From Hufsiella ginkgonis (GTDB lineage Bacteria; Bacteroidota; Bacteroidia; Sphingobacteriales; Sphingobacteriaceae), in the NCBI RefSeq assembly GCF_009834915.1, contig NZ_WVHS01000003.1:62001-126000 (forward strand): a stretch of 64,000 nucleotides of DNA, read 5' to 3'. The notes beneath the pieces are model-generated. The model ran no database searches. It was not told the origin of the DNA and saw nothing but the letters and a program-made list of their open reading frames with translations. Positions 1 to 64,000 of the stretch are shown here, piece after piece. Numbering within the stretch: the stretch's first letter is position 1; each line of letters starts with the position of its first letter. A program made the position numbers and the translations under genes.

Positions 1-24
1 CGGATCTTATGTTTACACTGATCT

Positions 25-996
25 ATGCCTAATAAATTTATACTTAAGTGCCTCGGTTTATACACCAAGATCCGTCATGCAAATGTGCCGGTTATATACA
101 GGTATTTCTACAGGGATACTTACTATTGTCAGCTTAACCAGCTGAGGTATATTATTAAGGACTATATTATCAAAAAACCTTACAAGGAAATAGAAACGCA
201 GGGAGAATTTGGCCAGGAGTTGATCTTTGTGCTTCCGTTCGCCTATTGGCATTATAAAAACGGTACATTAAAAAGTACCACGTCGTCCAACTACACCAAA
301 GAGATCTATTTTTTTTCCCCGGATCACCGGGAGAAGTTTACGGTCCGTTCGAACGAGGGTAATTACAACTTTGAGATGCCGCGTATCCTGCATAGTCAAA
401 ACTACGATATTGGCAAATGGGAACGGGTACCGCTGAAAGAAACCTATAAGAACGACATTTACGTATATGAAAAGCCTATCCTCATTATTGCCAATCGTTA
501 CAATATGGAATGGGACGGACAGCCGGTGAGCTTCTTCAGCATACAATTGCTCGATTACATGATCGGTAAATTGAAGGACCACTTTACCATTATCTACAAC
601 CGTCCGCAGGCCGCTAATATTACAAATGACAACAGCGATATCTTTAGCCTCGAAGAGTTCGACTGGCTTGCGCAGGAACACCCCGAGGTGATCCTGCTCG
701 ATGATTTATATAAAGAGAATAAAGCGAATGCCACTAGTTTCAATCACCTGCAATTGATGGTATATGCCAATTGCGATCATTTTATTTCTACGCATGGCGG
801 CACAGGAACACTTGCCAGTTATTTCGGGGGAATAAACCTGCTTCTTTCAAAACAAGGCGGGGAGCATTTCTTCGGGGATTTTGACACGGTGTTCCCGATG
901 CTATCGGGTGCCCGGATCCTGCTCGCCAGGAATGATGAGGAAGTGATCGGCCACATAGAACGTACTTTTGTACCGCTTACGCAACAGTTTGATTAG
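25..996 (+). CDS. Putative glycosyltransferase of the exopolysaccharide locus
   Basis: A 323-residue protein with no signal peptide or clear membrane segment. I do not recognise the family with certainty. The C-terminal third contains a glycine-rich turn, FISTHGGTGTLASYFGG (about residues 252-268), preceded by alternating beta-alpha stretches. This resembles the nucleotide-sugar binding half of GT-B or GT61-like transferases, which often carry an HG-G motif. It is the first complete gene of a plus-strand run that continues with a flippase 36 bases downstream, so a role in assembling the polysaccharide repeat unit is inferred from context. The operon may begin to the left of the window. The start at 25 is the first ATG in the frame. 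Confidence 0.6.
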   Translation: MPNKFILKCLGLYTKIRHANVPVIYRYFYRDTYYCQLNQLRYIIKDYIIKKPYKEIETQGEFGQELIFVLPFAYWHYKNGTLKSTTSSNYTKEIYFFSPDHREKFTVRSNEGNYNFEMPRILHSQNYDIGKWERVPLKETYKNDIYVYEKPILIIANRYNMEWDGQPVSFFSIQLLDYMIGKLKDHFTIIYNRPQAANITNDNSDIFSLEEFDWLAQEHPEVILLDDLYKENKANATSFNHLQLMVYANCDHFISTHGGTGTLASYFGGINLLLSKQGGEHFFGDFDTVFPMLSGARILLARNDEEVIGHIERTFVPLTQQFD

Positions 997-1032
997 CAGC
1001 GTAATTTATATAACGTATCGTAAACCAGGCAG

Positions 1033-2391
1033 ATGAAACTAAAAGAACAGTATTGGTTAAGTTCCGGGATAATTAACATCCTGCAAAACGTTACCAGCGT
1101 TTTTTTCTCGGTAGGAGCCTTCTTTATCCTGGTAAGGGTGTTAAGTACCTTCGACTACGGGGCGTGGGGTATTTTTATGGGTGCTGTTACCATTCTCGAG
1201 CTCACCAGGAACGGGTTGATCGAAAGCGCACTGATCAAGTTCATTGCTTCCAGCGAGAAAGAAAAGCACTCCGAGATCATTTCCGCATCGCTTGCCATAA
1301 GCATCACCTTAACGGTGATTTGTGTATTACTGAATTTATGCTTCGCAGGTTTTGCCGCACGGCTGCTGAAGACGCCTGAGCTGCAGTATATGTTTTACGT
1401 GTACAATATCACGTTCATCATCTCTGGGTTGCTTACCCAGTTCTGTTGTATCGAGCGCGCCAATCTTAAGTACACCGCCAATTTTGCGAGCAGTTTTATC
1501 AGGCAGGGCGTGTTCTTCGTGGTGTTGGCGGTGGTGTTTATTTTCAAGATTAAGATCGACCTTTATTGGCTGGTTTACCTTCACATGGCCTGCGTGATAC
1601 TAAGCGTTATTGTCGCCTGGTATTATGTGCGTCCTTTCCTGCATTACTCGTTCCGGTTTAATCTCAAGTGGATAAAAAGCATCTTTCATTATGGGAAGTA
1701 TGCTTTTGGAACCTCGCTCAGCGCACTTTTAGCAGGTACGGTCGATCAGTGGATGCTTGCTGCGATCCTCTCCACCAAGGAGTCGGGCGCGTTTCGTGTC
1801 GCCGTAAGTGTAATGAACCTGATCGATATCCCAACCAATGCCATCGCGGTGATCGTTTTTCCGCAAAGCGCGAAGAGATTGGCGTCGGGCGGTACGGAAG
1901 CCATCAAGTACCTATATGAAAAATCGGTTGGTACTATTGTCGCGATCCTGGTCCCTGCCGTCGTTTTCCTCTTTGTTTTTGACAAGTTCGTAATCCAGGT
2001 CCTCGCAGGCGATAAATATGCCGCCACCGTGCCGATCCTGAACGTAGCACTTATTTACAGTCTCTTCATCCCTTATGGAAGACAATTTGGCGTGATTATG
2101 GATTCGATCGGCAAAACGTCGATCTCGTTCTATAACGTGGTTGGATTTACCCTGGTAAACCTTACGTTGAATTACTTCTTTATTAAGCAGTTCGGTGTAA
2201 TTGGCGCGCCTTGCGCTACGCTGCTGGCAATTTTCATCGGGTTCATCGTCGCCCAGATCATTCTGCGCAAAGTGTTGCGTGTAAACGTATTTAATACATT
2301 GATCTATGCCTATCATTTTTACCCGGAGATGTATCACAAGTTTGTAAAGCGCGACAAAACACAGCCACCCGCAGAACTGGAAAATTTATAA
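1033..2391 (+). CDS. Wzx-like polysaccharide flippase
   Basis: A 452-residue polytopic membrane protein with about 12-14 hydrophobic segments spread over the whole length, the usual size and layout of the oligosaccharide flippases of the MOP superfamily (Wzx/RfbX). It is expected to move undecaprenyl-linked repeat units across the inner membrane. The N-terminus (LSSGIINILQNVTSVFFSVG) and the late motif VIGAPCATLLAIFIGF are typical of these proteins. It lies between a putative glycosyltransferase and a UbiA-type prenyltransferase in one co-directional run. The substrate cannot be read from the sequence. Confidence 0.85.
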   Translation: MKLKEQYWLSSGIINILQNVTSVFFSVGAFFILVRVLSTFDYGAWGIFMGAVTILELTRNGLIESALIKFIASSEKEKHSEIISASLAISITLTVICVLLNLCFAGFAARLLKTPELQYMFYVYNITFIISGLLTQFCCIERANLKYTANFASSFIRQGVFFVVLAVVFIFKIKIDLYWLVYLHMACVILSVIVAWYYVRPFLHYSFRFNLKWIKSIFHYGKYAFGTSLSALLAGTVDQWMLAAILSTKESGAFRVAVSVMNLIDIPTNAIAVIVFPQSAKRLASGGTEAIKYLYEKSVGTIVAILVPAVVFLFVFDKFVIQVLAGDKYAATVPILNVALIYSLFIPYGRQFGVIMDSIGKTSISFYNVVGFTLVNLTLNYFFIKQFGVIGAPCATLLAIFIGFIVAQIILRKVLRVNVFNTLIYAYHFYPEMYHKFVKRDKTQPPAELENL

Positions 2392-2409
2392 AGCCGATAT
2401 CGAATTACT

Positions 2410-3297
2410 ATGAAAAAAATAACTTCTCTTATAAAGCTGCTTCGAGTGCACCAGTGGACGAAGAATTTTTTCATCTTCCTGCCGGCGTTCTTCGGGTTAA
2501 AACTCGTGCAGCAGCACATCCTCGTTAATGCCATACTGGCTTTTATTGGCTTTTCGCTGGTGGCCAGCAGCATTTACATTTTTAACGACCTCAATGATAT
2601 CGAGGAGGATAAACTGCATCCGAAGAAAAAAAGCAGGCCACTTGCCAGTGGCGCCGTTACCAAAACGGAAGGCATTATCGCTATGCTTTTCTTTTGTGCA
2701 GCCGGTTGCGCCATTTTTGTATGGGGAATAAAAAATACCGACGTACTCATTTTTATTGCTTACTATATCGTTCAAAATATACTGTACTCGTTAAAATTCA
2801 AGCAAAAAGCCATTACCGACGTGGTAATGATATCGCTCGGTTTTATTGTGAGGATCCTGATTGGCAGCTGGGTGACTGACACGGACCTGTCACATTGGAT
2901 CATCCTGATGACGTTCCTGCTTGCCTTGTTCCTTGCCCTGGCAAAACGGAGAGACGACGTGCTGATATTTCTGGAGACCGGCAATAAAACCAGGAAGAAC
3001 GTGGAAGGCTATAACCTCGAATTTTTGAACGTTGGCATTACCATCATGGCTTCGGTAGTAATAATCTGTTATATTATGTATACCGTGTCTCCAGAAGTGG
3101 TGGCGAAAACAGGCCCGGATCTTTACTATACGGCACTTTTTGTGATCCTCGGCATTATCAGGTACCTCCAGATCACTTTTGTATGGAACCTGAGCGGCAG
3201 CCCCACCATGATACTACTCCGGGACCGTTTCCTGCAGGCAAGTATCGTAGGATGGGTGAGCAGCCTGGGCGTTATACTTTATTATCACTCCAGGTAG
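2410..3297 (+). CDS. UbiA-family polyprenyl-phosphate phosphoribosyltransferase (DPPR synthase-like)
   Basis: A 295-residue integral membrane protein of the UbiA superfamily with about nine hydrophobic segments. The first Asp-rich motif is NDLNDIEED (59-67), followed by HPKKKSRPLASG (70-81). This matches the subgroup of decaprenyl-phosphate 5-phosphoribosyltransferases (mycobacterial Rv3806c) rather than the quinone-pathway UbiA. The second motif is KRRDD (179-183). The family transfers 5-phosphoribose from PRPP to a polyprenyl phosphate at the inner membrane. It begins 18 bases after the flippase gene. A GT-C-like protein and a HAD phosphatase follow, so a lipid-linked pentose donor for the polysaccharide is inferred. 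The lipid and the final sugar are unknown. Confidence 0.8.
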   Translation: MKKITSLIKLLRVHQWTKNFFIFLPAFFGLKLVQQHILVNAILAFIGFSLVASSIYIFNDLNDIEEDKLHPKKKSRPLASGAVTKTEGIIAMLFFCAAGCAIFVWGIKNTDVLIFIAYYIVQNILYSLKFKQKAITDVVMISLGFIVRILIGSWVTDTDLSHWIILMTFLLALFLALAKRRDDVLIFLETGNKTRKNVEGYNLEFLNVGITIMASVVIICYIMYTVSPEVVAKTGPDLYYTALFVILGIIRYLQITFVWNLSGSPTMILLRDRFLQASIVGWVSSLGVILYYHSR

Positions 3298-3324
3298 CAA
3301 CGTGGTACGACAAAATAAAATAAC

Positions 3325-5061
3325 ATGGAATCGTCAGTTGTAAAGTCTAATTATTATTTCCTGATCGCTTTTGCCATATTAAATTTCGTGGCCGTGATGC
3401 TGCTGCTCGCGGCAATCACATTCCTGGTAGGGTATCATTTAACTTTCTGGCATTTTCCCGTGTCGCTGGCAGGTGTTTTTACACTCCAGTATTTTGCGGT
3501 GAAGTACTTTTTCCCCGGGGATATTTCAAAGACCATGTTTCGTACAGGGCTTGTCTCGCTTATTTTATTGCTTGTGTGCATGATCCTGGCGGGCCTGGTG
3601 TACGATGTTTCATATGATGGCCAGCAGTATCACCAGGAAGCCATGTACCAGTTAAAAAACGGTTGGAACCCCGTGTACCGGCAGCTGCCCGATTCGGTAA
3701 ACGGCTCTCTTTGGGTAAATCATTATGCCAAAGGCGCAGAAATCCCTGAAGCCGTGATCTATAGCTTTACCAACAGCATAGAAATGGGGAAGTCTACCAA
3801 TATGCTCCTGATGATCGCTGCGTTCTTTTTGTCGCTTTCGCTGTTGTACAGAACGCCCGTCAAGTCGTTCCCAGGGAAAATACTGATCAGTGCTTTCCTT
3901 GTGCTTAACCCGGTAGCCATCAATCAATTGCTTACCTATTATGTGGATGGGCAGCTGGTTTGTCTCCTGCTCTGCCTGTTTTTGTGTTGCTGCCTCTTGT
4001 TTTACAGCACCAACAGGTATTACCTCGTATTATTCGGTGCGGTGATCATGACGCTGATTAACATCAAGTTCACGGCGGTGGTTTTTGCAGGCGTTTTCGG
4101 GCTAGGGATATTACTCATCCTTTTATATTTTAAGCGATTTCCAGATTTCTTTAATGTCCTGAAAACTTCCGCGATAGCGGGAATTGTTGCCGTAGTAGTG
4201 GTGGGTTACAACCCCTTCATTAAAAACACCATTAATCACAAGCATCCTTTTTACCCGATCATGTCGAGCACCGGGAAACCCGTGGCAGATATTTTTTCGG
4301 GAAACCTGCCGACCGGTTTTTTTGATAAAAGCATGGGCGAGAAGTTTTTCATCTCCTTTTTTTCGCATACCGACAACATTAAGGCAGAAAAAGGGAAGGT
4401 GCCCGCCCTAAAGATCCCGTTTACCTTAAACGCCGACGATATTAAGAACGCGCCAAAGATCGATACGCGCATAGCGGGTTGGGGTCCGTTTTTTAGCGGG
4501 ATCATGATCCTCAGCCTGGTTCTTGCCGTTGTGATGCTATATGGCCGGTTTAAGGAGCCGCTTACCTCGAAGTTCCTCTATATTTTAGCCGTATTGGTCG
4601 CTTCCGTATTAATTATTCCCGAATCGTGGTGGGCCCGTTATGTGCCGCAACTTTGGTTTATTCCGTTCCTCGTAATCGTGGTAGCGCATGCGCTGAAGCC
4701 TGGCAGGCTTACCCGGGTTCTTTCGTTCGTTATCATGGCGGCGATCTTCTTCAATATCGCGTTCAGCGCGATTTCCATTCCGTGGAACATCATGAAAACG
4801 GCACAGATCAATTTCCAGATCAGGCAGATGAAATCAGCCAATGCGGTGATCCCTGTTTGGTGGGGATCTGCGCAAAGTAACCGCGTGCGATTCGCCGAGC
4901 ACCACATTCCTTTCCGGCTTTACCCCAAACTGGGAACGAAAAATGTATATAAGATCATTCGCTCCGATTCGTTTTTCCAGCTGCCAGCCGACTTTAAACC
5001 TTTACCAGAACCTTTTTTAGTGAAATGGAGCAACAAGATAGCAGGCGAGACCGAAGATTAA
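3325..5061 (+). CDS. Polytopic membrane protein, GT-C-like glycosyltransferase candidate
   Basis: A 578-residue protein with about 11-13 hydrophobic segments. After the third or fourth segment there is a long external loop carrying SYDGQQYHQEA (about 95-105), and aspartates in the first large loop are the usual catalytic feature of GT-C transferases that use polyprenyl-phosphate sugars. The C-terminal 90 residues are soluble. Its place between a DPPR-synthase-like gene and a HAD phosphatase suggests that it uses the lipid-linked pentose those two would make. No named family is recognised with confidence; a Wzy-type polymerase is a possible alternative. The 3' end overlaps the HAD gene by 37 bases. 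Confidence 0.6.
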   Translation: MESSVVKSNYYFLIAFAILNFVAVMLLLAAITFLVGYHLTFWHFPVSLAGVFTLQYFAVKYFFPGDISKTMFRTGLVSLILLLVCMILAGLVYDVSYDGQQYHQEAMYQLKNGWNPVYRQLPDSVNGSLWVNHYAKGAEIPEAVIYSFTNSIEMGKSTNMLLMIAAFFLSLSLLYRTPVKSFPGKILISAFLVLNPVAINQLLTYYVDGQLVCLLLCLFLCCCLLFYSTNRYYLVLFGAVIMTLINIKFTAVVFAGVFGLGILLILLYFKRFPDFFNVLKTSAIAGIVAVVVVGYNPFIKNTINHKHPFYPIMSSTGKPVADIFSGNLPTGFFDKSMGEKFFISFFSHTDNIKAEKGKVPALKIPFTLNADDIKNAPKIDTRIAGWGPFFSGIMILSLVLAVVMLYGRFKEPLTSKFLYILAVLVASVLIIPESWWARYVPQLWFIPFLVIVVAHALKPGRLTRVLSFVIMAAIFFNIAFSAISIPWNIMKTAQINFQIRQMKSANAVIPVWWGSAQSNRVRFAEHHIPFRLYPKLGTKNVYKIIRSDSFFQLPADFKPLPEPFLVKWSNKIAGETED

Positions 5062-5636
5062 TTGCCGCTTTCGATTTCGACGGCACGTTGACAACGAAAG
5101 ATACGTTGTTCGAATTCCTTCTTTTTTATTTTCCCCTCTCCAGGCTGGCGGCGGGATTTGCCCTCTTATCACCGATGCTGCTCTTGTACAAGTTAAAGGT
5201 GATTTCAAACAACGAAGCCAAAGAGCGTTTGTTCAGGTACTTTTTTAACGGGACGGAGATCAACGGTTTTAATCAAAAATGCCGCGAGTTTGCCGCTGGT
5301 ATTGAAAAGCTGCTGCGCCCGGAGGCGATCGCGAAACTGAAGTGGCACCAGGAGAGCGGGCACCAGTTAGTCATCATCAGCGCTTCCCCCGAAAATTGGA
5401 TCCTTCCCTGGGCCGGTCAATATGGCGTAAAAGTACTCGCCACCAAACTGGAAGTGGTGAATGGCCACATCACCGGCAAGTTCCTCACCAACAATTGTTA
5501 TGGCGGCGAAAAAGTAGTTCGCTTGCTCAGTGAATTCCCCGACAGGGGAAATTATGGATTGTACGCATATGGCGACAGTAACGGCGATAAAGAGCTGTTA
5601 GCTGCAGCGGATTTTAAATTTTACAGAAGCTTTTAG
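5025..5636 (+). CDS. HAD-IB family phosphatase
   Basis: A 203-residue cytoplasmic HAD hydrolase of subfamily IB (phosphoserine phosphatase-like). Motif I is AFDFDGTLT with D17 and D19, motif II is the serine in IISASPENW, and motif IV is YGDSNGD (182-188). The helical C1 cap lies between motifs I and II. The ATG at 5025 lies inside the preceding gene, a 37-base overlap that suggests coupled translation. In other bacteria UbiA-type prenyltransferases are often fused to such a HAD domain. Here the two are separate genes in the same run, so dephosphorylation of polyprenyl-phosphoribose-phosphate is a reasonable inference rather than a demonstrated activity. Confidence 0.85.
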   Translation: MEQQDSRRDRRLIAAFDFDGTLTTKDTLFEFLLFYFPLSRLAAGFALLSPMLLLYKLKVISNNEAKERLFRYFFNGTEINGFNQKCREFAAGIEKLLRPEAIAKLKWHQESGHQLVIISASPENWILPWAGQYGVKVLATKLEVVNGHITGKFLTNNCYGGEKVVRLLSEFPDRGNYGLYAYGDSNGDKELLAAADFKFYRSF

Positions 5637-5730
5637 ACGCGCGTTTAAGTTCAAATTTACACTTATTGCCCCAAAAATAACTTTAAAATGAGTACTTTGG
5701 AGGCAGAAAACAAAGACATAATTCCTTTCA

Positions 5731-6501
5731 ATGAACAATCTGATTGCCAGCATTAAATATCTTGTTAAATACTTTGAGAATTTTGGCTTTGAGGGAATAA
5801 AGTTTCTTTTAAAAAAGAAGTTTTCGGGTTCCGGTATCATTTCCATCAAGCCTCCCGACGTTAAGCACCCGGTCCTGCTAAGAAGGAACACATCAGACGT
5901 TGAAACTTTCGACCAGATCTTTTTGTATAAGGAATACGATATTAACACTAGTTTCCAGCCAAAAGTGATCCTGGATTGCGGTGCTAATATCGGGTTGGCG
6001 GCAGTGTACTTTAAGAACAAATACCCTGATGCGAAAGTGATCTCGATCGAGCCTGAGCAGTCTAATTTCGATCAGCTAAAGAAGAACACCGCGGGTTACC
6101 AGGACGTTTACCCGGTTCAATACGGGATCTGGAACCGTTCTGCCAACCTGGTAATAGAAGAAGATAACAAGCTGGGAGAATGGGGATTTACCGTAAAGGA
6201 AGTTGAGTATACGAACGACCATACCATTAAAGGAGTGAGCCTTGCAGACCTGATGACCGAATTCGGCCTTACCGGGATCGATATTCTTAAAATTGATATC
6301 GAGGGTTCAGAAAAAGAGCTCTTTGATAGTAATTTCGAACAATGGCTGCCACTTACGAAAGTGCTGATCATCGAGCTTCACGATCGCACGCGGTGGGGCT
6401 CGTCGAAGTCGTTTTTTAAAGCGTTGGTTAACTACGATTTTTCAATCACGCATCGCGGTGAAAACATTATCTGCTGTATGAACAAATTGTCGGTGATTTA
6501 A
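5731..6501 (+). CDS. FkbM family methyltransferase
   Basis: A 256-residue soluble protein. The SAM-binding glycine motif is VILDCGANIGLAAVYF (79-94), followed by VISIEPEQSNFDQLKKN, in which the acidic residue after the second strand would bind the ribose of SAM. ILKIDIEGSE further on is the hallmark of the FkbM family. Members methylate hydroxyl groups of sugars or polyketides, and here a sugar of the exopolysaccharide is the likely target. The gene is separated from the HAD gene by 94 bases and is followed by a GT2 gene 33 bases on. Confidence 0.9.
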   Translation: MNNLIASIKYLVKYFENFGFEGIKFLLKKKFSGSGIISIKPPDVKHPVLLRRNTSDVETFDQIFLYKEYDINTSFQPKVILDCGANIGLAAVYFKNKYPDAKVISIEPEQSNFDQLKKNTAGYQDVYPVQYGIWNRSANLVIEEDNKLGEWGFTVKEVEYTNDHTIKGVSLADLMTEFGLTGIDILKIDIEGSEKELFDSNFEQWLPLTKVLIIELHDRTRWGSSKSFFKALVNYDFSITHRGENIICCMNKLSVI

Positions 6502-6534
6502 CAAACCGGTCGGCTACCTTCTTTTGATCTCTGG

Positions 6535-7317
6535 ATGGAAAAGGAATATTTTTTTAAGGATGTTACGCTACTGATTACCCACTACAATCGCAGCAGTTCG
6601 CTCAATCATTTGCTCAGCGTATTTAGGGAGCAGCGCATCCGGTTCGGGGATATCGTAGTGTCTGACGACGGAAGCAAACCCGAACATCTCAGCTACCTGG
6701 AAGAATTACGGAACGACTTCGCTTTCAGGCTGATCCTGACACCAAAAAATAAAGGCCTCGGGAACAACATCAATAAAGGCCAGGATGCCGTAAAAACGCC
6801 CTACACCCTATATGTGCAGGAGGATTTTGAACCCGCCAGGTCATTTGCCGGCCATTTTACCGACGCACTGGAGCTGATGAATAAAAACCCCCGGTTTGAC
6901 ATTGCGCGGTTCTATGCCTACATTCCCTTTCCGTACCTGGAGCCTTTTGGCTATGGTTTCTCCGAGATGTCGAATAGTAAATGGGCGCCGAATTACCTGA
7001 AAATATACATGTACAGCGACCATCCGCACCTGCGGAGATCAAGTTTCTTCGAAAAGTTCGGGCGCTATAAAGAAGGCATCAAGGGAGATAAAACAGAATA
7101 CCGCATGTGTATTTCGTTTTTAAAGAACAAAGGACAGGGGATCTTTTACGAAGATTTCCAGGCTTTATTCATCCAGAAGAATACCGAAGAAGAGCCGAGC
7201 ACCATGACCGGCACCCGCACAAAGTGGAAAGCCAGCAGTAATCCGCTCATTGCCGGCGTGAGGTACGTTTACCGGCAACTGAAATACAATTACGATATCC
7301 TGTTTATGGACGTGTGA
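6535..7317 (+). CDS. GT2 family glycosyltransferase
   Basis: A 260-residue GT-A fold transferase without membrane segments. It opens with VTLLITHYNRSSSLNHLL, then VVSDDGSKPEH (41-51), which carries the nucleotide-binding aspartates, and YVQEDFEPA (93-101) at the place of the DxD motif. Its size fits single-domain GT2 enzymes that add one sugar to a lipid-linked oligosaccharide on the cytoplasmic side. It is the last gene of the plus-strand run, and its 3' end overlaps the convergent GT4 gene by 28 bases, so the two messages share antisense ends. Confidence 0.88.
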   Translation: MEKEYFFKDVTLLITHYNRSSSLNHLLSVFREQRIRFGDIVVSDDGSKPEHLSYLEELRNDFAFRLILTPKNKGLGNNINKGQDAVKTPYTLYVQEDFEPARSFAGHFTDALELMNKNPRFDIARFYAYIPFPYLEPFGYGFSEMSNSKWAPNYLKIYMYSDHPHLRRSSFFEKFGRYKEGIKGDKTEYRMCISFLKNKGQGIFYEDFQALFIQKNTEEEPSTMTGTRTKWKASSNPLIAGVRYVYRQLKYNYDILFMDV

Positions 7318-8531
7318 TCAGGATTTTTCTTCCTGCCAAGCGCATTAGCCAAAAGAGAAGAAATTACCCGGATTCTTGCTTCCCAAGTGTTTTCGCTGGC
7401 AATCGCCAACCTCTCCTTTTCACGGTCCCCGTTATCTTCTTTTAAGATGGTGCTTATCGCAGCTGAAAATGCGTCGGCATCGCTGCAATATACCACAGCG
7501 TCTTTGGTAAATTCCTTCAGATCTGGGTTGAAATCGGTGGATATCACCGGTTTGCCCGCACCCAGGTATTCGAAAAGCTTTAACGGGAATATGGTCCGGC
7601 TTACCTTGTCGGATTTAAAAGGGATGATCGCAATATCGAACCCCTTGATCATAGCCGGCATCTGGTCATAAGGCACCCTTCCCGGGAGGTGCACATTGGG
7701 GGTATTGTATAACCATCCAGGAGTAAATTCTGGCGACACAGGACCTGCCAACACGAAGCTTTTATCCGGGTTTTGTTTCGCTGCCTCATGAAGCAGGTCA
7801 TAATCCATCCGGCGCTCGATGGCCCCGAAATAGCCGATAACCGGCTTTTTAAGCGCCAGGATCGATGAATGTACCTGCAGATCGGGCGACAGCGCTTTAC
7901 TGCTATGGCTAATGTCGGCCGCGTTGGCGATAAAGTAAGTTTCCTTATTCCGCTCTTTGTTTTCCTCGTATAACTGGCGGCTCGTGCAGATCACCAGGTC
8001 GCTTTCCCTAACCAGCTTATCTTCAGATACAAACCCATGTTTCATATCGAATGGTATGATCAGCGGATCCACGCAATAGTACACTTTCAGCGGTGCCCCA
8101 ACGCGGTCTCCAACGTTCGGGTAGTGAAAGTTGAAAAAATTAATGAAAATGAAGTCCTTAATCCCATACTTCTTCATAACCAGCTTGATGCGCCTGGCGA
8201 TCAGCCGTTCATTGTACTTGAGTAGCAAGCGGTACAGCGGGCCTTCGGGCAGGAAATTGAGTGAAAGCAGGGGTGATGTGATCAGGATCTTAAAACGGGC
8301 AACGGCAGTATCAATAAGGCCGAATGAAGAGTCAGCGAAGTAATCCTTCCTGTTCTTGAATTGCTGAGAGTCCCGTCTCTTGAAGTAATCCTTCCAGGTA
8401 AACGGGTTATCTATATAAAATACGTCGTTCCCGGCTGCCAGGTACCGGGCGACTGTAACGCTCGTTGATTCGAACGGGGAATCGTACCGGGCGTTTCCGA
8501 GGATAAAGATATATTGGTCCTTCAGGTTCAT
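7290..8531 (-). CDS. GT4-like (GT-B) glycosyltransferase
   Basis: A 413-residue GT-B transferase. The C-terminal half has the GT1/GT4-like block FPLKLFEYLGAGKPVISTD (about 316-334), whose conserved Glu contacts the nucleotide sugar, after VIGYFGAIERRMDYDLL. The N-terminal domain opens with YIFILGNARYDSPFESTSVTVARYLA. It is the last gene of the minus-strand polysaccharide operon, and its start codon overlaps the stop of the upstream Wzy-like gene by 4 bases (ATGA). Sugar and acceptor are unknown. Confidence 0.87.
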   Translation of the reverse strand: MNLKDQYIFILGNARYDSPFESTSVTVARYLAAGNDVFYIDNPFTWKDYFKRRDSQQFKNRKDYFADSSFGLIDTAVARFKILITSPLLSLNFLPEGPLYRLLLKYNERLIARRIKLVMKKYGIKDFIFINFFNFHYPNVGDRVGAPLKVYYCVDPLIIPFDMKHGFVSEDKLVRESDLVICTSRQLYEENKERNKETYFIANAADISHSSKALSPDLQVHSSILALKKPVIGYFGAIERRMDYDLLHEAAKQNPDKSFVLAGPVSPEFTPGWLYNTPNVHLPGRVPYDQMPAMIKGFDIAIIPFKSDKVSRTIFPLKLFEYLGAGKPVISTDFNPDLKEFTKDAVVYCSDADAFSAAISTILKEDNGDREKERLAIASENTWEARIRVISSLLANALGRKKNPDHTSINRIS

Positions 8532-10027
8532 GTCAGCAATCTCTTTTGCCCGCGTTCCTGGTCGAGCCTCAGCGTGATGTTAATTAATGCGATCTCAAGA
8601 TATAAATAAATACTTGTGGGAAACTGCACGAATGCTTCCTGGGGGAAATTTCCGATATTTAACGCAAAGATGGTCAGGGTCATAGCCAGGCAGTAACTTC
8701 GGAGCTCCGGGTCTTTGATCTTAAAAAAATTATCGACCCCTGTTTTCAGCACCACGAATATCAGGGTACAAAAAATCAGCAGGCCAAGCCAGCCAAGCTC
8801 TACCGCAACACGTACGTATCCGCTATCGGGAGGCAATTTGGCAAGGTATGAATCCGGCGCAAATTTGGTTCCCCATATGCCGGTAGCGCCCAGTCCGCCG
8901 CCAATAATATGGGTTTGAATATAGGGCTGGATCCTTTTCTGGTTAATGGCCCTTACGTTATACGAGGCATCTTCGGAAATCTTAAATGTAGACTGGAAAC
9001 GATATAACGCGGCATTGCTGGTAGGTACGTTAATCAGGAACAGCATAAACATACCGACCACCCCGGCCAGAAACATTACGCGCTGGTTAAAATGCAGGAT
9101 CGCCACAAGCCCTATCGCAGCCGGGAACAAAAGGTAAGCGCCCCGCGTTCCCGAGTAGATCATAGCAAACAGGAACAGCGCGATCAGGAACCCGAGGATC
9201 ACTTTTTTAATTACCGGGAGGTTGCCGAACATCAGGCCCAGCGCGAGCACTGCGCCCGCCACCATGTTATAAGAGAAGGCAACGGGGTCGGAGAAGATGG
9301 AAAACTTTCGCCAGAAACCACCGATAAACAACAGCGCGTCCATTCCCGGGGTGTTGATATAAGCGAGCTCATAACTGTTAAAGCCGATAAATTCCTGTTT
9401 CAGGGCATAGAGGGCTGCGTAAGTACAGAGCCCCAGCCAGATCTTAAAGATAAGCCTGATAAATTGGACCGTCCGGATATGGTAACTAAAGATAAAATAC
9501 ATGACCATTACCACCGCCACACTTCGCACCGTATACAACCAGGCCATAACAGATGCCGCACCGGGATTAAGCGCCTGCAGCAGGTTATACGAGATCCAGA
9601 TAATGATCAGTACGCTGATCGGGTTCTTCATGAACTGCCAGTCGCGCCTGGTCTTCTGCTTGATGAAAAAGCCAAGCAGCAACAGGGCTTCCAGGCCGTC
9701 CATCACGGTACCAAGCGGAAAGGAGATGAGATTCATGCGGATGACCCACATCACCATATAGGCGGCAATCAGCAAAATAAGAATCCCGGTGCGCGGGTAA
9801 ACTACCGTGATGTACAGCATCGGCAGTGCAACCAACACGACCATGATCATAACGCCGGCCTTTATTCCGCCAATGCTGATCAGGAAACTGATTAGCAGGG
9901 AAGTGAGGCACATCAGCCCAAGACCCAGCCTCTTTGCGCCATCGCTCCGCAAAAAGATCTTTTGCCTTTCGACGAAGGTCTTCGTTTCCGGCTTATAACG
10001 CCGTTCGGATGAGTAAACTACCGGCAT
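8528..10027 (-). CDS. O-antigen ligase/polymerase-like membrane protein (Wzy-like)
   Basis: A 499-residue protein with about 11-12 hydrophobic segments and one large periplasmic loop between about residues 330 and 420. The loop contains YNVRAINQKRIQPYIQTHIIGGGLGATG, a pattern typical of the Wzy_C/WaaL superfamily, where an Arg and a following glycine-rich turn are conserved. It is expected to polymerise or ligate repeat units on the periplasmic side. The start codon overlaps by one base (TGATG) the stop of a 42-codon open frame upstream, and the 3' end overlaps the GT4 gene by 4 bases, so translation is probably coupled. Confidence 0.82.
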   Translation of the reverse strand: MPVVYSSERRYKPETKTFVERQKIFLRSDGAKRLGLGLMCLTSLLISFLISIGGIKAGVMIMVVLVALPMLYITVVYPRTGILILLIAAYMVMWVIRMNLISFPLGTVMDGLEALLLLGFFIKQKTRRDWQFMKNPISVLIIIWISYNLLQALNPGAASVMAWLYTVRSVAVVMVMYFIFSYHIRTVQFIRLIFKIWLGLCTYAALYALKQEFIGFNSYELAYINTPGMDALLFIGGFWRKFSIFSDPVAFSYNMVAGAVLALGLMFGNLPVIKKVILGFLIALFLFAMIYSGTRGAYLLFPAAIGLVAILHFNQRVMFLAGVVGMFMLFLINVPTSNAALYRFQSTFKISEDASYNVRAINQKRIQPYIQTHIIGGGLGATGIWGTKFAPDSYLAKLPPDSGYVRVAVELGWLGLLIFCTLIFVVLKTGVDNFFKIKDPELRSYCLAMTLTIFALNIGNFPQEAFVQFPTSIYLYLEIALINITLRLDQERGQKRLLT

Positions 10028-10155
10028 CAGAAAAACAGCAGCTTAATGAAAAATAAGTAAGTAGTACCTATCAATAAAGCAAATGCGGCATACCGTTTCA
10101 GGTTGTCTGAAAAGGAAAAAATATGCCCTTTCGGCTTGTGCGGGTCAATCCTCAT
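10027..10155 (-). CDS. 42-residue single-span membrane peptide in the polysaccharide operon
   Basis: This open frame fills exactly the 117-base space between the GT2 gene and the Wzy-like gene. It starts at an ATG overlapping the last codons of the GT2 gene and ends at a TGA sharing one base with the ATG of the Wzy-like gene. The peptide has a basic N-terminal part (MRIDPHKPKG) and a C-terminal hydrophobic stretch of about 20 residues (YAAFALLIGTTYLFFIKLLFF), so a single inner-membrane helix with the N-terminus inside is predicted. No family is recognised. The overlaps on both sides and the coherent membrane topology support it as a real gene. It could be a small partner of the polymerase or the synthase. 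Otherwise it is only a translational bridge. Confidence 0.6.
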   Translation of the reverse strand: MRIDPHKPKGHIFSFSDNLKRYAAFALLIGTTYLFFIKLLFF

Positions 10156-11353
10156 TTTGCTTAATGTTTTCTATCGTGTCATTAACGTGGTGCCTGGTGG
10201 CCACCGAACGTTTATTCGCGTTGCGAACTCTCAGCAGCGAAAGCACCTGGTAAAAAATAAACTGAGGAATATTAACAAGCGACTTATAAATACGTTCATC
10301 CGTTTTCGAATGCGTTAGCGACAACGCGAACCCGAGAATAAAACAACCAAAAGCGATCAGCCAGATCAGCGATGAGAGGGGGCTGATCAGCAGGTCTGCC
10401 AACATACAGATTCCTGATAGGATGATGAAAATAAAAAGCGGGGGGCGCAGCAGGATGATACCAAAAAGGAACTGGTTGAAACTAAAGTTCTTGATACCAA
10501 GCCAGGCGAGTTTAAAGCCGTAGCCGAAAAAACGGAACCATGTGTTGATCCACCTGGAACGTTGGTTAACGAGCTGGTCGGGTTTAGACGTTTTCTCGTC
10601 AAAGACTACGGCTTGCCCGGTGAACGCGATGCGGAGGTCTTTTTCGAGGATAGCTGCCTGCAGCACTTTGTCGAAACCTGCTCCATTTACATCTTTATCG
10701 CCCAGGCAATCCTTGTAAAGCTGTGTGGTAAATGCCATGCCCGACCCGGCAAGTGTGGCCGACGAGCCGAGGTTAAAGAGGATCTTGCCATCATAATAAT
10801 GGTAATAAATATCGCGGGCGGCATCCAGGCAAGCGTACACGGTGTCTATGTTCTTAGCGGCCCTGATCCCCTGTACCGCTTTAAATCCCAGGCTAAAGTA
10901 AATATTGAGCTCATCCAGGTAATCAGCCTGCACCAGGTTATCGCTATCGATGATCGTCAGCAGGTCATGATCGCGCCTGAAATTATTTATCGCATAAAAA
11001 TGCGACCGCGTATTGCCGGCAAGCACGGTTGGGGGACGCAGCAGCACCACGCGCTCCGGATCAAACGACAAACCCGTAATATCGCATTTGTCGGCCACCA
11101 CATACACGAGATAATTGGTGTAATTAAGCTTTAAAATGGAGTTGACAACGGCGGGAAGCGAATCTGTTTGTTCGTAGGCCGTTACGATAACGGCATAGTC
11201 AAAATCAGCTGGCCTGAGCGGCGATGTGGGTGAGGCTGTACGGTTTCCTTTGATAGAATGCAGCACAAAAAGTACCAAAGGCAGTACTAGGTGAATGCCG
11301 ATGATAACCTGGAATATGATCCATACGATACCAGCTACCTGGACAAAGCTCAT
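10145..11353 (-). CDS. Membrane-bound processive-type GT2 glycosyltransferase
   Basis: A 402-residue protein. It has one membrane helix at residues 5-32, a cytoplasmic GT-A domain and two to three C-terminal helices. Catalytic motifs seen are the DSD at 136-138, the acidic EKD (237-239) in place of the usual TED, and QRSRW (264-268), the Q-x-x-R-W signature of processive GT2 synthases and of related polysaccharide transferases. It begins within the stop region of the Wzc-like gene (overlap of 4 bases). It could build a backbone or transfer a sugar to lipid carrier. Confidence 0.88.
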   Translation of the reverse strand: MSFVQVAGIVWIIFQVIIGIHLVLPLVLFVLHSIKGNRTASPTSPLRPADFDYAVIVTAYEQTDSLPAVVNSILKLNYTNYLVYVVADKCDITGLSFDPERVVLLRPPTVLAGNTRSHFYAINNFRRDHDLLTIIDSDNLVQADYLDELNIYFSLGFKAVQGIRAAKNIDTVYACLDAARDIYYHYYDGKILFNLGSSATLAGSGMAFTTQLYKDCLGDKDVNGAGFDKVLQAAILEKDLRIAFTGQAVVFDEKTSKPDQLVNQRSRWINTWFRFFGYGFKLAWLGIKNFSFNQFLFGIILLRPPLFIFIILSGICMLADLLISPLSSLIWLIAFGCFILGFALSLTHSKTDERIYKSLVNIPQFIFYQVLSLLRVRNANKRSVATRHHVNDTIENIKQNED

Positions 11354-13545
11354 TTTTTCTTTTTACTTCCCTTCAGCCACGTTTTATCTATCAGTGGCGC
11401 TAAATGCCTTCCTGGGACTTTGTTTAACACCCAACCGATAAATTTATCGTCTAAATTCATCAGGTAATGGATGTTATTTACCCGGTTTATGCTCATCTTC
11501 CTGCCGGCTTCAAATATACTGACGATCTTATCAGCAATCACAGCCCATTCCGAAGAAACGTTCAACGCTTTTAAGTCGGCAGTTTCGATAATAATGATGT
11601 CGAAAGCAGCTTTCAGGTCAGCCATTTTCGCGTTCAGCAGGTGCTCAGGGCAGATCTCCAGCAGCGAAGTATCGCCGCCGCGGTTGGCCAGTACGTTAAT
11701 CGACCTTGTTTCCGTAAGGATGGTCAGGTTATTGTCGGTCAGGTAATCTTCCAGGTAAGTCTGGGTTTGCAATGTCTTGCTGATCCCGCTGTCTTTAAAG
11801 TTGCCGTCTATCAGCAACACCTTTTTGCCCGTCATGGCGAAGGCATAAGTTAAGCTAAGCGAAAACACCGTTTTACCCTCGCCGCGGCAAAGGCTGGTGA
11901 CCAGCAGCACCTTGTTGTCGCCAATGATACGTTCGATTTCAAAACGGACCGAGCGAAGCATATCTTTGAACAGCCTCCGGTCCCGGGTGTCCGGGTCATT
12001 CCACATTTTCTTCAGATCGAGCACCGAGTCGCTTAATATGTTGAGGTGTCCCAATACCGGGGCGCCCGTACTGTTAGCAAGCTCTGACGATTCCTTAACG
12101 GAACTGTCGAAGAAATAGATCCCGAAAAAGATAAGCAGGCAGAAAAAGGTGGTACCGATAAAGCTCAGGATGACCAGCAGGATCTTTTTAGACGCCTGCG
12201 GTAACCCGGGCATTGCGATCTGCGCCTGGCTGAGCGTCACCGCCGAAGCCGCCTCCAGTCCCGCCTGGTTGTACCGTACCACCACCTCCTGGTATTCACG
12301 TGCGGCGACTTCAATTTCGCGGTCGAACGATTGGATGACCGCTTCATGAGGTACCAGTTTCTGGTAACGTTCGTAAAGTTGGTTCAGGCGGCTGTCGATC
12401 AGCCCCAGGCTGTAACGCGCAAGGTCGTATTGTACTTCAAGCTCCAGTTTTCGCTGGATAAGCGCCTGTTTGGTGCTCATCGGGTTAACGATATACTCAT
12501 CCGTGAGCTTGTTGATGTTGGCGCTGATCTCGCTACGCAGGGAGTCGGCCTGTATTTTTATGCGCTCTTCGAAACCGCTGTTAATGTACTCTTCTTCCAG
12601 TGCCTGGGCTTCTTCGCGTTGCGCCTGCAGTTGCTGGTTAATCCGTGTCATGGCCGACTCAATGTACCGCCGGTCATTCGGGTTAAATTTAGCGTCGATA
12701 TTGTCGATCGCTCCCCTGCTGGAGGCGACCGTTTTCTCCGCTTCCAGCTTCCGGGTCTCATTTTCAAGGATCAGGCTGTAAAGCGAGGTCGATTGGTTCT
12801 CAAGGTTTAATAAACCGTTCTTGATCTTGTAATTACGCAGCTCGGCTACTTTCTTATTTAGCGAGTCCTGTTTTTCTTTCATCGCTCCCGCGAGAAAGTT
12901 TACGGATTTATGCAGGTTCGCCTTAAATAGCGTATTGTAAGAGGCGATGAATTCTGTACACAGCGTATTTACCGCGAAAGCCGATAGTTCAGAGCTTTCT
13001 GAGGAGAACTCTACCGTGATAAAATCGCTTGTGCCCGAACGGTAAACGTTTAATTCAGAAAGAATGGAGCCTTCGTCGTATCCCATCGATTCGAGTACGG
13101 CATGCAGCCCGTTCTGGTCGGGGTTAAACAGGTCGAGCCCTTCCTTCTTTTCGTGTTTGGCGCGGTAAACTTCAATTGCGTGGGTCCTGGCTGCGGGGAC
13201 GAGGTCATTTACCAGTGAGCTTGGTTTCCTGAACGGTTTTGCCGAGGTAAGATCATGAAGGATCAGCTGGTAGGAAAGCTGGTCGATAATATTCTTCATC
13301 TTGATCATTTCCACCAGGTTGCTGAACTTCTGCGTTACACGCGACTCCTGGAGGATCTCCAGCCCGGAAATGGTGTTCTGCCGGGTTTCATCCACAATAC
13401 CCGTAGAGATCTGCGCTTTAGCCACATACACATCGGGAAGATTCCTGACCATAAAATAGGTACAGATCGTCGCCAGGATCGGTATGGTGATGATAATAAG
13501 TCGGTACTTGTATAATAAACGAAAATACTTGCGGACTTCCTGCAT
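11350..13545 (-). CDS. Wzc/GumC-like polysaccharide co-polymerase with degenerate BY-kinase domain
   Basis: A 731-residue inner-membrane protein. It has a first helix near residues 15-32, a Wzz-like periplasmic region with coiled-coil stretches (about 200-410), a second helix near 455-480, and a C-terminal P-loop domain. Walker A is GEGKT (555-559). Walker A' is LLIDGNFK (577-584) instead of the usual DxDxR, and the Walker B position reads IIIIETAD (650-657) instead of a D followed by P-P. The C-terminus ends in a lysine run and has no tyrosine cluster. Chain-length control is the likely role, and tyrosine autokinase activity is doubtful. The gene overlaps the next one by 4 bases and follows the TolC-like gene after one base. 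Confidence 0.85.
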   Translation of the reverse strand: MQEVRKYFRLLYKYRLIIITIPILATICTYFMVRNLPDVYVAKAQISTGIVDETRQNTISGLEILQESRVTQKFSNLVEMIKMKNIIDQLSYQLILHDLTSAKPFRKPSSLVNDLVPAARTHAIEVYRAKHEKKEGLDLFNPDQNGLHAVLESMGYDEGSILSELNVYRSGTSDFITVEFSSESSELSAFAVNTLCTEFIASYNTLFKANLHKSVNFLAGAMKEKQDSLNKKVAELRNYKIKNGLLNLENQSTSLYSLILENETRKLEAEKTVASSRGAIDNIDAKFNPNDRRYIESAMTRINQQLQAQREEAQALEEEYINSGFEERIKIQADSLRSEISANINKLTDEYIVNPMSTKQALIQRKLELEVQYDLARYSLGLIDSRLNQLYERYQKLVPHEAVIQSFDREIEVAAREYQEVVVRYNQAGLEAASAVTLSQAQIAMPGLPQASKKILLVILSFIGTTFFCLLIFFGIYFFDSSVKESSELANSTGAPVLGHLNILSDSVLDLKKMWNDPDTRDRRLFKDMLRSVRFEIERIIGDNKVLLVTSLCRGEGKTVFSLSLTYAFAMTGKKVLLIDGNFKDSGISKTLQTQTYLEDYLTDNNLTILTETRSINVLANRGGDTSLLEICPEHLLNAKMADLKAAFDIIIIETADLKALNVSSEWAVIADKIVSIFEAGRKMSINRVNNIHYLMNLDDKFIGWVLNKVPGRHLAPLIDKTWLKGSKKKK

Positions 13546-13546
13546 A

Positions 13547-14230
13547 TTATTTTATCTCTTCAAGCTTTCTGGTAACTAACTCTTCTAAGGAAACCTTGGC
13601 GATCAGCATGCTGCTTTCTGCACTGATCCTGGCCGACCTGGCGCTGCCAAGGGCGACCATTGCCTGGCTGTACACATCGAAGGTAACTTCACTTTTTTCA
13701 TACCTCAGCCTTACCTGCTCGGCGACGCTCTGTGCGTCGACGAGCGACTTTGACTGTACTTTCAGCAGGTTCAGCAGTTGTATATACGTAAAATAGCGTC
13801 GTCTTACCTCCGCTTCCAGCGTCATGTTATATTCTGCGAGGTCGGCCCGGGCGATCTCCACTTCCCGTTTGGCCTGCTTTACGTTAAATGGCTTTTGCAG
13901 GATAGAGCCGATGTTAACGGACAACCCAAGCTGGATCCCGTCAAAATACGTCGGGTCTACGATATTAAACGTGTAGTTTGGTGCGTAGATAAAAGAAACG
14001 GTAAGGGGATCGAGCCAGGCTACCGACTGTTTGGTGACGTTTATCCTGGCGATATCTACCCGGGATTGCACGCTTTTCATTCGCGGATAATTTTCTTTCG
14101 CTATCGTGATAAGCTTTTCCAGGTAAACGTATGAAATATCGCCGATCATCGAGTCCTGTGCTTTCGCAGGGAAAATAATTATTACGAAAACCAGCAACAA
14201 AGCGGGAATAAATAATTGTCTATGACGCAT
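13547..14230 (-). CDS. Short TolC-like outer membrane protein
   Basis: A 227-residue exported protein. The signal peptide runs to about residue 24 (FPAKA/QD). The rest is mostly long amphipathic helices of the TolC kind, for example EIARADLAEYNMTLEAEVRRRYFTY with a following pair of strands and helices. Full TolC family proteins are 400-480 residues with two such repeats; this one has room for a single repeat. It sits directly before the Wzc-like gene, where other loci have an outer membrane export protein (Wza). A role in polysaccharide export is inferred from position only. Confidence 0.65.
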   Translation of the reverse strand: MRHRQLFIPALLLVFVIIIFPAKAQDSMIGDISYVYLEKLITIAKENYPRMKSVQSRVDIARINVTKQSVAWLDPLTVSFIYAPNYTFNIVDPTYFDGIQLGLSVNIGSILQKPFNVKQAKREVEIARADLAEYNMTLEAEVRRRYFTYIQLLNLLKVQSKSLVDAQSVAEQVRLRYEKSEVTFDVYSQAMVALGSARSARISAESSMLIAKVSLEELVTRKLEEIK

Positions 14231-14234
14231 GTTG

Positions 14235-14609
14235 TTAGTTGCTCTGGCTTAAAATGTCCGATATATAGGTTTTCAGGTCAGTGGGATTGAACGGCTTTTT
14301 CAGGTACCTGTCGGCTTTGAACGGCATATCTTTTACAATCGCTTCGAGATCGTCGGCTCCAGAAAGCAGGATAATGGGCGTTTCCCGGTAAAATCCGCTT
14401 ACTTTCAGGTTGCGGATAAACGAACTGCCGTCGATGTACGGCATCATCAGGTCTGATATGATAATGGATGGATCATTTCCTTCTTCGAGCCAGCTCATCG
14501 CTTCGGCTCCATTTTGCTTAATGACCAGGTCGTAATCTCGCGACAGCAGGAAATTGAGTAGTTTTAGAATACTTATTTCATCGTCGACAATTAGTATTTG
14601 TTTTTTCAT
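14235..14609 (-). CDS. Single-domain response regulator (REC only)
   Basis: A 124-residue CheY-like receiver with all key residues: acidic pair D9-D10, phospho-acceptor D53 in ISDLMMP, S83 in LLSGAD and K105 in LKKPF. There is no output domain. It heads the minus-strand polysaccharide operon and its stop lies 4 bases before the start of the TolC-like gene. No histidine kinase lies in the window. A direct protein-protein role in controlling export or polymerisation is therefore more likely than transcription control. Confidence 0.9.
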   Translation of the reverse strand: MKKQILIVDDEISILKLLNFLLSRDYDLVIKQNGAEAMSWLEEGNDPSIIISDLMMPYIDGSSFIRNLKVSGFYRETPIILLSGADDLEAIVKDMPFKADRYLKKPFNPTDLKTYISDILSQSN

Positions 14610-14729
14610 AGTAGTCGCTTGACGGCTGACTGAATTTAAAAAGACATAGGCATCAATAATGCCAAAAGTTTAAATAGATTTGTTTTGATGTACCATGCCA
14701 GGCTTTTTTTTGAAGTTAAATACAGGTAG

Positions 14730-14761
14730 TTTGTCCCGGGGTTAAATGTACTTTATATTTG
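14730..14761 (+). promoter_or_regulatory. Bacteroidota-type promoter of the acyltransferase gene
   Basis: TTTG at 14730-14733 and TATATTTG at 14754-14761 are 20 bases apart, a full match to the TTTG / TAnnTTTG consensus of the Bacteroidota primary sigma factor. The ATG of the acyltransferase gene is at 14766, only 4 bases after the -7 element, so the transcript would be nearly leaderless. Confidence 0.65.
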
Positions 14762-14765
14762 TTTT

Positions 14766-15380
14766 ATGTCAATTAGGAACACAGTAAAGAATAGTCCCAA
14801 ACTAAAAAAAGTTATCCACAGAGCATTAATTCCTAACAACGAGGCACGGCCGAGATCGTGGGTCCGCCTGTTTTTAAACCCCTTACTGCACAAGCATGGC
14901 AAAGGGTCGAAAGTAAAAAACCGGGTGCGGATGGACGTGCTGCCTTTCAATAAATTCGTGCTCGGAAACTATTCGGTGATCGAAGATTTTAGCGTGGTTA
15001 ACAATGGCGTCGGCGATGTATTTATCGGGGACAATACCCTCATAGGGATGGGGAATGTGATCATCGGGCCGGTTACTATCGGAAGCGATGTGATTCTGGC
15101 TCAGCACATTGTGATCAGCGGTCTTAATCACGGCTACCAGGACGTGACCATGCCTATCCACAAGCAAAAAGTAACTACGGCCGCCATTGTGATCGGCGAT
15201 GAATGCTGGATCGGCGCCAATGCGGTGATCACTGCGGGCGTTACCATCGGCAAACATTGCGTGGTGGCGGCGGGATCTATCGTTACTAAAAATGTACCCG
15301 ATTTTTGTGTGGTAGTTGGCAATCCCGCCAGGATTATTAAACGTTACGATGCTAAAACCGGCGAATGGGTAAAAGTCTAA
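14766..15380 (+). CDS. Hexapeptide-repeat acyltransferase
   Basis: A 204-residue protein of the left-handed beta-helix acyltransferase superfamily (WcaF/CapG/LacA type). Imperfect hexapeptide repeats with I/V/L every sixth residue run from about 60 to 185, for example VFIGDNTLIGMGNVIIGPVTIG. The external loop carries the catalytic histidine, within ISGLNHGYQD (about 117-126). It probably O-acetylates a sugar of the exopolysaccharide. It is transcribed away from the response regulator gene and its stop lies 48 bases before the start chosen for the DUF4450 gene. Confidence 0.88.
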   Translation: MSIRNTVKNSPKLKKVIHRALIPNNEARPRSWVRLFLNPLLHKHGKGSKVKNRVRMDVLPFNKFVLGNYSVIEDFSVVNNGVGDVFIGDNTLIGMGNVIIGPVTIGSDVILAQHIVISGLNHGYQDVTMPIHKQKVTTAAIVIGDECWIGANAVITAGVTIGKHCVVAAGSIVTKNVPDFCVVVGNPARIIKRYDAKTGEWVKV

Positions 15381-15428
15381 TGTTCCCTATTGGGTAATAA
15401 GTTCCACAAAATTTTAGCCAAGTCTCCC

Positions 15429-18400
15429 ATGTTCCCGACTTTTTCACGTTCGGTTTTAGTACTCATGCTGCTGTTTTCGGCGCCGCTGATCCGTGGCCAG
15501 GAATTATATCCGGTTCAGTTGGCGCCGGGTTACTGGCATAATATATCCCGTGCGCTCCGTTATCAACCGGATGGGACCGACTTTGTGATCACTAACGGTA
15601 ACAGGCGTTTTACGCGGGCATTGTACGGCGGCAATACCGCATTTCGCATCGAAGCCGGCGACCTCCCGGAATTTGCATTGTATATGCCGGGAATGGGTGG
15701 AAACCTGAGGTTCGGGCTGGTATCTGCCGGCGGCGCCAGGTGGCTTTCGGCTTCCGCGAAAATAGTTGCGCGTTATCGTCCGGGGACGATGATCTACGAG
15801 ATCACGGATCCCGCTCTTGGAAAAGCGACCCTTCACCTCACGGTCCTTGCACGCGTCGATGCGGAAGGATTGGTGGCGAAAACCTGGATAACGGGCACTG
15901 CCGCAAAACTCCCCGGGCTTTGCTGGGTATACGGCGGGGCCGACGGTAAGAAGTTTAGCAGGGATGGCGACATGGGCCCCGACCCGGAATCCGTATTTTA
16001 CCTTAAACCGGAGAATTGCGCGGGGAATCGATACCAGTTGTCGGCCAATATATTCACACTCACCTATGGGCAGGAAAAAACCGTTAACGGCATATTTCCT
16101 ACAGGCGCTGAGTTGAAAATCGGGGATGCCGCCGCCGTCGAGCCAGGCGCGATACTTTCGTCGGCAGAAAAGCAAGCGCCGGTACTAACCGGCAAAATTG
16201 AATTAGCGGTTGGCAAAAATCTTTACTTCGCGCTTCAGAATGCGGCTGTGCCTGCCGGAGGTTATAATGACCTGCAGGTAATTTTTGACCAGGCCGAAGC
16301 CGCCCGCAGGAAACTGGCCGAACGGGTCATCGTACGAACACCCGATCCATATATCAACACGCTTGGCGGCGCGCTCGCAATAGCGTCCGACGCGATATGG
16401 GAAGAGCCCACCTATCTTCATGGCGCTATCGGTTGGCGTTCGCGATTGAACGGCTGGCGCGGGCCTTATACCGCAGATCCGCTGGGCTGGCACGACCGTG
16501 CGAAAATGCACTTCAGGAGTTATGCACAATCGCAGCTAACAAGCCCGCCAGATGGCCCGAGCGTCCCCGATACCGCATTCAACCTGGCCAGGCAAAAGGA
16601 AAAGATCGGTACGGCGGTTTTTACGAGCGGTTACATCAGCCGTGATCCGGCGGGAAAATCACTGCGCGCGCACCATTATGATATGAACCTTGTTTATATC
16701 GATGAGCTGCTCAGGCACCTGAAATGGACCGGCGACCTGGATTTCGCCCGGGAGATGTGGCCCGTTATTACACGCCACCTGGCCTGGGAGAAAAGAAACT
16801 TTGACGGTAACGGCGATGGTTTATACGATGCTTACGCTGCCATATGGGCAAGCGATGCGCTCCAGTACAGCGGAGGAGGCGTTACCCACACGTCGGCATA
16901 TAACTATTACGCGAATAAAATGACCGCCGTTATCGCAAAACTGATCGGCGAAGATCCTGCTCCTTACCTCGCGGAATCGGCAAAGATCCTTGCCGCTATG
17001 AATTCACAATTGTGGATAGCCCAAAAAGGTGTTTATGCCGAATATAAGGACCTGCTGGGTCTACAGCTACTTCATCCTGCGCCGGCGTTGTGGACAATTT
17101 ACCATAGCCAGGATTCGGAGGTGCCTGATCTTTTCCAGGCATACCAGCAGCTTCGTTATACCGACCTGGAGATCCCACATATCCCGGTGCGCGCAGATGG
17201 GCTGCCCGAAGGCTTTTACACGCTCTCTACCAGTAACTGGATGCCATACAACTGGTCGCTCAACAACGTGGCACTCGCCGAATCGATGCATACCACGCTC
17301 GCCAACTGGCAGGCGGGCAGGTCGGAGGAAGCGTTCAGGTTATGGAAAAGCGAGCTGATCTCGTCGATGTACCTGGGCGGTAGTCCAGGCAACATTGTGC
17401 AGATCTCTTATTACGACGCGAACAGGGGCGAGGCTTACCGCGATTTTGGCGACCCGGTCGGGATGGTTTCGCGCACATTGGTGGAAGGCCTTTTTGGCAT
17501 CGTACCAGATGCATTGAGCCAAACGCTCGGGATCCGCCCCGGATTACCGGCCGCCTGGAACACGGCTTCGTTAACCATTCCCGATCTCTCTTTCCGGTTT
17601 AACCGCACGGGAAACAGGGAGATTTATACCATCGTCCCTTCTTTCGGGAAGCCAATGAAATTGAAGCTGCGCCTGAAAGCCCGCCGCGACCAGTTGGTGA
17701 CCGTAAAAGTGAACGGAAAGAGCACCGCCTGGGTAAGACAGGAAGACGTGGCGGGGCAGCCGATGGTGGAGATCTTCAGCCAGCCTGCCACCAGCTACCG
17801 GGTCGAGCTTACCTGGGGAACCACACCGGTGACAATTCCGGCAGTGAAGCCAAAGTATGTTAAGGGAGAAGAAATCGAGCTGGACCTTAAGAAATCGGTT
17901 TTTCACAAACTGGAGGATCCGCAGAAAGTATTTGATAACGTTAAACCCTTACCCGGAAAATTACAGGCTACCGTTACCGGTGAAAAAGGCAACCATACCA
18001 TTTTTCTAAAGCTTTCACAAGGACAAATGACATGGTGGTATCCTGTATGTTTCGGGATAACGGATGCTGTTTCTGTTACCACGCCGGCTCCGCAGGGCGA
18101 AGGGCTGCGTTTGAAGGTCACGAACAATACATCGGCCGTTTTACCCTGTACCGTAAAGGTAAATGGTTTCGCTGCACCGCTTAGCCTGCCTGCCGGGGAG
18201 GAGGGACCGGAAATTGCGGTCCCCGGCCGTTACCTGTTTACCGGGAGTAACCGGGTCGTTGTTTCGTTTGGCAAGGATTCGGTGGAGCAGAATATCGTTA
18301 ACTGGAACATTACTTCCTCGCGACAAGCAGAAGCGATCGACCTCTTTGCCAGCTTTAACGACAAAGTGACCGCAATATTTAAGAACAAATACCTCTCGCC

Positions 18401-19031
18401 GAGAGCCCCTTATCCCACCCTGCAGCTGCCTGTGCAGGGAGCTGGTGAATGGACACACCCGCTGGAAACGCCTTCGGTCGATGATTCTGGCATCATCCGC
18501 CTTGCGGGAAGTGCGGGCCAATTCCGGTTTAAGGCGATACCTTTCCGCGTACCCGGGGATGCGGAAGCCAGGAACATCATTTTTACTTCGCGGTGGGACA
18601 ATTACCCGGAAGAGAAAACGATACCGCTTTCGGGAAAGTCCCCGCATGCCTATTTCTTACTTGCCGGTTCTACAAACCCCATGCAGAGCCGTATTGCCAA
18701 TGGCGAATTGATCGTTACGTATACGGATGGCTCCTCGGCGAAAATGGCCTTGTCAAATCCCGGGAACTGGTGGCCCATAGAGCGCGATTACCTGGACGAC
18801 GGTTATGCGTTTTCCACCGGCGCCGCATACCCGCCGCGCATTCACCTCAAAACCGGGCGTATCGTTTCCAATGCCAGCGAATTTAACGGCAAGGAAATTC
18901 CCGGGGGAGCGGCTATCATACTCGACCTTCCGCTGGATGCGGCTAAAACCCTTCAATCAATTACCCTGAGAACCCTTGCGAATGACGTAGTGATGGGTTT
19001 GATGGGTGTAACCCTGATCCGTGAGCCATGA
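15429..19031 (+). CDS. Exported DUF4450 protein, putative six-hairpin glycoside hydrolase
   Basis: A protein of about 1200 residues. I chose the ATG at 15429 because a signal peptide follows directly (hydrophobic stretch LVLMLLFSAPLIRG, then QE); a TTG at 15390 would add 13 residues before it. The N-terminal 280 residues match the DUF4450 type (FTRALYGGNTAFRIEAGDLP, then MPGMGGNLRFG). The middle, about 310-770, has the aromatic-rich repeats of an (alpha/alpha)6 barrel (WRGPYTADPLGWHDRA, WPVITRHLAWEKRNFDGNGDG). Beta-rich domains follow to the end. Such proteins are linked to plant or microbial polysaccharide breakdown; the substrate and catalytic residues are not evident. The stop overlaps the recQ start by 4 bases. 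Confidence 0.75.
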   Translation: MFPTFSRSVLVLMLLFSAPLIRGQELYPVQLAPGYWHNISRALRYQPDGTDFVITNGNRRFTRALYGGNTAFRIEAGDLPEFALYMPGMGGNLRFGLVSAGGARWLSASAKIVARYRPGTMIYEITDPALGKATLHLTVLARVDAEGLVAKTWITGTAAKLPGLCWVYGGADGKKFSRDGDMGPDPESVFYLKPENCAGNRYQLSANIFTLTYGQEKTVNGIFPTGAELKIGDAAAVEPGAILSSAEKQAPVLTGKIELAVGKNLYFALQNAAVPAGGYNDLQVIFDQAEAARRKLAERVIVRTPDPYINTLGGALAIASDAIWEEPTYLHGAIGWRSRLNGWRGPYTADPLGWHDRAKMHFRSYAQSQLTSPPDGPSVPDTAFNLARQKEKIGTAVFTSGYISRDPAGKSLRAHHYDMNLVYIDELLRHLKWTGDLDFAREMWPVITRHLAWEKRNFDGNGDGLYDAYAAIWASDALQYSGGGVTHTSAYNYYANKMTAVIAKLIGEDPAPYLAESAKILAAMNSQLWIAQKGVYAEYKDLLGLQLLHPAPALWTIYHSQDSEVPDLFQAYQQLRYTDLEIPHIPVRADGLPEGFYTLSTSNWMPYNWSLNNVALAESMHTTLANWQAGRSEEAFRLWKSELISSMYLGGSPGNIVQISYYDANRGEAYRDFGDPVGMVSRTLVEGLFGIVPDALSQTLGIRPGLPAAWNTASLTIPDLSFRFNRTGNREIYTIVPSFGKPMKLKLRLKARRDQLVTVKVNGKSTAWVRQEDVAGQPMVEIFSQPATSYRVELTWGTTPVTIPAVKPKYVKGEEIELDLKKSVFHKLEDPQKVFDNVKPLPGKLQATVTGEKGNHTIFLKLSQGQMTWWYPVCFGITDAVSVTTPAPQGEGLRLKVTNNTSAVLPCTVKVNGFAAPLSLPAGEEGPEIAVPGRYLFTGSNRVVVSFGKDSVEQNIVNWNITSSRQAEAIDLFASFNDKVTAIFKNKYLSPRAPYPTLQLPVQGAGEWTHPLETPSVDDSGIIRLAGSAGQFRFKAIPFRVPGDAEARNIIFTSRWDNYPEEKTIPLSGKSPHAYFLLAGSTNPMQSRIANGELIVTYTDGSSAKMALSNPGNWWPIERDYLDDGYAFSTGAAYPPRIHLKTGRIVSNASEFNGKEIPGGAAIILDLPLDAAKTLQSITLRTLANDVVMGLMGVTLIREP

Positions 19032-20920
19032 CGATTCACGAAATCTTGCGGCATTATTGGGGACATAGTCGTTTCCGGCCGCTGCAGGAAGAGATCGTGC
19101 AGCAGGTGCTTGATGGGAATGATACGCTGGCGCTGCTGCCCACCGGCGGCGGGAAATCCATTTGTTTCCAGGTACCTGCGTTGGTGAGACCCGGCATCTG
19201 TATCGTGGTTTCGCCGCTCATCGCCTTAATGAAAGACCAGGTGGAGAACCTCAAAGAAAAGGGGATCAAAGCCATCGCCATCACTTCGGGAATGGGAAAG
19301 CGCGAGATCGATATCCAGCTCGATAACTGTGTTTATGGCGACATCAAGTTCCTTTATCTTTCTCCCGAACGGTTGCTTTCTGAACTGGTAAAAGAAAGGA
19401 TCAGGCACATGAAGGTGAACCTGATCGCCATAGACGAGGCTCACTGTATTTCCCAGTGGGGATACGATTTCAGGCCTCCTTACCTCAGGATCACCGCCTT
19501 ACGCGAGCTGCATCCAACCGTTCCGGTACTGGCGTTAACGGCTACCGCGACAGAGAACGTGGTTAAAGACATCCAGGAGAAACTGGGTTTTAAAAAGCCG
19601 AACGTGCTGCGTAAAAGCTTCGAGCGCAAAAACGTGGCCTATGTGATCTTTAACCTCGAAGACAAGTTCAGGAAGCTGTTTTCCATCGCTGAAAATATTC
19701 AAGGAACCGGTATCGTGTATGTGCGGAACAGGCGGGAGACGCAGGAAGTGGCCAGGGTCCTCGGTTTAAATGGTTTTTCCAGCGATTTCTATCATGCCGG
19801 TCTGGACCACCTCGCGCGGAGCGCCAAACAGGAAGCCTGGAAAAAAGGCAAGGTTCGTATCATGGTGGCTACCAACGCGTTCGGAATGGGGATCGACAAG
19901 CCTGATGTCCGTTTCGTAGTGCATCTGGATATCCCGGAGAGTGTAGAGGCCTATTTCCAGGAGGCGGGTCGGGCAGGCCGCGATGAGCAGCGTGCTTATG
20001 CGGTGCTGTTATACGATACTTCGGATGTGGCGCAGCTCAGGCGCAAGCTGGAATTGAGTTTTCCTTCGGTAGATGAGATCAGGAAGATATACCACCAGTT
20101 GGGTAACTTTTTCCAGGTGGCCTACGGGGCAGGGGAAGGGCAGTCGCTGGAGTTCGATCTGCCGGAATTTTGCTCGCGGTTTAAACTGGATGTGATTAAA
20201 ACGCTTCATGCGTTAAAGTTCCTCGAAAAAGACGGTTATATCAGCCTTAGCGAAAGTGTTTTCCTGCCGTCTCGCGTAAAGGTGATGGTAACCTCCGAAG
20301 ACCTGTACAGGTTCCAGGTGGAGCATTCGGCTTTCGACACTTTTATCAAGCTTATCCTTCGATCGTACGGCGGGATGTTTGAGCAGTACACCGCCATCCG
20401 CGAGTACGACATCGCCAAACGCATGGAGCAACCGTACCAGGTGGTAAAAGACATGCTCACACAGCTCAAGACGATGGAGATAATAGATTATTTACCACAA
20501 TCAGATAAGCCGTACCTGCAGTTTGTAAGGCCAAGATTTGACAACAAAGACCTCTATATCGATCGCCGGTATATCGGGGACCGTAAAGCGATCGTCACCC
20601 GACAGGTGGAAGCAGTGATCGCCTACGCAGGATCAAGTGAGTGCCGGAGCCAGTTCCTGCTCAGTTATTTCAATGAAGCGAGTCCGCCAAAATGCGGTAT
20701 TTGCGACATATGCCTCGAAGAGAAGCGCCGCGCCACCGCCGTTAACCTCCCGGAACAGATTGAAAACGAGGTAGTTCAATTGCTTTCACTCGATCATCTT
20801 TCGCTCGATAAACTGATCACCTCGATCTCCCTGGGTTCTGAAAAAGAACGCATTGCCGTGGTACGGAACTTACTCGATTCCGGGCGGATCAAAACCGACG
20901 GGACCAGGTACTATGTATAG
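19028..20920 (+). CDS. recQ: RecQ-family ATP-dependent DNA helicase
   Basis: A 630-residue helicase of superfamily 2. Walker A is LLPTGGGKS (36-44), the DEAH box is at 136-139, and motif VI-like text QEAGRAGRDEQ lies near residue 315. The RecQ zinc site follows as a Cys in SSECRSQF and the CxxCxxC of KCGICDIC (about 540-565). The C-terminal 60 residues form a short helical tail, and I do not see a typical HRDC domain. It unwinds 3'-5' in recombination and repair. The start overlaps the end of the DUF4450 gene (ATGA), an unusual pairing of a secreted glycosidase with a DNA repair enzyme. Confidence 0.93.
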   Translation: MTIHEILRHYWGHSRFRPLQEEIVQQVLDGNDTLALLPTGGGKSICFQVPALVRPGICIVVSPLIALMKDQVENLKEKGIKAIAITSGMGKREIDIQLDNCVYGDIKFLYLSPERLLSELVKERIRHMKVNLIAIDEAHCISQWGYDFRPPYLRITALRELHPTVPVLALTATATENVVKDIQEKLGFKKPNVLRKSFERKNVAYVIFNLEDKFRKLFSIAENIQGTGIVYVRNRRETQEVARVLGLNGFSSDFYHAGLDHLARSAKQEAWKKGKVRIMVATNAFGMGIDKPDVRFVVHLDIPESVEAYFQEAGRAGRDEQRAYAVLLYDTSDVAQLRRKLELSFPSVDEIRKIYHQLGNFFQVAYGAGEGQSLEFDLPEFCSRFKLDVIKTLHALKFLEKDGYISLSESVFLPSRVKVMVTSEDLYRFQVEHSAFDTFIKLILRSYGGMFEQYTAIREYDIAKRMEQPYQVVKDMLTQLKTMEIIDYLPQSDKPYLQFVRPRFDNKDLYIDRRYIGDRKAIVTRQVEAVIAYAGSSECRSQFLLSYFNEASPPKCGICDICLEEKRRATAVNLPEQIENEVVQLLSLDHLSLDKLITSISLGSEKERIAVVRNLLDSGRIKTDGTRYYV

Positions 20921-21171
20921 TTTGCCATGTAGGTAATGTCAAACCTATCCTCATTCTATCTGCTATATAGATTTTCTTAACAGTAAAATTAAGAGGTGAA
21001 TAAGCACATTATTTTGTAACCTTTATGGAAAATCGTCGTCTTTTATATAACCTTAACAAGATGAATATTAACACTATTTAACAATTTTAAGCGTAACGCG
21101 CATAAAATGCCTGCGTCTTATGGTTAAATGACGGGTTAATTATTCGTTAAAAGGATTAAATATATAAAGAG

Positions 21172-21774
21172 ATGAAAACGATAAACTTTACAAAGAAGAT
21201 GAAGGCGATCGCGCTGCTTGCGATGGCCATGTGTATGACAACCGGAACGATCCTGGCTGCCGGGCAAAACGAGAACATTACCTACCTGGAAAATGTAAAA
21301 AATATCCGCAAGATCAGTGTGACGGGTAATGTAGAGCTGCTGCTGATGCAGGATGCCAAAGAAAGCCTTAAAGTATACGACAACTATTACGGCAAGAATG
21401 CCATGGTGCAGCTGGAAGAAGATGAACTGAGAATCGCATCTTACGGAACGGAGAAGCTCACCATTATGGTAAATGTGAACAACCTCGAAAGTATTACTGC
21501 CAGCGGTTTTGCTACCGTGCGGTCTGTAAACAAGTTAAGCGCGCTGGACCTGGACATCAACCTGAAAGATTGTGCCAGTGCCGCAATCGACGCCGAAACC
21601 TATAACATGAATATTAAACTGCAGGGTTTGGCGGTACTGGCGCTTTCCGGCGATACCGAAAACCAGGTGACAATGCTGAGCGGCCAGGCGAAAATGGATA
21701 CTTCGCGTTTTGCCGCCGACTTTAGCTCGTCGAGTACTTACCTGGCGGAGCAAAAAATGAGTGCCGGGTTTTAA
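21172..21774 (+). CDS. Exported GIN-domain (DUF2807-like) protein
   Basis: A 200-residue protein with a signal peptide (basic MKTINFTKKMKAI, hydrophobic ALLAMAMCMTTGTILAAG). The mature part is a right-handed beta-solenoid-like repeat typical of the GIN/DUF2807 domain (putative autotransporter adhesin head): KISVTGNVELLLMQ, ESITASGFATVRSV, DLDINLKDCASAAID. Its function is unknown; these proteins are abundant at the surface or in the periplasm of Bacteroidota. A strong terminator follows at 21800, and a second GIN-domain gene lies after it. The 251 bases upstream are AT-rich, with no element that I can name. Confidence 0.7.
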   Translation: MKTINFTKKMKAIALLAMAMCMTTGTILAAGQNENITYLENVKNIRKISVTGNVELLLMQDAKESLKVYDNYYGKNAMVQLEEDELRIASYGTEKLTIMVNVNNLESITASGFATVRSVNKLSALDLDINLKDCASAAIDAETYNMNIKLQGLAVLALSGDTENQVTMLSGQAKMDTSRFAADFSSSSTYLAEQKMSAGF

Positions 21775-21799
21775 CATTCGTAAACTCCATCATATACCG

Positions 21800-21826
21800 G
21801 GCCGCCTTAAGCGGCCTTTTTTGTTT
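21800..21826 (+). terminator. Rho-independent terminator
   Basis: GGCCGC at 21800-21805 pairs with GCGGCC at 21811-21816 around the loop CTTAA. A T tract follows (21817-21822, then more T). It ends the message of the first GIN-domain gene. Confidence 0.85.
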
Positions 21827-21833
21827 TGCGCGA

Positions 21834-21865
21834 TTTGTGAACAGGCGCCTAAAAGCTTAAACTTG
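21834..21865 (+). promoter_or_regulatory. Promoter of the second GIN-domain gene
   Basis: TTTG at 21834-21837 and TAAACTTG at 21858-21865 are 20 bases apart; the -7 element has one mismatch to TAnnTTTG. Transcription would start at about 21870. This is downstream of the ATG at 21867 and supports the ATG at 21909 as the true start of the gene. Confidence 0.55.
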
Positions 21866-21908
21866 TATGCTGAAGGTAGGTCCCTCCCGGTATAAAGCAA
21901 GATCCGTC

Positions 21909-22628
21909 ATGAAAAGAAGTTCGTTATTTGCTCTTTTAAGTGCTGTAACCCTGGTTCCTGCGTGGCAGGGATGCCAGGTAAAATGTGTGACAGGATCGGG
22001 TAACGCGGTGACCGAGACGCGGGCACTGGAAACTTTTACGAAAATAGAAGCGAGCGGTACGTATAAACTGGTTCTTAAGCAGGATTCGGTGCAGCAGGTT
22101 ACGGTTACAGCCGACGATAATATCCAGCAATACACCAGGTTACATGTTACGGGGAACAAGCTTGTTGTTGATACGGACGGGAATTTTTGCGATACAAGCC
22201 CGGTGGTTATTACCATCAGCGCTAAAGTGTTCGAAGGGCTGGAGATCTCCGGGGCCGTAGAGGTTTCGGGGGAATCGGTGATCAGGACCACCGACTTTAA
22301 CATGAAGCTGAGCGGTGCCAATAAGGTACGGTTGAACCTGGACGCATCGGAAGTTAAAACTTCGTCGACCGGTTCATCTACTTTGAAACTCACCGGGCAG
22401 GCCGGAAGTCACCAACTCGACGTAATGGGTGCAGCCGATGTGAATGCCACTGATTTTGTAGTGGGCAATTATGATATTAAAAGCGCCGGCGCGAGTAAAT
22501 GCCGCATTAATGTATTGAGCAAGCTCGATGTCAATTCTGCCGGCGCAAGCGTGATCGAGTACAAGGGAAATCCCGCCACTGTAAATAACCACGATTCGGG
22601 GACATCCAGCCTCAAGAAAATCCAATAG
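21909..22628 (+). CDS. GIN-domain (DUF2807) exported protein, possible lipoprotein
   Basis: About 239 residues from the ATG at 21909; an in-frame ATG at 21867 would add 14 polar residues before the signal peptide and lies at or above the predicted transcription start. The N-terminus is MKRSSLFALLSAVTLVPAWQGC, with a cysteine placed for lipid attachment, though the residues before it are not a classic lipobox. The mature part carries the GIN repeat pattern (VTGSGNAVTETRALETFTKIE, LEISGAVEVSGESVI, SAGASKCRINVLSKLDVNSAG). Function is unknown. It lies 19 bases before the UMF1 transporter gene and may share its message. Confidence 0.8.
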   Translation: MKRSSLFALLSAVTLVPAWQGCQVKCVTGSGNAVTETRALETFTKIEASGTYKLVLKQDSVQQVTVTADDNIQQYTRLHVTGNKLVVDTDGNFCDTSPVVITISAKVFEGLEISGAVEVSGESVIRTTDFNMKLSGANKVRLNLDASEVKTSSTGSSTLKLTGQAGSHQLDVMGAADVNATDFVVGNYDIKSAGASKCRINVLSKLDVNSAGASVIEYKGNPATVNNHDSGTSSLKKIQ

Positions 22629-22647
22629 CACGGTAATTGCCGCGACC

Positions 22648-23946
22648 ATGTCTCAAAAAAACGACAAAAAAACCATCCGGGCATGGGCCATGTTCGATTG
22701 GGCTAACTCAGCCTACAACCTGGTGATCACTTCCACGGTGTTTCCCGCTTACTATACCGAGATCACCTCCACGCCCGAACATGGCGACAAGGTATCGTTT
22801 TTCGGCTTTACGTTCGTAAATACCGCACTCGCAAATTACTCGCTGGCTTTTGCGTACCTGGTGATGGCTGTTTCGCTCCCGGTGCTGTCGTCGATCGCCG
22901 ATTTCAGGGGGAATAAGAAGACCTTTATGATGGCGTTCACTTACATCGGGTCGCTTGCATGCTGCGGATTATTCTTTTTTGACCTGGACACGCTCGAACT
23001 CGGCATTATCCTTTCGGCGGTTGCGGCCATGGGTTACATCGGCGGCGTGGCTTTTAATAATTCGTACCTCCCGGAGATCGCTACGGTTGATGAACAGGAT
23101 AAAGCGAGCGCCAGGGGGTTCGCCTATGGGTATATCGGCAGTGTGGTGCTGCAAATCATTTGTTTTGTTTTTATTCAATCGCCGGGAACGTTCGGGCTAT
23201 CAACGCAAAAGGCGGTTCAGCTTTCGTTCCTGCTGGTGGGATTGTGGTGGATCGGTTTTTCACAGATCCCTTTCAGGAAGCTTCATTCAGGCGGCCAGAA
23301 CCGCGGCGCCGTTAATCATAAGGTGATCCATAGCGGTTTCCAGGAGCTGGCCAAAGTGTGGAAACAGATCAGCGGGATGGCCGTACTTAAGCGATTCCTG
23401 CTTGCGTTTTTCTTTTATGCGATGGGTGTACAGACCATCATGCTCGTGGCCGCCGCGTTTGGGGCTAAGGTGCTGCATCTGCCGCAGGATAGTTTAATCA
23501 AAACGGTGCTCGTTATACAGCTGGTTGCAATTTTAGGAGCTTATTTCATGTCGCGCTTTGCGCTAAAGTATGGCAATATCCGGGTGCTTATCTGCGTAGT
23601 AGTGGTTTGGATGGGGGCTTGTGTGGGCGCTTATTATACGACCACTGCCAACCAGTTTTATGCATTAGCCGTGGTGGTTGGCCTGATAATGGGCGGCATC
23701 CAATCATTATCACGATCCACTTACTCGAAATTTCTGCCGGAAAACACGCCAGACACCACCTCTTTTTTCAGTTTTTATGACGTAACCGAAAAGATCGCCA
23801 TCGTAATAGGCCTCTTTACCTTTGGTTATATGGAGTCGGTAACGGATAATATGCGGAATTCGGCGCTGGCGCTCGTGATCTTCTTTTTGATAGGGCTGGT
23901 TATCCTCGTCTCCATGTTAAAGATGAAGGAAAGAAAAGATTACTGA
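22648..23946 (+). CDS. UMF1/Atg22-like MFS transporter
   Basis: A 432-residue protein with about 12 membrane segments. The N-terminal WAMFDWANSAYNLVI is the characteristic start of the UMF1 family, bacterial relatives of yeast Atg22 (vacuolar amino acid efflux). A second family block is GGIQSLSRSTYSKFLPE (about 350-366). The substrate is unknown; efflux of small metabolites is assumed from the family. It follows the GIN-domain gene closely and ends 53 bases before the LutA-like gene. Confidence 0.88.
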   Translation: MSQKNDKKTIRAWAMFDWANSAYNLVITSTVFPAYYTEITSTPEHGDKVSFFGFTFVNTALANYSLAFAYLVMAVSLPVLSSIADFRGNKKTFMMAFTYIGSLACCGLFFFDLDTLELGIILSAVAAMGYIGGVAFNNSYLPEIATVDEQDKASARGFAYGYIGSVVLQIICFVFIQSPGTFGLSTQKAVQLSFLLVGLWWIGFSQIPFRKLHSGGQNRGAVNHKVIHSGFQELAKVWKQISGMAVLKRFLLAFFFYAMGVQTIMLVAAAFGAKVLHLPQDSLIKTVLVIQLVAILGAYFMSRFALKYGNIRVLICVVVVWMGACVGAYYTTTANQFYALAVVVGLIMGGIQSLSRSTYSKFLPENTPDTTSFFSFYDVTEKIAIVIGLFTFGYMESVTDNMRNSALALVIFFLIGLVILVSMLKMKERKDY

Positions 23947-23999
23947 TATTTTTTCCGAATTTAGCACCGGCTTTACACGCACTACCGGCCTGCCCTGCT

Positions 24000-24728
24000 A
24001 TGACTATCGAGCTTTTCATCCCATGTTTTATTGATCAATTATATCCCGAAACGGCTTTTAATACCATTCGCGTATTGGAAAAAGCGGGCTGTAAAGTGAT
24101 TTATAACGGGAAACAAACCTGCTGCGGGCAACCAGCCTTTAATGCCGGATTTTGGGATGAAGCCAAGAAGGTGGGAGCCAAATTTATCAGCGATTTCTCC
24201 GAAAGCAACTATATCGTGTCGCCTTCGGCTTCGTGTACCGGGATGGTTAAAAATTATTATAACGACCTGTTTACCAACACCACGGTACACAATACCTGCC
24301 GCTCTATCCAGGCCAATATTCACGAACTTTCTGATTTCCTCGTAAATGTGCTGCAAAAGGACTATTTCGGCGCCGAGCTGGAAGGAAGAGCCGTTTACCA
24401 TGATTCCTGTTCGGCGTTGCGCGAGTGTAAAATAAAAGATGAACCCCGCCAGCTCTTGTCAAAAGTGCATGGGCTCGACCTTGTGGAAATGAACGACAAT
24501 ACTACCTGCTGCGGTTTCGGCGGCACGTTCGCGGTAAAGTTCGAAGGTATTTCGAGCGCTATGGCGCAGCAAAAAGTGGAAAACGCGCTGGCGGCGGAAG
24601 CCGAATATATCATTTCTACAGATGCGTCCTGCCTCTTGCACCTCCAGGCTTATATCGATAAGCATGAGCTCCCGTTAAAGACCATGCACCTGGCGGATGT
24701 GCTGGCGCATGGATGGGGAAATGTATAA
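24000..24728 (+). CDS. LutA/YkgE-like cysteine-rich (Fe-S) oxidoreductase subunit
   Basis: A 242-residue protein made of two CCG (cysteine-rich) domains: QTCCGQPAFNAG (about 39-50) and TTCCGFGGTFAVK (about 164-176), each preceded by a further conserved cysteine (FIPCFIDQLYP and YHDSCSALRE). This is the LutA arrangement, related to heterodisulfide reductase subunits. In LutABC it takes part in L-lactate oxidation, but neither lutB nor lutC is nearby, so the partner is unknown. It is convergent with fmt. Confidence 0.87.
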   Translation: MTIELFIPCFIDQLYPETAFNTIRVLEKAGCKVIYNGKQTCCGQPAFNAGFWDEAKKVGAKFISDFSESNYIVSPSASCTGMVKNYYNDLFTNTTVHNTCRSIQANIHELSDFLVNVLQKDYFGAELEGRAVYHDSCSALRECKIKDEPRQLLSKVHGLDLVEMNDNTTCCGFGGTFAVKFEGISSAMAQQKVENALAAEAEYIISTDASCLLHLQAYIDKHELPLKTMHLADVLAHGWGNV

Positions 24729-24763
24729 AGTAACGCCCGCTAAAGTATGCCCGTCCGAACAAA

Positions 24764-25693
24764 TTAATCCAGCCTGGTCCCCCTTAAGAATTCATCGATC
24801 TTCAGCCGTTTCTTTCCTTCCATCTGTACTTCGAGTAAGCTGATAAATCCGTCGGTGCAAGCAAATTTCAGGAACGTCTTGCCATCTGTTAAGAAACCGC
24901 CCGCCTGGATCCCGGGATCTGTAAGCGTATAGGAGCTGTTAAAGATCTTGAGTGTTTTACCACGAAACTCGATATAGGCGGTGGGGAAAGGACTTAATCC
25001 ACGGATCTTATCAAAGGTCGCTTTCGCCGGGCTGCGCCAATCGATGAGGCAATCTTCTTTGAATAATTTAGGGGCGTGATTGAGTTCCATCCCGCTATTT
25101 TCACTGATCAGCACATCCTGCGATAATTGGGTGATCTTGCCCCCGGCGATGTCGTTTACGGACGATACCAGTAATTTTGCCCCGATCACCATCATGCGGT
25201 CGTGCAGTTCCCCGGCAGTTTCTGTATCCCCGATGGGAATCCGTTCTGCAGCCAGTATATCACCGGTATCGATCTCGTGGCTGAGCATAAAAGTAGTAAC
25301 TCCCGTTTCGCGCTCGCCGTTAATGATCGCCCAATTAATCGGCGCAGCACCGCGATATTGAGGGAGTAATGAACCGTGCAGGTTGATGGTTCCCATCGGC
25401 GGCATCTTCCATACCACTTCTGGCAGCATCCGGAAAGCCACCACTACCTGCAGGTCTGCCCGGTAGCCCGCGAGCGCTTCCAGGAAACCGGGATCTTTCA
25501 ACCTGGCCGGCTGCAATACCGGCAGGCCCCGTTGTATCGCAAATTGTTTTACCGCAGATTCGTTAAGCTTTTGGCCCCTGCCGGATGGCTTATCCGGCGC
25601 GGTAACCACCGCAACTATCGTTTTTCCCGCATTCAGCAACGCCTCCAGCGACGCTACCGCGAAATCGGGGGTGCCCATGAAAATTATCCGCAT
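24764..25693 (-). CDS. fmt: Methionyl-tRNA formyltransferase
   Basis: 309 residues from the ATG at 25693, where the family N-terminus MRIIFMGTPDFAVASLEAL begins; an upstream in-frame ATG at 25750 would add 19 unrelated residues. The formyl-THF binding and catalytic block is INLHGSLLPQYRGAAPINWA (about 107-126), with Asn and His essential in the family. The C-terminal OB-like domain binds tRNA. It transfers a formyl group from 10-formyl-THF to Met-tRNAfMet. No def gene is adjacent. Confidence 0.95.
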   Translation of the reverse strand: MRIIFMGTPDFAVASLEALLNAGKTIVAVVTAPDKPSGRGQKLNESAVKQFAIQRGLPVLQPARLKDPGFLEALAGYRADLQVVVAFRMLPEVVWKMPPMGTINLHGSLLPQYRGAAPINWAIINGERETGVTTFMLSHEIDTGDILAAERIPIGDTETAGELHDRMMVIGAKLLVSSVNDIAGGKITQLSQDVLISENSGMELNHAPKLFKEDCLIDWRSPAKATFDKIRGLSPFPTAYIEFRGKTLKIFNSSYTLTDPGIQAGGFLTDGKTFLKFACTDGFISLLEVQMEGKKRLKIDEFLRGTRLD

Positions 25694-25779
25694 CTGTCTC
25701 TCCAATAAATGAGGAACAAAATTAACATTAATGGCGGTACGGGCACCCATAATGTTTGCCGCTGCCGGCTCATCATCGC

Positions 25780-27090
25780 TTACTCTTTATAGAAGAACCA
25801 TTTAACCAGCTCTTTATACGTCGCCTTTTTGCCATACATCAGGATACCGACACGGTAGATCCTTGCGGCGATCCAGGTAATGACCAGGAACCCGCCGATC
25901 ATCAGGCTCATGGATAAAGCCAGCTGCCATGCAGGAACGTCAAATGGAATACGGACCATCATCGCGATAGGCGAGGTGAACGGGATAATCGACAACCAGA
26001 ACGCGAGCGGGCTGCCCGGATTGGAAATGACAACGTTGATGGAAATAATGGAGGTAAATATCAGCGGCATAATGATCGGCAGCATAAATTGCTGCGTGTC
26101 TGTTTCGCTGTCGACCGCCGAGCCAACTGCCGCGAAAATGGAACTGTATAATAAGAACCCGAACAGGAAGTAAAAGATAAAAACGGAGATCGTGTAGGTC
26201 CACGGAATGGTGTTAAGCGATTCGAGAAAATCGGTGCCTACGGTGGATCCGGCAGCCGGCGCCGCCTGGACGCCGGCGGTATTTTTTATTTGTTCGGTTT
26301 TGATCTTGCTTACGTCTGTATCTTTCAGCAGGATAAGCCCGGCAGCGGTTACCGAAATGGCGCTTAAAGCGATCCAAAGCAGGAATTGTGTCAAACCTAC
26401 CATCCCCACACCGATGATCTTGCCCAGCATCAGCTGAAATGGTTTTACGGACGAGATCACGACTTCGATGATGCGGTTGGTCTTTTCTTCGATCACGCCC
26501 CGCATTACCTGTACGCCGTAAATGAGCAGCGACATATAGATCATGATCGAAAACAGCATCGCCACGCCAAATGCCACCCAGGCCCCGGCATCTTTTTCGC
26601 CCTCTTCCGTTAACTGGCGCGCGGTGATACTGAGGTCATTGCTTTTTGAATTTACGATGGCCGTATCGATGCCCGCCGCAAGCAATTTCTCGGTGCGGTT
26701 AATCCGCGACAGCTGCCTTTCGATGGAAGCCACGGTACTAATGCCAGGCTTTTTCTGGCTCAGCAATAAGATGTTCCTCTTGTCGGAAGGTATAATAAGA
26801 AGGTAGTTGTTGTCTGACTTTTTAAAATGTGCGCGTGCTTCTTCAACCGTTCCGGCAGGGTAATTATATTGAATACTGGTGCTGCTTTTCAGGCTCCTGA
26901 AGCTTCCGGAGTCGTCTATTACCGCAATTTTTTCCACTTCGGCGAATTCCTCCTTGTTGAGGATCACGTAGAAAATGACGGCATACATGGCCATGAAAAG
27001 GAAAGGAACGAGGAACGTCATCACGATAAATGACTTTTTCTTCACCCTCGTCATGTACTCGCGGCGTATAATGAGTAATATTTTATTCAT
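25780..27090 (-). CDS. ABC-2 type exporter permease (NatB-like)
   Basis: A 436-residue protein with one helix near residues 20-40, a large extracytoplasmic domain (about 45-175) and five to six further helices from 176 onwards. The cytosolic end MNKILLIIRREYMTRVKKKSF is typical of NatB/ABC-2 permeases. The block IYMSLLIYGVQVMRGVIEEKTNRIIEVVISS, where the E-E-K-T/S-N-R-I-E motif couples to the ATPase, is intact. It follows the ATPase gene by 4 bases. Sodium or drug export is the family's usual role; the substrate here is open. Confidence 0.87.
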   Translation of the reverse strand: MNKILLIIRREYMTRVKKKSFIVMTFLVPFLFMAMYAVIFYVILNKEEFAEVEKIAVIDDSGSFRSLKSSTSIQYNYPAGTVEEARAHFKKSDNNYLLIIPSDKRNILLLSQKKPGISTVASIERQLSRINRTEKLLAAGIDTAIVNSKSNDLSITARQLTEEGEKDAGAWVAFGVAMLFSIMIYMSLLIYGVQVMRGVIEEKTNRIIEVVISSVKPFQLMLGKIIGVGMVGLTQFLLWIALSAISVTAAGLILLKDTDVSKIKTEQIKNTAGVQAAPAAGSTVGTDFLESLNTIPWTYTISVFIFYFLFGFLLYSSIFAAVGSAVDSETDTQQFMLPIIMPLIFTSIISINVVISNPGSPLAFWLSIIPFTSPIAMMVRIPFDVPAWQLALSMSLMIGGFLVITWIAARIYRVGILMYGKKATYKELVKWFFYKE

Positions 27091-27094
27091 AGGA

Positions 27095-28018
27095 TCAGCT
27101 GATTTGGCTCACTTTTTCAATAAATATCTCATGCATGGTAGGGATCACTTCCCGCAGCATGTTCACCCGTACTTTTGGCACAAGGTAGGAAAGCACCTCG
27201 TTGGCGCTTTTGCCTTCGGTGAGCTTCAGGGTAATCATATAGCCCTCGTTGGTGGCGGTTTCGTTCGTCGTTACGAAAGGAGCGGAGTCGTCAAATCCGC
27301 ACTTTTCGCCCAGGTATTCGATTTCATAAGTGTTATTGCGGTACGAATTCCGGATCGCGTCTACTTTTCCGTCCAGTATCTTATGCGATTTATGGATGAG
27401 CGCGATCGAGTCGCATAATTCTTCTACCGTTTCCATCCGGTGAGTGGAAAAAATGATCGTAGCGCCTTTCCTGTTAAGTTCCAGGATCTCGTCGCGGATC
27501 AGGTCTGCGTTCACCGGGTCGAAACCTGTAAAAGGCTCATCCAGGATGATCAGCTCCGGTTCATGCACCACCGTGGCGATAAACTGGATCTTTTGCTGCA
27601 TCCCTTTACTCAGGTCTTCTACTTTTTTCTTCCACCATGATTCAATTTCCATTTTCTGGAACCAATATTTGATCCGTGTTGCCGCATCTGCGCGGGAAAG
27701 GCCTTTTAGTTGCGCGAGGTACAACATCTGTTCGCCGATCTCCATTTTTTTGTATAGTCCCCTTTCCTCCGGGAGATAGCCAATTTTACTGATATGTGAT
27801 GGACCCAGTTTCTCGCCTTTGAGTATTATTTCCCCTTTATCGGGCGCGGTGATCTGGTTGATGATCCGGATCAGCGAGGTTTTGCCTGCCCCGTTCGGGC
27901 CAAGCAGGCCGAAAATGCTGCCCTGGCTTATTTCAATGCTCACGTCATCGAGCGCACGATGCTGGGCGTATTGTTTAACGATATGTCGGATACTAAGCAT
28001 GTTGATGGTTTCTGTCAT
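27095..28018 (-). CDS. ABC transporter ATP-binding protein (NatA-like)
   Basis: A 307-residue ATPase. Walker A is GPNGAGKTS (about 39-47), the signature is LSKGMQQKI and Walker B is LIILDEPFTGFD, all intact. A C-terminal extension of about 85 residues is common in NatA-type ATPases (DUF4162-like). It forms an exporter with the downstream permease. An inverted heptamer element lies just upstream, between this gene and the VOC gene. Confidence 0.92.
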   Translation of the reverse strand: MTETINMLSIRHIVKQYAQHRALDDVSIEISQGSIFGLLGPNGAGKTSLIRIINQITAPDKGEIILKGEKLGPSHISKIGYLPEERGLYKKMEIGEQMLYLAQLKGLSRADAATRIKYWFQKMEIESWWKKKVEDLSKGMQQKIQFIATVVHEPELIILDEPFTGFDPVNADLIRDEILELNRKGATIIFSTHRMETVEELCDSIALIHKSHKILDGKVDAIRNSYRNNTYEIEYLGEKCGFDDSAPFVTTNETATNEGYMITLKLTEGKSANEVLSYLVPKVRVNMLREVIPTMHEIFIEKVSQIS

Positions 28019-28060
28019 GTAAGATCGGGTTTGCGGGGAAATGTTACGGGTTTGGACACC

Positions 28061-28154
28061 GTTGTCGTTTTACGTTTTCCATCCTTTGCTTTAGGCGGCG
28101 TAATAGGCTATTGGGCTACGTCGGACGTTAAACGTCAACCGTTTAACGCTTAAA
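28061..28154. repeat. Heptamer inverted-repeat element E
   Basis: The left arm at 28061-28080 and the right arm at 28123-28139 are imperfect reverse complements (core words CGTTT and ACGT). From 28120 the sequence runs in 7-base units beginning GTCGGAC, GTTAAAC and so on to 28154, overlapping the stop codon of the VOC gene. It lies at the 3' end of that gene and upstream of the ABC ATPase gene. Confidence 0.6.
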
Positions 28155-28509
28155 CTTCTTCCCCGAACTGCAGCAGGTACCCGTTATTGTCGTAGATAGC
28201 AAATTCGCGCATGCCGTAGAAAAACGTTTCGATCGGGTAGCATATCCTGGCCTGGTCCTTAACTGCTTCCCAATAGGCATCCACTTCTTCCGTGATGAAG
28301 TAAATTGAACCCGTAAACCTGGGACCGGTAAACGGGACGTGATCATTAGGCAGGGTTACCATCACCTCCGTATCATCTTTGGTAAGAGCGGCCCAACTGC
28401 CATCATCACCGGCCGCCCCGCAGGTAAATCCCAGTATATTAGTGTAAAAGTCTACGGTCTCTTTCACCTGCCGGGTGTATAACGCCGGGCGAATTTCCTT
28501 GAGTTTCAT
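28150..28509 (-). CDS. VOC superfamily protein (glyoxalase/bleomycin resistance-like)
   Basis: A 119-residue protein with two beta-alpha-beta-beta-beta units (KEIRPALYTRQVKETVDFYTNILGF, and DAYWEAVKDQARICYPIETFFYGMREFAIYDNNGYLLQFGE). This is the usual length and ending of single-domain VOC proteins. Metal ligands expected in the family are partly visible (E near the C-terminus), but the substrate cannot be named. It is divergent from the twin-ATPase gene (50 bases apart). The stop lies inside the heptamer element at 28120-28154. Confidence 0.8.
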   Translation of the reverse strand: MKLKEIRPALYTRQVKETVDFYTNILGFTCGAAGDDGSWAALTKDDTEVMVTLPNDHVPFTGPRFTGSIYFITEEVDAYWEAVKDQARICYPIETFFYGMREFAIYDNNGYLLQFGEEV

Positions 28510-28559
28510 ACGCTTTATTAAGATTCATTTATTGCTAATTTAGCCATATAAACAAGATA

Positions 28560-30074
28560 ATGGCTGAGGACCTATCATTTCTTTCTCTCGAACATATCAC
28601 AGCGCGCGCTCCCGGGAAGGTACTCTTTTCAGATCTTAGTTTTGAACTTAAAAAAGGTGAACAGTGGGCATTGGTCGGCCCCTCAGGTTCGGGAAAAAGT
28701 GCCTTGCTGAACGCGATATCGGGTCGTTTGGCCATGACAGGCGGCAAAGTCAGCTTTCATTTTTACGACCGTTTTCGCCGCAGTAACGGGATTACCGACC
28801 CGCTGTTTAACGCGGCAAAGCTGATCGCGATGGTGCCCCAAAAGCATCATTTCAGGAACCTGTCGCATACTACCGAATTTTACTACCAGCAGCGTTACAA
28901 CGCCACGGATTCGGAAAATGCCGCTACCGTTGCGGAACACCTCGCAGCTGTTCATGCGATTAGTCCGGCAGAAGAGCCGGTATGGACGGCCGATAAGGTG
29001 ACCGGACTTTTTAAACTCGGTCAGCTGCTCGGTAAGCAAGTGATCAAGCTGTCGAACGGTGAAACACGGAGGCTGCTGTTCGCTTCCGCATTGTTAAGAA
29101 ATCCGCAGCTACTTTTGTTGGATAGCCCTTTTACCGGGCTCGATTCGGCATCCCGCCCGGCGATGGACAAAATTATCACTGAGATCACCCGGTCGGGGAT
29201 CACGGTGATGGTTGCGACGTCGCCGGCGGAGCTGCCCGAAGCCGTCACACACGTAGCCGTGATGGATGCGGGCGATATCGTTTCACGGGGGCCTAAAGCG
29301 GTGTTCGATCCGGCGTCCATGTCAACGGCAGCAGGGGTGATGGCTGATATAGGGGAATTAACGGCATTGCTGGCATTGAACCCCATCCCGGTTTTTGCCG
29401 ATATCATAGCGATGAACGCAATCTCGCTCCGCTACGATAATGTAACGGTGCTCGATAACATCAGCTGGCATGTACGGCAGGGCGATGCCTGGGCGCTTCT
29501 GGGGCCTAACGGCGCCGGCAAATCTTCGCTGCTCAGCCTAATTACCGGCGACAACCCGCAGGCGTATGCCAATGATATCATCTTGTTCGACCGCAAACGC
29601 GGAACAGGGGAAAGTATCTGGGACATCAAGAAGCGTATCGGGTATGTTTCCCCGGAGATGCTACAGTATTTTCCTTCGGGCTCTACCTGCGTACAGGTTA
29701 CCGAATCAGGTTTTTATGATACGCAGGGCCTTTTCAGGCCAAGTAACGCCGCGTACCGGGCGCTGTGCGTCAGGTGGATGAAGATCCTGGAAATAGAAGA
29801 GGCCGCCAATCAGCCGTTCAATAAAGTTTCGGCCAGTGTGCAGCGTCTTTGCCTGCTGGCACGCGCGCTGGTAAAAACCCCGGTACTCCTTGTTCTCGAT
29901 GAGCCGTGCCAGGGCCTCGACGAACACCAGCAACTCCACTTTAAAAACCTCGTAGATGTCATTTGCCGCTTAAGCAATATCACGCTGATCTATGTAACAC
30001 ATTACCCCGGAGAGTTGCCCAATGCCGTTACAAAGTATCTCAAACTTGAAAAAGGAAAGGTTATCGACTCGTAA
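28560..30074 (+). CDS. ModF-like protein with two ABC ATPase domains
   Basis: 504 residues, two ATPase domains in tandem and no membrane part. Domain 1 has Walker A GPSGSGKSA, signature LSNGE and Walker B LLLLDSPFTGLD, with Ser in place of the catalytic Glu. Domain 2 has Walker A GPNGAGKSS, an eroded signature VSASVQ and an intact Walker B LLVLDEPCQGLD. In a head-to-tail dimer both defects fall in the same composite site, leaving one active site. ModF was named for proximity to molybdate genes, but none are seen here. The function is unknown; a soluble regulatory or ribosome-related ATPase is possible. Confidence 0.8.
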   Translation: MAEDLSFLSLEHITARAPGKVLFSDLSFELKKGEQWALVGPSGSGKSALLNAISGRLAMTGGKVSFHFYDRFRRSNGITDPLFNAAKLIAMVPQKHHFRNLSHTTEFYYQQRYNATDSENAATVAEHLAAVHAISPAEEPVWTADKVTGLFKLGQLLGKQVIKLSNGETRRLLFASALLRNPQLLLLDSPFTGLDSASRPAMDKIITEITRSGITVMVATSPAELPEAVTHVAVMDAGDIVSRGPKAVFDPASMSTAAGVMADIGELTALLALNPIPVFADIIAMNAISLRYDNVTVLDNISWHVRQGDAWALLGPNGAGKSSLLSLITGDNPQAYANDIILFDRKRGTGESIWDIKKRIGYVSPEMLQYFPSGSTCVQVTESGFYDTQGLFRPSNAAYRALCVRWMKILEIEEAANQPFNKVSASVQRLCLLARALVKTPVLLVLDEPCQGLDEHQQLHFKNLVDVICRLSNITLIYVTHYPGELPNAVTKYLKLEKGKVIDS

Positions 30075-30114
30075 GAATCGAAGCGCGCACATGGTTGCGG
30101 GTATTTCTTGTAAA

Positions 30115-31089
30115 TTACTTCCTGAATAAGTTTGAAGTAATATCCTTTAAGATCTTCCCTGCATGTTCCCGCGAATTTTCGATAAACCAGCTATGCGTGT
30201 CCATTCCCCCGCACACAACGCCGGCCAGGTAGATGCCCGGTTCGCTGGTTTCCATGGTGTCGGGATCGTGGAAGGGGCAAAGCTTTTCGTCATCCGATAG
30301 GCTGAGGCCGAATTTTCGCAGTAACTTAAAATCCGGCTGGTACCCGGTCATCGCCAGCACGAAATCGTTGGGGATGGTAATGGGGCCGTTAGGGGTCAGG
30401 ATCTCTGCTTCATGTGGCCCTATCGCGGTAAGCGACGACTGGAAATACGCTTTGATGCTGCCTTCCGCTATGCGGTTAACTATATCAGGGCGTACCCAAT
30501 ATTTTACCCGTTTCCCGATCTCTTCGCCGCGGATCACCATGGTTACCGAGGCGCCTTTCCGGTAAGTTTCGAGCGCGGCGTCTACCGAGGAGTTATTGGC
30601 CCCTACCACCAATACCTGCTGCATGGCATAGTAATGGGGATCACGATAATAATGAGTTACCTTGGGAAGATCTTCCCCCGGGATGTTCATCCGGTTCGGG
30701 ATGTCGTAAAACCCCGTAGCGATGATCACTTTGCCGGCAGTGTAGCTAGTCTTTGACGTTGTTACCGAAAATCCGTCAGCAAGGCGCGAAACTTCCAGTA
30801 CTTCCTCGAACAGCCGGAGATTGAGCGCGAATTTGACCGTTACACGCCGGTAATATTCCAACGCTTCGGGACGTGTTGGCTTGTTGTTGACCGACATGAA
30901 CGGCACGCCGCCAATCTCCAGCCTTTCTGAGGTGGAGAAAAAAGTCATGTTCGCCGGGTAATTATAGAGCGAATTTACCAGGCAGCCTTTTTCAATAATC
31001 ACGTACGACAATCCCGCACGCTGCGCTTCTATTCCGCAGGCAAGCCCGATGGGACCGGAGCCGATGATGAGGATATCGTAATAGTTCAT
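30115..31089 (-). CDS. YpdA-like FAD/NAD(P)-dependent reductase (putative bacillithiol disulfide reductase)
   Basis: 324 residues from the ATG at 31089 (MNYYDILIIGSGPIGLACG); an upstream ATG at 31140 would add 17 residues before the FAD motif. The FAD-binding GSGPIG and a second Rossmann motif, VLVVGANNSSVDAALE, for NADPH are present. The typical YpdA text NYPANMTFFSTSERLEIGG is also seen. In Firmicutes YpdA (Bdr) reduces bacillithiol disulfide. Members of the Bacteroidota also make bacillithiol, so the same role is likely. An inverted heptamer element separates it from the transaldolase gene upstream. Confidence 0.88.
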   Translation of the reverse strand: MNYYDILIIGSGPIGLACGIEAQRAGLSYVIIEKGCLVNSLYNYPANMTFFSTSERLEIGGVPFMSVNNKPTRPEALEYYRRVTVKFALNLRLFEEVLEVSRLADGFSVTTSKTSYTAGKVIIATGFYDIPNRMNIPGEDLPKVTHYYRDPHYYAMQQVLVVGANNSSVDAALETYRKGASVTMVIRGEEIGKRVKYWVRPDIVNRIAEGSIKAYFQSSLTAIGPHEAEILTPNGPITIPNDFVLAMTGYQPDFKLLRKFGLSLSDDEKLCPFHDPDTMETSEPGIYLAGVVCGGMDTHSWFIENSREHAGKILKDITSNLFRK

Positions 31090-31100
31090 AGCGCTTGAAA

Positions 31101-31203
31101 GTTTGACGTGTAACGCTGGACGTATACGTAAACTGATCATAGCCGCACTTATTAAGTCCGGGACAGCACGTGTTACTTATACGTCCGGCGTAAAACGTTA
31201 TAC
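31101..31203. repeat. Heptamer inverted-repeat element F
   Basis: The left arm at 31101-31133 and the right arm at 31170-31203 are imperfect reverse complements with the shared core GGACGTATA. Both arms show a 7-base beat (GACGTGT, AACGCTG and so on). The right arm overlaps the stop codon of the transaldolase gene, so the hairpin would form at the 3' end of its message. Confidence 0.6.
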
Positions 31204-31857
31204 TCCCGCCGCTTTCGCGTGATCGGCGAGGAACTGGGCCAGGCCGTTATCTGTTAACGGGTGTTTCAGCAGGGCGGTGATGGCAGACAACGGACCGGTG
31301 ATCACATCGGAGCCTAATTTCGCACAGCTGATGATGTGCATCGGGTGACGAACAGAGGCAGCCAGGATCTGGGTCTCGTAGCCGTAGTTGTCGTAAATTA
31401 AGCGGATGTCCTCGATCAGCTGAAGGCCGTCGGTCGATACGTCGTCGAGGCGCCCGATGAACGGCGAAACATATGTAGCTCCCGCTTTAGCGGCTAATAA
31501 TGCCTGGCCGGCCGAAAATACGAGGGTACAATTCGTTTTAATGCCTTTAGAGGAGAAGTACTTGATGGCTTTGACGCCGTCCTTTATCATCGGCACTTTT
31601 ACAACAATTCTTTCGTGAAGTTTGGCAAGAACCTCGCCTTCGGCGATGATCTCGTCGTAAGTGGTGGCAATTACTTCAGCGCTTACATCGCCATCGGTGA
31701 TCTCGCAGATAGCCTTATAATGGTTGATAATGTTTTCTTTTCCGGCGATGCCCTCTTTTGCCATGAGGCTGGGATTGGTAGTTACGCCATCTAAAACGCC
31801 AAGGTCGTGTGCTTCCTTAATTTGCTGAAGGTTGGCAGTGTCAATAAAAAATTTCAT
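31198..31857 (-). CDS. fsa: Small transaldolase / fructose-6-phosphate aldolase
   Basis: A 219-residue TIM-barrel protein of the FSA/TalC type. It opens with [16 protein letters not shown], followed by [13 protein letters not shown]. The Schiff-base lysine is in [11 protein letters not shown] (about residue 86), and [32 protein letters not shown] is the family block. It acts in the cytoplasm, either as a transaldolase of the pentose phosphate pathway or as a fructose-6-phosphate aldolase; the sequence alone does not settle which. It lies 90 bases from the SRP RNA gene on the same strand. Confidence 0.92.
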
Positions 31858-31947
31858 TTGCTAAGATTATTGATATTCAGGTAATCGAGAAGATCGTTGA
31901 ACAACACTTTGGTCTTCGTGGCATAAAAACCAAAAAAAATAAAAAAT

Positions 31948-32044
31948 GGGCTAGCCCCTTCTATCGCACCGCTACAACTCTCTACCCTTGCTGCGTTCCC
32001 ACCCTGGGGGAGTTCAAGAGGAGCTGGTCGTAGAAGACTAACCC
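31948..32044 (-). ncRNA. ffs: Small signal recognition particle RNA (4.5S-like)
   Basis: On the minus strand the segment folds as a long hairpin of about 97 bases. The 5' end GGGTTAG pairs with the 3' end CTAGCCC. The apex carries GTG-GGAA-CGC, the GGAA tetraloop of helix 8, followed by the conserved AGCA of the symmetrical loop, as in E. coli 4.5S RNA. A T-rich run follows the 3' end (31932-31947). A promoter lies 5 bases upstream of the predicted 5' end. The RNA binds Ffh to target membrane proteins. Confidence 0.9.
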
Positions 32045-32048
32045 GCGA

Positions 32049-32079
32049 CAAAGGTATAAAATTTTATGAGTATGCCAAC
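32049..32079 (-). promoter_or_regulatory. Promoter of the SRP RNA gene
   Basis: Read on the minus strand, GTTG (32079-32076) is followed after 19 bases by TACCTTTG (32056-32049), a full match to the -7 consensus TAnnTTTG. The RNA 5' end predicted from pairing lies exactly 5 bases downstream, at 32044. Confidence 0.75.
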
Positions 32080-32367
32080 CCCGCGGTCATTTATATAAAT
32101 ATATCGCTGACCGGGCACCATAACCGGTAAGTCTATCGGATTACCATAGTATGAGGGTTTCCAGGAGAGGTTTTCAACTGTTTTGCTATTAATTTTGGAT
32201 AATTAATTTAATAAATTGATAATATATCATTAATTAAAATATTAAACTTTCAATGATCTATTGGTTTTTTGGGCTTATTTTACGGAAAGTTCAAAAATAC
32301 TGTATAATATAGCAATCATTGGCACAAATTCCTATTTTCGTAATCGCCACAAATAATCAATAACCTG
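32080..32367. other. Intergenic region upstream of gltB
   Basis: AT-rich non-coding stretch between the SRP RNA promoter and gltB. I see no open frame of interest. It must contain the gltB promoter, but I find only partial matches to TAnnTTTG (for example TATTTTCG near 32331) without a well-placed -33 element. Confidence 0.4.
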
Positions 32368-35300
32368 ATGAACCAAACTGATAGTGACCAGCAGGGCTTA
32401 TATCGTCCTGAATTCGAACACGACTCCTGCGGAACCGGTTTTATAACCAACATAAACGGTCACCGCTCACACCGGATCATCGCTGATGCACTCACAATTT
32501 TAGAGAACATGGAACACCGCGGAGCCTGCGGTTGTGATCCGGAAACAGGCGATGGCGCCGGTTTATTGCTGCAATTACCACACGAGTTTTTTATAGAAGA
32601 GTGTATTGCGCTCGAGATCCGCCTGGGCGAGCCGGGCTATTACGGGGTAGGCATGACTTTCTTCCCCAAAGATATTGTTGCTAAAGAAGCGTGCCGGGGG
32701 GTAATTAACAGCGCAGCAGATAAGCTGGGGCTGCAGATCACCGGGTACCGTAAAGTGCCTGTAAATGCTTCGGTGGTGGGGCAAACTGCACTCGCTTCGG
32801 AACCCGATATCGAGCAGGTTTTCGTTGCCCGGCCGTCTCATATTACCAATGTCGATGATTTCGAGCGTAAATTATACGTGCTTCGCCGTTATATTACCAA
32901 AACGGTGCACGATACGGTAAAAGGTTCTGCTGCCGACTTCTATTTTACGTCGTTTTCTGCGAAAGTGATCGTATATAAGGGCCAGCTAACCACGTACCAG
33001 GTTCGCCAGTATTACCTGGACCTTTCGGATGACCGGGTGAAATCCGGCTTCGGTATGATCCACTCGCGGTTTTCTACCAATACGTTCCCTTCGTGGCGGC
33101 TTGCCCAGCCGTTCCGATTTATGGCGCATAACGGCGAGATCAATACCTTAACCGGGAACCTTAACTGGTTTTATTCCGGGTTGAGATCGTATGCTTCTCC
33201 TTTTTTCTCGAAAGATGAAATGGATATGCTGCTGCCCGTTATCGACAATAACCAGTCTGATTCGGCTTGCCTTGATAACATCGTGGAGATCCTGCTGCAC
33301 TGCGGCCGGTCGCTGCCGCACGTAATGATGATGCTGGTGCCCGAAGCCTGGGACGGCAACGAGCAGATGGACCCGCTGAAAAAGGCGTTTTACGAGTTCC
33401 ATGCCACGCTGATGGAGCCATGGGATGGCCCCGCGGCTTTAACATTTACCGATGGCAAGATCATTGGCGCCATGCTGGACAGGAACGGCTTACGTCCCCT
33501 GAGATACGTGGTTACCAGCGATGGATTGGTGATTGCCGCGTCTGAAGCGGGCGCACTGCCTATTGATGAAAGCACCGTGGTAAGTAAAGGTCGTCTTCAG
33601 CCCGGAAAAATGTTCCTGATCGATACCGGCGAAGGCAAGATCATTACCGACGAAGAAATTAAAATGCAGCTCGCTTCGAGGCAACCCTATGGCCAGTGGC
33701 TCGAAAATTATAAGATCAGGATCGAGGACCTTCCCGAGCCGCGCCTGGCGTTCACCGACCTGGCGGCCGATTCCGTATTTAAATATCAGCAGGTATTCGG
33801 GTATAGCCGCGAAGACATCGAGACCCTCATTAAACCGATGGCGCTCGAAGGAAAAGAAGCCGTTGGCTCGATGGGAACAGACGTTCCGCTTGCCGTGCTT
33901 TCTGATCGTCCGCAGCACCTGTCAAGCTACTTTAAACAATTCTTCGCACAGGTGACCAACCCGCCGATCGACCCCATCCGCGAGCGCCTGGTGATGAGCC
34001 TCGCTACGTTTATCGGCAACAACGGTAACCTGCTGGACGAAGATAAAATGCATTGCCATTGCGTGGCCCTGCAGCAGCCTATCCTTTCGAACTACGAGCT
34101 CGAAAAGCTGAGAAGTATAGACACCGGCCTGTTCCACGCTAAAACGCTTCAAACTTATTTCAAAGCCGACGGGCTGCCGGGTTCGATGGAAAAAAGCCTC
34201 AGCCGCCTTTGCCGCTATGCCGAAGATGCCGTTCACGACGGGTTCGAAGTATTGATCCTTTCAGACAGGGCGATCGACTCAGAACACGCACCGGTCCCCT
34301 CGCTACTGGCGGTTTCGGCCGTGCATCACCACCTGGTGAAAAAGGGTTTCCGCGGCTCCGTGGGCCTCGTGGTAGAAGCCGGCGATGTATGGGAAGTGCA
34401 TCATTTTGCGTGTTTGCTGGCATTTGGCGCCACCGCGATCAACCCGTACCTGGCGCTCGCCACTATTCACACCATGAAGCAGGAAGGCAAGCTGGATACT
34501 TCACTCGAATGGAAATACTTATCCAAGAACTATATTAAAGCCATAAACGAGGGGCTGCTTAAGATCTTCTCCAAAATGGGGATCTCTACCCTGCAGTCTT
34601 ACCACGGTTCGCAGGTTTTCGAAATACTTGGCATTAACCAGTCGGTGGTCGATAAATATTTTACGGGCGCTGTTACCCGCATCGGCGGATTGGGTCTCGA
34701 TGAAATTGCGAAAGAAACGTTATACAAGCACTGGAACGGTTTCGGCAGGTCAAAGCCTGAAGAGCAAATGCTTCCCGAAGGAGGTATTTACCAGTGGAAA
34801 AGACGCGGCGAAGCGCATTTATTCAATCCTCAAACCGTCCACCTGCTGCAGCATGCAACCCGTACCAACAATTACGAGGTATACAAGAATTATGCGAAGC
34901 TGATCAATGATCAGACACAAAAGATGTTCACCATCAGGGGATTACTTGATTTCGCACATCACCGTGAGCCGGTTGCGCTGGACGAGGTTGAATCGGCAGA
35001 AAGCATCATGAAACGTTTTGCCACCGGTGCGATGTCGTTCGGTTCGATTTCCCACGAGGCGCATTCAACGCTTGCCATCGCGATGAACCGCATCGGTGCA
35101 AAAAGCAATACCGGCGAAGGCGGGGAGGACGAGATGCGTTATGAACGTTTGCCAAACGGCGACCTGATGCGCTCGGCCATCAAGCAGGTCGCTTCGGCGC
35201 GCTTCGGGGTAACCTCGAACTATCTCACCAATGCAGACGAGCTCCAGATCAAAATGGCGCAGGGCGCCAAACCCGGCGAGGGCGGGCAGCTTCCCGGGCA

Positions 35301-36891
35301 CAAGGTCGACGAGTGGATTGCCCGTGTAAGGCATTCAACCCCCGGTGTGGGGCTGATCTCTCCGCCGCCGCACCATGATATTTACTCGATCGAAGACCTT
35401 GCCCAGCTGATCTTCGACCTTAAGAACGCAAACCGTGCGGCGAGGATCAATGTAAAGCTGGTTTCTAAAGCAGGCGTAGGTACCATTGCCGCGGGTGTTG
35501 CAAAAGCGCATGCCGACGTGATCCTCATTGCAGGTTACGACGGCGGCACGGGCGCTTCCCCGGTAAGCTCGATCAAGCACGCCGGGCTGCCCTGGGAGCT
35601 TGGCCTGGCCGAAGCACATCAAACATTGGTTCGTAACCAGCTGCGCAGCCGCGTCGTACTTCAAACGGACGGGCAGCTTAAAACCGGCCGCGACCTGGCT
35701 ATTGCCGCTTTATTAGGCGCGGAGGAATGGGGCGTGGCAACGGCTGCCTTAGTGGCCGGCGGATGTATCATGATGCGGAAGTGTCACTTAAATACATGCC
35801 CGGTAGGAGTAGCCACACAGGATGCCGAGTTAAGAAAATTATTCAGCGGACAGCCCGACCATATTGTAAACCTGTTTAAATTCCTGGCGGAAGAGCTGCG
35901 GGAGATCATGGCCGATCTTGGTTTCCGTACCATTAACGATATGGTAGGACGCGCCCAGTTCCTGAAGGTACGCGAAGGTATATCGCATTGGAAAGCGAAA
36001 ACGCTGGACCTTTCGGATATTATTCACCCGATCACCACCCGCCAGGGCGTAACGATGTACAACAGCGAATCGCAGGATCACGGCATGTCTGATATCCTCG
36101 ACTGGAAATTACTGGATCATGCGCAGCAGGCACTGGACCAAAAAATGCCGGTATTCGCTTCGTTCATGGTGAAAAATACCGACCGTACTATCGGAACGAT
36201 GCTTTCAAACGAAGTTTCTAAGCTTTACCACTCGGCTGGCTTGCCGGATAACACCATCAACTTTAAGTTTAGCGGTTCTGCCGGGCAGAGCTTTGGCGCA
36301 TTCTGCGCGAAAGGCCTGTCTTTCGAACTGGAAGGCGAAGCGAACGACTACGTTGGAAAAGGCCTGTCAGGCGCACAGCTTGCGATCTATCCGCCCTCTG
36401 CCAGCACGTTTGTTCCTGAGGAAAATATCATTATCGGGAACGTTGCCCTGTATGGCGCAACTTCTGGAGAGTTATATGTTAGGGGACAGGCAGGCGAGCG
36501 TTTCGCAGTGCGTAACTCTGGGGCAACGGCCGTGGTAGAAGGCGTTGGCGACCATGGTTGTGAGTACATGACCGGTGGAAGAGCGCTTATCCTGGGTAAG
36601 ACCGGCCGGAATTTTGCAGCCGGCATGAGCGGCGGTATCGCTTGGGTTTACGATGCAGAGGGAACTTTCCCGGAGAATTGTAATACCGAAATGGTAGAGC
36701 TCGATCCGTTATCCACCGAAGACGAGGACCAGATCCTCGCCCTCCTGCGTAAGCACATGCAGCTCACGCAAAGCCACCTGGCGCTTTACCTCCTAAGCAA
36801 TTGGGCAGAAGAAGCCAATAAGTTTATTAAAGTATTCCCAACCGAATACAAAAAAGTTTTACAGCGTGCACAATACCAACCAGCAAATTAG
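32368..36891 (+). CDS. gltB: Glutamate synthase large subunit
   Basis: 1507 residues, the normal length for the alpha subunit. The class II amidotransferase nucleophile is C21 in HDSCGTGF, so about 20 residues are removed to expose it. The FMN-binding synthase domain carries GAKSNTGEGGEDEMRY and GYDGGTGASP. The 3Fe-4S ligands lie in CHLNTCPVGVATQ, and the C-terminal GXGXG beta-helix domain ends the protein. It makes two glutamates from glutamine and 2-oxoglutarate. gltD follows after two bases, so the two are co-transcribed. Confidence 0.97.
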   Translation: MNQTDSDQQGLYRPEFEHDSCGTGFITNINGHRSHRIIADALTILENMEHRGACGCDPETGDGAGLLLQLPHEFFIEECIALEIRLGEPGYYGVGMTFFPKDIVAKEACRGVINSAADKLGLQITGYRKVPVNASVVGQTALASEPDIEQVFVARPSHITNVDDFERKLYVLRRYITKTVHDTVKGSAADFYFTSFSAKVIVYKGQLTTYQVRQYYLDLSDDRVKSGFGMIHSRFSTNTFPSWRLAQPFRFMAHNGEINTLTGNLNWFYSGLRSYASPFFSKDEMDMLLPVIDNNQSDSACLDNIVEILLHCGRSLPHVMMMLVPEAWDGNEQMDPLKKAFYEFHATLMEPWDGPAALTFTDGKIIGAMLDRNGLRPLRYVVTSDGLVIAASEAGALPIDESTVVSKGRLQPGKMFLIDTGEGKIITDEEIKMQLASRQPYGQWLENYKIRIEDLPEPRLAFTDLAADSVFKYQQVFGYSREDIETLIKPMALEGKEAVGSMGTDVPLAVLSDRPQHLSSYFKQFFAQVTNPPIDPIRERLVMSLATFIGNNGNLLDEDKMHCHCVALQQPILSNYELEKLRSIDTGLFHAKTLQTYFKADGLPGSMEKSLSRLCRYAEDAVHDGFEVLILSDRAIDSEHAPVPSLLAVSAVHHHLVKKGFRGSVGLVVEAGDVWEVHHFACLLAFGATAINPYLALATIHTMKQEGKLDTSLEWKYLSKNYIKAINEGLLKIFSKMGISTLQSYHGSQVFEILGINQSVVDKYFTGAVTRIGGLGLDEIAKETLYKHWNGFGRSKPEEQMLPEGGIYQWKRRGEAHLFNPQTVHLLQHATRTNNYEVYKNYAKLINDQTQKMFTIRGLLDFAHHREPVALDEVESAESIMKRFATGAMSFGSISHEAHSTLAIAMNRIGAKSNTGEGGEDEMRYERLPNGDLMRSAIKQVASARFGVTSNYLTNADELQIKMAQGAKPGEGGQLPGHKVDEWIARVRHSTPGVGLISPPPHHDIYSIEDLAQLIFDLKNANRAARINVKLVSKAGVGTIAAGVAKAHADVILIAGYDGGTGASPVSSIKHAGLPWELGLAEAHQTLVRNQLRSRVVLQTDGQLKTGRDLAIAALLGAEEWGVATAALVAGGCIMMRKCHLNTCPVGVATQDAELRKLFSGQPDHIVNLFKFLAEELREIMADLGFRTINDMVGRAQFLKVREGISHWKAKTLDLSDIIHPITTRQGVTMYNSESQDHGMSDILDWKLLDHAQQALDQKMPVFASFMVKNTDRTIGTMLSNEVSKLYHSAGLPDNTINFKFSGSAGQSFGAFCAKGLSFELEGEANDYVGKGLSGAQLAIYPPSASTFVPEENIIIGNVALYGATSGELYVRGQAGERFAVRNSGATAVVEGVGDHGCEYMTGGRALILGKTGRNFAAGMSGGIAWVYDAEGTFPENCNTEMVELDPLSTEDEDQILALLRKHMQLTQSHLALYLLSNWAEEANKFIKVFPTEYKKVLQRAQYQPAN

Positions 36892-36893
36892 TA

Positions 36894-38363
36894 ATGGGCA
36901 AAATAACAGGTTTTAAAGAGTTCGACAGGGAGCTTCCTTCAAAAAGGCCCGCCCATGACCGGGTGAACGATTACAAAGAGTTCGTGGAAATGTATTCCGA
37001 CGATAAGCTGAACAAACAGGCGGCCCGCTGCATGAACTGCGGCATCCCTTTTTGTCATAACGGTTGCCCGCTGGGCAATATCATTCCTGAATTTAACGAC
37101 GCAGTTTACAAACAGAACTGGGAAGAAGCTTACTATATTCTTGCTTCCACCAATAACTTTCCTGAATTTACCGGCCGGATTTGTCCTGCGCCATGCGAGT
37201 CTGCCTGTGTGCTCGGGATTAACCGTCCGCCGGTGGCGATCGAGGAAATTGAGAAACATATCATCGAGATCGCTTTCACAAGAGGATATGTACGCGCGAA
37301 TGCTCCGCTCATCCGTTCGGGGAAATCCGTTGCCGTGATCGGCTCAGGCCCTGCGGGGTTAGCCGCAGCAGCACAGCTGAATAAGGCTGGGCACTCGGTA
37401 ACGGTTTTCGAGCGCGACGATCGTCCGGGAGGACTTCTCCGCTATGGCATTCCTGATTTCAAACTCGACAAATGGGTGGTTGAACGTCGCGTAAAATTAA
37501 TGGAAGAAGACGGCATCCTGTTTAAAACCAATACCGAGGTAGGTAAACATGTTTCCGGTGAAGAGCTGCTGCGCAATTTTGATGCGGTGGTGCTTTCCGG
37601 TGGCTCCACCATTCCCAGGAACCTGCCGATACCGGGCCGCGACCTGAAAGGGATCTATTTCGCGATGGATTTCCTGAAGCAGCAAAACAAACGGGTCAGT
37701 AACATCAAGTTCACGCAGGAAGAGATCCTGGCAACAGGTAAAGATGTGATCGTGATCGGCGGCGGCGATACCGGCTCCGATTGCGTGGGTACCTCCAACC
37801 GGCAGGGCGCCCGATCTATCAAACAATTCGAGGTGATGTTCCAGCCGCCAAAAGACCGTACGGATAACATGCCCTGGCCAACATACCCGATGGTGCTTAA
37901 AACCACCAGCTCACACGAAGAAGGTTGTGAACGTTTCTGGGGCATCAATACCAAAGAGTTCATCGGCGACGGGAACGGGAACCTGCAATCGCTGCGTGTT
38001 ACCGATGTAAGCTGGGAAACCGATTTCATGGGTCGTCCCATCAAGTTCACGGAGGTGGAAGGGTCGGAGCGATTGCTCCCCGCACAGCGGGTATTCCTGG
38101 CAATGGGTTTCCTGCATCCGCAAAAAGACGGAGTGCTTGCCCAATTAGGCGTCGAACTTGATGAACGCGGAAACGTAAAAGCAAAAGAAGGCGTTTACCA
38201 GACCAACGTGCATAAAGTGTTTGCTGCGGGCGATATGCGACGCGGGCAGTCACTCGTGGTTTGGGCTATTTCCGAAGGACGGGAAGCTGCCCGTAAAGTA
38301 GACCAGTTCCTGATGGGCCGCACTGCATTGGCCAGTAAAGATGCAGTAAGTATGTTCGCTTAA
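36894..38363 (+). CDS. gltD: Glutamate synthase small subunit
   Basis: 489 residues. The N-terminal cysteine pattern of the 4Fe-4S domain is [18 protein letters not shown] with further cysteines in [15 protein letters not shown]. The FAD site is [15 protein letters not shown] and the NADPH site is [15 protein letters not shown]. It passes electrons from NADPH to the large subunit. It lies directly after gltB and ends at a strong terminator. Confidence 0.97.
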
Positions 38364-38388
38364 CCAAACCAAACCCAATACAATTAGG

Positions 38389-38418
38389 ATCCCGTCATAA
38401 GTGGCGGGATTTTTTTTT
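38389..38418 (+). terminator. Rho-independent terminator of gltBD
   Basis: A 9-base-pair stem from ATCCCGTCA (38389-38397) and TGGCGGGAT (38402-38410), with one G-T pair and a TAAG loop, is followed by eight T residues. Confidence 0.88.
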
Positions 38419-38511
38419 GATTCATTTCCAGCGAGGCTCTTTAAATAAAGGTACTTTCGATAATTTTCGTACTCATTTTGCGTGGGACCGGTGGCCTGCT
38501 GTTAACAGGAA

Positions 38512-39213
38512 TCATTTAATCATTCCTGAAATGACATTGATGCTGAACGCCACGATAACGGTGTTGAAAGCAAACGATAACATGCCATGTAGCCATGCAA
38601 GGCGACGAAGGTCTTTAGAGGTGATGGTAACGTCAGATACCTGGAACGTCATCCCTAAAACGAAGGAGAAATATACGAAATCCAGGTAGTCCGGGAAATC
38701 CTCTTCGGGAAACTGGAGGCCGCCGGTGTGTTGTTTGCCCGGCTGTTTCCCGGCGACGGGGGTGTAGTATAAATGCGCATACCTGAACGTATACAATGTG
38801 TGTACCAGCCACCACGAACTGGCCACCGAAAGTACCGAAAGGAGGATGTGCGTGGTGCGTTCCGCGCCGTGCAGCTTCTCGCCCGAACGCATCAGCAGGA
38901 TCACCGTCAGCAGGCTGATGATCGATGTGGTGAGAATAAAAAGGAAGATCAGTGTGCGGCTGCTGTCCTGGAGGGCGGCAAGTTTGCGGATCTCTGCAGG
39001 ATGACTGGTAAGAAATGTGATCCACGCCATCAGCAGGTAAACCAGCGTAAATACCAGCCATACAAACAACGCCCGGTCTGGCCAGGAAATACCCGCCGGG
39101 TTGAAAATAAGACCGGCAAGCGAGAATATCACGCAGATCAATAACCGGTGATGGCCATCCAGGTGGTTGATAAACGAAAGAAACGCAGGATACCTGGATT
39201 TGCGGGTGGTCAT
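38512..39213 (-). CDS. DUF1345 membrane protein
   Basis: 233 residues with about five membrane segments. The C-terminal block FVYFSFVLGMTFQVSDVTI, followed by a helix ending in SFAFNTVIVAFSINV, is the DUF1345 signature. No biochemical role is established. It follows the YdeI-like gene after a single base and is the last gene of a possible four-gene group headed by galK. Confidence 0.85.
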   Translation of the reverse strand: MTTRKSRYPAFLSFINHLDGHHRLLICVIFSLAGLIFNPAGISWPDRALFVWLVFTLVYLLMAWITFLTSHPAEIRKLAALQDSSRTLIFLFILTTSIISLLTVILLMRSGEKLHGAERTTHILLSVLSVASSWWLVHTLYTFRYAHLYYTPVAGKQPGKQHTGGLQFPEEDFPDYLDFVYFSFVLGMTFQVSDVTITSKDLRRLAWLHGMLSFAFNTVIVAFSINVISGMIK

Positions 39214-39214
39214 A

Positions 39215-39877
39215 TTATTTCTCGGAAGGGTTCTTTTTTCCTGCGAGCAGTTTCTCCGCGCTTTTGGTCACGCGGTCTGCTCTGGTTTTCTCTTGCTTAG
39301 CGCTTAGCACCCAGGTCACATATTCTTTTTTATTAGTAAATGACAAGTTTTGGAAGAAAGCCATGGCTGAAGGTTTCCCTTCCAACGCGGCCTTCAAGTC
39401 TGCGGGCGGTGTAATTACGCGGTTAGCGAGGTCGATATAGTTGCCGTAATCGTTTTTTGGGATCTCTTCGTTACTTGCGTCCGATTTTTTGACGAGATTT
39501 TTGGGCCTGAACCTTAAGGCGGTCCAGTTCTCATTGATGGCCGCCGCTGCTACGCCGTCGTAGCCGTAAACTTTCAGTTCGTCCCAGCTTTGCATCATTT
39601 CGAGATCGGAAACAATTCCCGAGCTTTTTTTGGGATAACAGATCCAGAATACGGTTTCCGTTTTCAGGTAGCCCATCAGCCAGGAAAGGCTGTCTTTCAA
39701 CTGGGCCCGGTCGACCACGAACAGCTGTACCACATCATAGGTGCCTTCTCCGGCTGCAAGCGAAACGTTGGCGCCGGTGGGTAGCGGGTCAAGCTGGTCG
39801 GGATATCCCGCCGGTACGTTGGCCAGTAATACGCGGGAACCGGGTTTGATCAATAACTTTTTAGCTAAGGGATTCAT
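39215..39877 (-). CDS. Two-part protein: DUF3052-like domain and YdeI/OmpD-associated domain
   Basis: 220 residues. Residues 1-125 (LLIKPGSRVLLANVPAGY, VFWICYPKKSSGIVSDLE) resemble the DUF3052 type. Residues 150-215 (PADLKAALEGKPSAMAFFQNL, SAKQEKTRADRVTKSAEKLLAGK) match the YdeI/OmpD-associated (OmdA, bacteriocin-protection) family. The C-terminus is lysine-rich. A cytoplasmic location is expected, as there is no signal peptide. Its function is not known. Confidence 0.75.
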   Translation of the reverse strand: MNPLAKKLLIKPGSRVLLANVPAGYPDQLDPLPTGANVSLAAGEGTYDVVQLFVVDRAQLKDSLSWLMGYLKTETVFWICYPKKSSGIVSDLEMMQSWDELKVYGYDGVAAAAINENWTALRFRPKNLVKKSDASNEEIPKNDYGNYIDLANRVITPPADLKAALEGKPSAMAFFQNLSFTNKKEYVTWVLSAKQEKTRADRVTKSAEKLLAGKKNPSEK

Positions 39878-39916
39878 GCGATCTGGTTTAAATTGCCCTG
39901 GTTATTGCTGTATGAG

Positions 39917-40459
39917 TTAACCGTTGGCTTGTTGGGTAAGTTTTGTATAAAAATCCCACAACACAATGCCGGCGGAAACCACGATGTTGAAGGAGTGCTT
40001 GGTGCCAAACTGCGGGATCTCGATACAGCCGGCAGCCAGCGCCATGGCCTCGTTGGAAACACCATTCACCTCGTTTCCAAAAATGAGCGCATACCTGCCG
40101 TTAGCGGCCGGTTGGTATGCATTTAAGGGGATGCTGCTTTCAGCCTGTTCTACGGCTACGACCGTATAGCCATCCGCAATAAGCGAAGCGAGTGCATCTT
40201 CTACCTTTTCAAAATAAGCCCACGCGATGGATTGAGTGGCTCCCAGCGCTGTTTTTTCTATCTCGCGGTGCGGCGGCTGCCCGGTAATACCACAAAGCAG
40301 GATCTTTTCTACCGCGAACCCATCCGCCGTGCGGAAAACAGAGCCGACGTTATGCATGCTCCGCACACTGTCGAGCACAAGCACCAGCGGCAGCTTATCC
40401 TGGTTGCGAAACGCTTCTACCGAAGTACGGCCGAGCTCTGAAGTGGTTAATTTGCGCAC
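39917..40459 (-). CDS. TrmH/SpoU-family RNA 2'-O-methyltransferase
   Basis: 180 residues, a minimal SPOUT domain. Motif 1 is MHNVGSVFRTAD (about 35-46), motif 2 LIFGNEVNGVS (about 130-140) and motif 3 FNIVVSAGIVLWDF (about 157-170), which together form the knotted SAM site. It probably methylates a ribose in tRNA or rRNA; the target base cannot be told. It lies 44 bases after galK on the same strand. Confidence 0.9.
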   Translation of the reverse strand: MRKLTTSELGRTSVEAFRNQDKLPLVLVLDSVRSMHNVGSVFRTADGFAVEKILLCGITGQPPHREIEKTALGATQSIAWAYFEKVEDALASLIADGYTVVAVEQAESSIPLNAYQPAANGRYALIFGNEVNGVSNEAMALAAGCIEIPQFGTKHSFNIVVSAGIVLWDFYTKLTQQANG

Positions 40460-40503
40460 GTTTAAACTGGGGTGATTGTGATTGATTTTCGGTGATCACA
40501 CGA

Positions 40504-41709
40504 TCAGGCGACCACGAGGTTTTTATCGGTGGAGGCAGCATCATTCGTTTCCCGGTTATTCGTTGAACGCACGCCATCGCCGATCAGCGAGCTGTATACG
40601 GAAGGTGCGTAACCAATCTTTTCGGTATACCAGGCGGACACGGCCTGGCTGAAATCTTCGAATGAGGCAGCTTTAACGAGTGCGATTGCGCAACCACCGA
40701 AACCTGCACCGGTCATGCGCGCACCGGTAACATCGGCGCGTGTGAGGCAAAACTCCACAATGGTATCGAGCTCTTTACCCGAAACCTCGTAGAGGTCTTT
40801 TAACGAAGCATGTGAAGCATACATTAACCTGCCGAATTCTTCCAGCCGGTTTTCTGATAAGGCTTTGGCAGCGAGCTTCACGCGGTCGTTTTCTTCGACT
40901 ACGTGGCGGGCTCGGTGGCGTACCAGGCTGTCTTCAATAAGATGCGCATGGAGGTTGAACGTTGCGGTGCCGATGTCGCACAGGTTTTCGATGGGCAGCG
41001 CCGTTTGCAGTGATTTTAACGCGCGCCGGCACTCGCTTACCCGTTCGTTGTATTTTGACTCCGCCAGTTTTCGGGGCTTATTGGTGTTGATAATGGCCAG
41101 CACGTGGTCGCCGAGGTTGCAGTCGACCGCCTCATAATCGAGGTTTTCGCAATTGAGCTTCAGGGCTTTGCCGGCTTCGCCGAAGGCAACGGAAAACTGG
41201 TCCATGATGCCGCTGTTAAGCCCGATGAACTCGTTTTCGACCCGCTTGGCCATTTTTACCAGGTCCAGTTTCGTAAAGCCGGCTTTAAAAAGCTCGTTCA
41301 GCGCATAGGCGGTTACCACTTCGATAGACGCCGAAGAAGATAACCCCGAAGCGATAGGTACGTTGCCGTAAAACAGCATATCCAGTCCCTGCGGTGATTT
41401 GCCGTATTCGGTAAAATAGTTGATCACGCCGATCGGGTAATTGAACCATAACGTACCTTCTTTCCGGTAAGACGGCTGCAGGCCGATTTCCGCCGTTTCG
41501 GCGAAATTGATGCTTCTGAAGCGCAATTTACCTGCTGCATTTGGCGCGACGAGCAGGTGTGTACCAAACGTAACTGCACAGGGCATTACCAGCCCGCCGT
41601 TATAATCGATATGCTCGCCGATGAGGTTAACGCGTCCGGGCGCGAAAAAGCTGTATTGACTTTCCTGTCCGAAAAAATTCCTGAAGTCTTGTTTTAATTG
41701 GTCGATCAT
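40504..41709 (-). CDS. galK: Galactokinase
   Basis: 401 residues from the ATG at 41709 (MIDQLKQDFRNFFG); the frame extends further upstream, but that part is not family-like and runs into the MFS gene on the other strand. GHMP-kinase motifs are present: the galactokinase signature APGRVNLIGEHIDYNGG, the ATP loop IASGLSSSASIE, and MTGAGFGGCAIAL near the C-terminus. It phosphorylates galactose to galactose-1-phosphate. No galT or galE is in the window. It is divergent from an MFS gene 61 bases away, which could carry a sugar or a drug. Confidence 0.95.
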   Translation of the reverse strand: MIDQLKQDFRNFFGQESQYSFFAPGRVNLIGEHIDYNGGLVMPCAVTFGTHLLVAPNAAGKLRFRSINFAETAEIGLQPSYRKEGTLWFNYPIGVINYFTEYGKSPQGLDMLFYGNVPIASGLSSSASIEVVTAYALNELFKAGFTKLDLVKMAKRVENEFIGLNSGIMDQFSVAFGEAGKALKLNCENLDYEAVDCNLGDHVLAIINTNKPRKLAESKYNERVSECRRALKSLQTALPIENLCDIGTATFNLHAHLIEDSLVRHRARHVVEENDRVKLAAKALSENRLEEFGRLMYASHASLKDLYEVSGKELDTIVEFCLTRADVTGARMTGAGFGGCAIALVKAASFEDFSQAVSAWYTEKIGYAPSVYSSLIGDGVRSTNNRETNDAASTDKNLVVA

Positions 41710-41770
41710 TTGAGAAGGATATAGTGCGAAGATAGGAACTCGAAGCTTTATTTTCTTTCTTTGTGGTACG

Positions 41771-42955
41771 ATGTACCTTAAAAAAGCCGATATCTTCATC
41801 ATGGCGCTCAGCACCGCCGTGATCGTTGCCAATATTTACTACTGCCAGCCATTGATCATCTTGATTGCCCGGGAGTTTGGCCGGGCTGAAAGCGACGCCG
41901 GCCGGATCACCTATCTTACCCAGGCAGGCTACGCGACGGGTTTGCTGTTTCTCGTTCCCCTTGGCGATCGCGTAGAGAGAAAGCGCCAGATACTGTTTAC
42001 GGCTGCCATGGCGGTGGTGGCGTTGCTGGCTGCGGCCGTTGCGCCAAGCTTTATGATGCTTTGTATCGCTTCGGTGGTTATCGGCTTTAGTTCGGTAGTT
42101 CCGCAGCTCATCCTGCCATTGTCGGCACATTTAGCCGAACCGGGCACCAGCGGCCGCGTGATCGGCACGGTAATGAGCGGTTTGCTGGTAGGTATCCTGC
42201 TTTCGAGGACCCTGAGCGGCGCCGTCGGGGCAGCTTTGGGCTGGCGTGCGATGTATTTTATAGCAGCGGGATTCTGCCTGGTGATCCTTATGGTGATCGC
42301 TAAAACATTCCCCGTAAGCAAGCCGTCGTTTAAAGGATCTTATGGCCAGCTGATGCAGTCGCTCTGGAATCTCGTCAACACACAACCGGTACTTCGCGAG
42401 GCCGCCATGATCAATGCGCTGGCGTTTGCGGTGTTCGGTTGTTTCTGGACCACCATGGTGTTGCTGCTCGCCGGTAATCCTTATCATTTTACGAGTGCTG
42501 CAATCGGCTTATTCGGCGTTGCAGGCGCTATCGGGGCATTGGCGGCGCCGGTGATCGGCCGCATCAGCGATAAAAAGAACCCGAGGACCGCCATCGGCTA
42601 CGGCCTGGCGATGATGGCAACCGCTGTTGTGCTTTTGTATTCCGGCGAACTGCACCTGGCGATGGTGATCGTGGCCGTACTGATCCTAGATCTTGGGCAG
42701 CAAGGCATCCATGTATCCAACCAGGCAAGGATCTACGCACTGATCCCCGAAGCCCGTAATCGCCTGAACACGGTATTTATGACCTGCAGTTTTATTGGAA
42801 CGGCATGCGGAAGCGCTGCCGGCCTTAAGCTCTGGGAATGGAAAGGTTGGACCGGGGTATGTATAGGAATGAGCGGCCTGGTGACGACTGCTTTTGCGGT
42901 TTATGGGATCACCTACCGCAAAACCCGCGTAGTGCTGAGAAGCGGGGAGCAATAA
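41771..42955 (+). CDS. MFS transporter
   Basis: 394 residues with 12 membrane segments. It opens with MALSTAVIVANIYYCQPLI and has the MFS loop 2-3 motif in the form PLGDRVERKRQI (about 61-72). It resembles the YnfM/arabinose-efflux type of drug and sugar exporters. It is divergent from galK, but nothing in the sequence proves a link to galactose. The stop is followed at once by a heptad-patterned inverted repeat. Confidence 0.87.
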   Translation: MYLKKADIFIMALSTAVIVANIYYCQPLIILIAREFGRAESDAGRITYLTQAGYATGLLFLVPLGDRVERKRQILFTAAMAVVALLAAAVAPSFMMLCIASVVIGFSSVVPQLILPLSAHLAEPGTSGRVIGTVMSGLLVGILLSRTLSGAVGAALGWRAMYFIAAGFCLVILMVIAKTFPVSKPSFKGSYGQLMQSLWNLVNTQPVLREAAMINALAFAVFGCFWTTMVLLLAGNPYHFTSAAIGLFGVAGAIGALAAPVIGRISDKKNPRTAIGYGLAMMATAVVLLYSGELHLAMVIVAVLILDLGQQGIHVSNQARIYALIPEARNRLNTVFMTCSFIGTACGSAAGLKLWEWKGWTGVCIGMSGLVTTAFAVYGITYRKTRVVLRSGEQ

Positions 42956-42956
42956 A

Positions 42957-43007
42957 AAGTAAACCAGATTTACCGTTTAGCTGTTAACTGGTAAACCTGG
43001 TCTACTT
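42957..43007. repeat. Heptad-patterned inverted repeat G
   Basis: The left arm at 42957-42977 and the right arm at 42986-43007 are reverse complements apart from two mismatches and one extra base. The text can be read in 7-base units (TTTACCG, TTTAGCT, GTTAACT). It starts just after the MFS stop and ends one base before the ATG of the small lipoprotein gene. Confidence 0.6.
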
Positions 43008-43178
43008 ATGAGAAAATTACTTGTATTGTTCGTTCTTGCGGTTGCGGTGTTCCTGGCATGTAACGCCCAGAAGACCGTTGATCCAACCGGCAGGGGACCC
43101 ATCCCCAAGGGGATCCGGGAGTCCCAGAAAGATACCTCCATTACAGGGGCTAAGCGGGATACGGCCGGTAAACAATAG
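43008..43178 (+). CDS. 56-residue lipoprotein
   Basis: A short reading frame with a clear lipoprotein signal: MRKLLVLFVLAVAVFLAC with cysteine 18 as lipid-attachment site. The mature part of 38 residues is polar and rich in Pro, Gly, Lys and Asp (DPTGRGPIPKG, RDTAGKQ at the end). No family is recognised. The ATG directly abuts the right arm of an inverted repeat, which could mask translation initiation. It converges with the small exported protein gene 11 bases further on. Confidence 0.65.
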   Translation: MRKLLVLFVLAVAVFLACNAQKTVDPTGRGPIPKGIRESQKDTSITGAKRDTAGKQ

Positions 43179-43189
43179 CTCCTGCGAGC

Positions 43190-43675
43190 TTATTTTACGG
43201 CCGATTCTTTAATAAGTTCGATCCCGCCGAAAGGAGTCACTTTCAGGTACAGTTCTTTTTTGCCATCGGTGATGTCTACCCAGTAAGAACCGGTATCGTC
43301 TGTAGCGTTGGCAACATAAGGTCTTGAGATCACCTGGATCGCGTAGCTTACGGTGTAGCCTTCGTACTTTTTAGCGATCTCTGCTTTTGCTTTCGCAGGA
43401 ACGACGTCGATAGAAACGAATTTGGTGGCACCGAGGTAATCGCCAAGCGGGGAATAGTAAGCGGAAATTTTATCGCCGTTCGACACAAAAGATGCCTTCT
43501 GGAACTGGGTGGTTAAAGTCCACACGACGTTGGTCGCATCGGAAAATTCTGCCGCGAACTGGTTCAACACGGTGTAGGAGATACTTTTGGAATCGTCGTC
43601 CGCTTTTACGTCAGTAGCAGCGTACGTGCTGGCGGTCATGGCCAGAAAGAGAGTTGCAATTAATAGCTTTTTCAT
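43190..43675 (-). CDS. Small exported protein, PepSY-like fold candidate
   Basis: 161 residues with a signal peptide (MKKLLIATLFLAMTASTYAA). The mature part, with FAAEFSDATNVVWTLTTQFQKASFVSNGDKISAYYSPLGDYLG, resembles the small periplasmic PepSY-like (beta-lactamase-inhibitor-like) proteins that are common in Bacteroidota. There they have a W-x3-x-F-x-A-x-F pattern followed by a Y-Y or A-Y-Y strand. The function is unknown. The gene has its own predicted promoter. Confidence 0.7.
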   Translation of the reverse strand: MKKLLIATLFLAMTASTYAATDVKADDDSKSISYTVLNQFAAEFSDATNVVWTLTTQFQKASFVSNGDKISAYYSPLGDYLGATKFVSIDVVPAKAKAEIAKKYEGYTVSYAIQVISRPYVANATDDTGSYWVDITDGKKELYLKVTPFGGIELIKESAVK

Positions 43676-43698
43676 AATGTATAAATTTAAATCCGCAA

Positions 43699-43706
43699 CA
43701 AATATA
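43699..43706 (-). promoter_or_regulatory. -7 element upstream of the small exported protein gene
   Basis: Read on the minus strand the sequence is TATATTTG, a full match to TAnnTTTG, 23 bases before the ATG. The -33 position has only a weak TTTC-like match. The AT-rich 220 bases between this gene and the next MFS gene hold nothing else that I recognise. Confidence 0.5.
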
Positions 43707-43894
43707 CATGTTGATTATAAATTTTGTAAGAAAAAATTATTTTTTATGAAAAAGTAATAATTTTTATGTCTCTATCTTATAAAATTCAAAAATGTACGCA
43801 ATATCGGCGCCTATTTTGAGAAATCCTTAAATAAGGACTTAAAATCGGTACTTGGTGTAATAAGTACACTAGCGTGTTGGAGGTAAAAAACGCG

Positions 43895-45109
43895 TTAATT
43901 TTCTGTTAATGGCCGCTTTTCCCATAAGTAAACCGAGAAATACCCGGCGGCGGTAAAGACGCATACGCCCGCAGAAACCCACCAGAGCGCGTTAAACCCA
44001 TAGTTGCTGATCAGGCGGCTGCCAAACACCGGCGAAAGTATCTGGGCAACGGACCAGGCAATGGTATACAATCCTGCGTATTCGCCCCGGTTATCGGTGG
44101 TGGTGCGCAGCAGCCAGTAGGTATTCATAAACGGGAGCGCCAGGATCTCGCCGAGGGTGATGGTAGCGATTACAAGGAGCGCCGATATGCCTGAGGCCGG
44201 CAACAAGTTAAACAGGGCAAATGCCGCACCGGTGAGCAGCACACCAAGCGCGACGTGAAACAAGGGCCGTTTCTGTTTCTCGAGCTGGTGTATGATCACC
44301 ATTTCGACCGATACGATGAGGATCCCGTTAAACGCCATCAATATGCCGATAAATCGCTCGCTCATCAGCCATGCGGTTTTAAAGAACACGGGCTGTATGG
44401 TAAACATCTGGAAGAAACAGGCTGCATAGAGTATCGTGATACCTATAAAAAACAGGAACACCCCGTCCCGGTAAGGAGATTGTCGTACCGCGACGGCAGC
44501 ATTGTGCCTGGCAGGAGCAACAGTTACCGCAGGCAGTAATTTGAGCAGCAGCAGCCCGGCCAGGATATTCGTACATCCATCCACCCAGAAGAGTAGCTGG
44601 TAATTAAAAGATGCCAGGAATCCGCCGGCTGCGCCTCCAAAAGCCCAGCCCAGGTTAATGGCGAGGCGGTTCAGGGAAAAAGACCGGGTGCGGTTATCGT
44701 CGGTGCTGTAGTATGCCGTCGCGGACGAATTGGCGGGCCTGAAAGACTCGTTGCACATGCTCAGTACAAACACCGCGACACAAAGCGGCGTGAACGTTTT
44801 AAGATAACCGGTGCAAATGAACAGCAATCCGCCGGTAAAAAGCGCTACCAGCTGCATGTTGTAAAAACCGAACCTGTCGGTGATCTTTCCTCCGCCGTAG
44901 GCACCGATAATGGAACCGCATCCGAATAAGGCCATGATGGTACCGGCTTGCTCGATAGAAAAATTGAGCTGACGCGTACAGTAGATAGTCATGAAAGGGA
45001 CCACCATGGTGCCGCTGCGGTTGATCAGCATCACCAGCGCCAGGTACCAGTTACTGCGCGAAAGGCCGGTATAAGCCTGCTTATAGCTGTGAATAACCTG
45101 TGTGATCAT
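43895..45109 (-). CDS. MFS transporter
   Basis: 404 residues from the ATG at 45109 (MITQVIHSYKQAYTGL), which lies just after the stop of the upstream aminotransferase gene; the longer reading would start inside that gene. It has about 12 membrane segments, with the loop 2-3 motif YGGGKITDRFGFYN. It resembles MdtH/YfcA-type drug efflux members, and the substrate is not known. The 4-base spacing suggests co-transcription with the Tat-exported PLP enzyme. Confidence 0.85.
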   Translation of the reverse strand: MITQVIHSYKQAYTGLSRSNWYLALVMLINRSGTMVVPFMTIYCTRQLNFSIEQAGTIMALFGCGSIIGAYGGGKITDRFGFYNMQLVALFTGGLLFICTGYLKTFTPLCVAVFVLSMCNESFRPANSSATAYYSTDDNRTRSFSLNRLAINLGWAFGGAAGGFLASFNYQLLFWVDGCTNILAGLLLLKLLPAVTVAPARHNAAVAVRQSPYRDGVFLFFIGITILYAACFFQMFTIQPVFFKTAWLMSERFIGILMAFNGILIVSVEMVIIHQLEKQKRPLFHVALGVLLTGAAFALFNLLPASGISALLVIATITLGEILALPFMNTYWLLRTTTDNRGEYAGLYTIAWSVAQILSPVFGSRLISNYGFNALWWVSAGVCVFTAAGYFSVYLWEKRPLTEN

Positions 45110-45113
45110 GCGT

Positions 45114-46412
45114 TTATTTGCCGGCGGCGGCGATCTCTTTGAGTGCTTTAACCAGTTTATCGAGGTCGGCGAGGCTGGTGTATACATGCGGCGTTACCCG
45201 TACGGCTGATATATTTTCCCAAACGATGGCCGTGGTGTGGATCTTGTAGTTGGCGAACAGCGCGCCGTCCAGTTGCTGCGGTGTCATCCCATCGATGCTT
45301 ACTCCGCAAATGGCACAGGAATACTGGCTTTTTAACGAAGTATGGATCTTTACTTTCGGTATCTTTACGGCTTGTTCCGCCCAGTAATTTTTCAGGTACC
45401 TGATGCGTTCTTCTTTTCGTTTGCTGCCAATGGCATTATGGAAATTAATGGCTTCGCCGATGCCCTGTTCGATGGGAAAGCTGCGGGTGCCTAACGTTTC
45501 GAACTTCCGGATGTCTTCGCTATGCGGTTCGCTGTTGCACATAAGCGGCCAGATGGAAGCGATCTTTTCCTTTTTGATCCACATCATGCCGCTGCCCACC
45601 GGGGCGGAGAGAAATTTATGCAGGCTCGTGCCGAAATAATCGCATTCCAGGTCGGGGATCTTAAAATCCAGCAGGCCGAAGGAGTGCGCGCCGTCTACGA
45701 TTACCCCAACCCCTTTTTTATGCGCCATGCGGCAGATCTTTTGTACGGGCATGATCTGGCCTACCCAATTGATCACGTGCGTAACATGGATGATCCTGGT
45801 TTTAGGGGTAATGGCCTTTTCATAAGCCGCAACGATGGTATCATCGTTTTCTATGGGAAAATCGAAGCTGAGCTGGTTGTAGACGATACCATCGCGCATG
45901 GCCCGCTGGCGCCACGCCTGGACCATGTTGGGATAATCCTGTTTGGTGCCGATGACTTCATCGCCGGCTTTCAGGTTTAGTCCGTAGATGATGGTGTTAA
46001 GCGATTCGGTGGCGTTGCGATTAATGGCGATCTCGCCGGGGAGTGTTCCGGCAAGCAGGGCCAGCTGTTCGCGTAATGGTTCGCGGCCCTGGTCGAGCAC
46101 CCGCCACATAAAATAGGAGGGGCCTTCGTTCGAAAGCTGGTTATACCTTTCTACCGCCTGCTGCACCACGAGCGGGGCCGGAGAAACGCCGCCGTTATTG
46201 AGAATGATGATATTCCGGTTTACCGGGTATGCCTGCCGGATAAAAAACCAGTAATCCTCATCGGCCGCCAGCTGCGCAGGCGTTAAATGCCCTACCCGTT
46301 CGTTGATTTTTTGCAGATCCGCCGCATGTGCCTGCTGGAACAAACTGTTAACGGAAAACGCCCCGGCAAGTGCTGCGGCATTTTTTACAAAGGAACGGCG
46401 GTTTAAAGTCAT
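45114..46412 (-). CDS. Tat-exported class V aminotransferase-like PLP enzyme
   Basis: 432 residues. The N-terminus MTLNRRSFVKNAAALAGAFS is a twin-arginine signal (R5-R6, F8, K10). The rest is a fold-type I PLP enzyme of class V (isopenicillin-N epimerase/cysteine desulfurase-like). The PLP aspartate and histidine are in VDGAHSFG (D240), and the Schiff-base lysine is K266 in SLHKFLSAPVGSG. Tat export fits folding with PLP in the cytoplasm before transport. The substrate is unknown. It shares its strand and close spacing with the MFS gene downstream. Confidence 0.88.
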   Translation of the reverse strand: MTLNRRSFVKNAAALAGAFSVNSLFQQAHAADLQKINERVGHLTPAQLAADEDYWFFIRQAYPVNRNIIILNNGGVSPAPLVVQQAVERYNQLSNEGPSYFMWRVLDQGREPLREQLALLAGTLPGEIAINRNATESLNTIIYGLNLKAGDEVIGTKQDYPNMVQAWRQRAMRDGIVYNQLSFDFPIENDDTIVAAYEKAITPKTRIIHVTHVINWVGQIMPVQKICRMAHKKGVGVIVDGAHSFGLLDFKIPDLECDYFGTSLHKFLSAPVGSGMMWIKKEKIASIWPLMCNSEPHSEDIRKFETLGTRSFPIEQGIGEAINFHNAIGSKRKEERIRYLKNYWAEQAVKIPKVKIHTSLKSQYSCAICGVSIDGMTPQQLDGALFANYKIHTTAIVWENISAVRVTPHVYTSLADLDKLVKALKEIAAAGK

Positions 46413-46458
46413 AGCTAAATAGTTGTTAAATATAAAAAAGGGAGGTCAAAAAATGATT

Positions 46459-46489
46459 TTTGTATGTTTAAAATAAACACCTATGTTTA
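46459..46489 (+). promoter_or_regulatory. Promoter of the TonB-dependent receptor gene with internal palindrome
   Basis: TTTG at 46459-46462 and TATGTTTA at 46482-46489 are 19 bases apart, and the -7 element has one mismatch. Inside the spacer lies GTTTA-AAA-TAAAC (46466-46478), with a third GTTTA half site overlapping the -7 element. A regulator bound there would block the promoter. Confidence 0.5.
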
Positions 46490-46524
46490 TCCTTAGAAAT
46501 TAATAGCTAACCAATTTTCCAATT

Positions 46525-49419
46525 ATGAGCAAAATATTTACCCGACTTGCGGTTATGATCGTGTTATTGATGCCAGCAGCAGCAGTGTTTGCGCAAAATA
46601 CCCCGATCACGGGAACCGTTACCGACAAATCCACGAATGAGGCACTTGCAGGTGTGACCATCACGATCAAGGGAAAAAGTGGTGGCACTTCTACCAATGA
46701 AAACGGAAGATTCACCTTAAATACCAACGAGAAACTACCGTTTACGCTGGTAGTCTCTTATATCGGTTATAAACCTTATGAGCAGGAAGTAACGTCCGCA
46801 TCAGCTTTAATGATCAGCCTGGAGGCCGGTACGGTACTCGGCCAGGAAGTGGTGGTAGCTGCTTCGAGAACGCCGGAGCGCATTCTCGAATCCCCCGTTT
46901 CCATTGAGCGGATGGGTGCGATAGCGGTACGTGAGTCTGCCGCGCCCTCGTTCTACGACGCGTTGCCCAACATGAAAGGCGTAGAGTCGAGCGTACAGAG
47001 CTTAACCTTCCGGTCCATAAACACCCGCGGATTTAACGCAAACGGAAACACCCGCTTTAACCAATTCGTAGACGGAATGGACAACCAGGCTCCCGGCCTG
47101 AACTTCTCGGTAGGAAATATCGTTGGCATCTCTGATCTCGACGTGGAAAATGCAGAATTGCTTCCGGGTGCGGCATCGGCCCTTTACGGCGCCGGCGGTA
47201 CCAACGGCACGCTGATCATGAACTCTAAAAACCCCTTTAATTACCAGGGCCTGAGCCTTACTTATAAAGCAGGTGTAAACCACGTGAACGACGACCAGGC
47301 CGACCGCTCCGAGTACCGCGACTTTTCCATGCGTTACGCCAAAGCGTGGAACAACAAGTTCGCGTTTAAAGCGAACTTATCGTATATGACCGCAAATGAC
47401 TGGGCTGCGTCTGATTATTCAAATTTCGACCGGTACACAGGCGCGGCAAAAACGGGCGACCGTAATTCTGATCCTACCTACGACGGGGTAAACGTATACG
47501 GTGATGAGCCAAATGCTGCGTTCCCGACGCTCCAGGCCGTGGCTACTGCCGTGCAGACCCAAACCCGCGCCGGAATCCTGGCGGCTACCGGGAATACGGT
47601 TGATATCGTTGCGCAGCTGAACGCCAGCCTTCCGGCGAACGCCACTCCTGCACAGATCGCCGGTTTTATCGGTGCCCTGCCGGCGGCTTTGCGTCCGAAC
47701 GTTCAGAACATGATCCCTTTCTATTTCGGTTTGCGTAACAACGCGATCCCGGCGGTGGCGCCGACCCGTACCGGATACGAAGAGAAATACCTGGTGGACT
47801 ATGATACCAAATCGATTAAAACCTCCGGTGCGCTGCATTATAAGGTGACCAGCAATACCGAGGCGATCTTCCAGGCGAACTGGGGTACCGGAACTTCGGT
47901 GTATACCGGTTCCGATCGTTATTCACTGCGTAACTTCAATATCGGCCAGTACAAGCTCGAGCTGAAGGGCAAAGACTTCTTCCTGCGCGGCTATACTACC
48001 CAGGAGCGTTCGGGCCAGGCTTATAACGCCACGCTACTGGGTACTTACATCAATCAAAATTCTGTACCCGCTACTACCTGGTTCCCTGAATATACCGGTG
48101 CTTTCGCCCAGGCAAAAATGGCCGGTGCCACCGATGCCCAGGCCCATGTTAGCGCCCGGCAATTTGCAGATCGTAACCGTCCGCTGCCAGGGTCCGCCCA
48201 GTTTGAGTCGTATAAGGCTGATATCGTGAGAAAAACCATCGGCCCTGCCGGAGGTGCTAAGTTCAACGATAAGTCGAACCTTTATCATTACGAGGGGATG
48301 TATAACTTCGATAATGCGCTTAACGGTGCCTTCGAGCTGCAGGTGGGCGCATCTCACCGCACTTACCAGCTGCGGTCTGACGGAACGATCTTCGACGACC
48401 TGAACCAGGAGCTGACCATTAAAGAATACGGCGCTTTTGCACAGGCCGGCAAGAAAATGTTCGCCGATAAGTTTAAACTAACAGGCGCCGTGAGGTATGA
48501 TAAGAACGAGAACTTTGAAGGCCGGTTTACTCCAAGGATCTCCGGTGTATATACCGTGGCGCCAAACAATAACCTGCGTGTTTCTTACCAGACCGGTTAC
48601 CGTAACCCGACCACGCAGAACCAGTACATCGACCTGCTGGTGGGCGGAAGCAGCGGCGTTCGCCTGATCGGCGGCCTTGGCTCTATGATCGATAAATACC
48701 AGCTGAATGCCAACAAAGGTTACACGCTGGCCAGTGTAAATAAATTTAAAACTACCGGTAACGCAGCGGATCTTCAGTTTTACACCTTCGGCGACTTCAA
48801 GCCTGAAAGCGTGCAATCTTACGAGATCGGTTACAAAGGCCTGATGAAAGAGAAACTGTTGGTAGACGCTTATTACTACTATAATTCCTACAAGGATTTT
48901 CTTTCTACCCTGATCCTGCTTCAGCCTGCAGGCGGTACCCCGGCCGGTCTCGCAACTGCCAGCACGTATTCAACGGTAGTAAATAACCCGGATGAAGTGT
49001 CTTCGCAGGGAGCTGCGCTGGGTCTTGATTACCTTGCAGGCGGCGGTTACAACATCACCGGAAATATCTCTTACAACGAGCTTAACGACAACAACAGCTC
49101 GTTGAACAGCGAGTTTAATACCCCGAAATACCGGTTTAATCTTGGCCTGGGAAACCGTACGCTAACCAAGAACCTTGGTTTTAACGTAGCTTACCGCTGG
49201 CAGGACGAATACCGCTGGTCCTCTACCTTCGCCGCCGGCCAGGTGGACGCGTTCGGTACCGTAGATGCGCAGGTGAGCTACAAGATCCCATTCTATAAAG
49301 CAGTAATGAAATTGGGAGGATCAAACATCCTGAACAAATATTACCGCACTTCCTATGGCAACCCTTCGGTCGGGGCGGTTTACTACCTGTCGTTTACCTT
49401 CGATCAATTTATGAGATAG
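46525..49419 (+). CDS. TonB-dependent outer membrane receptor
   Basis: 964 residues. The signal peptide runs to about 24 (MLPAAAVFA/QN). A carboxypeptidase-regulatory-like beta domain follows (ITGTVTDKSTNEALAGVTITIKG, 28-110), then the plug domain (PGAASALYGAGGTNGTLIMNSK, ending near 250). The long C-terminal beta-barrel ends in an aromatic residue context, YLSFTFDQFMR. No SusD gene follows, so this is a solitary receptor rather than a SusCD pair. The GH31 and glgB genes downstream hint at an alpha-glucan or sugar ligand, but that is inference only. Confidence 0.92.
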   Translation: MSKIFTRLAVMIVLLMPAAAVFAQNTPITGTVTDKSTNEALAGVTITIKGKSGGTSTNENGRFTLNTNEKLPFTLVVSYIGYKPYEQEVTSASALMISLEAGTVLGQEVVVAASRTPERILESPVSIERMGAIAVRESAAPSFYDALPNMKGVESSVQSLTFRSINTRGFNANGNTRFNQFVDGMDNQAPGLNFSVGNIVGISDLDVENAELLPGAASALYGAGGTNGTLIMNSKNPFNYQGLSLTYKAGVNHVNDDQADRSEYRDFSMRYAKAWNNKFAFKANLSYMTANDWAASDYSNFDRYTGAAKTGDRNSDPTYDGVNVYGDEPNAAFPTLQAVATAVQTQTRAGILAATGNTVDIVAQLNASLPANATPAQIAGFIGALPAALRPNVQNMIPFYFGLRNNAIPAVAPTRTGYEEKYLVDYDTKSIKTSGALHYKVTSNTEAIFQANWGTGTSVYTGSDRYSLRNFNIGQYKLELKGKDFFLRGYTTQERSGQAYNATLLGTYINQNSVPATTWFPEYTGAFAQAKMAGATDAQAHVSARQFADRNRPLPGSAQFESYKADIVRKTIGPAGGAKFNDKSNLYHYEGMYNFDNALNGAFELQVGASHRTYQLRSDGTIFDDLNQELTIKEYGAFAQAGKKMFADKFKLTGAVRYDKNENFEGRFTPRISGVYTVAPNNNLRVSYQTGYRNPTTQNQYIDLLVGGSSGVRLIGGLGSMIDKYQLNANKGYTLASVNKFKTTGNAADLQFYTFGDFKPESVQSYEIGYKGLMKEKLLVDAYYYYNSYKDFLSTLILLQPAGGTPAGLATASTYSTVVNNPDEVSSQGAALGLDYLAGGGYNITGNISYNELNDNNSSLNSEFNTPKYRFNLGLGNRTLTKNLGFNVAYRWQDEYRWSSTFAAGQVDAFGTVDAQVSYKIPFYKAVMKLGGSNILNKYYRTSYGNPSVGAVYYLSFTFDQFMR

Positions 49420-49437
49420 GCTTTTTCAGCCGAAACC

Positions 49438-49519
49438 AGAAAGCCTAAAGTTAAAAGCTTCCTGCATAATGCCCGGCATTGCGCGACGCTTTTAGCTTTA
49501 GGCTTTCTGCTTTTAGCTT
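49438..49519. repeat. Heptamer inverted-repeat element A
   Basis: Two 21-base arms (49438-49458 and 49488-49508) are reverse complements with one mismatch, which becomes a G-U pair in RNA. Each arm is three 7-base units (AGAAAGC, CTAAAGT on the left; GCTTTTA, GCTTTAG on the right). One and a half extra units follow to 49519. The loop holds a second palindrome, AATGCCCGGCATT (49468-49480). It lies just after the receptor gene. Confidence 0.8.
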
Positions 49520-49528
49520 GGGACCAGC

Positions 49529-49559
49529 TTGGCGCTTTCAATATTATTTCCTTTATTTG
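49529..49559 (+). promoter_or_regulatory. Possible promoter of the GH31 gene
   Basis: TTG at 49529-49531 and TTTATTTG at 49552-49559 are 20 bases apart. The -7 element has one mismatch to TAnnTTTG. The gene starts 29 bases further on. Confidence 0.4.
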
Positions 49560-49587
49560 AGCTTAAAGTATAAGCACTTGTTAATAT

Positions 49588-52065
49588 ATGGATGAGATCA
49601 ACGACCCGTCGTCGCAGCCGCTGGATGAAGCACCGGAGCTGAGCCTGCAGCAATTTGAAGAAGAGGGTTTTCAGCATGTGAATAATCCGATCGTTGGCAT
49701 GAAGCCAATTGTGAAGAAATATCTTACAGCGATTAAGGACTACGTACAAAAGGACAACAGCTTTTACTTTTCGGACGGCGAAGCAAGGGTGGAAGTAAGG
49801 GTGGTAAGCGATGAGATCATTCGCATCAGGCTGGCGCCGCACGGCGTATTCCTCGATGAATTTTCTTACGCCGTAGAAAAACCCGCACAACGCGTTACCG
49901 TGTTTTCTTTTAAGGAAGATGAAGACAACTACCGCGTGCTTACCAATACCGTAACCTGTGTGATCAGCAAAAAGGATTTCCTTATCTCTTTTGTAGACAA
50001 CCACGAGTTCGTGGTGAGCCAGGATGCCTTTCCCATGCACTGGGAAGAAAATACCGAGTTTGGCGGTTATTACATTTACTGTACCAAGCAGGCGCGCGCC
50101 GATGAGAGCTTCTACGGTCTTGGTGATAAAACCACCGATTTTAACCTTCGCGGAAAGCGCCTGGTAAATTGGAATTCGGATACTTATTCCTTTGCCCGGC
50201 ACCAGGACCCGCTGTATCGCACCATCCCTTTTTATCTCGGGATCACCAACAATACCAGCTACGGGATATTTTTTGATAATACCTTTAAATCGCAGTTCGA
50301 CTTTGCACAGGAACAGCGCGATAAGACCAGTTTCTGGGCCGATGGCGGCGAGCTTCAATACTACTACATCCACGGCCCGCACATGATGGACGTGGTAAAA
50401 CGCTATCATACCCTCACCGGGACACACCCGATGCCGCCATTGTGGGCACTCGGATTTCACCAATGCCGCTGGAGCTATTACCCGGAAAGTAAAGTAAAGA
50501 ACATCGCAAAGAATTTCCGCGACCGCAAGATCCCCTGCGACGCCATCTATCTAGATATCGACTATATGGACGGCTATCGCTGCTTTACCTGGAACAAGAA
50601 ATATTTCCCGGACCCGAAAAGAATGATCAAGGAGCTGGCCGACGACGGTTTCAAGCTGGTGGTGATCATCGACCCCGGTATTAAAGTAGACGACAATTAT
50701 TGGGTATTTAAAGAAGGGAAAGAGAAGAAGTACTTCTGCCGCCGTTGCGACGATTACCTCATGGAAGGTTACGTATGGCCGGGCCGCTGCCAGTTCCCTG
50801 ATTTTACGAATCCCGAAGTACGCGATTGGTGGGGTACGCTCTTCAAAGAACTTACAGACGTTGGCGTCGCCGGCGTTTGGAACGACATGAACGAGCCTGC
50901 CGTATTTGGCACCGGCACTTTCCCGGTGGATGTACGGCATGATTATGACGGTCATCACTGCTCGCACCGCAAAGGACACAACGTGTACGGCATGCAAATG
51001 GTGAGGGCTACCTACGAAGGATTAAAAAAGAACCAGAAAAATAAACGCCCGTTTACCATTACACGCGCCGGCTATTCGGGCGTGCAGCGGTACTCGTCTG
51101 TATGGACCGGCGACAATGTGGCCACCTGGGAGCATCTAAAGCTGGGCATCATCCAGTGTACCCGTTTATCGGTTTCCGGCATTCCTTTCTGCGGCACGGA
51201 TATCGGCGGCTTTAGCGGCGAGCCCGACGGCGAGCTGTTTACACGCTGGATCCAGTTCGGCGTGTTCACTCCTTTTATGCGGGCGCATTCCGCAGGCGAT
51301 ACCAAGGAACGCGAGCCATGGAGCTTTGGCCCTGAACTGGAGGCCATTAATCGTAAGTTCATCGAGCTGCGCTACCGTTTGCTGCCTTATATTTACTCCA
51401 CGTTCTGGGAGCACCACAAATATGGCTTTCCCATTCTTCGTCCCGTAATGATGGTGGAACAGGAGGAGACCAGCAACCACTACCGCGAAAACGAATTCAC
51501 CTTTGGTGATAAGATACTGGTATGCCCGGTAACGGATTATGGCGCGCGGAAAAAAGTTGTTTACCTGTTAAAAGGCGATTGGTACAATTACTGGACCCAT
51601 GAGCTCCTGCAGGGCGGCAGGGAGATAACCGTCGACGCGCCCTTGGACAGCATGCCGATCTTTGTGAAAGCGGGATCAGTGATCCCCGAATCGCCGCTGA
51701 TGCAGTATGTGGGCGAAATAGATGTAGACGAGCTAATGTTCCAGATCTATTATTCCAGCTACGAGGTTAACTCGTTTTATTACGAGGACCATGGTGATAC
51801 GTTCGCCTACGAGCAGGATATTTACCTGGAGAAGAAGTTCGTGGTAAACGGCGATGCCACTTCGATGACGATCCGTCAATCTATCGAAGGCCTGTTCACT
51901 CCCCGTTACGAAACTTACGACCTGAAACTGATCTGCCTGCCGTTCAACCCTTCCAGGGTGATCATAGACGGCAAAGATTATACCGGCAGCCTGGAGGTAG
52001 ACAACCTGCAAAGGGTGAGGATTAAAACCAGCAAGAACTTTAGGTATATACAGGTATTGGCTTAG
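49588..52065 (+). CDS. Glycoside hydrolase family 31 alpha-glucosidase-like enzyme
   Basis: 825 residues without a signal peptide, so probably cytoplasmic. The nucleophile is D433 in GVWNDMNEPAVF, and the acid/base is D509 in WTGDNVATW, both in the positions expected for GH31. The N-terminal galactose-mutarotase-like beta domain (about 70-270) and the C-terminal beta domains are present. Alpha-glucosidase activity on maltose or glycogen fragments is most likely given glgB downstream; alpha-xylosidase is an alternative. A heptamer hairpin flanks the gene on either side. Confidence 0.92.
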   Translation: MDEINDPSSQPLDEAPELSLQQFEEEGFQHVNNPIVGMKPIVKKYLTAIKDYVQKDNSFYFSDGEARVEVRVVSDEIIRIRLAPHGVFLDEFSYAVEKPAQRVTVFSFKEDEDNYRVLTNTVTCVISKKDFLISFVDNHEFVVSQDAFPMHWEENTEFGGYYIYCTKQARADESFYGLGDKTTDFNLRGKRLVNWNSDTYSFARHQDPLYRTIPFYLGITNNTSYGIFFDNTFKSQFDFAQEQRDKTSFWADGGELQYYYIHGPHMMDVVKRYHTLTGTHPMPPLWALGFHQCRWSYYPESKVKNIAKNFRDRKIPCDAIYLDIDYMDGYRCFTWNKKYFPDPKRMIKELADDGFKLVVIIDPGIKVDDNYWVFKEGKEKKYFCRRCDDYLMEGYVWPGRCQFPDFTNPEVRDWWGTLFKELTDVGVAGVWNDMNEPAVFGTGTFPVDVRHDYDGHHCSHRKGHNVYGMQMVRATYEGLKKNQKNKRPFTITRAGYSGVQRYSSVWTGDNVATWEHLKLGIIQCTRLSVSGIPFCGTDIGGFSGEPDGELFTRWIQFGVFTPFMRAHSAGDTKEREPWSFGPELEAINRKFIELRYRLLPYIYSTFWEHHKYGFPILRPVMMVEQEETSNHYRENEFTFGDKILVCPVTDYGARKKVVYLLKGDWYNYWTHELLQGGREITVDAPLDSMPIFVKAGSVIPESPLMQYVGEIDVDELMFQIYYSSYEVNSFYYEDHGDTFAYEQDIYLEKKFVVNGDATSMTIRQSIEGLFTPRYETYDLKLICLPFNPSRVIIDGKDYTGSLEVDNLQRVRIKTSKNFRYIQVLA

Positions 52066-52095
52066 GAAAGGATCATATAGGTTTAAGGTGGGACG

Positions 52096-52161
52096 TTTGA
52101 TGTTTGAGGTTAGCTTCGCTTTATAAATGAGCGATAAGCGCATGCAACCTCAAACATCAAA
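52096..52161. repeat. Heptamer inverted-repeat element B
   Basis: A perfect 16-base inverted repeat (52096-52111 and 52146-52161) is built on the heptamers GTTTGAT and GTTTGAG. A shorter inner stem lies between (GCTTCGCT near 52113 with AGCG-AT-AAGC near 52131). It starts 30 bases after the GH31 stop. Confidence 0.8.
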
Positions 52162-52216
52162 TTTCTTCAAGCCGGACCAAGATTCTCAAGATTATTACCA
52201 ACCATCGGCCTTTTCC

Positions 52217-52229
52217 CCTGTTAAACAGG
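52217..52229. promoter_or_regulatory. Palindrome upstream of glgB
   Basis: CCTGTT-A-AACAGG is a perfect 13-base palindrome. It directly precedes TATCTTTA (52230-52237), which has one mismatch to the -7 consensus, and AACCTGTTAA at 52251 repeats one half. It may be an operator for glgB. I did not find a good -33 element. Confidence 0.4.
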
Positions 52230-52281
52230 TATCTTTATTCACCAATTAAGAACCTGTTAATCATTCATCATCTCTATAATT

Positions 52282-54324
52282 ATGGCTAAAAGAACCGTTG
52301 CGGACCAGGAAGGTCAGTCGCCGAAACCTGCGCGCATACCCAGGAAAACTAAAGCCGTTGACACGGGCGAAACCTCTCCTGCGACCGGCCAGGGTAGTTT
52401 TGTGGCAATGAAAAATGTAGAGGTTTTTAGCCTGCTTACGGATTTTGATGTCAGTCTCTTCCAGGCAGGCAAACATTTTAAGCTTTATGAGAAGATGGGT
52501 TCACATGTACTGCAGCACCTGGGCGTTACCGGTACTTATTTTGCGGTTTGGGCGCCCAATGCACGGCAGGTTTCGGTAACCGGCAATTTTAACGGCTGGA
52601 ACCGCGATTCACACCAGTTATTTGTACGCTGGGATTCGTCGGGAATATGGGAAGGCTTTATACCCCATACCGGTAACGGCGAGATCTATAAATATTTTAT
52701 CCGCGCGAACTCCGGAGAGGAGCTCGAAAAAAGCGATCCCTTCGCCTTGCGGTGGGAAGAGGCGCCAAAAACCGCTTCCATTATCTGGGATACCTGGTAC
52801 GAGTGGAAGGACAGGAGCTGGATGACCGCCCGTGCGGAGAAGAATGCGCTGAATAAGCCGTTTTCGGTATACGAGGTGCATTTTGGTTCGTGGGCCAAGA
52901 GCCCCGAATCGCCCGACCAGTTTCTTAGCTACCGTTCAATGGCGGGTAAGCTGGTACCTTACGTAAAGGAAATGGGTTTTACACATGTGGAATTTATGCC
53001 GCTCGCCGAGCATCCTTATTACCCCTCCTGGGGATACCAGATAACCGGCTATTTTGCGGCGACTTCCCGGTACGGCACTCCCCAGGACCTGATGTACCTG
53101 GTGGAGCTTTTCCATGAGAACGGGATCGGCGTGATTATGGATTGGGTACCCTCACACTTCCCTGGAGACGCGCATGGGCTTCACCGGTTTGACGGGACTC
53201 ATTTATACGAACACGAGGATCCGCGCAAGGGCTTTCATCCCGACTGGAAATCGCACATATTTAATTACGGCAGAAACGAGGTGCGGTCCTTCCTCATCAG
53301 TAACGCGATCTTCTGGCTCGACCGGTATCACATCGACGGGCTACGGGTAGATGCGGTGGCCTCTATGTTATACCTCGATTATTCGCGGAAAGCCGGGGAA
53401 TGGATCCCCAATGAACATGGCGGCCGCGAAAACCTGGAGGCCATCAGCTTCCTTGAGGATTTCAACAAAGCGGTATATGGTACTTTCCCTGACGTGCAAA
53501 CCATTGCCGAGGAATCTACCGCCTGGGGTGGCGTAAGTAAACCGGTTCATCTTGGCGGGTTGGGTTTCGGCATGAAATGGATGATGGGCTGGATGAACGA
53601 TACCCTGAGCTATTTCCAGCAGGATCCCGTTTACCGGAAATATCATCACAGGCAGATCACGTTCAGTACGATCTACGCGTTTACGGAGAATTTTATGCTG
53701 CCCTTCTCGCATGATGAAGTGGTGCACGGCAAGAAGTCGCTGCTATATAAGATGCCCGGGAATGATTGGGAACGTTTTGCTAACCTTCGGCTCCTGTTCC
53801 TCTATATGTTTACACATCCGGGTACCAAGCTGTTGTTTATGGGTGATGAGTTCGGCCAAAGCAGCGAATGGGCCTTTTCGCGCTCGCTCGATTGGCACCT
53901 GCTTGAATATGCCCCGCACCTGGGGATACAATCGCTGGTAAAACAGTTAAATGCCCTTTATAAACAGGAACCGGCTTTATACGAGAAAAGTTTCACCCCT
54001 GATGGTTTCGCCTGGATAGACGGCGGCGATGCAGCGAACTCGATCCTGGTATATGCCCGCAAAGGTGACCACCAGCATGATGAAGTAGTGGTAGCGCTGA
54101 ATATGACCCCGGTGTCAAGAACCGGCTTCAGGATCGGTGTGCCCGGACCGGGAGAATGGCAGGTGATTTTTAATTCTGACGACCGGCAATTCGATGGCAG
54201 CGGTGTTTACATACAACCCGCCTTAAGCGCCGACAATATCGCATGGATGAACCAACCTTGCTCGGTATCCATGGGTTTGCCGCCGCTGGGAGGAATAATA
54301 TTAAAAAGGAAAAGCCAGGAATAG
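52282..54324 (+). CDS. glgB: 1,4-alpha-glucan branching enzyme
   Basis: 680 residues. A basic, low-complexity N-terminal tail of about 45 residues is followed by a CBM48 domain (VWAPNARQVSVTGNFNGWN, about 90-108). The GH13 barrel has the nucleophile D357 in LRVDAVASM, the acid/base in IAEEST (E410/E411) and the third aspartate D478 in FSHDEVVHGK. It transfers alpha-1,4 chains to alpha-1,6 branch points in glycogen. glgA and glgC are not in the window. GH31 lies upstream, so the pair may serve glycogen turnover. Confidence 0.95.
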   Translation: MAKRTVADQEGQSPKPARIPRKTKAVDTGETSPATGQGSFVAMKNVEVFSLLTDFDVSLFQAGKHFKLYEKMGSHVLQHLGVTGTYFAVWAPNARQVSVTGNFNGWNRDSHQLFVRWDSSGIWEGFIPHTGNGEIYKYFIRANSGEELEKSDPFALRWEEAPKTASIIWDTWYEWKDRSWMTARAEKNALNKPFSVYEVHFGSWAKSPESPDQFLSYRSMAGKLVPYVKEMGFTHVEFMPLAEHPYYPSWGYQITGYFAATSRYGTPQDLMYLVELFHENGIGVIMDWVPSHFPGDAHGLHRFDGTHLYEHEDPRKGFHPDWKSHIFNYGRNEVRSFLISNAIFWLDRYHIDGLRVDAVASMLYLDYSRKAGEWIPNEHGGRENLEAISFLEDFNKAVYGTFPDVQTIAEESTAWGGVSKPVHLGGLGFGMKWMMGWMNDTLSYFQQDPVYRKYHHRQITFSTIYAFTENFMLPFSHDEVVHGKKSLLYKMPGNDWERFANLRLLFLYMFTHPGTKLLFMGDEFGQSSEWAFSRSLDWHLLEYAPHLGIQSLVKQLNALYKQEPALYEKSFTPDGFAWIDGGDAANSILVYARKGDHQHDEVVVALNMTPVSRTGFRIGVPGPGEWQVIFNSDDRQFDGSGVYIQPALSADNIAWMNQPCSVSMGLPPLGGIILKRKSQE

Positions 54325-54407
54325 ATTAAAGTGTAGCAAGGAATTTTGAAATATTTCTTTATAATTATCTAAATTTCTTATTATTTCGTTTTAATTTCTT
54401 TGTTATT

Positions 54408-54415
54408 TATATTTG
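54408..54415 (+). promoter_or_regulatory. -7 element just before the Uma2 gene
   Basis: TATATTTG matches TAnnTTTG fully, with a TTTC (54384-54387) 20 bases upstream as a weak -33 element. The ATG at 54419 is 3 bases after it, so a leaderless message is predicted. Confidence 0.5.
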
Positions 54416-54418
54416 AAT

Positions 54419-55087
54419 ATGAAGAATGAAGAAGTCGAAAAATATGAAGAGGACCACGACCAGGTTCCTTATCTATACGGTGAACCGCCGTTACACGAAC
54501 TGAATGAGCCGGCTCCCGATTATTTATCCAGGAGTTACACGATGGAGGAATATTTCGGGCTGGAAGGATCTTCGGAAGAGAAACACGAGTTTTTCCGCGG
54601 AGAGGTATTTGTGATGCAGCCCCCCAGGCTCACACATAACCTGATCGTGATGAACGTTTCTGCGCTGTTAATGCAAAAGTTAGCGGGAAAAGGATGCCGG
54701 CCGCACAACAGCAACCAGCGGTTGCACATCCCGGCGAATACGCTTTGCACTTATCCTGACATCTCCGTGGTATGCGGTAAAGTCCAAACCTTGAATAATG
54801 ACGAATGGAACCTCCTGAACCCGACCGTGATCTTTGAAGTGCTGTCGCATTCCACCCGTAATTATGACCGCGTAAGGAAGTTTATCCTGTACCAGTCCAT
54901 ACCGACGCTGCGTGAATATGTGTTGATAGATTCGGAAGCGATCGCCACCGAAGTATACCAGGTTAACGGTAACGGGAATTGGGGGATGCTAAGATGTAAC
55001 GAGCCGGATAAATGGATCTACCTGGAATCCATCAGGGTGCGGTTGTCATTAAAAAAGATCTATGAAGGTACAAAGCTGGTTACTTAG
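54419..55087 (+). CDS. Uma2-family (DUF820) PD-(D/E)XK nuclease-fold protein
   Basis: 222 residues from the ATG at 54419; a TTG two codons earlier lies in the promoter. The first 40 residues are acidic. The nuclease-fold part follows: EEKHEFFRGEVFVM, YPDISVVCG with the Asp of the PD motif, and VIFEVLSHSTRNYDRVRKFILYQSIPTLREYVLID with Glu and Lys in the expected order. Uma2 proteins are very common in cyanobacteria and also occur in Bacteroidota. Their cellular role is not established. It stands alone and converges on gap. Confidence 0.85.
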   Translation: MKNEEVEKYEEDHDQVPYLYGEPPLHELNEPAPDYLSRSYTMEEYFGLEGSSEEKHEFFRGEVFVMQPPRLTHNLIVMNVSALLMQKLAGKGCRPHNSNQRLHIPANTLCTYPDISVVCGKVQTLNNDEWNLLNPTVIFEVLSHSTRNYDRVRKFILYQSIPTLREYVLIDSEAIATEVYQVNGNGNWGMLRCNEPDKWIYLESIRVRLSLKKIYEGTKLVT

Positions 55088-55185
55088 CACTATATCTCCG
55101 GTAACCACTGGCGATCCGCTCCATCGTTGTATCCGGCCGTTTTTGGCAGGTGGAAGGCCGGGCGGATTATGGCAGATCATAAACA

Positions 55186-55217
55186 AAAAACCCCGCCGTC
55201 CGGGCAGGGTTCTTTTT
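55186..55217. terminator. Bidirectional terminator between the Uma2 gene and gap
   Basis: A GC-rich stem (CCCGCC with GGGCAGGG, one mismatch) is flanked by an A run on the left and CTTTTTG on the right, so it can end both converging messages. Confidence 0.75.
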
Positions 55218-55228
55218 GTTTCGATCTC

Positions 55229-56230
<1,002 letters not shown>

Positions 56231-57082
56231 TTATTGATTTTTATTTGTGTAATATGTTAATACGTTAAAAATGGGCGCTTTAACAACCGAGGCAATTTCC
56301 AGGCCGTAATTGCCGGCCACTTCCCGCAACCAGGGTTCGAAGGCAAAGGCGATGGTGCCGGCAAAATGTAATGGCGCTCCCGGGTTCGTTTCAGTGATCG
56401 GCGTCACATAGTTCTTAAAGTAGAGGTCGAAACCTTCCTTTACCGTTTCTTTGACATAAGTGTCGTTTGCATTTTCTGCGAAGAACTCTGAAAACGACGT
56501 AAGGAACAATACCGGCTGCGGCTGCCTGTACACCTTGTCCAGGATCTGTTTGCGCTCGAGCCCGAATTTCTTGTTGAACTTATTCAATAGCGGCTCGGGG
56601 AGCGTATGGTTCAGGAAGCTTTTGAGCAGCCTTCGGCCGAGCCAGTTAGCCGAGCCTTCGTCGCTTAAGATGTATCCCAGTCCGTTGTTGTTCTCTTTTA
56701 CTGATCGCCCGTTATAATAAGCAACGTTCGAACCGCTGCCGATAATGCCTACCACCCCTTCATGATCGCCGCAGGTAGCCAAAGCGGCCGCTTTCAGGTC
56801 GTGCTCGACTGAGATCTTACCATACCTGAAAAAATTACTGAACGACGTGGCAATGATCTTTTTCCTGTCGGGAGACGAAGCGCCTGCACCAAAGAAATAG
56901 ATCTTTTTGATGCGCTCGGCATAAGTAACCAGCTCGTTGGTTTTATTCAGCAACTGGGTGATGAAGCGCTCGTCGTTGAAAAAGGGGTTGATACCGAGCG
57001 TTTTAAACTCGGCGATAATCGAGCCCTTATCTGCCAGCTTCCAGTTTGCATATCTCGAACCGCTGTAAACTACTGCAATCAT
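56231..57082 (-). CDS. BadF/NAGK-like protein with degenerate phosphate motif (pseudo-sugar-kinase)
   Basis: 283 residues of the BadF/BadG/BcrA/BcrD ATPase fold to which N-acetylglucosamine kinases belong. The phosphate-1 loop near the N-terminus reads VVYSGSRYANW, where the paralogue at 59073-59921 has IADGGSTKTNW; the catalytic/metal Asp (position 6) is Tyr and the loop Thr and Lys are replaced. The phosphate-2 loop GIIGSGSN is kept. Nucleotide or sugar binding may survive while phosphorylation is unlikely. It starts immediately after the pfkA stop and ends 6 bases before gap, so it is embedded in a glycolytic operon and may act as a sensor. Confidence 0.8.
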   Translation of the reverse strand: MIAVVYSGSRYANWKLADKGSIIAEFKTLGINPFFNDERFITQLLNKTNELVTYAERIKKIYFFGAGASSPDRKKIIATSFSNFFRYGKISVEHDLKAAALATCGDHEGVVGIIGSGSNVAYYNGRSVKENNNGLGYILSDEGSANWLGRRLLKSFLNHTLPEPLLNKFNKKFGLERKQILDKVYRQPQPVLFLTSFSEFFAENANDTYVKETVKEGFDLYFKNYVTPITETNPGAPLHFAGTIAFAFEPWLREVAGNYGLEIASVVKAPIFNVLTYYTNKNQ

Positions 57083-58066
57083 TTATATGGTAAGGATCGT
57101 TGACATTTCCATCAGGTCCTCTTCAAGTTTAAAAGAATTATTGTTAATCGATTCAACCAGGTCCGTCAGCTTTACCCGGTTGCCCCTGATCCCGACCATT
57201 TTACGGGTTTCGCCCGCTTCCAGCGCCTTTACCGCTGCATACCCGAGACGGCTTGCCAGCACACGGTCGAAACTGGTCGGGCTGCCGCCGCGCTGCAAGT
57301 GGCCTAAGATAGTTACTTTGATGTCGTAAAACTGAAACTTTTCTTTTACCAATTTCGCTACATGGTAGGCGCCGCCATTTTTATCGCCTTCGGCAATGAT
57401 CACGATGCTGGAGCTTTTATTGCTATCGGCGCCTTTCTCCAGTTTCTGGATCAGGTCTTCTATCCCGGTGTCTTTTTCGGGAAGGAGGATCGCCTCGGCG
57501 CCTCCCGCAGTACCCGCCCAAAGTGCGATACAGCCGGAGTCTCGTCCCATTACTTCGATAAAAAACAACCGGTCATGCGAGGCGGCTGTGTCCCTGATCT
57601 TATCGATAGCCTCGATCACCGTATTATTGGCGGTATCGTAACCCAGGGTGAAGTCAGAACCGTACAGGTCGTTGTCAATGGTCCCCGGAACACAGATCAC
57701 CGGGATGTCGAACTCCCGCGAGAGCAGCTCGGCGCCGGTAAACGTACCATCACCGCCGATAGCTACCAACGCATCAATGCCTTCTTTTTTTAGATTCTTA
57801 TATGCTTTCTGCCGGCCTTCATAGGTGCGGAACTCGTCGCAACGGGCGGTTTTAAGGATGGTACCTCCAAGCTGGATAATGTTGCAAACCGAGTGGGAAT
57901 CCATATTTACGAACTTCCTGTCGACCATCCCCTGGTAACCTTGTTTAATCCCCACTACCTCTTTACCCAAATAAATGCCCGTCCGGACCACAGCCCTGAT
58001 GCAGGCATTCATCCCGGGAGCGTCGCCCCCAGAGGTAAGTACCCCGATTTTCTTTATGGCTTTCAC
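57083..58066 (-). CDS. pfkA: ATP-dependent 6-phosphofructokinase
   Basis: 327 residues. The ATP site is GVLTSGGDAPGMN and GGDGTF (104-109), where Gly rather than Asp after GGD indicates ATP rather than pyrophosphate as donor. The catalytic base is D131 in GTIDNDL, and the substrate block is EVMGRDSGCIAL. It phosphorylates fructose-6-phosphate. It is the first gene of the operon pfkA - pseudo-kinase - gap and faces the NUDIX-type regulator across 132 bases with operator-like repeats. Confidence 0.97.
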   Translation of the reverse strand: MKAIKKIGVLTSGGDAPGMNACIRAVVRTGIYLGKEVVGIKQGYQGMVDRKFVNMDSHSVCNIIQLGGTILKTARCDEFRTYEGRQKAYKNLKKEGIDALVAIGGDGTFTGAELLSREFDIPVICVPGTIDNDLYGSDFTLGYDTANNTVIEAIDKIRDTAASHDRLFFIEVMGRDSGCIALWAGTAGGAEAILLPEKDTGIEDLIQKLEKGADSNKSSSIVIIAEGDKNGGAYHVAKLVKEKFQFYDIKVTILGHLQRGGSPTSFDRVLASRLGYAAVKALEAGETRKMVGIRGNRVKLTDLVESINNNSFKLEEDLMEMSTILTI

Positions 58067-58092
58067 GATTGGTTAAGGTTTGAAAATAAATA

Positions 58093-58186
58093 CGAATATA
58101 GTGTGTATTTATTACACTAAGGTAAATTTCGCAATAATTTTTTACACTAATAGTAATCACCTATATTTAAGGTCTTTTAAGGTCTT
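58093..58186. promoter_or_regulatory. Divergent control region with TTACACTAA operator-like repeats
   Basis: TTACACTAA occurs at 58112-58120 and 58142-58150. The first copy forms an inverted repeat with TAGTGT at 58099-58104, and the second leads into the palindrome ACTAATAGT (58145-58153). A pfkA -7 candidate (TATATTCG on the minus strand, 58100-58093) touches the first site. A regulator -7 candidate (TATATTTA, 58162-58169) lies next to the second. Two adjacent copies of TTAAGGTCTT follow (58167-58186). Confidence 0.55.
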
Positions 58187-58198
58187 AATTAAACAGGC

Positions 58199-58894
58199 GT
58201 GCAGGAAATAGTCCCTAAGTTCGAATCGATTTTTACCGTTGACTGTGTGGTTTTTGGCTTTGATGAAGGTGAGCTCAAGGTGTTGCTGATCGAGCGTAAT
58301 GAAGAAGATTATACGGGCTGGTGGGCATTACCCGGTTATTACGTACAGCAGGATGAAGGACTTGACCCGGCCGCTGAACGTATCCTGTACGAGCTTACCG
58401 GCCTGCGAGATATTTACATGGAGCAGTTTTATGCGTTCGGCGATGTCGATCGTCACCCGCAGGGCCGGGTAATCACGGTAGCCTATTTTGCCATGATCCG
58501 GTTAAACCCGCTCAAGGAACTGAAACCGGTGATCAACTACGCCAGGAAAGCTTTCTGGCACCCGATAAACGACCTGCCCAAGCTTGCCTTTGACCATACC
58601 CAGATCTTCGAGAAGAGCCTCGAGAAAATTCGCCGCAAGATCAGCTACCAGCCCATTGCCTTTGAATTGTTACCCGAAAAATTCACCCTTACCCAGCTAC
58701 AGCATCTCTACGAGCTGATCCTGAACAAAAAGCTCGATAAACGGAACTTTCGTAAAAAGATGCTTAATTATGGCATCCTGAAAGAGCTGGATGAAAAACA
58801 GCGCGGAGTATCCTATCGCGCCGCAACCTTATATAAGTTCGACAGGCGGAAGTATGCAAGGCTGTTTCAGAAGGAGTTATCGTTTAGTAAGTAG
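58199..58894 (+). CDS. NUDIX-domain transcriptional regulator (NrtR/AraR-like)
   Basis: 231 residues from a GTG start at 58199. The N-terminal NUDIX fold (VDCVVFGFDEGELKVLLIERN, WWALPGYYVQQDEGL) has an altered Nudix box: the region AAERILYELTG lacks the full R-E-x2-E-E motif, as in regulator members that do not hydrolyse. The C-terminal winged helix (LTLTQLQ-like text FTLTQLQHLYELIL, then KLDKRNFRKKML) is the DNA-binding part of NrtR and AraR. It is divergent from pfkA with matching repeats between, so it probably controls the glycolytic operon and itself in response to a sugar or nucleotide ligand. Confidence 0.85.
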   Translation: MQEIVPKFESIFTVDCVVFGFDEGELKVLLIERNEEDYTGWWALPGYYVQQDEGLDPAAERILYELTGLRDIYMEQFYAFGDVDRHPQGRVITVAYFAMIRLNPLKELKPVINYARKAFWHPINDLPKLAFDHTQIFEKSLEKIRRKISYQPIAFELLPEKFTLTQLQHLYELILNKKLDKRNFRKKMLNYGILKELDEKQRGVSYRAATLYKFDRRKYARLFQKELSFSK

Positions 58895-58901
58895 CAATCG
58901 C

Positions 58902-58939
58902 GTTGTGGGAACAGGATCCGGTTGTGGGGGCAGGGTCCG
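58902..58939. repeat. Tandem 19-base direct repeat
   Basis: Two adjacent 19-base copies beginning GTTGTGGG and ending TCCG (58902-58920 and 58921-58939) differ at three positions. They lie 8 bases after the regulator stop, in front of heptamer element C. Confidence 0.7.
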
Positions 58940-58942
58940 GTA

Positions 58943-59052
58943 GAGAATGGGAAAATGGGGAATAGAAAATAGAAAATAGAAAATAGAAAATGGAGAATAG
59001 AGAATAGGCGTGTCGTCCATTCTCTATTCTCCATTCTCCATTCTCTTCTATT
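58943..59052. repeat. Heptamer inverted-repeat element C
   Basis: The left side is a run of 7-base units: GAGAATG, three GAAAATA (58965-58985), one GAAAATG and two GAGAATA (58993-59006). An 11-base loop follows, and then the reverse-complement units CATTCTC and TATTCTC (59018-59045). The inner units pair almost perfectly. It sits between the convergent 3' ends of the regulator gene and the kinase gene. Confidence 0.85.
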
Positions 59053-59072
59053 ACGATTATGTTTACAAGATT

Positions 59073-59921
59073 CTACTTATCTTCGAGGTGGAACTTCACC
59101 AGGTTATCTATCGGGGATCTCAGTAATTGTCCCATTTCCATTCCCCATTCGGCCGCTACTTCCTCAATTACGTTACGGAAATTGTAAGCAACAGATCCTA
59201 CGCAGTTAAACGTATAGTTTTTATAATCAGGGTAATGGCTCACCAGGTTGCGGAAGAAATCGTCGAACGATGTTTTAACCAGGTTGCGGGTGTATTCTAT
59301 GTTCACGTTATTGTCATAAACAAACTTGGCGAAGCTTGCGCAGAAGCGGCTCACCATCGGTTTGGTGTACACGGCGTCTTCGATCTCTTCCGGCGTTAAG
59401 CCGAAGGTGTCCCAGAAACTCTGGCGAACGGCTTCGGGCATGTAGCCGCGAAGGTAGTCGATCAGCAATTTTTTACCGATGTGGCAGCCGCTGCCTTCGT
59501 CGCCCAATATATAAGCACCCGAATTGATCTGGTGCGTAATATCGTCGCCGTCATACAGGCAGCTGTTTGTGCCGGTGCCCAGGATGGCCGCAAAACCTTT
59601 CTCTTTTCCGAGGAGCGCACGTGCGGCAGCCAGTAAGTCGTGGCCCACGAAAACTTTTGCGCCGGGAAATACTGCCTTGATCGCTCTTTCGAGAATGCTG
59701 GCCTTTTCGTCACTATGTACACCTGCGCCATAGTAATTGACCTCGGTGATCTTGTCAAACTCCAGGTCTTCCGGCAGGCCTTTTTGAAGGGAGCCGATAA
59801 TATATTCTTCGTCGACGAAAAAAGGATTGTATCCTTCAGTATTGAAATAGATTTTTTTGCCTTCGTCATTGATCAGGCACCAGTTCGTTTTTGTAGAACC
59901 ACCGTCAGCGATTATGATCAT
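59073..59921 (-). CDS. BadF/NAGK-like sugar kinase (intact paralogue)
   Basis: 282 residues, same fold as the protein at 56231-57082. The phosphate-1 loop is IADGGSTKTNW (4-14) with Asp 6, and the phosphate-2 loop is AILGTGTNS. LGDEGSGCHIG follows as in N-acetylglucosamine kinases. It is likely to phosphorylate GlcNAc or a related hexosamine, perhaps for cell-wall sugar recycling; the substrate is not proved. It lies on the same strand as the glycolytic operon, with the regulator gene between. Confidence 0.87.
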   Translation of the reverse strand: MIIIADGGSTKTNWCLINDEGKKIYFNTEGYNPFFVDEEYIIGSLQKGLPEDLEFDKITEVNYYGAGVHSDEKASILERAIKAVFPGAKVFVGHDLLAAARALLGKEKGFAAILGTGTNSCLYDGDDITHQINSGAYILGDEGSGCHIGKKLLIDYLRGYMPEAVRQSFWDTFGLTPEEIEDAVYTKPMVSRFCASFAKFVYDNNVNIEYTRNLVKTSFDDFFRNLVSHYPDYKNYTFNCVGSVAYNFRNVIEEVAAEWGMEMGQLLRSPIDNLVKFHLEDK

Positions 59922-60010
59922 ATTTTGTTTTCAGTTTGCCTGCTAATGTATAAAAAATGACTGGTGTATAAATAACACGATGTAATTTTCTTGCGGGCAC
60001 CGAAAATAGC

Positions 60011-60018
60011 TAAATTTG
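60011..60018 (+). promoter_or_regulatory. -7 element of the threonine aldolase gene
   Basis: TAAATTTG matches TAnnTTTG fully and lies 17 bases before the ATG at 60036. A TTG at 59991-59993 is 17 bases upstream, slightly closer than the usual 19-21. Confidence 0.5.
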
Positions 60019-60035
60019 GCCATAAACGATTTTAC

Positions 60036-61055
60036 ATGATAGTTGATCTGCGAAGCGATACCGTAACCCGGCCCACGGCGGGCATGAAAGAAGCCATGAT
60101 GAACGCCCCGGTGGGCGACGATGTATTTGGTGAAGATGAGTCGGTAAATGCCCTCGAGGAAAAGGCCGCCGCACTTTTCGGAATGGAAGCCGGCATTTTT
60201 TGTCCTTCGGGCACGATGACCAACCAGATCGCTATTAAGTGCTTCACCCGGCCAATGGATGAGGTGATCGCCGACGAAACCGCCCATGTTTACCGGTACG
60301 AAGGAGGGGGCATCGCCTTTAACTCGGCCGCCTCGGTGAGGCTGTTGTATGGCGATCGGGGTCGCCTGAACCCGGAACTGATCGAGCCGGCCATTAACCC
60401 GGATAATATACACCACCCGCGAACTAGCCTGGTGGTGCTCGAAAACACCGTGAACCGGGGCGGCGGCAGCTGCTATACCGTTGGCCAGATAGAACCGGTT
60501 TATCATTTATGCCGGTTAAAAAAGCTGAAGCTGCATCTCGATGGCGCCAGGGTCTTTAATGCGCTGGTAGAAACCGGCGACGATCCGAAGAATTACGGAA
60601 GGATGTTCGACGGTATTTCCGTTTGCCTCTCTAAAGGGCTCGGCGCACCGGTAGGCTCCGTGCTGCTGGGAAGCCTCGAAACGATCTACCAGGCGCGGCG
60701 CATCCGGAAAGTGCTGGGCGGCGGCATGCGGCAGGCGGGTTTCCTGGCCGCGGCAGGGATCTATGCCCTCGATCACCACGTTCAGCGCTTAAAAGAAGAC
60801 CATCAGCATGCCCGCGCGATCGGGATTGCATTAGCCGAACTCCCCTTTGTAATACGCGTGCTCCCGGTCGATACCAATATCATCATCTTTGAGCTGGATC
60901 CGAAACACCAGGCGGATGAATTCGTGCTGCGACTAAAGCACGCGGGTATTTTATGCAATACTTTTGGCGAACAGATGATCAGGTTTGTAACTCACCTGGA
61001 TGTTACCGGCGAAATGGTCGATTATACCATCGGGGCGCTACGTAAAATGAGGTAA
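60036..61055 (+). CDS. Low-specificity L-threonine aldolase-like PLP enzyme
   Basis: 339 residues from the ATG at 60036 (MIVDLRSDTVTRPTAGMKEAM), the usual family start; a TTG at 59991 would lie upstream of the predicted promoter. The block GDDVFGEDESVNALEEKAAALFG is typical, as is FCPSGTMTNQIA. The Schiff-base lysine lies in VCLSKGLGAPVGS. It cleaves threonine or allo-threonine to glycine and acetaldehyde. It converges with the TlpA-like gene, with 3 bases between. Confidence 0.92.
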   Translation: MIVDLRSDTVTRPTAGMKEAMMNAPVGDDVFGEDESVNALEEKAAALFGMEAGIFCPSGTMTNQIAIKCFTRPMDEVIADETAHVYRYEGGGIAFNSAASVRLLYGDRGRLNPELIEPAINPDNIHHPRTSLVVLENTVNRGGGSCYTVGQIEPVYHLCRLKKLKLHLDGARVFNALVETGDDPKNYGRMFDGISVCLSKGLGAPVGSVLLGSLETIYQARRIRKVLGGGMRQAGFLAAAGIYALDHHVQRLKEDHQHARAIGIALAELPFVIRVLPVDTNIIIFELDPKHQADEFVLRLKHAGILCNTFGEQMIRFVTHLDVTGEMVDYTIGALRKMR

Positions 61056-61058
61056 CCT

Positions 61059-61496
61059 TCAGGCGTGCATCAGCGAAGGCTGGTGATAGTATTCGTTGGT
61101 GAGCTGCTCCAGTATTTTATCCAGTTGTTCGGGCTCCAGGTTGCGGGTGATCACTTCGCCATCGGTATCCATAAGCACATTGGCCGGCAGTGCACGGATG
61201 CCGAACTCCCCGGCGGCCTGGTTGCTCCAGTAGCGCAGGTCGCTTAGCTGTACCCAGTCTGCGCCGTCTTCATCTATGGCCTGCAGCCATTGCGAGCGTT
61301 CCGTGTCCAGCGCAATGCTGATGATCTCGAAGTTCTTATCCCTGAAACGCTGTTGTAAATGTTTGAAGAACGGTACGTCCTCCCGGCTGATCTTACACCA
61401 GCTGGCCCAAAAATGCAGCAGGATATATTTTCCTTTAAATGACGAAAGCCTCACGGGGCTGGTAGTTCTATCGAATTGTATAATGTCGGATCGCAT
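61059..61496 (-). CDS. TlpA/thioredoxin-like protein with CxxS active site
   Basis: 145 residues, thioredoxin fold of the TlpA/AhpC-TSA kind. The active-site region is HFWASWCKISRED, where the usual WCxxC is C34-K-I-S37, so the resolving cysteine is lost. The cis-proline is kept in IRALPANVLMD. There is no signal peptide, unlike most TlpA proteins. A single-cysteine protein could bind thiols or act in a monothiol reaction. A heptamer direct array lies just upstream. Confidence 0.82.
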   Translation of the reverse strand: MRSDIIQFDRTTSPVRLSSFKGKYILLHFWASWCKISREDVPFFKHLQQRFRDKNFEIISIALDTERSQWLQAIDEDGADWVQLSDLRYWSNQAAGEFGIRALPANVLMDTDGEVITRNLEPEQLDKILEQLTNEYYHQPSLMHA

Positions 61497-61501
61497 GGGG
61501 T

Positions 61502-61543
61502 TCAGTTATCGGTTATCAGCTATCAGCTATCAGCTATCAGCTT
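61502..61543. repeat. Heptamer direct array D
   Basis: Six consecutive 7-base units, the first two being TCAGTTA and TCGGTTA, then three TCAGCTA and one TCAGCTT. No inverted arm is present. It lies in the divergent region between the TlpA-like gene and the M16 gene, 5 bases above the TlpA-like start codon. Confidence 0.85.
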
Positions 61544-61652
61544 TTTACCAAATTACCTGCCTTTCATGAAATCCCCATGAAATTTTAAACGTGGCACAAT
61601 AAATCAATGATTTTTTCCGCTACTTTGTACCTGTTAAATCATAATTATCTAT

Positions 61653-62981
61653 ATGCTAAAATTAAAACACCTGCTATGTGTGGGGATGGGCCTGGGGCTT
61701 AGTTCCATAGCAGCGGCACAGAAAGTGGAGTTCACGGAGTACGACCTGCCAAACGGGTTGCATGTTGTTTTGCACCAGGACCGTTCTGCGCCGGTAGTCG
61801 CGGTCTCGGTAATGTACCACGTGGGTTCGAAAAACGAAGTAGTGGGACGTACCGGTTTTGCACATTTCTTCGAGCACCTGTTATTCGAGGGTTCCGAAAA
61901 TATCAAAAGAGGCGAGTTTATGAAGCTCGTTTCAAGTAATGGCGGGCAAAATAACGCGAACACGTCGCAAGACCGGACATTTTATTATGAAGTATTTCCG
62001 TCTAACCAATTGAAACTTGGTTTATGGTTGGAAAGTGAGCGGATGTATCACCCTGTAATTAACGAAGTGGGCGTAAAAACCCAAAATGAAGTAGTGAAGG
62101 AAGAGAAACGCCTGCGTGTGGATAATTCGCCATACGGCCGGTTTGCCGACAAGATCTTTAGCAACCTGTTTTCAAAACACCCTTACACCTGGCAGCCCAT
62201 TGGGTCGATGGCCGACCTCGATGCCGCCAAGCTGGAAGAATTCAGGGCTTTCTTCAAGAAATATTATGTGCCTAACAATGCTGTGCTGTCTATCGCCGGC
62301 GACATCGACATCGCACAAACGAAAGATTGGGTGAGCTCCTATTTCAGCGTGATCCCCAAAGGAGAACCGGTACTGTATAAAAAGATCGAAGAAGCGCCCA
62401 TCACCAAGGCGATCGTTGACACCATGTACGATGCCAATATCCAGATCCCGGCGATATTTGCTGCCTACCGGGTACCCGGCATGACCGGTAAAGACGCTAC
62501 CGTGATGGAAATGATATCCTCCATTTTATCGGGCGGATCGAGCTCAAAACTTTACCGAAAAATGGTCGATGAAAAGAAAAATGCGCTCCAGGTGGCCGCG
62601 TTTAATTATACCCTGGAAGATTACGGAGCCTACATTACCCTTGCCCTTCCTAACAACAATACGCCGTTGAATACCTTATTAAAAGACATCGACGACGAGA
62701 TCGTGAACCTGCAGACGAAGCTCATCAGCGAAGACGATTATAAAAAGATCCAGAACCAGTTTGAGAATAACTTTGTATCGGCCAATTCAAAAATGCTGGG
62801 CGTGGCCGAGAACCTGGCTTCCGGTTATACATTCTTTAATAAGAATACGAACCATGTAAATACGGAACTGGACGAAATAAGAAAAGTGACGCGTGAAGAT
62901 ATCCAGGCAGCGGCACAAAAATACCTTCAGCCAAACAGCAGGGTGGTATTATACTACTTACCGGCAAAAGCCGCTAAATAA
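61653..62981 (+). CDS. M16 family zinc peptidase, active subunit
   Basis: 442 residues with a signal peptide (LLCVGMGLGLSSIAAAQ). The inverted zinc motif HxxEH is H71-F-F-E-H75, followed by NEVVKEEKRLRVDNSPYG with the third zinc ligand Glu. Typical M16 N- and C-domains are present (LSGGSSSKLYRKMV). It is periplasmic or outer-membrane associated and probably degrades peptides. The stop overlaps a short reading frame, and an inactive M16 subunit follows. The two together would form the usual clamshell. Confidence 0.93.
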   Translation: MLKLKHLLCVGMGLGLSSIAAAQKVEFTEYDLPNGLHVVLHQDRSAPVVAVSVMYHVGSKNEVVGRTGFAHFFEHLLFEGSENIKRGEFMKLVSSNGGQNNANTSQDRTFYYEVFPSNQLKLGLWLESERMYHPVINEVGVKTQNEVVKEEKRLRVDNSPYGRFADKIFSNLFSKHPYTWQPIGSMADLDAAKLEEFRAFFKKYYVPNNAVLSIAGDIDIAQTKDWVSSYFSVIPKGEPVLYKKIEEAPITKAIVDTMYDANIQIPAIFAAYRVPGMTGKDATVMEMISSILSGGSSSKLYRKMVDEKKNALQVAAFNYTLEDYGAYITLALPNNNTPLNTLLKDIDDEIVNLQTKLISEDDYKKIQNQFENNFVSANSKMLGVAENLASGYTFFNKNTNHVNTELDEIRKVTREDIQAAAQKYLQPNSRVVLYYLPAKAAK

Positions 62982-63089
62982 TGAAATCGAACTACGTTAA
63001 TCGCAAAATAATGAAACTTGCATGGGCTGCTGCTCACTACGGCAATCTTAGCGCATACATGCTTCGTAACTCTTAAAACAATTATTCCG

Positions 63090-64000
63090 ATGAAAAAACA
63101 CATCATATTGACCGCCTTGTTCCTGGCATCTATTGCTGCCAGCGCACAGGTTGGGATCGACCGGTCGAAAAAACCATCTGCCGGCCCGGCCCCGGTGATC
63201 ACTATTAAGGACCCGGTAATTTTTACGCTGCCCAATGGAGTCACCGTATTAGTGGTAGAAGACCATAAGCTGCCTAAGGTAGACGCCTCGCTTTTTATCG
63301 ATATGGGCCCGGTTACCGAAGGAAGCAAGGCCGGCCTGGTATCGCTCATGGGCAGTATGCTTAATGAAGGCACTAAAGACATGACCAAGGCGCAGTTTGA
63401 CGAAGCGGTGGATCGCATCGGCGCCAATGTTTACCTCGGCTTTAGCGGCTCCGGCGCTTCGGCTTTAACGCGTTACTTCCCGCAGGCATTTGAATTGATG
63501 GCCAAGGGCGTAAAAACGCCGGCATTCCCGCAAGAATCATTTGATAAAATAAAGTCGCAAACCTTAACCGGGATGAAGGCTGATGAGAAAAATGTAAAGG
63601 CGGTTTCTACAAGGCTGGTTAACGCACTTTCCTATGGCAAAACGCACCCTAACGGCGAATTTGCGACCGAAAAGTCGATTTCTGCGCTTACGCTGGCCGA
63701 TGTAAAGGCATCGTATGCGAAATATATTACACCGTCCCGGGCGTATCTGACGTTTGTAGGCGACATTACTCCCGACCAGGCAAAGAAATTAAGCCAGTCC
63801 TTCTTTGCCGATTGGAAAGGCGCGCCCCTCAAGCTGGAAGTGCTCGCACCGGTGGCTAACCCCTTAAAAACGGAGATCAACGTAGTTGATATGCCAAATG
63901 CCGTGCAGTCTGAGATCACCGTGGTTAACCTGGTGGACCTTAAAATGAATAACCCGGATTATTTCCCGCTGCTGCTGGCTAACCAGATCCTGGGCGGCGG
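63090..64000 (+). CDS. M16 family peptidase-like subunit lacking the zinc motif (partial, cut by window end)
   Basis: 303 complete codons are visible and no stop is reached. A signal peptide (MKKHIILTALFLASIAASA/QV) is followed by an M16 fold opening (DPVIFTLPNGVTVLVVEDHKLPKVD). At the place of HxxEH the text is GLVSLMGSMLNEGT, so zinc binding is lost. Pairs of an active and an inactive M16 protein encoded side by side are common in Bacteroidota and other bacteria. Confidence 0.9.
   Translation, partial: MKKHIILTALFLASIAASAQVGIDRSKKPSAGPAPVITIKDPVIFTLPNGVTVLVVEDHKLPKVDASLFIDMGPVTEGSKAGLVSLMGSMLNEGTKDMTKAQFDEAVDRIGANVYLGFSGSGASALTRYFPQAFELMAKGVKTPAFPQESFDKIKSQTLTGMKADEKNVKAVSTRLVNALSYGKTHPNGEFATEKSISALTLADVKASYAKYITPSRAYLTFVGDITPDQAKKLSQSFFADWKGAPLKLEVLAPVANPLKTEINVVDMPNAVQSEITVVNLVDLKMNNPDYFPLLLANQILGG

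Follow-up and report, generated by a model that had tools for sequence, protein, structure and literature searches.

A predicted sugar-binding pseudokinase encoded between pfkA and gap in Hufsiella ginkgonis and other Sphingobacteriaceae

The window, that is, the whole stretch of 64,000 nucleotides of Hufsiella ginkgonis DNA analysed here, carries on its minus strand a glycolysis operon in which an additional gene is located between pfkA and gap. The protein that this gene is predicted to encode is referred to as X, and an intact paralogue encoded nearby as K. The features considered are the following, with the roles of the loop motif and of individual residues taken from the accessible part of PMC10465942.

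56231..57082, minus strand: X, a putative pseudokinase of 283 amino acids homologous to sugar kinases of the MurK/K1058 type (open reading frame, sequence and fold matches)
57047..57067, minus strand: altered phosphate-1 loop YSGSRYA, codons 6-12 of X, corresponding to DxGxT in kinases (alignment)
56798..56800, minus strand: Asp at codon 95 of X, equivalent to the catalytic and sugar-clamping Asp95 of MurK (84 of 84 X proteins)
56660..56662, minus strand: Asp at codon 141 of X, equivalent to the sugar-binding Asp141 of MurK (84 of 84 X proteins)
57083..58066, minus strand: pfkA, ATP-dependent 6-phosphofructokinase, the operon gene upstream of X
55229..56224, minus strand: gap, type I glyceraldehyde-3-phosphate dehydrogenase, the gene downstream of X
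59073..59921, minus strand: K, an intact paralogue (DGGSTKT), K1058-like and not the sister of X (sequence matches and tree)

As stated in the preliminary description, the gene for X starts immediately behind the pfkA stop (57083), and six bases separate its end from the start codon of gap (56224). That the loop aspartate has been replaced also holds: the N-terminus of X is MIAVVYSGSRYANW, that of K, which is 33% identical to X, is MIIIADGGSTKTNW, and X reads YSGSRYA where its kinase relatives read D(S/G)GSTKT. K is indeed an intact paralogue at a distance of about 2 kb, the gap between the two genes being 1,990 bases, but as judged from alignments and the tree the closest intact paralogue of X is a third homologue encoded elsewhere in the genome (contig C1:343030-343881, MILVADSGSSKTDW). 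This protein, K2, is MurK-like and shares 39% identity with X across 271 residues.

A phmmer search against the PDB placed X closest to 1zbs (4.8e-49) and 1zxo (3.6e-48), with 170 and 168 bits, respectively, which represent the uncharacterised putative kinases PG1100 from Porphyromonas gingivalis and Q8A1P1 from Bacteroides thetaiotaomicron and have the same fold, and also retrieved MurK (8oqw, 9.5e-44) and K1058 (8oqk, 6.3e-38). The structure predicted for X with AlphaFold2 (mean pLDDT 91.1, pTM 0.87) was aligned over the whole chain to MurK/K1058-type structures with Z-scores of 31.6-35.1 in VIA-align, and the next best match had a Z-score of 24.6. Both analyses point to an ancestry and a fold shared with MurK (8oqw, 8oqx, 8ow9) and K1058 (8oqk, 8ow7), the MurNAc kinases of T. 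forsythia, with which X has in common about 30% identity, its length and the sugar-contact residues, including Asp95 and Asp141. In the accessible part of PMC10465942, the PDB codes of these structures are printed with QQ. Of the two paralogues, K is closer to K1058 (218 bits) than to MurK (181 bits), and K2 is closer to MurK (222 bits) than to K1058 (184 bits). The description of X as NAGK-like is not supported, as its characterised relatives are MurK and K1058 and not NAGK. X scored 36 bits against the NCBIfam model NF046058 (NagK_SO3507), which has a curated cut-off of 370, and 21.9 bits against PF01869 (BcrAD_BadFG), which has a gathering cut-off of 31.5 that the intact K also fails to reach (23.9 bits).

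PF01869 was the sole Pfam match of X at E<=0.1; a DNA-binding helix-turn-helix domain was absent, and the kinase fold spans the whole chain. We considered X as a DNA-binding sensor and ruled this out, since there is no extra domain. The sugar-kinase fold is used for sensing in the ROK repressors (NagC, Lmo0178), and Lmo0178 was among the fold matches (Z 16.8), but the ROK repressors carry a DNA-binding domain, whereas all 283 residues of X are aligned to the kinase fold.

The loop was compared in a pooled set of 191 distinct full-length homologues, from which rows shorter than 250 or longer than 340 amino acids were dropped and which consists of 84 X, 36 K, 30 K2 and 41 other proteins; the 84 represent a minority of the X proteins of the 178 X-bearing genomes. 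At position 6, X has Tyr in 81 and Phe in 3 proteins, and in the window together with the 48 loci of a gene-order scan the counts are 47 Tyr and 2 Phe. The same position is Asp in all K and K2 proteins, Asp in 36 and Glu in 5 of the others, and Asp in 38 and Glu in 2 of 40 further relatives from other families, such that the acidic residue is kept as Asp (140) or Glu (7) in 147 of the 147 non-X relatives examined. Position 10 of X is Arg in 55, Lys in 22, Asn in 4, His in 2 and Asp in 1 of the 84 proteins, and position 12 is Ala in 80 and Ser in 4. The loop of MurK and K1058 is DxGxT where X has YxGxR, and PG1100 and Q8A1P1 retain SGSTKTDW in the alignments, while X does not. Because the DxGxT motif is absent from X, which reads YSGSR in the window, we class it only as a kinase homologue and not as a kinase. 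Homologues in the same operon position with a retained loop would have contradicted the preliminary description, but none was seen: all 84 X proteins lack this loop. Within the Sphingobacteriaceae, the altered loop was seen in all 84 X proteins and the order pfkA-X-gap in 48 of the 48 loci of the scan, all from named genomes, which included one genome per species.

Outside the Sphingobacteriaceae, the altered loop was seen in none of 75 homologues (34 of the 41 others, one K-like protein and the 40 further relatives). A draw of 247 genomes across the phylum gave a match in 120, with scores at the level of X (>400 bits) confined to the 7 of 7 genomes from the window's own family; of the matches weaker than E ~1e-20, a minority entered the loop comparison. 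Among the genomes searched, X was found only in the family of the window. A record named Flavihumibacter soli R14 (L014), perhaps misnamed, carries an X locus that matches a genome of this family (G122). One group of kinases in the same family (L132, L133-L136) reads ESGSTKC, with Glu in place of the loop Asp, and in one genome (G306) the loop of X reads YSDSDGAQW.

In the accessible part of PMC10465942, the residues of MurK that form the sugar cavity and those that contact ATP are named one by one; Asp95 is the catalytic residue and also clamps the sugar, and Thr10 touches the beta-phosphate of ATP. Among the sugar-site residues, G67, D95 and D141 are present in all 84 X proteins, N32 in 83 and N119 in 72 (His in 11, Thr in 1), and the X protein of the window carries all three of the sugar contacts G67, N119 and D141. 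All residues named in the accessible part of that source were used as column sets, 19 for the sugar and 10 for ATP, and compared with 10,000 random column sets. The mean entropy of the 19 sugar columns was 0.58 bits in X, 0.55 bits in K2 and 0.32 bits in K, as compared to 1.39 bits for all columns of X, and none of the 10,000 random sets was as low. For the ten ATP columns, the mean entropy was 1.03 bits in X, 0.43 bits in K2 and 0.10 bits in K, and 1,181 of the 10,000 random sets were as low. The sugar site of X is thus conserved at about the level in K2 and less strongly than in K. Earlier, hand-picked sets of 11 and 10 columns gave the same contrast, which is smaller but still present with all of the named columns. 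The dominant residue in X is identical to that in K2 in 16 of the 19 sugar columns, as compared to 2 of the 10 ATP columns and 122 of all 283 columns, and for this reason X looks, by sequence, like a pseudokinase whose sugar site has been preserved. The loss of an adenine-stacking aromatic residue (X246) was also considered as a special mark of X and was rejected, as this position is often non-aromatic in the 40 further kinases too, and many kinases of another family likewise lack the aromatic residue.

Several of these residues could be read in another way. X may still be an enzyme, in which Asp95 would mediate phosphotransfer from a different donor or in a different direction, and the basic residue 10 and Tyr6 would serve the new donor. 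Calls of pseudoenzymes made from sequence can prove wrong; Asp95 and G117 are present in 84 of 84 X proteins, and the replacement of T116 by S116 in 83 of the 84 is a mild change. We nevertheless consider this reading unlikely, since the loop Asp is gone in every X protein, the ATP columns are free to vary, and the conservation of Asp95 needs no catalysis if this residue clamps the sugar as in MurK (PMC10465942, accessible part). The invariant Asp95, which fits an active enzyme too, still counts against the pseudokinase reading, as do the His at N119 in 11 of the 84 proteins, the variable and in seven cases non-basic position 10, and the retention of X in two genomes that have no K2 (G379, G368).

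The loss of the loop could also mean that X is a decaying gene carried along in a highly expressed operon, and X is missing in 23 of 201 family genomes and frame-broken in another (G352). However, dN/dS ratios for 22 close pairs (Nei-Gojobori) were 0.028-0.150 for X, as compared to 0-0.092 for gap and 0.014-0.125 for pfkA, which indicates that X is a working gene under purifying selection and led us to reject a pseudogene. Moreover, 17 columns do not vary at all among the 84 X proteins, and all 84 are of full length, although rows of less than 250 amino acids, G352 among them, had been dropped beforehand. Decay is therefore highly improbable, and the earlier statement that X is kept in frame between two glycolytic genes is borne out by both the purifying selection and the gene order.

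X (E<=1e-100) was identified in 178 of the 201 family genomes, and a renewed search of 20 of the 23 X-less genomes (G309, G318 and G319 left out) did not recover it. In 7 X-less genomes, pfkA is directly followed by gap, with nothing between them and both genes intact. Conversely, the operon pfkA is gone in G306 (100% complete, 2.3 Mb) and G254, where another type of pfkA (about 61% identical) is left, and X is still located before gap. These two genomes show that PfkA is not an obligatory partner and rule out a strict dependence of X on PfkA. They also speak against PfkA as the sole target. The preliminary view of a conserved relative of kinases whose phosphate-1 loop is broken can be upheld, with the sugar site kept. 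A second pfkA in the genome of H. ginkgonis (contig C1:1483113-1484024) is 63% identical to the operon copy and seems to be of the type left in the genomes without an operon pfkA.

The preliminary description had suggested a sensor or an enzyme regulator; in this reading, X would regulate the adjacent glycolytic enzymes by contacting PfkA or GAPDH once a sugar or a sugar phosphate is bound. The invariant gene order in the scan, the start of X at the pfkA stop and the close spacing to gap are in line with this reading, and G306 and G254, in which X remains beside gap, do not detract from a link to GAPDH. On the other hand, the retention of X in these genomes does not need PfkA, the seven X-less genomes with adjacent pfkA and gap genes indicate that both enzymes function in the absence of X, gene order means co-expression rather than contact, and the loss of X tracks the loss of K2, not of gap. 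We regard a regulator of this kind as rather doubtful.

A tree calculated for 113 proteins unites the X proteins in a single clade (100/100) that is sister to the K2 clade (100/91), while K is placed elsewhere; the stem length is 0.83 changes per column for X and 0.46 for K2. This position, together with the retention of K in X-less genomes, led us to reject the idea that K is the protein from which X arose or its counterpart. K2 (E<=1e-70) was identified in 175 of the 201 family genomes, but three of these matches are weaker (G288, G299, G309; E ~1e-71 to 1e-73) and come from a genus whose copies, as examined outside G309, sit in another branch. The other 172 matches are strong and all found in X-bearing genomes (172 of 178), and none of the 23 X-less genomes has one. 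X occurs without K2 in three genomes that are 71-87% complete (G254, G255, G324), in G368 (92%), in G379 (99%) and in G352 (99%), in which both X and K2 are frame-broken (L237, L238) and pfkA, gap and K are whole, a pattern that could reflect a shared loss or an assembly error. Neither gene is present in G295 (2.8 Mb), from a genus that otherwise mostly has both, or in G264 (2.2 Mb). That most genomes have either both X and K2 or neither of them suggests a shared role, although shared descent means that these counts are not independent, and the genome is small in two of the cases.

One explanation for this pattern is that X is a non-catalytic subunit of K2, forming a mixed dimer through a MurK-type interface and setting the activity or the sugar response of K2. 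The sister relationship, the co-distribution and the joint absence or breakage in G295, G264 and G352 are in line with this idea, and MurK and K1058 are dimers according to the accessible part of PMC10465942. However, the genes for X and K2 are unlinked, the co-distribution may equally reflect a shared origin and losses in small genomes, the breaks in G352 could be assembly errors, and X is present without K2 in G379 and G368 as well as in the three less complete genomes. A K2 subunit is a possibility to be taken seriously, but it falls short of being probable.

The best explanation as a whole is in our view that X is a sugar-binding pseudokinase, to which we assign a probability of roughly 0.6, with its ligand, partner and role put forward conditionally. 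The loss of the ATP loop, the retained sugar pocket and the preservation of the gene in most of the sampled family members together indicate that X probably senses a sugar rather than phosphorylates it. We envisage that the gene for a MurK-like amino-sugar kinase was duplicated, that the K2 copy stayed a kinase and that the X copy came to lie between pfkA and gap. X would then have lost the phosphate-1 loop for ATP (Asp6 to Tyr, Thr10 to Arg/Lys) and kept the sugar pocket, in which an Asp serves as a clamp for O4 and O6. Co-produced with PfkA and GAPDH, it would bind an amino sugar, such as MurNAc, GlcNAc or a relative, or the corresponding 6-phosphate, which might be held by Arg/Lys10, near the O6 of the sugar, where MurK holds the beta-phosphate of ATP. 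The binding would close the two domains, as MurNAc does in MurK (PMC10465942, accessible part), and the closed form would act on another protein. This partner would most likely be K2 or another amino-sugar enzyme, reached by direct contact or in a mixed dimer, and a glycolytic enzyme would be the second choice; K2 is favoured by descent and co-distribution, and gene order would favour GAPDH or PfkA. More tentatively, X and K2 could be a duplicated pair that has split into a sensor and an enzyme, where X would read MurNAc, GlcNAc or their 6-phosphates and set K2 or a glycolytic enzyme, thereby tying the recycling of cell-wall sugars to glycolytic expression in the Sphingobacteriaceae.

Among the relatives of protein kinases, kinase-dead forms are familiar; sugar kinases that have turned into sensors are few, such as Gal3p and the ROK repressors. 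Gal3p belongs to the GHMP kinases, another fold family than that of X. GKRP, a SIS-domain protein, is a sugar-phosphate sensor that controls a sugar kinase, and X resembles it in this idea but has no SIS match in Pfam. In yeast, Gal3p is an inactive galactokinase paralogue that relays galactose to Gal80 (PMC7556753, accessible part), and it shares with X only the idea of a kinase duplicate that becomes a sensor with its sugar site kept; its partner is a transcription regulator. What makes X worthwhile to study is that it has become fixed in the core glycolysis operon in a large family of environmental bacteria, that its sugar pocket has been retained while its ATP site was released, and that an active sister, K2, is available for comparison. 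Searches of the open-licence literature on sugar pseudokinases, on the Pedobacter-type pfkA-gap operon and on inactive NAGK paralogues gave no paper on X. We know of no earlier pseudokinase in the MurK/NAGK branch of the ASKHA sugar kinases, and if the split into sensor and enzyme is true, X would to our knowledge be the first in this branch and would correspond, in a bacterium, to Gal3p or GKRP in its role.

Related kinases with an intact loop are encoded after gap, in the order pfkA-gap-kinase, in 12 of 14 loci examined from another family of the class (f4), which we take to be the Flavobacteriaceae, and in the one locus examined from a further family (f7); these loci are L114-L123, L130, L131 and L124. 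The f4 kinases differ from X in both tree branch and position, and the intact kinases beyond gap in the two families suggest either that such kinases have been drawn repeatedly to the pfkA-gap region or that the link is old. K2 also has a recurrent neighbour: a single-domain response regulator (L050:1095-1493, contig C1, outside the window) lies directly upstream of it on the same strand, and homologues of this regulator are located beside K2, at a distance of 4-13 bases, in 18 of 30 K2 loci, including that of H. ginkgonis.
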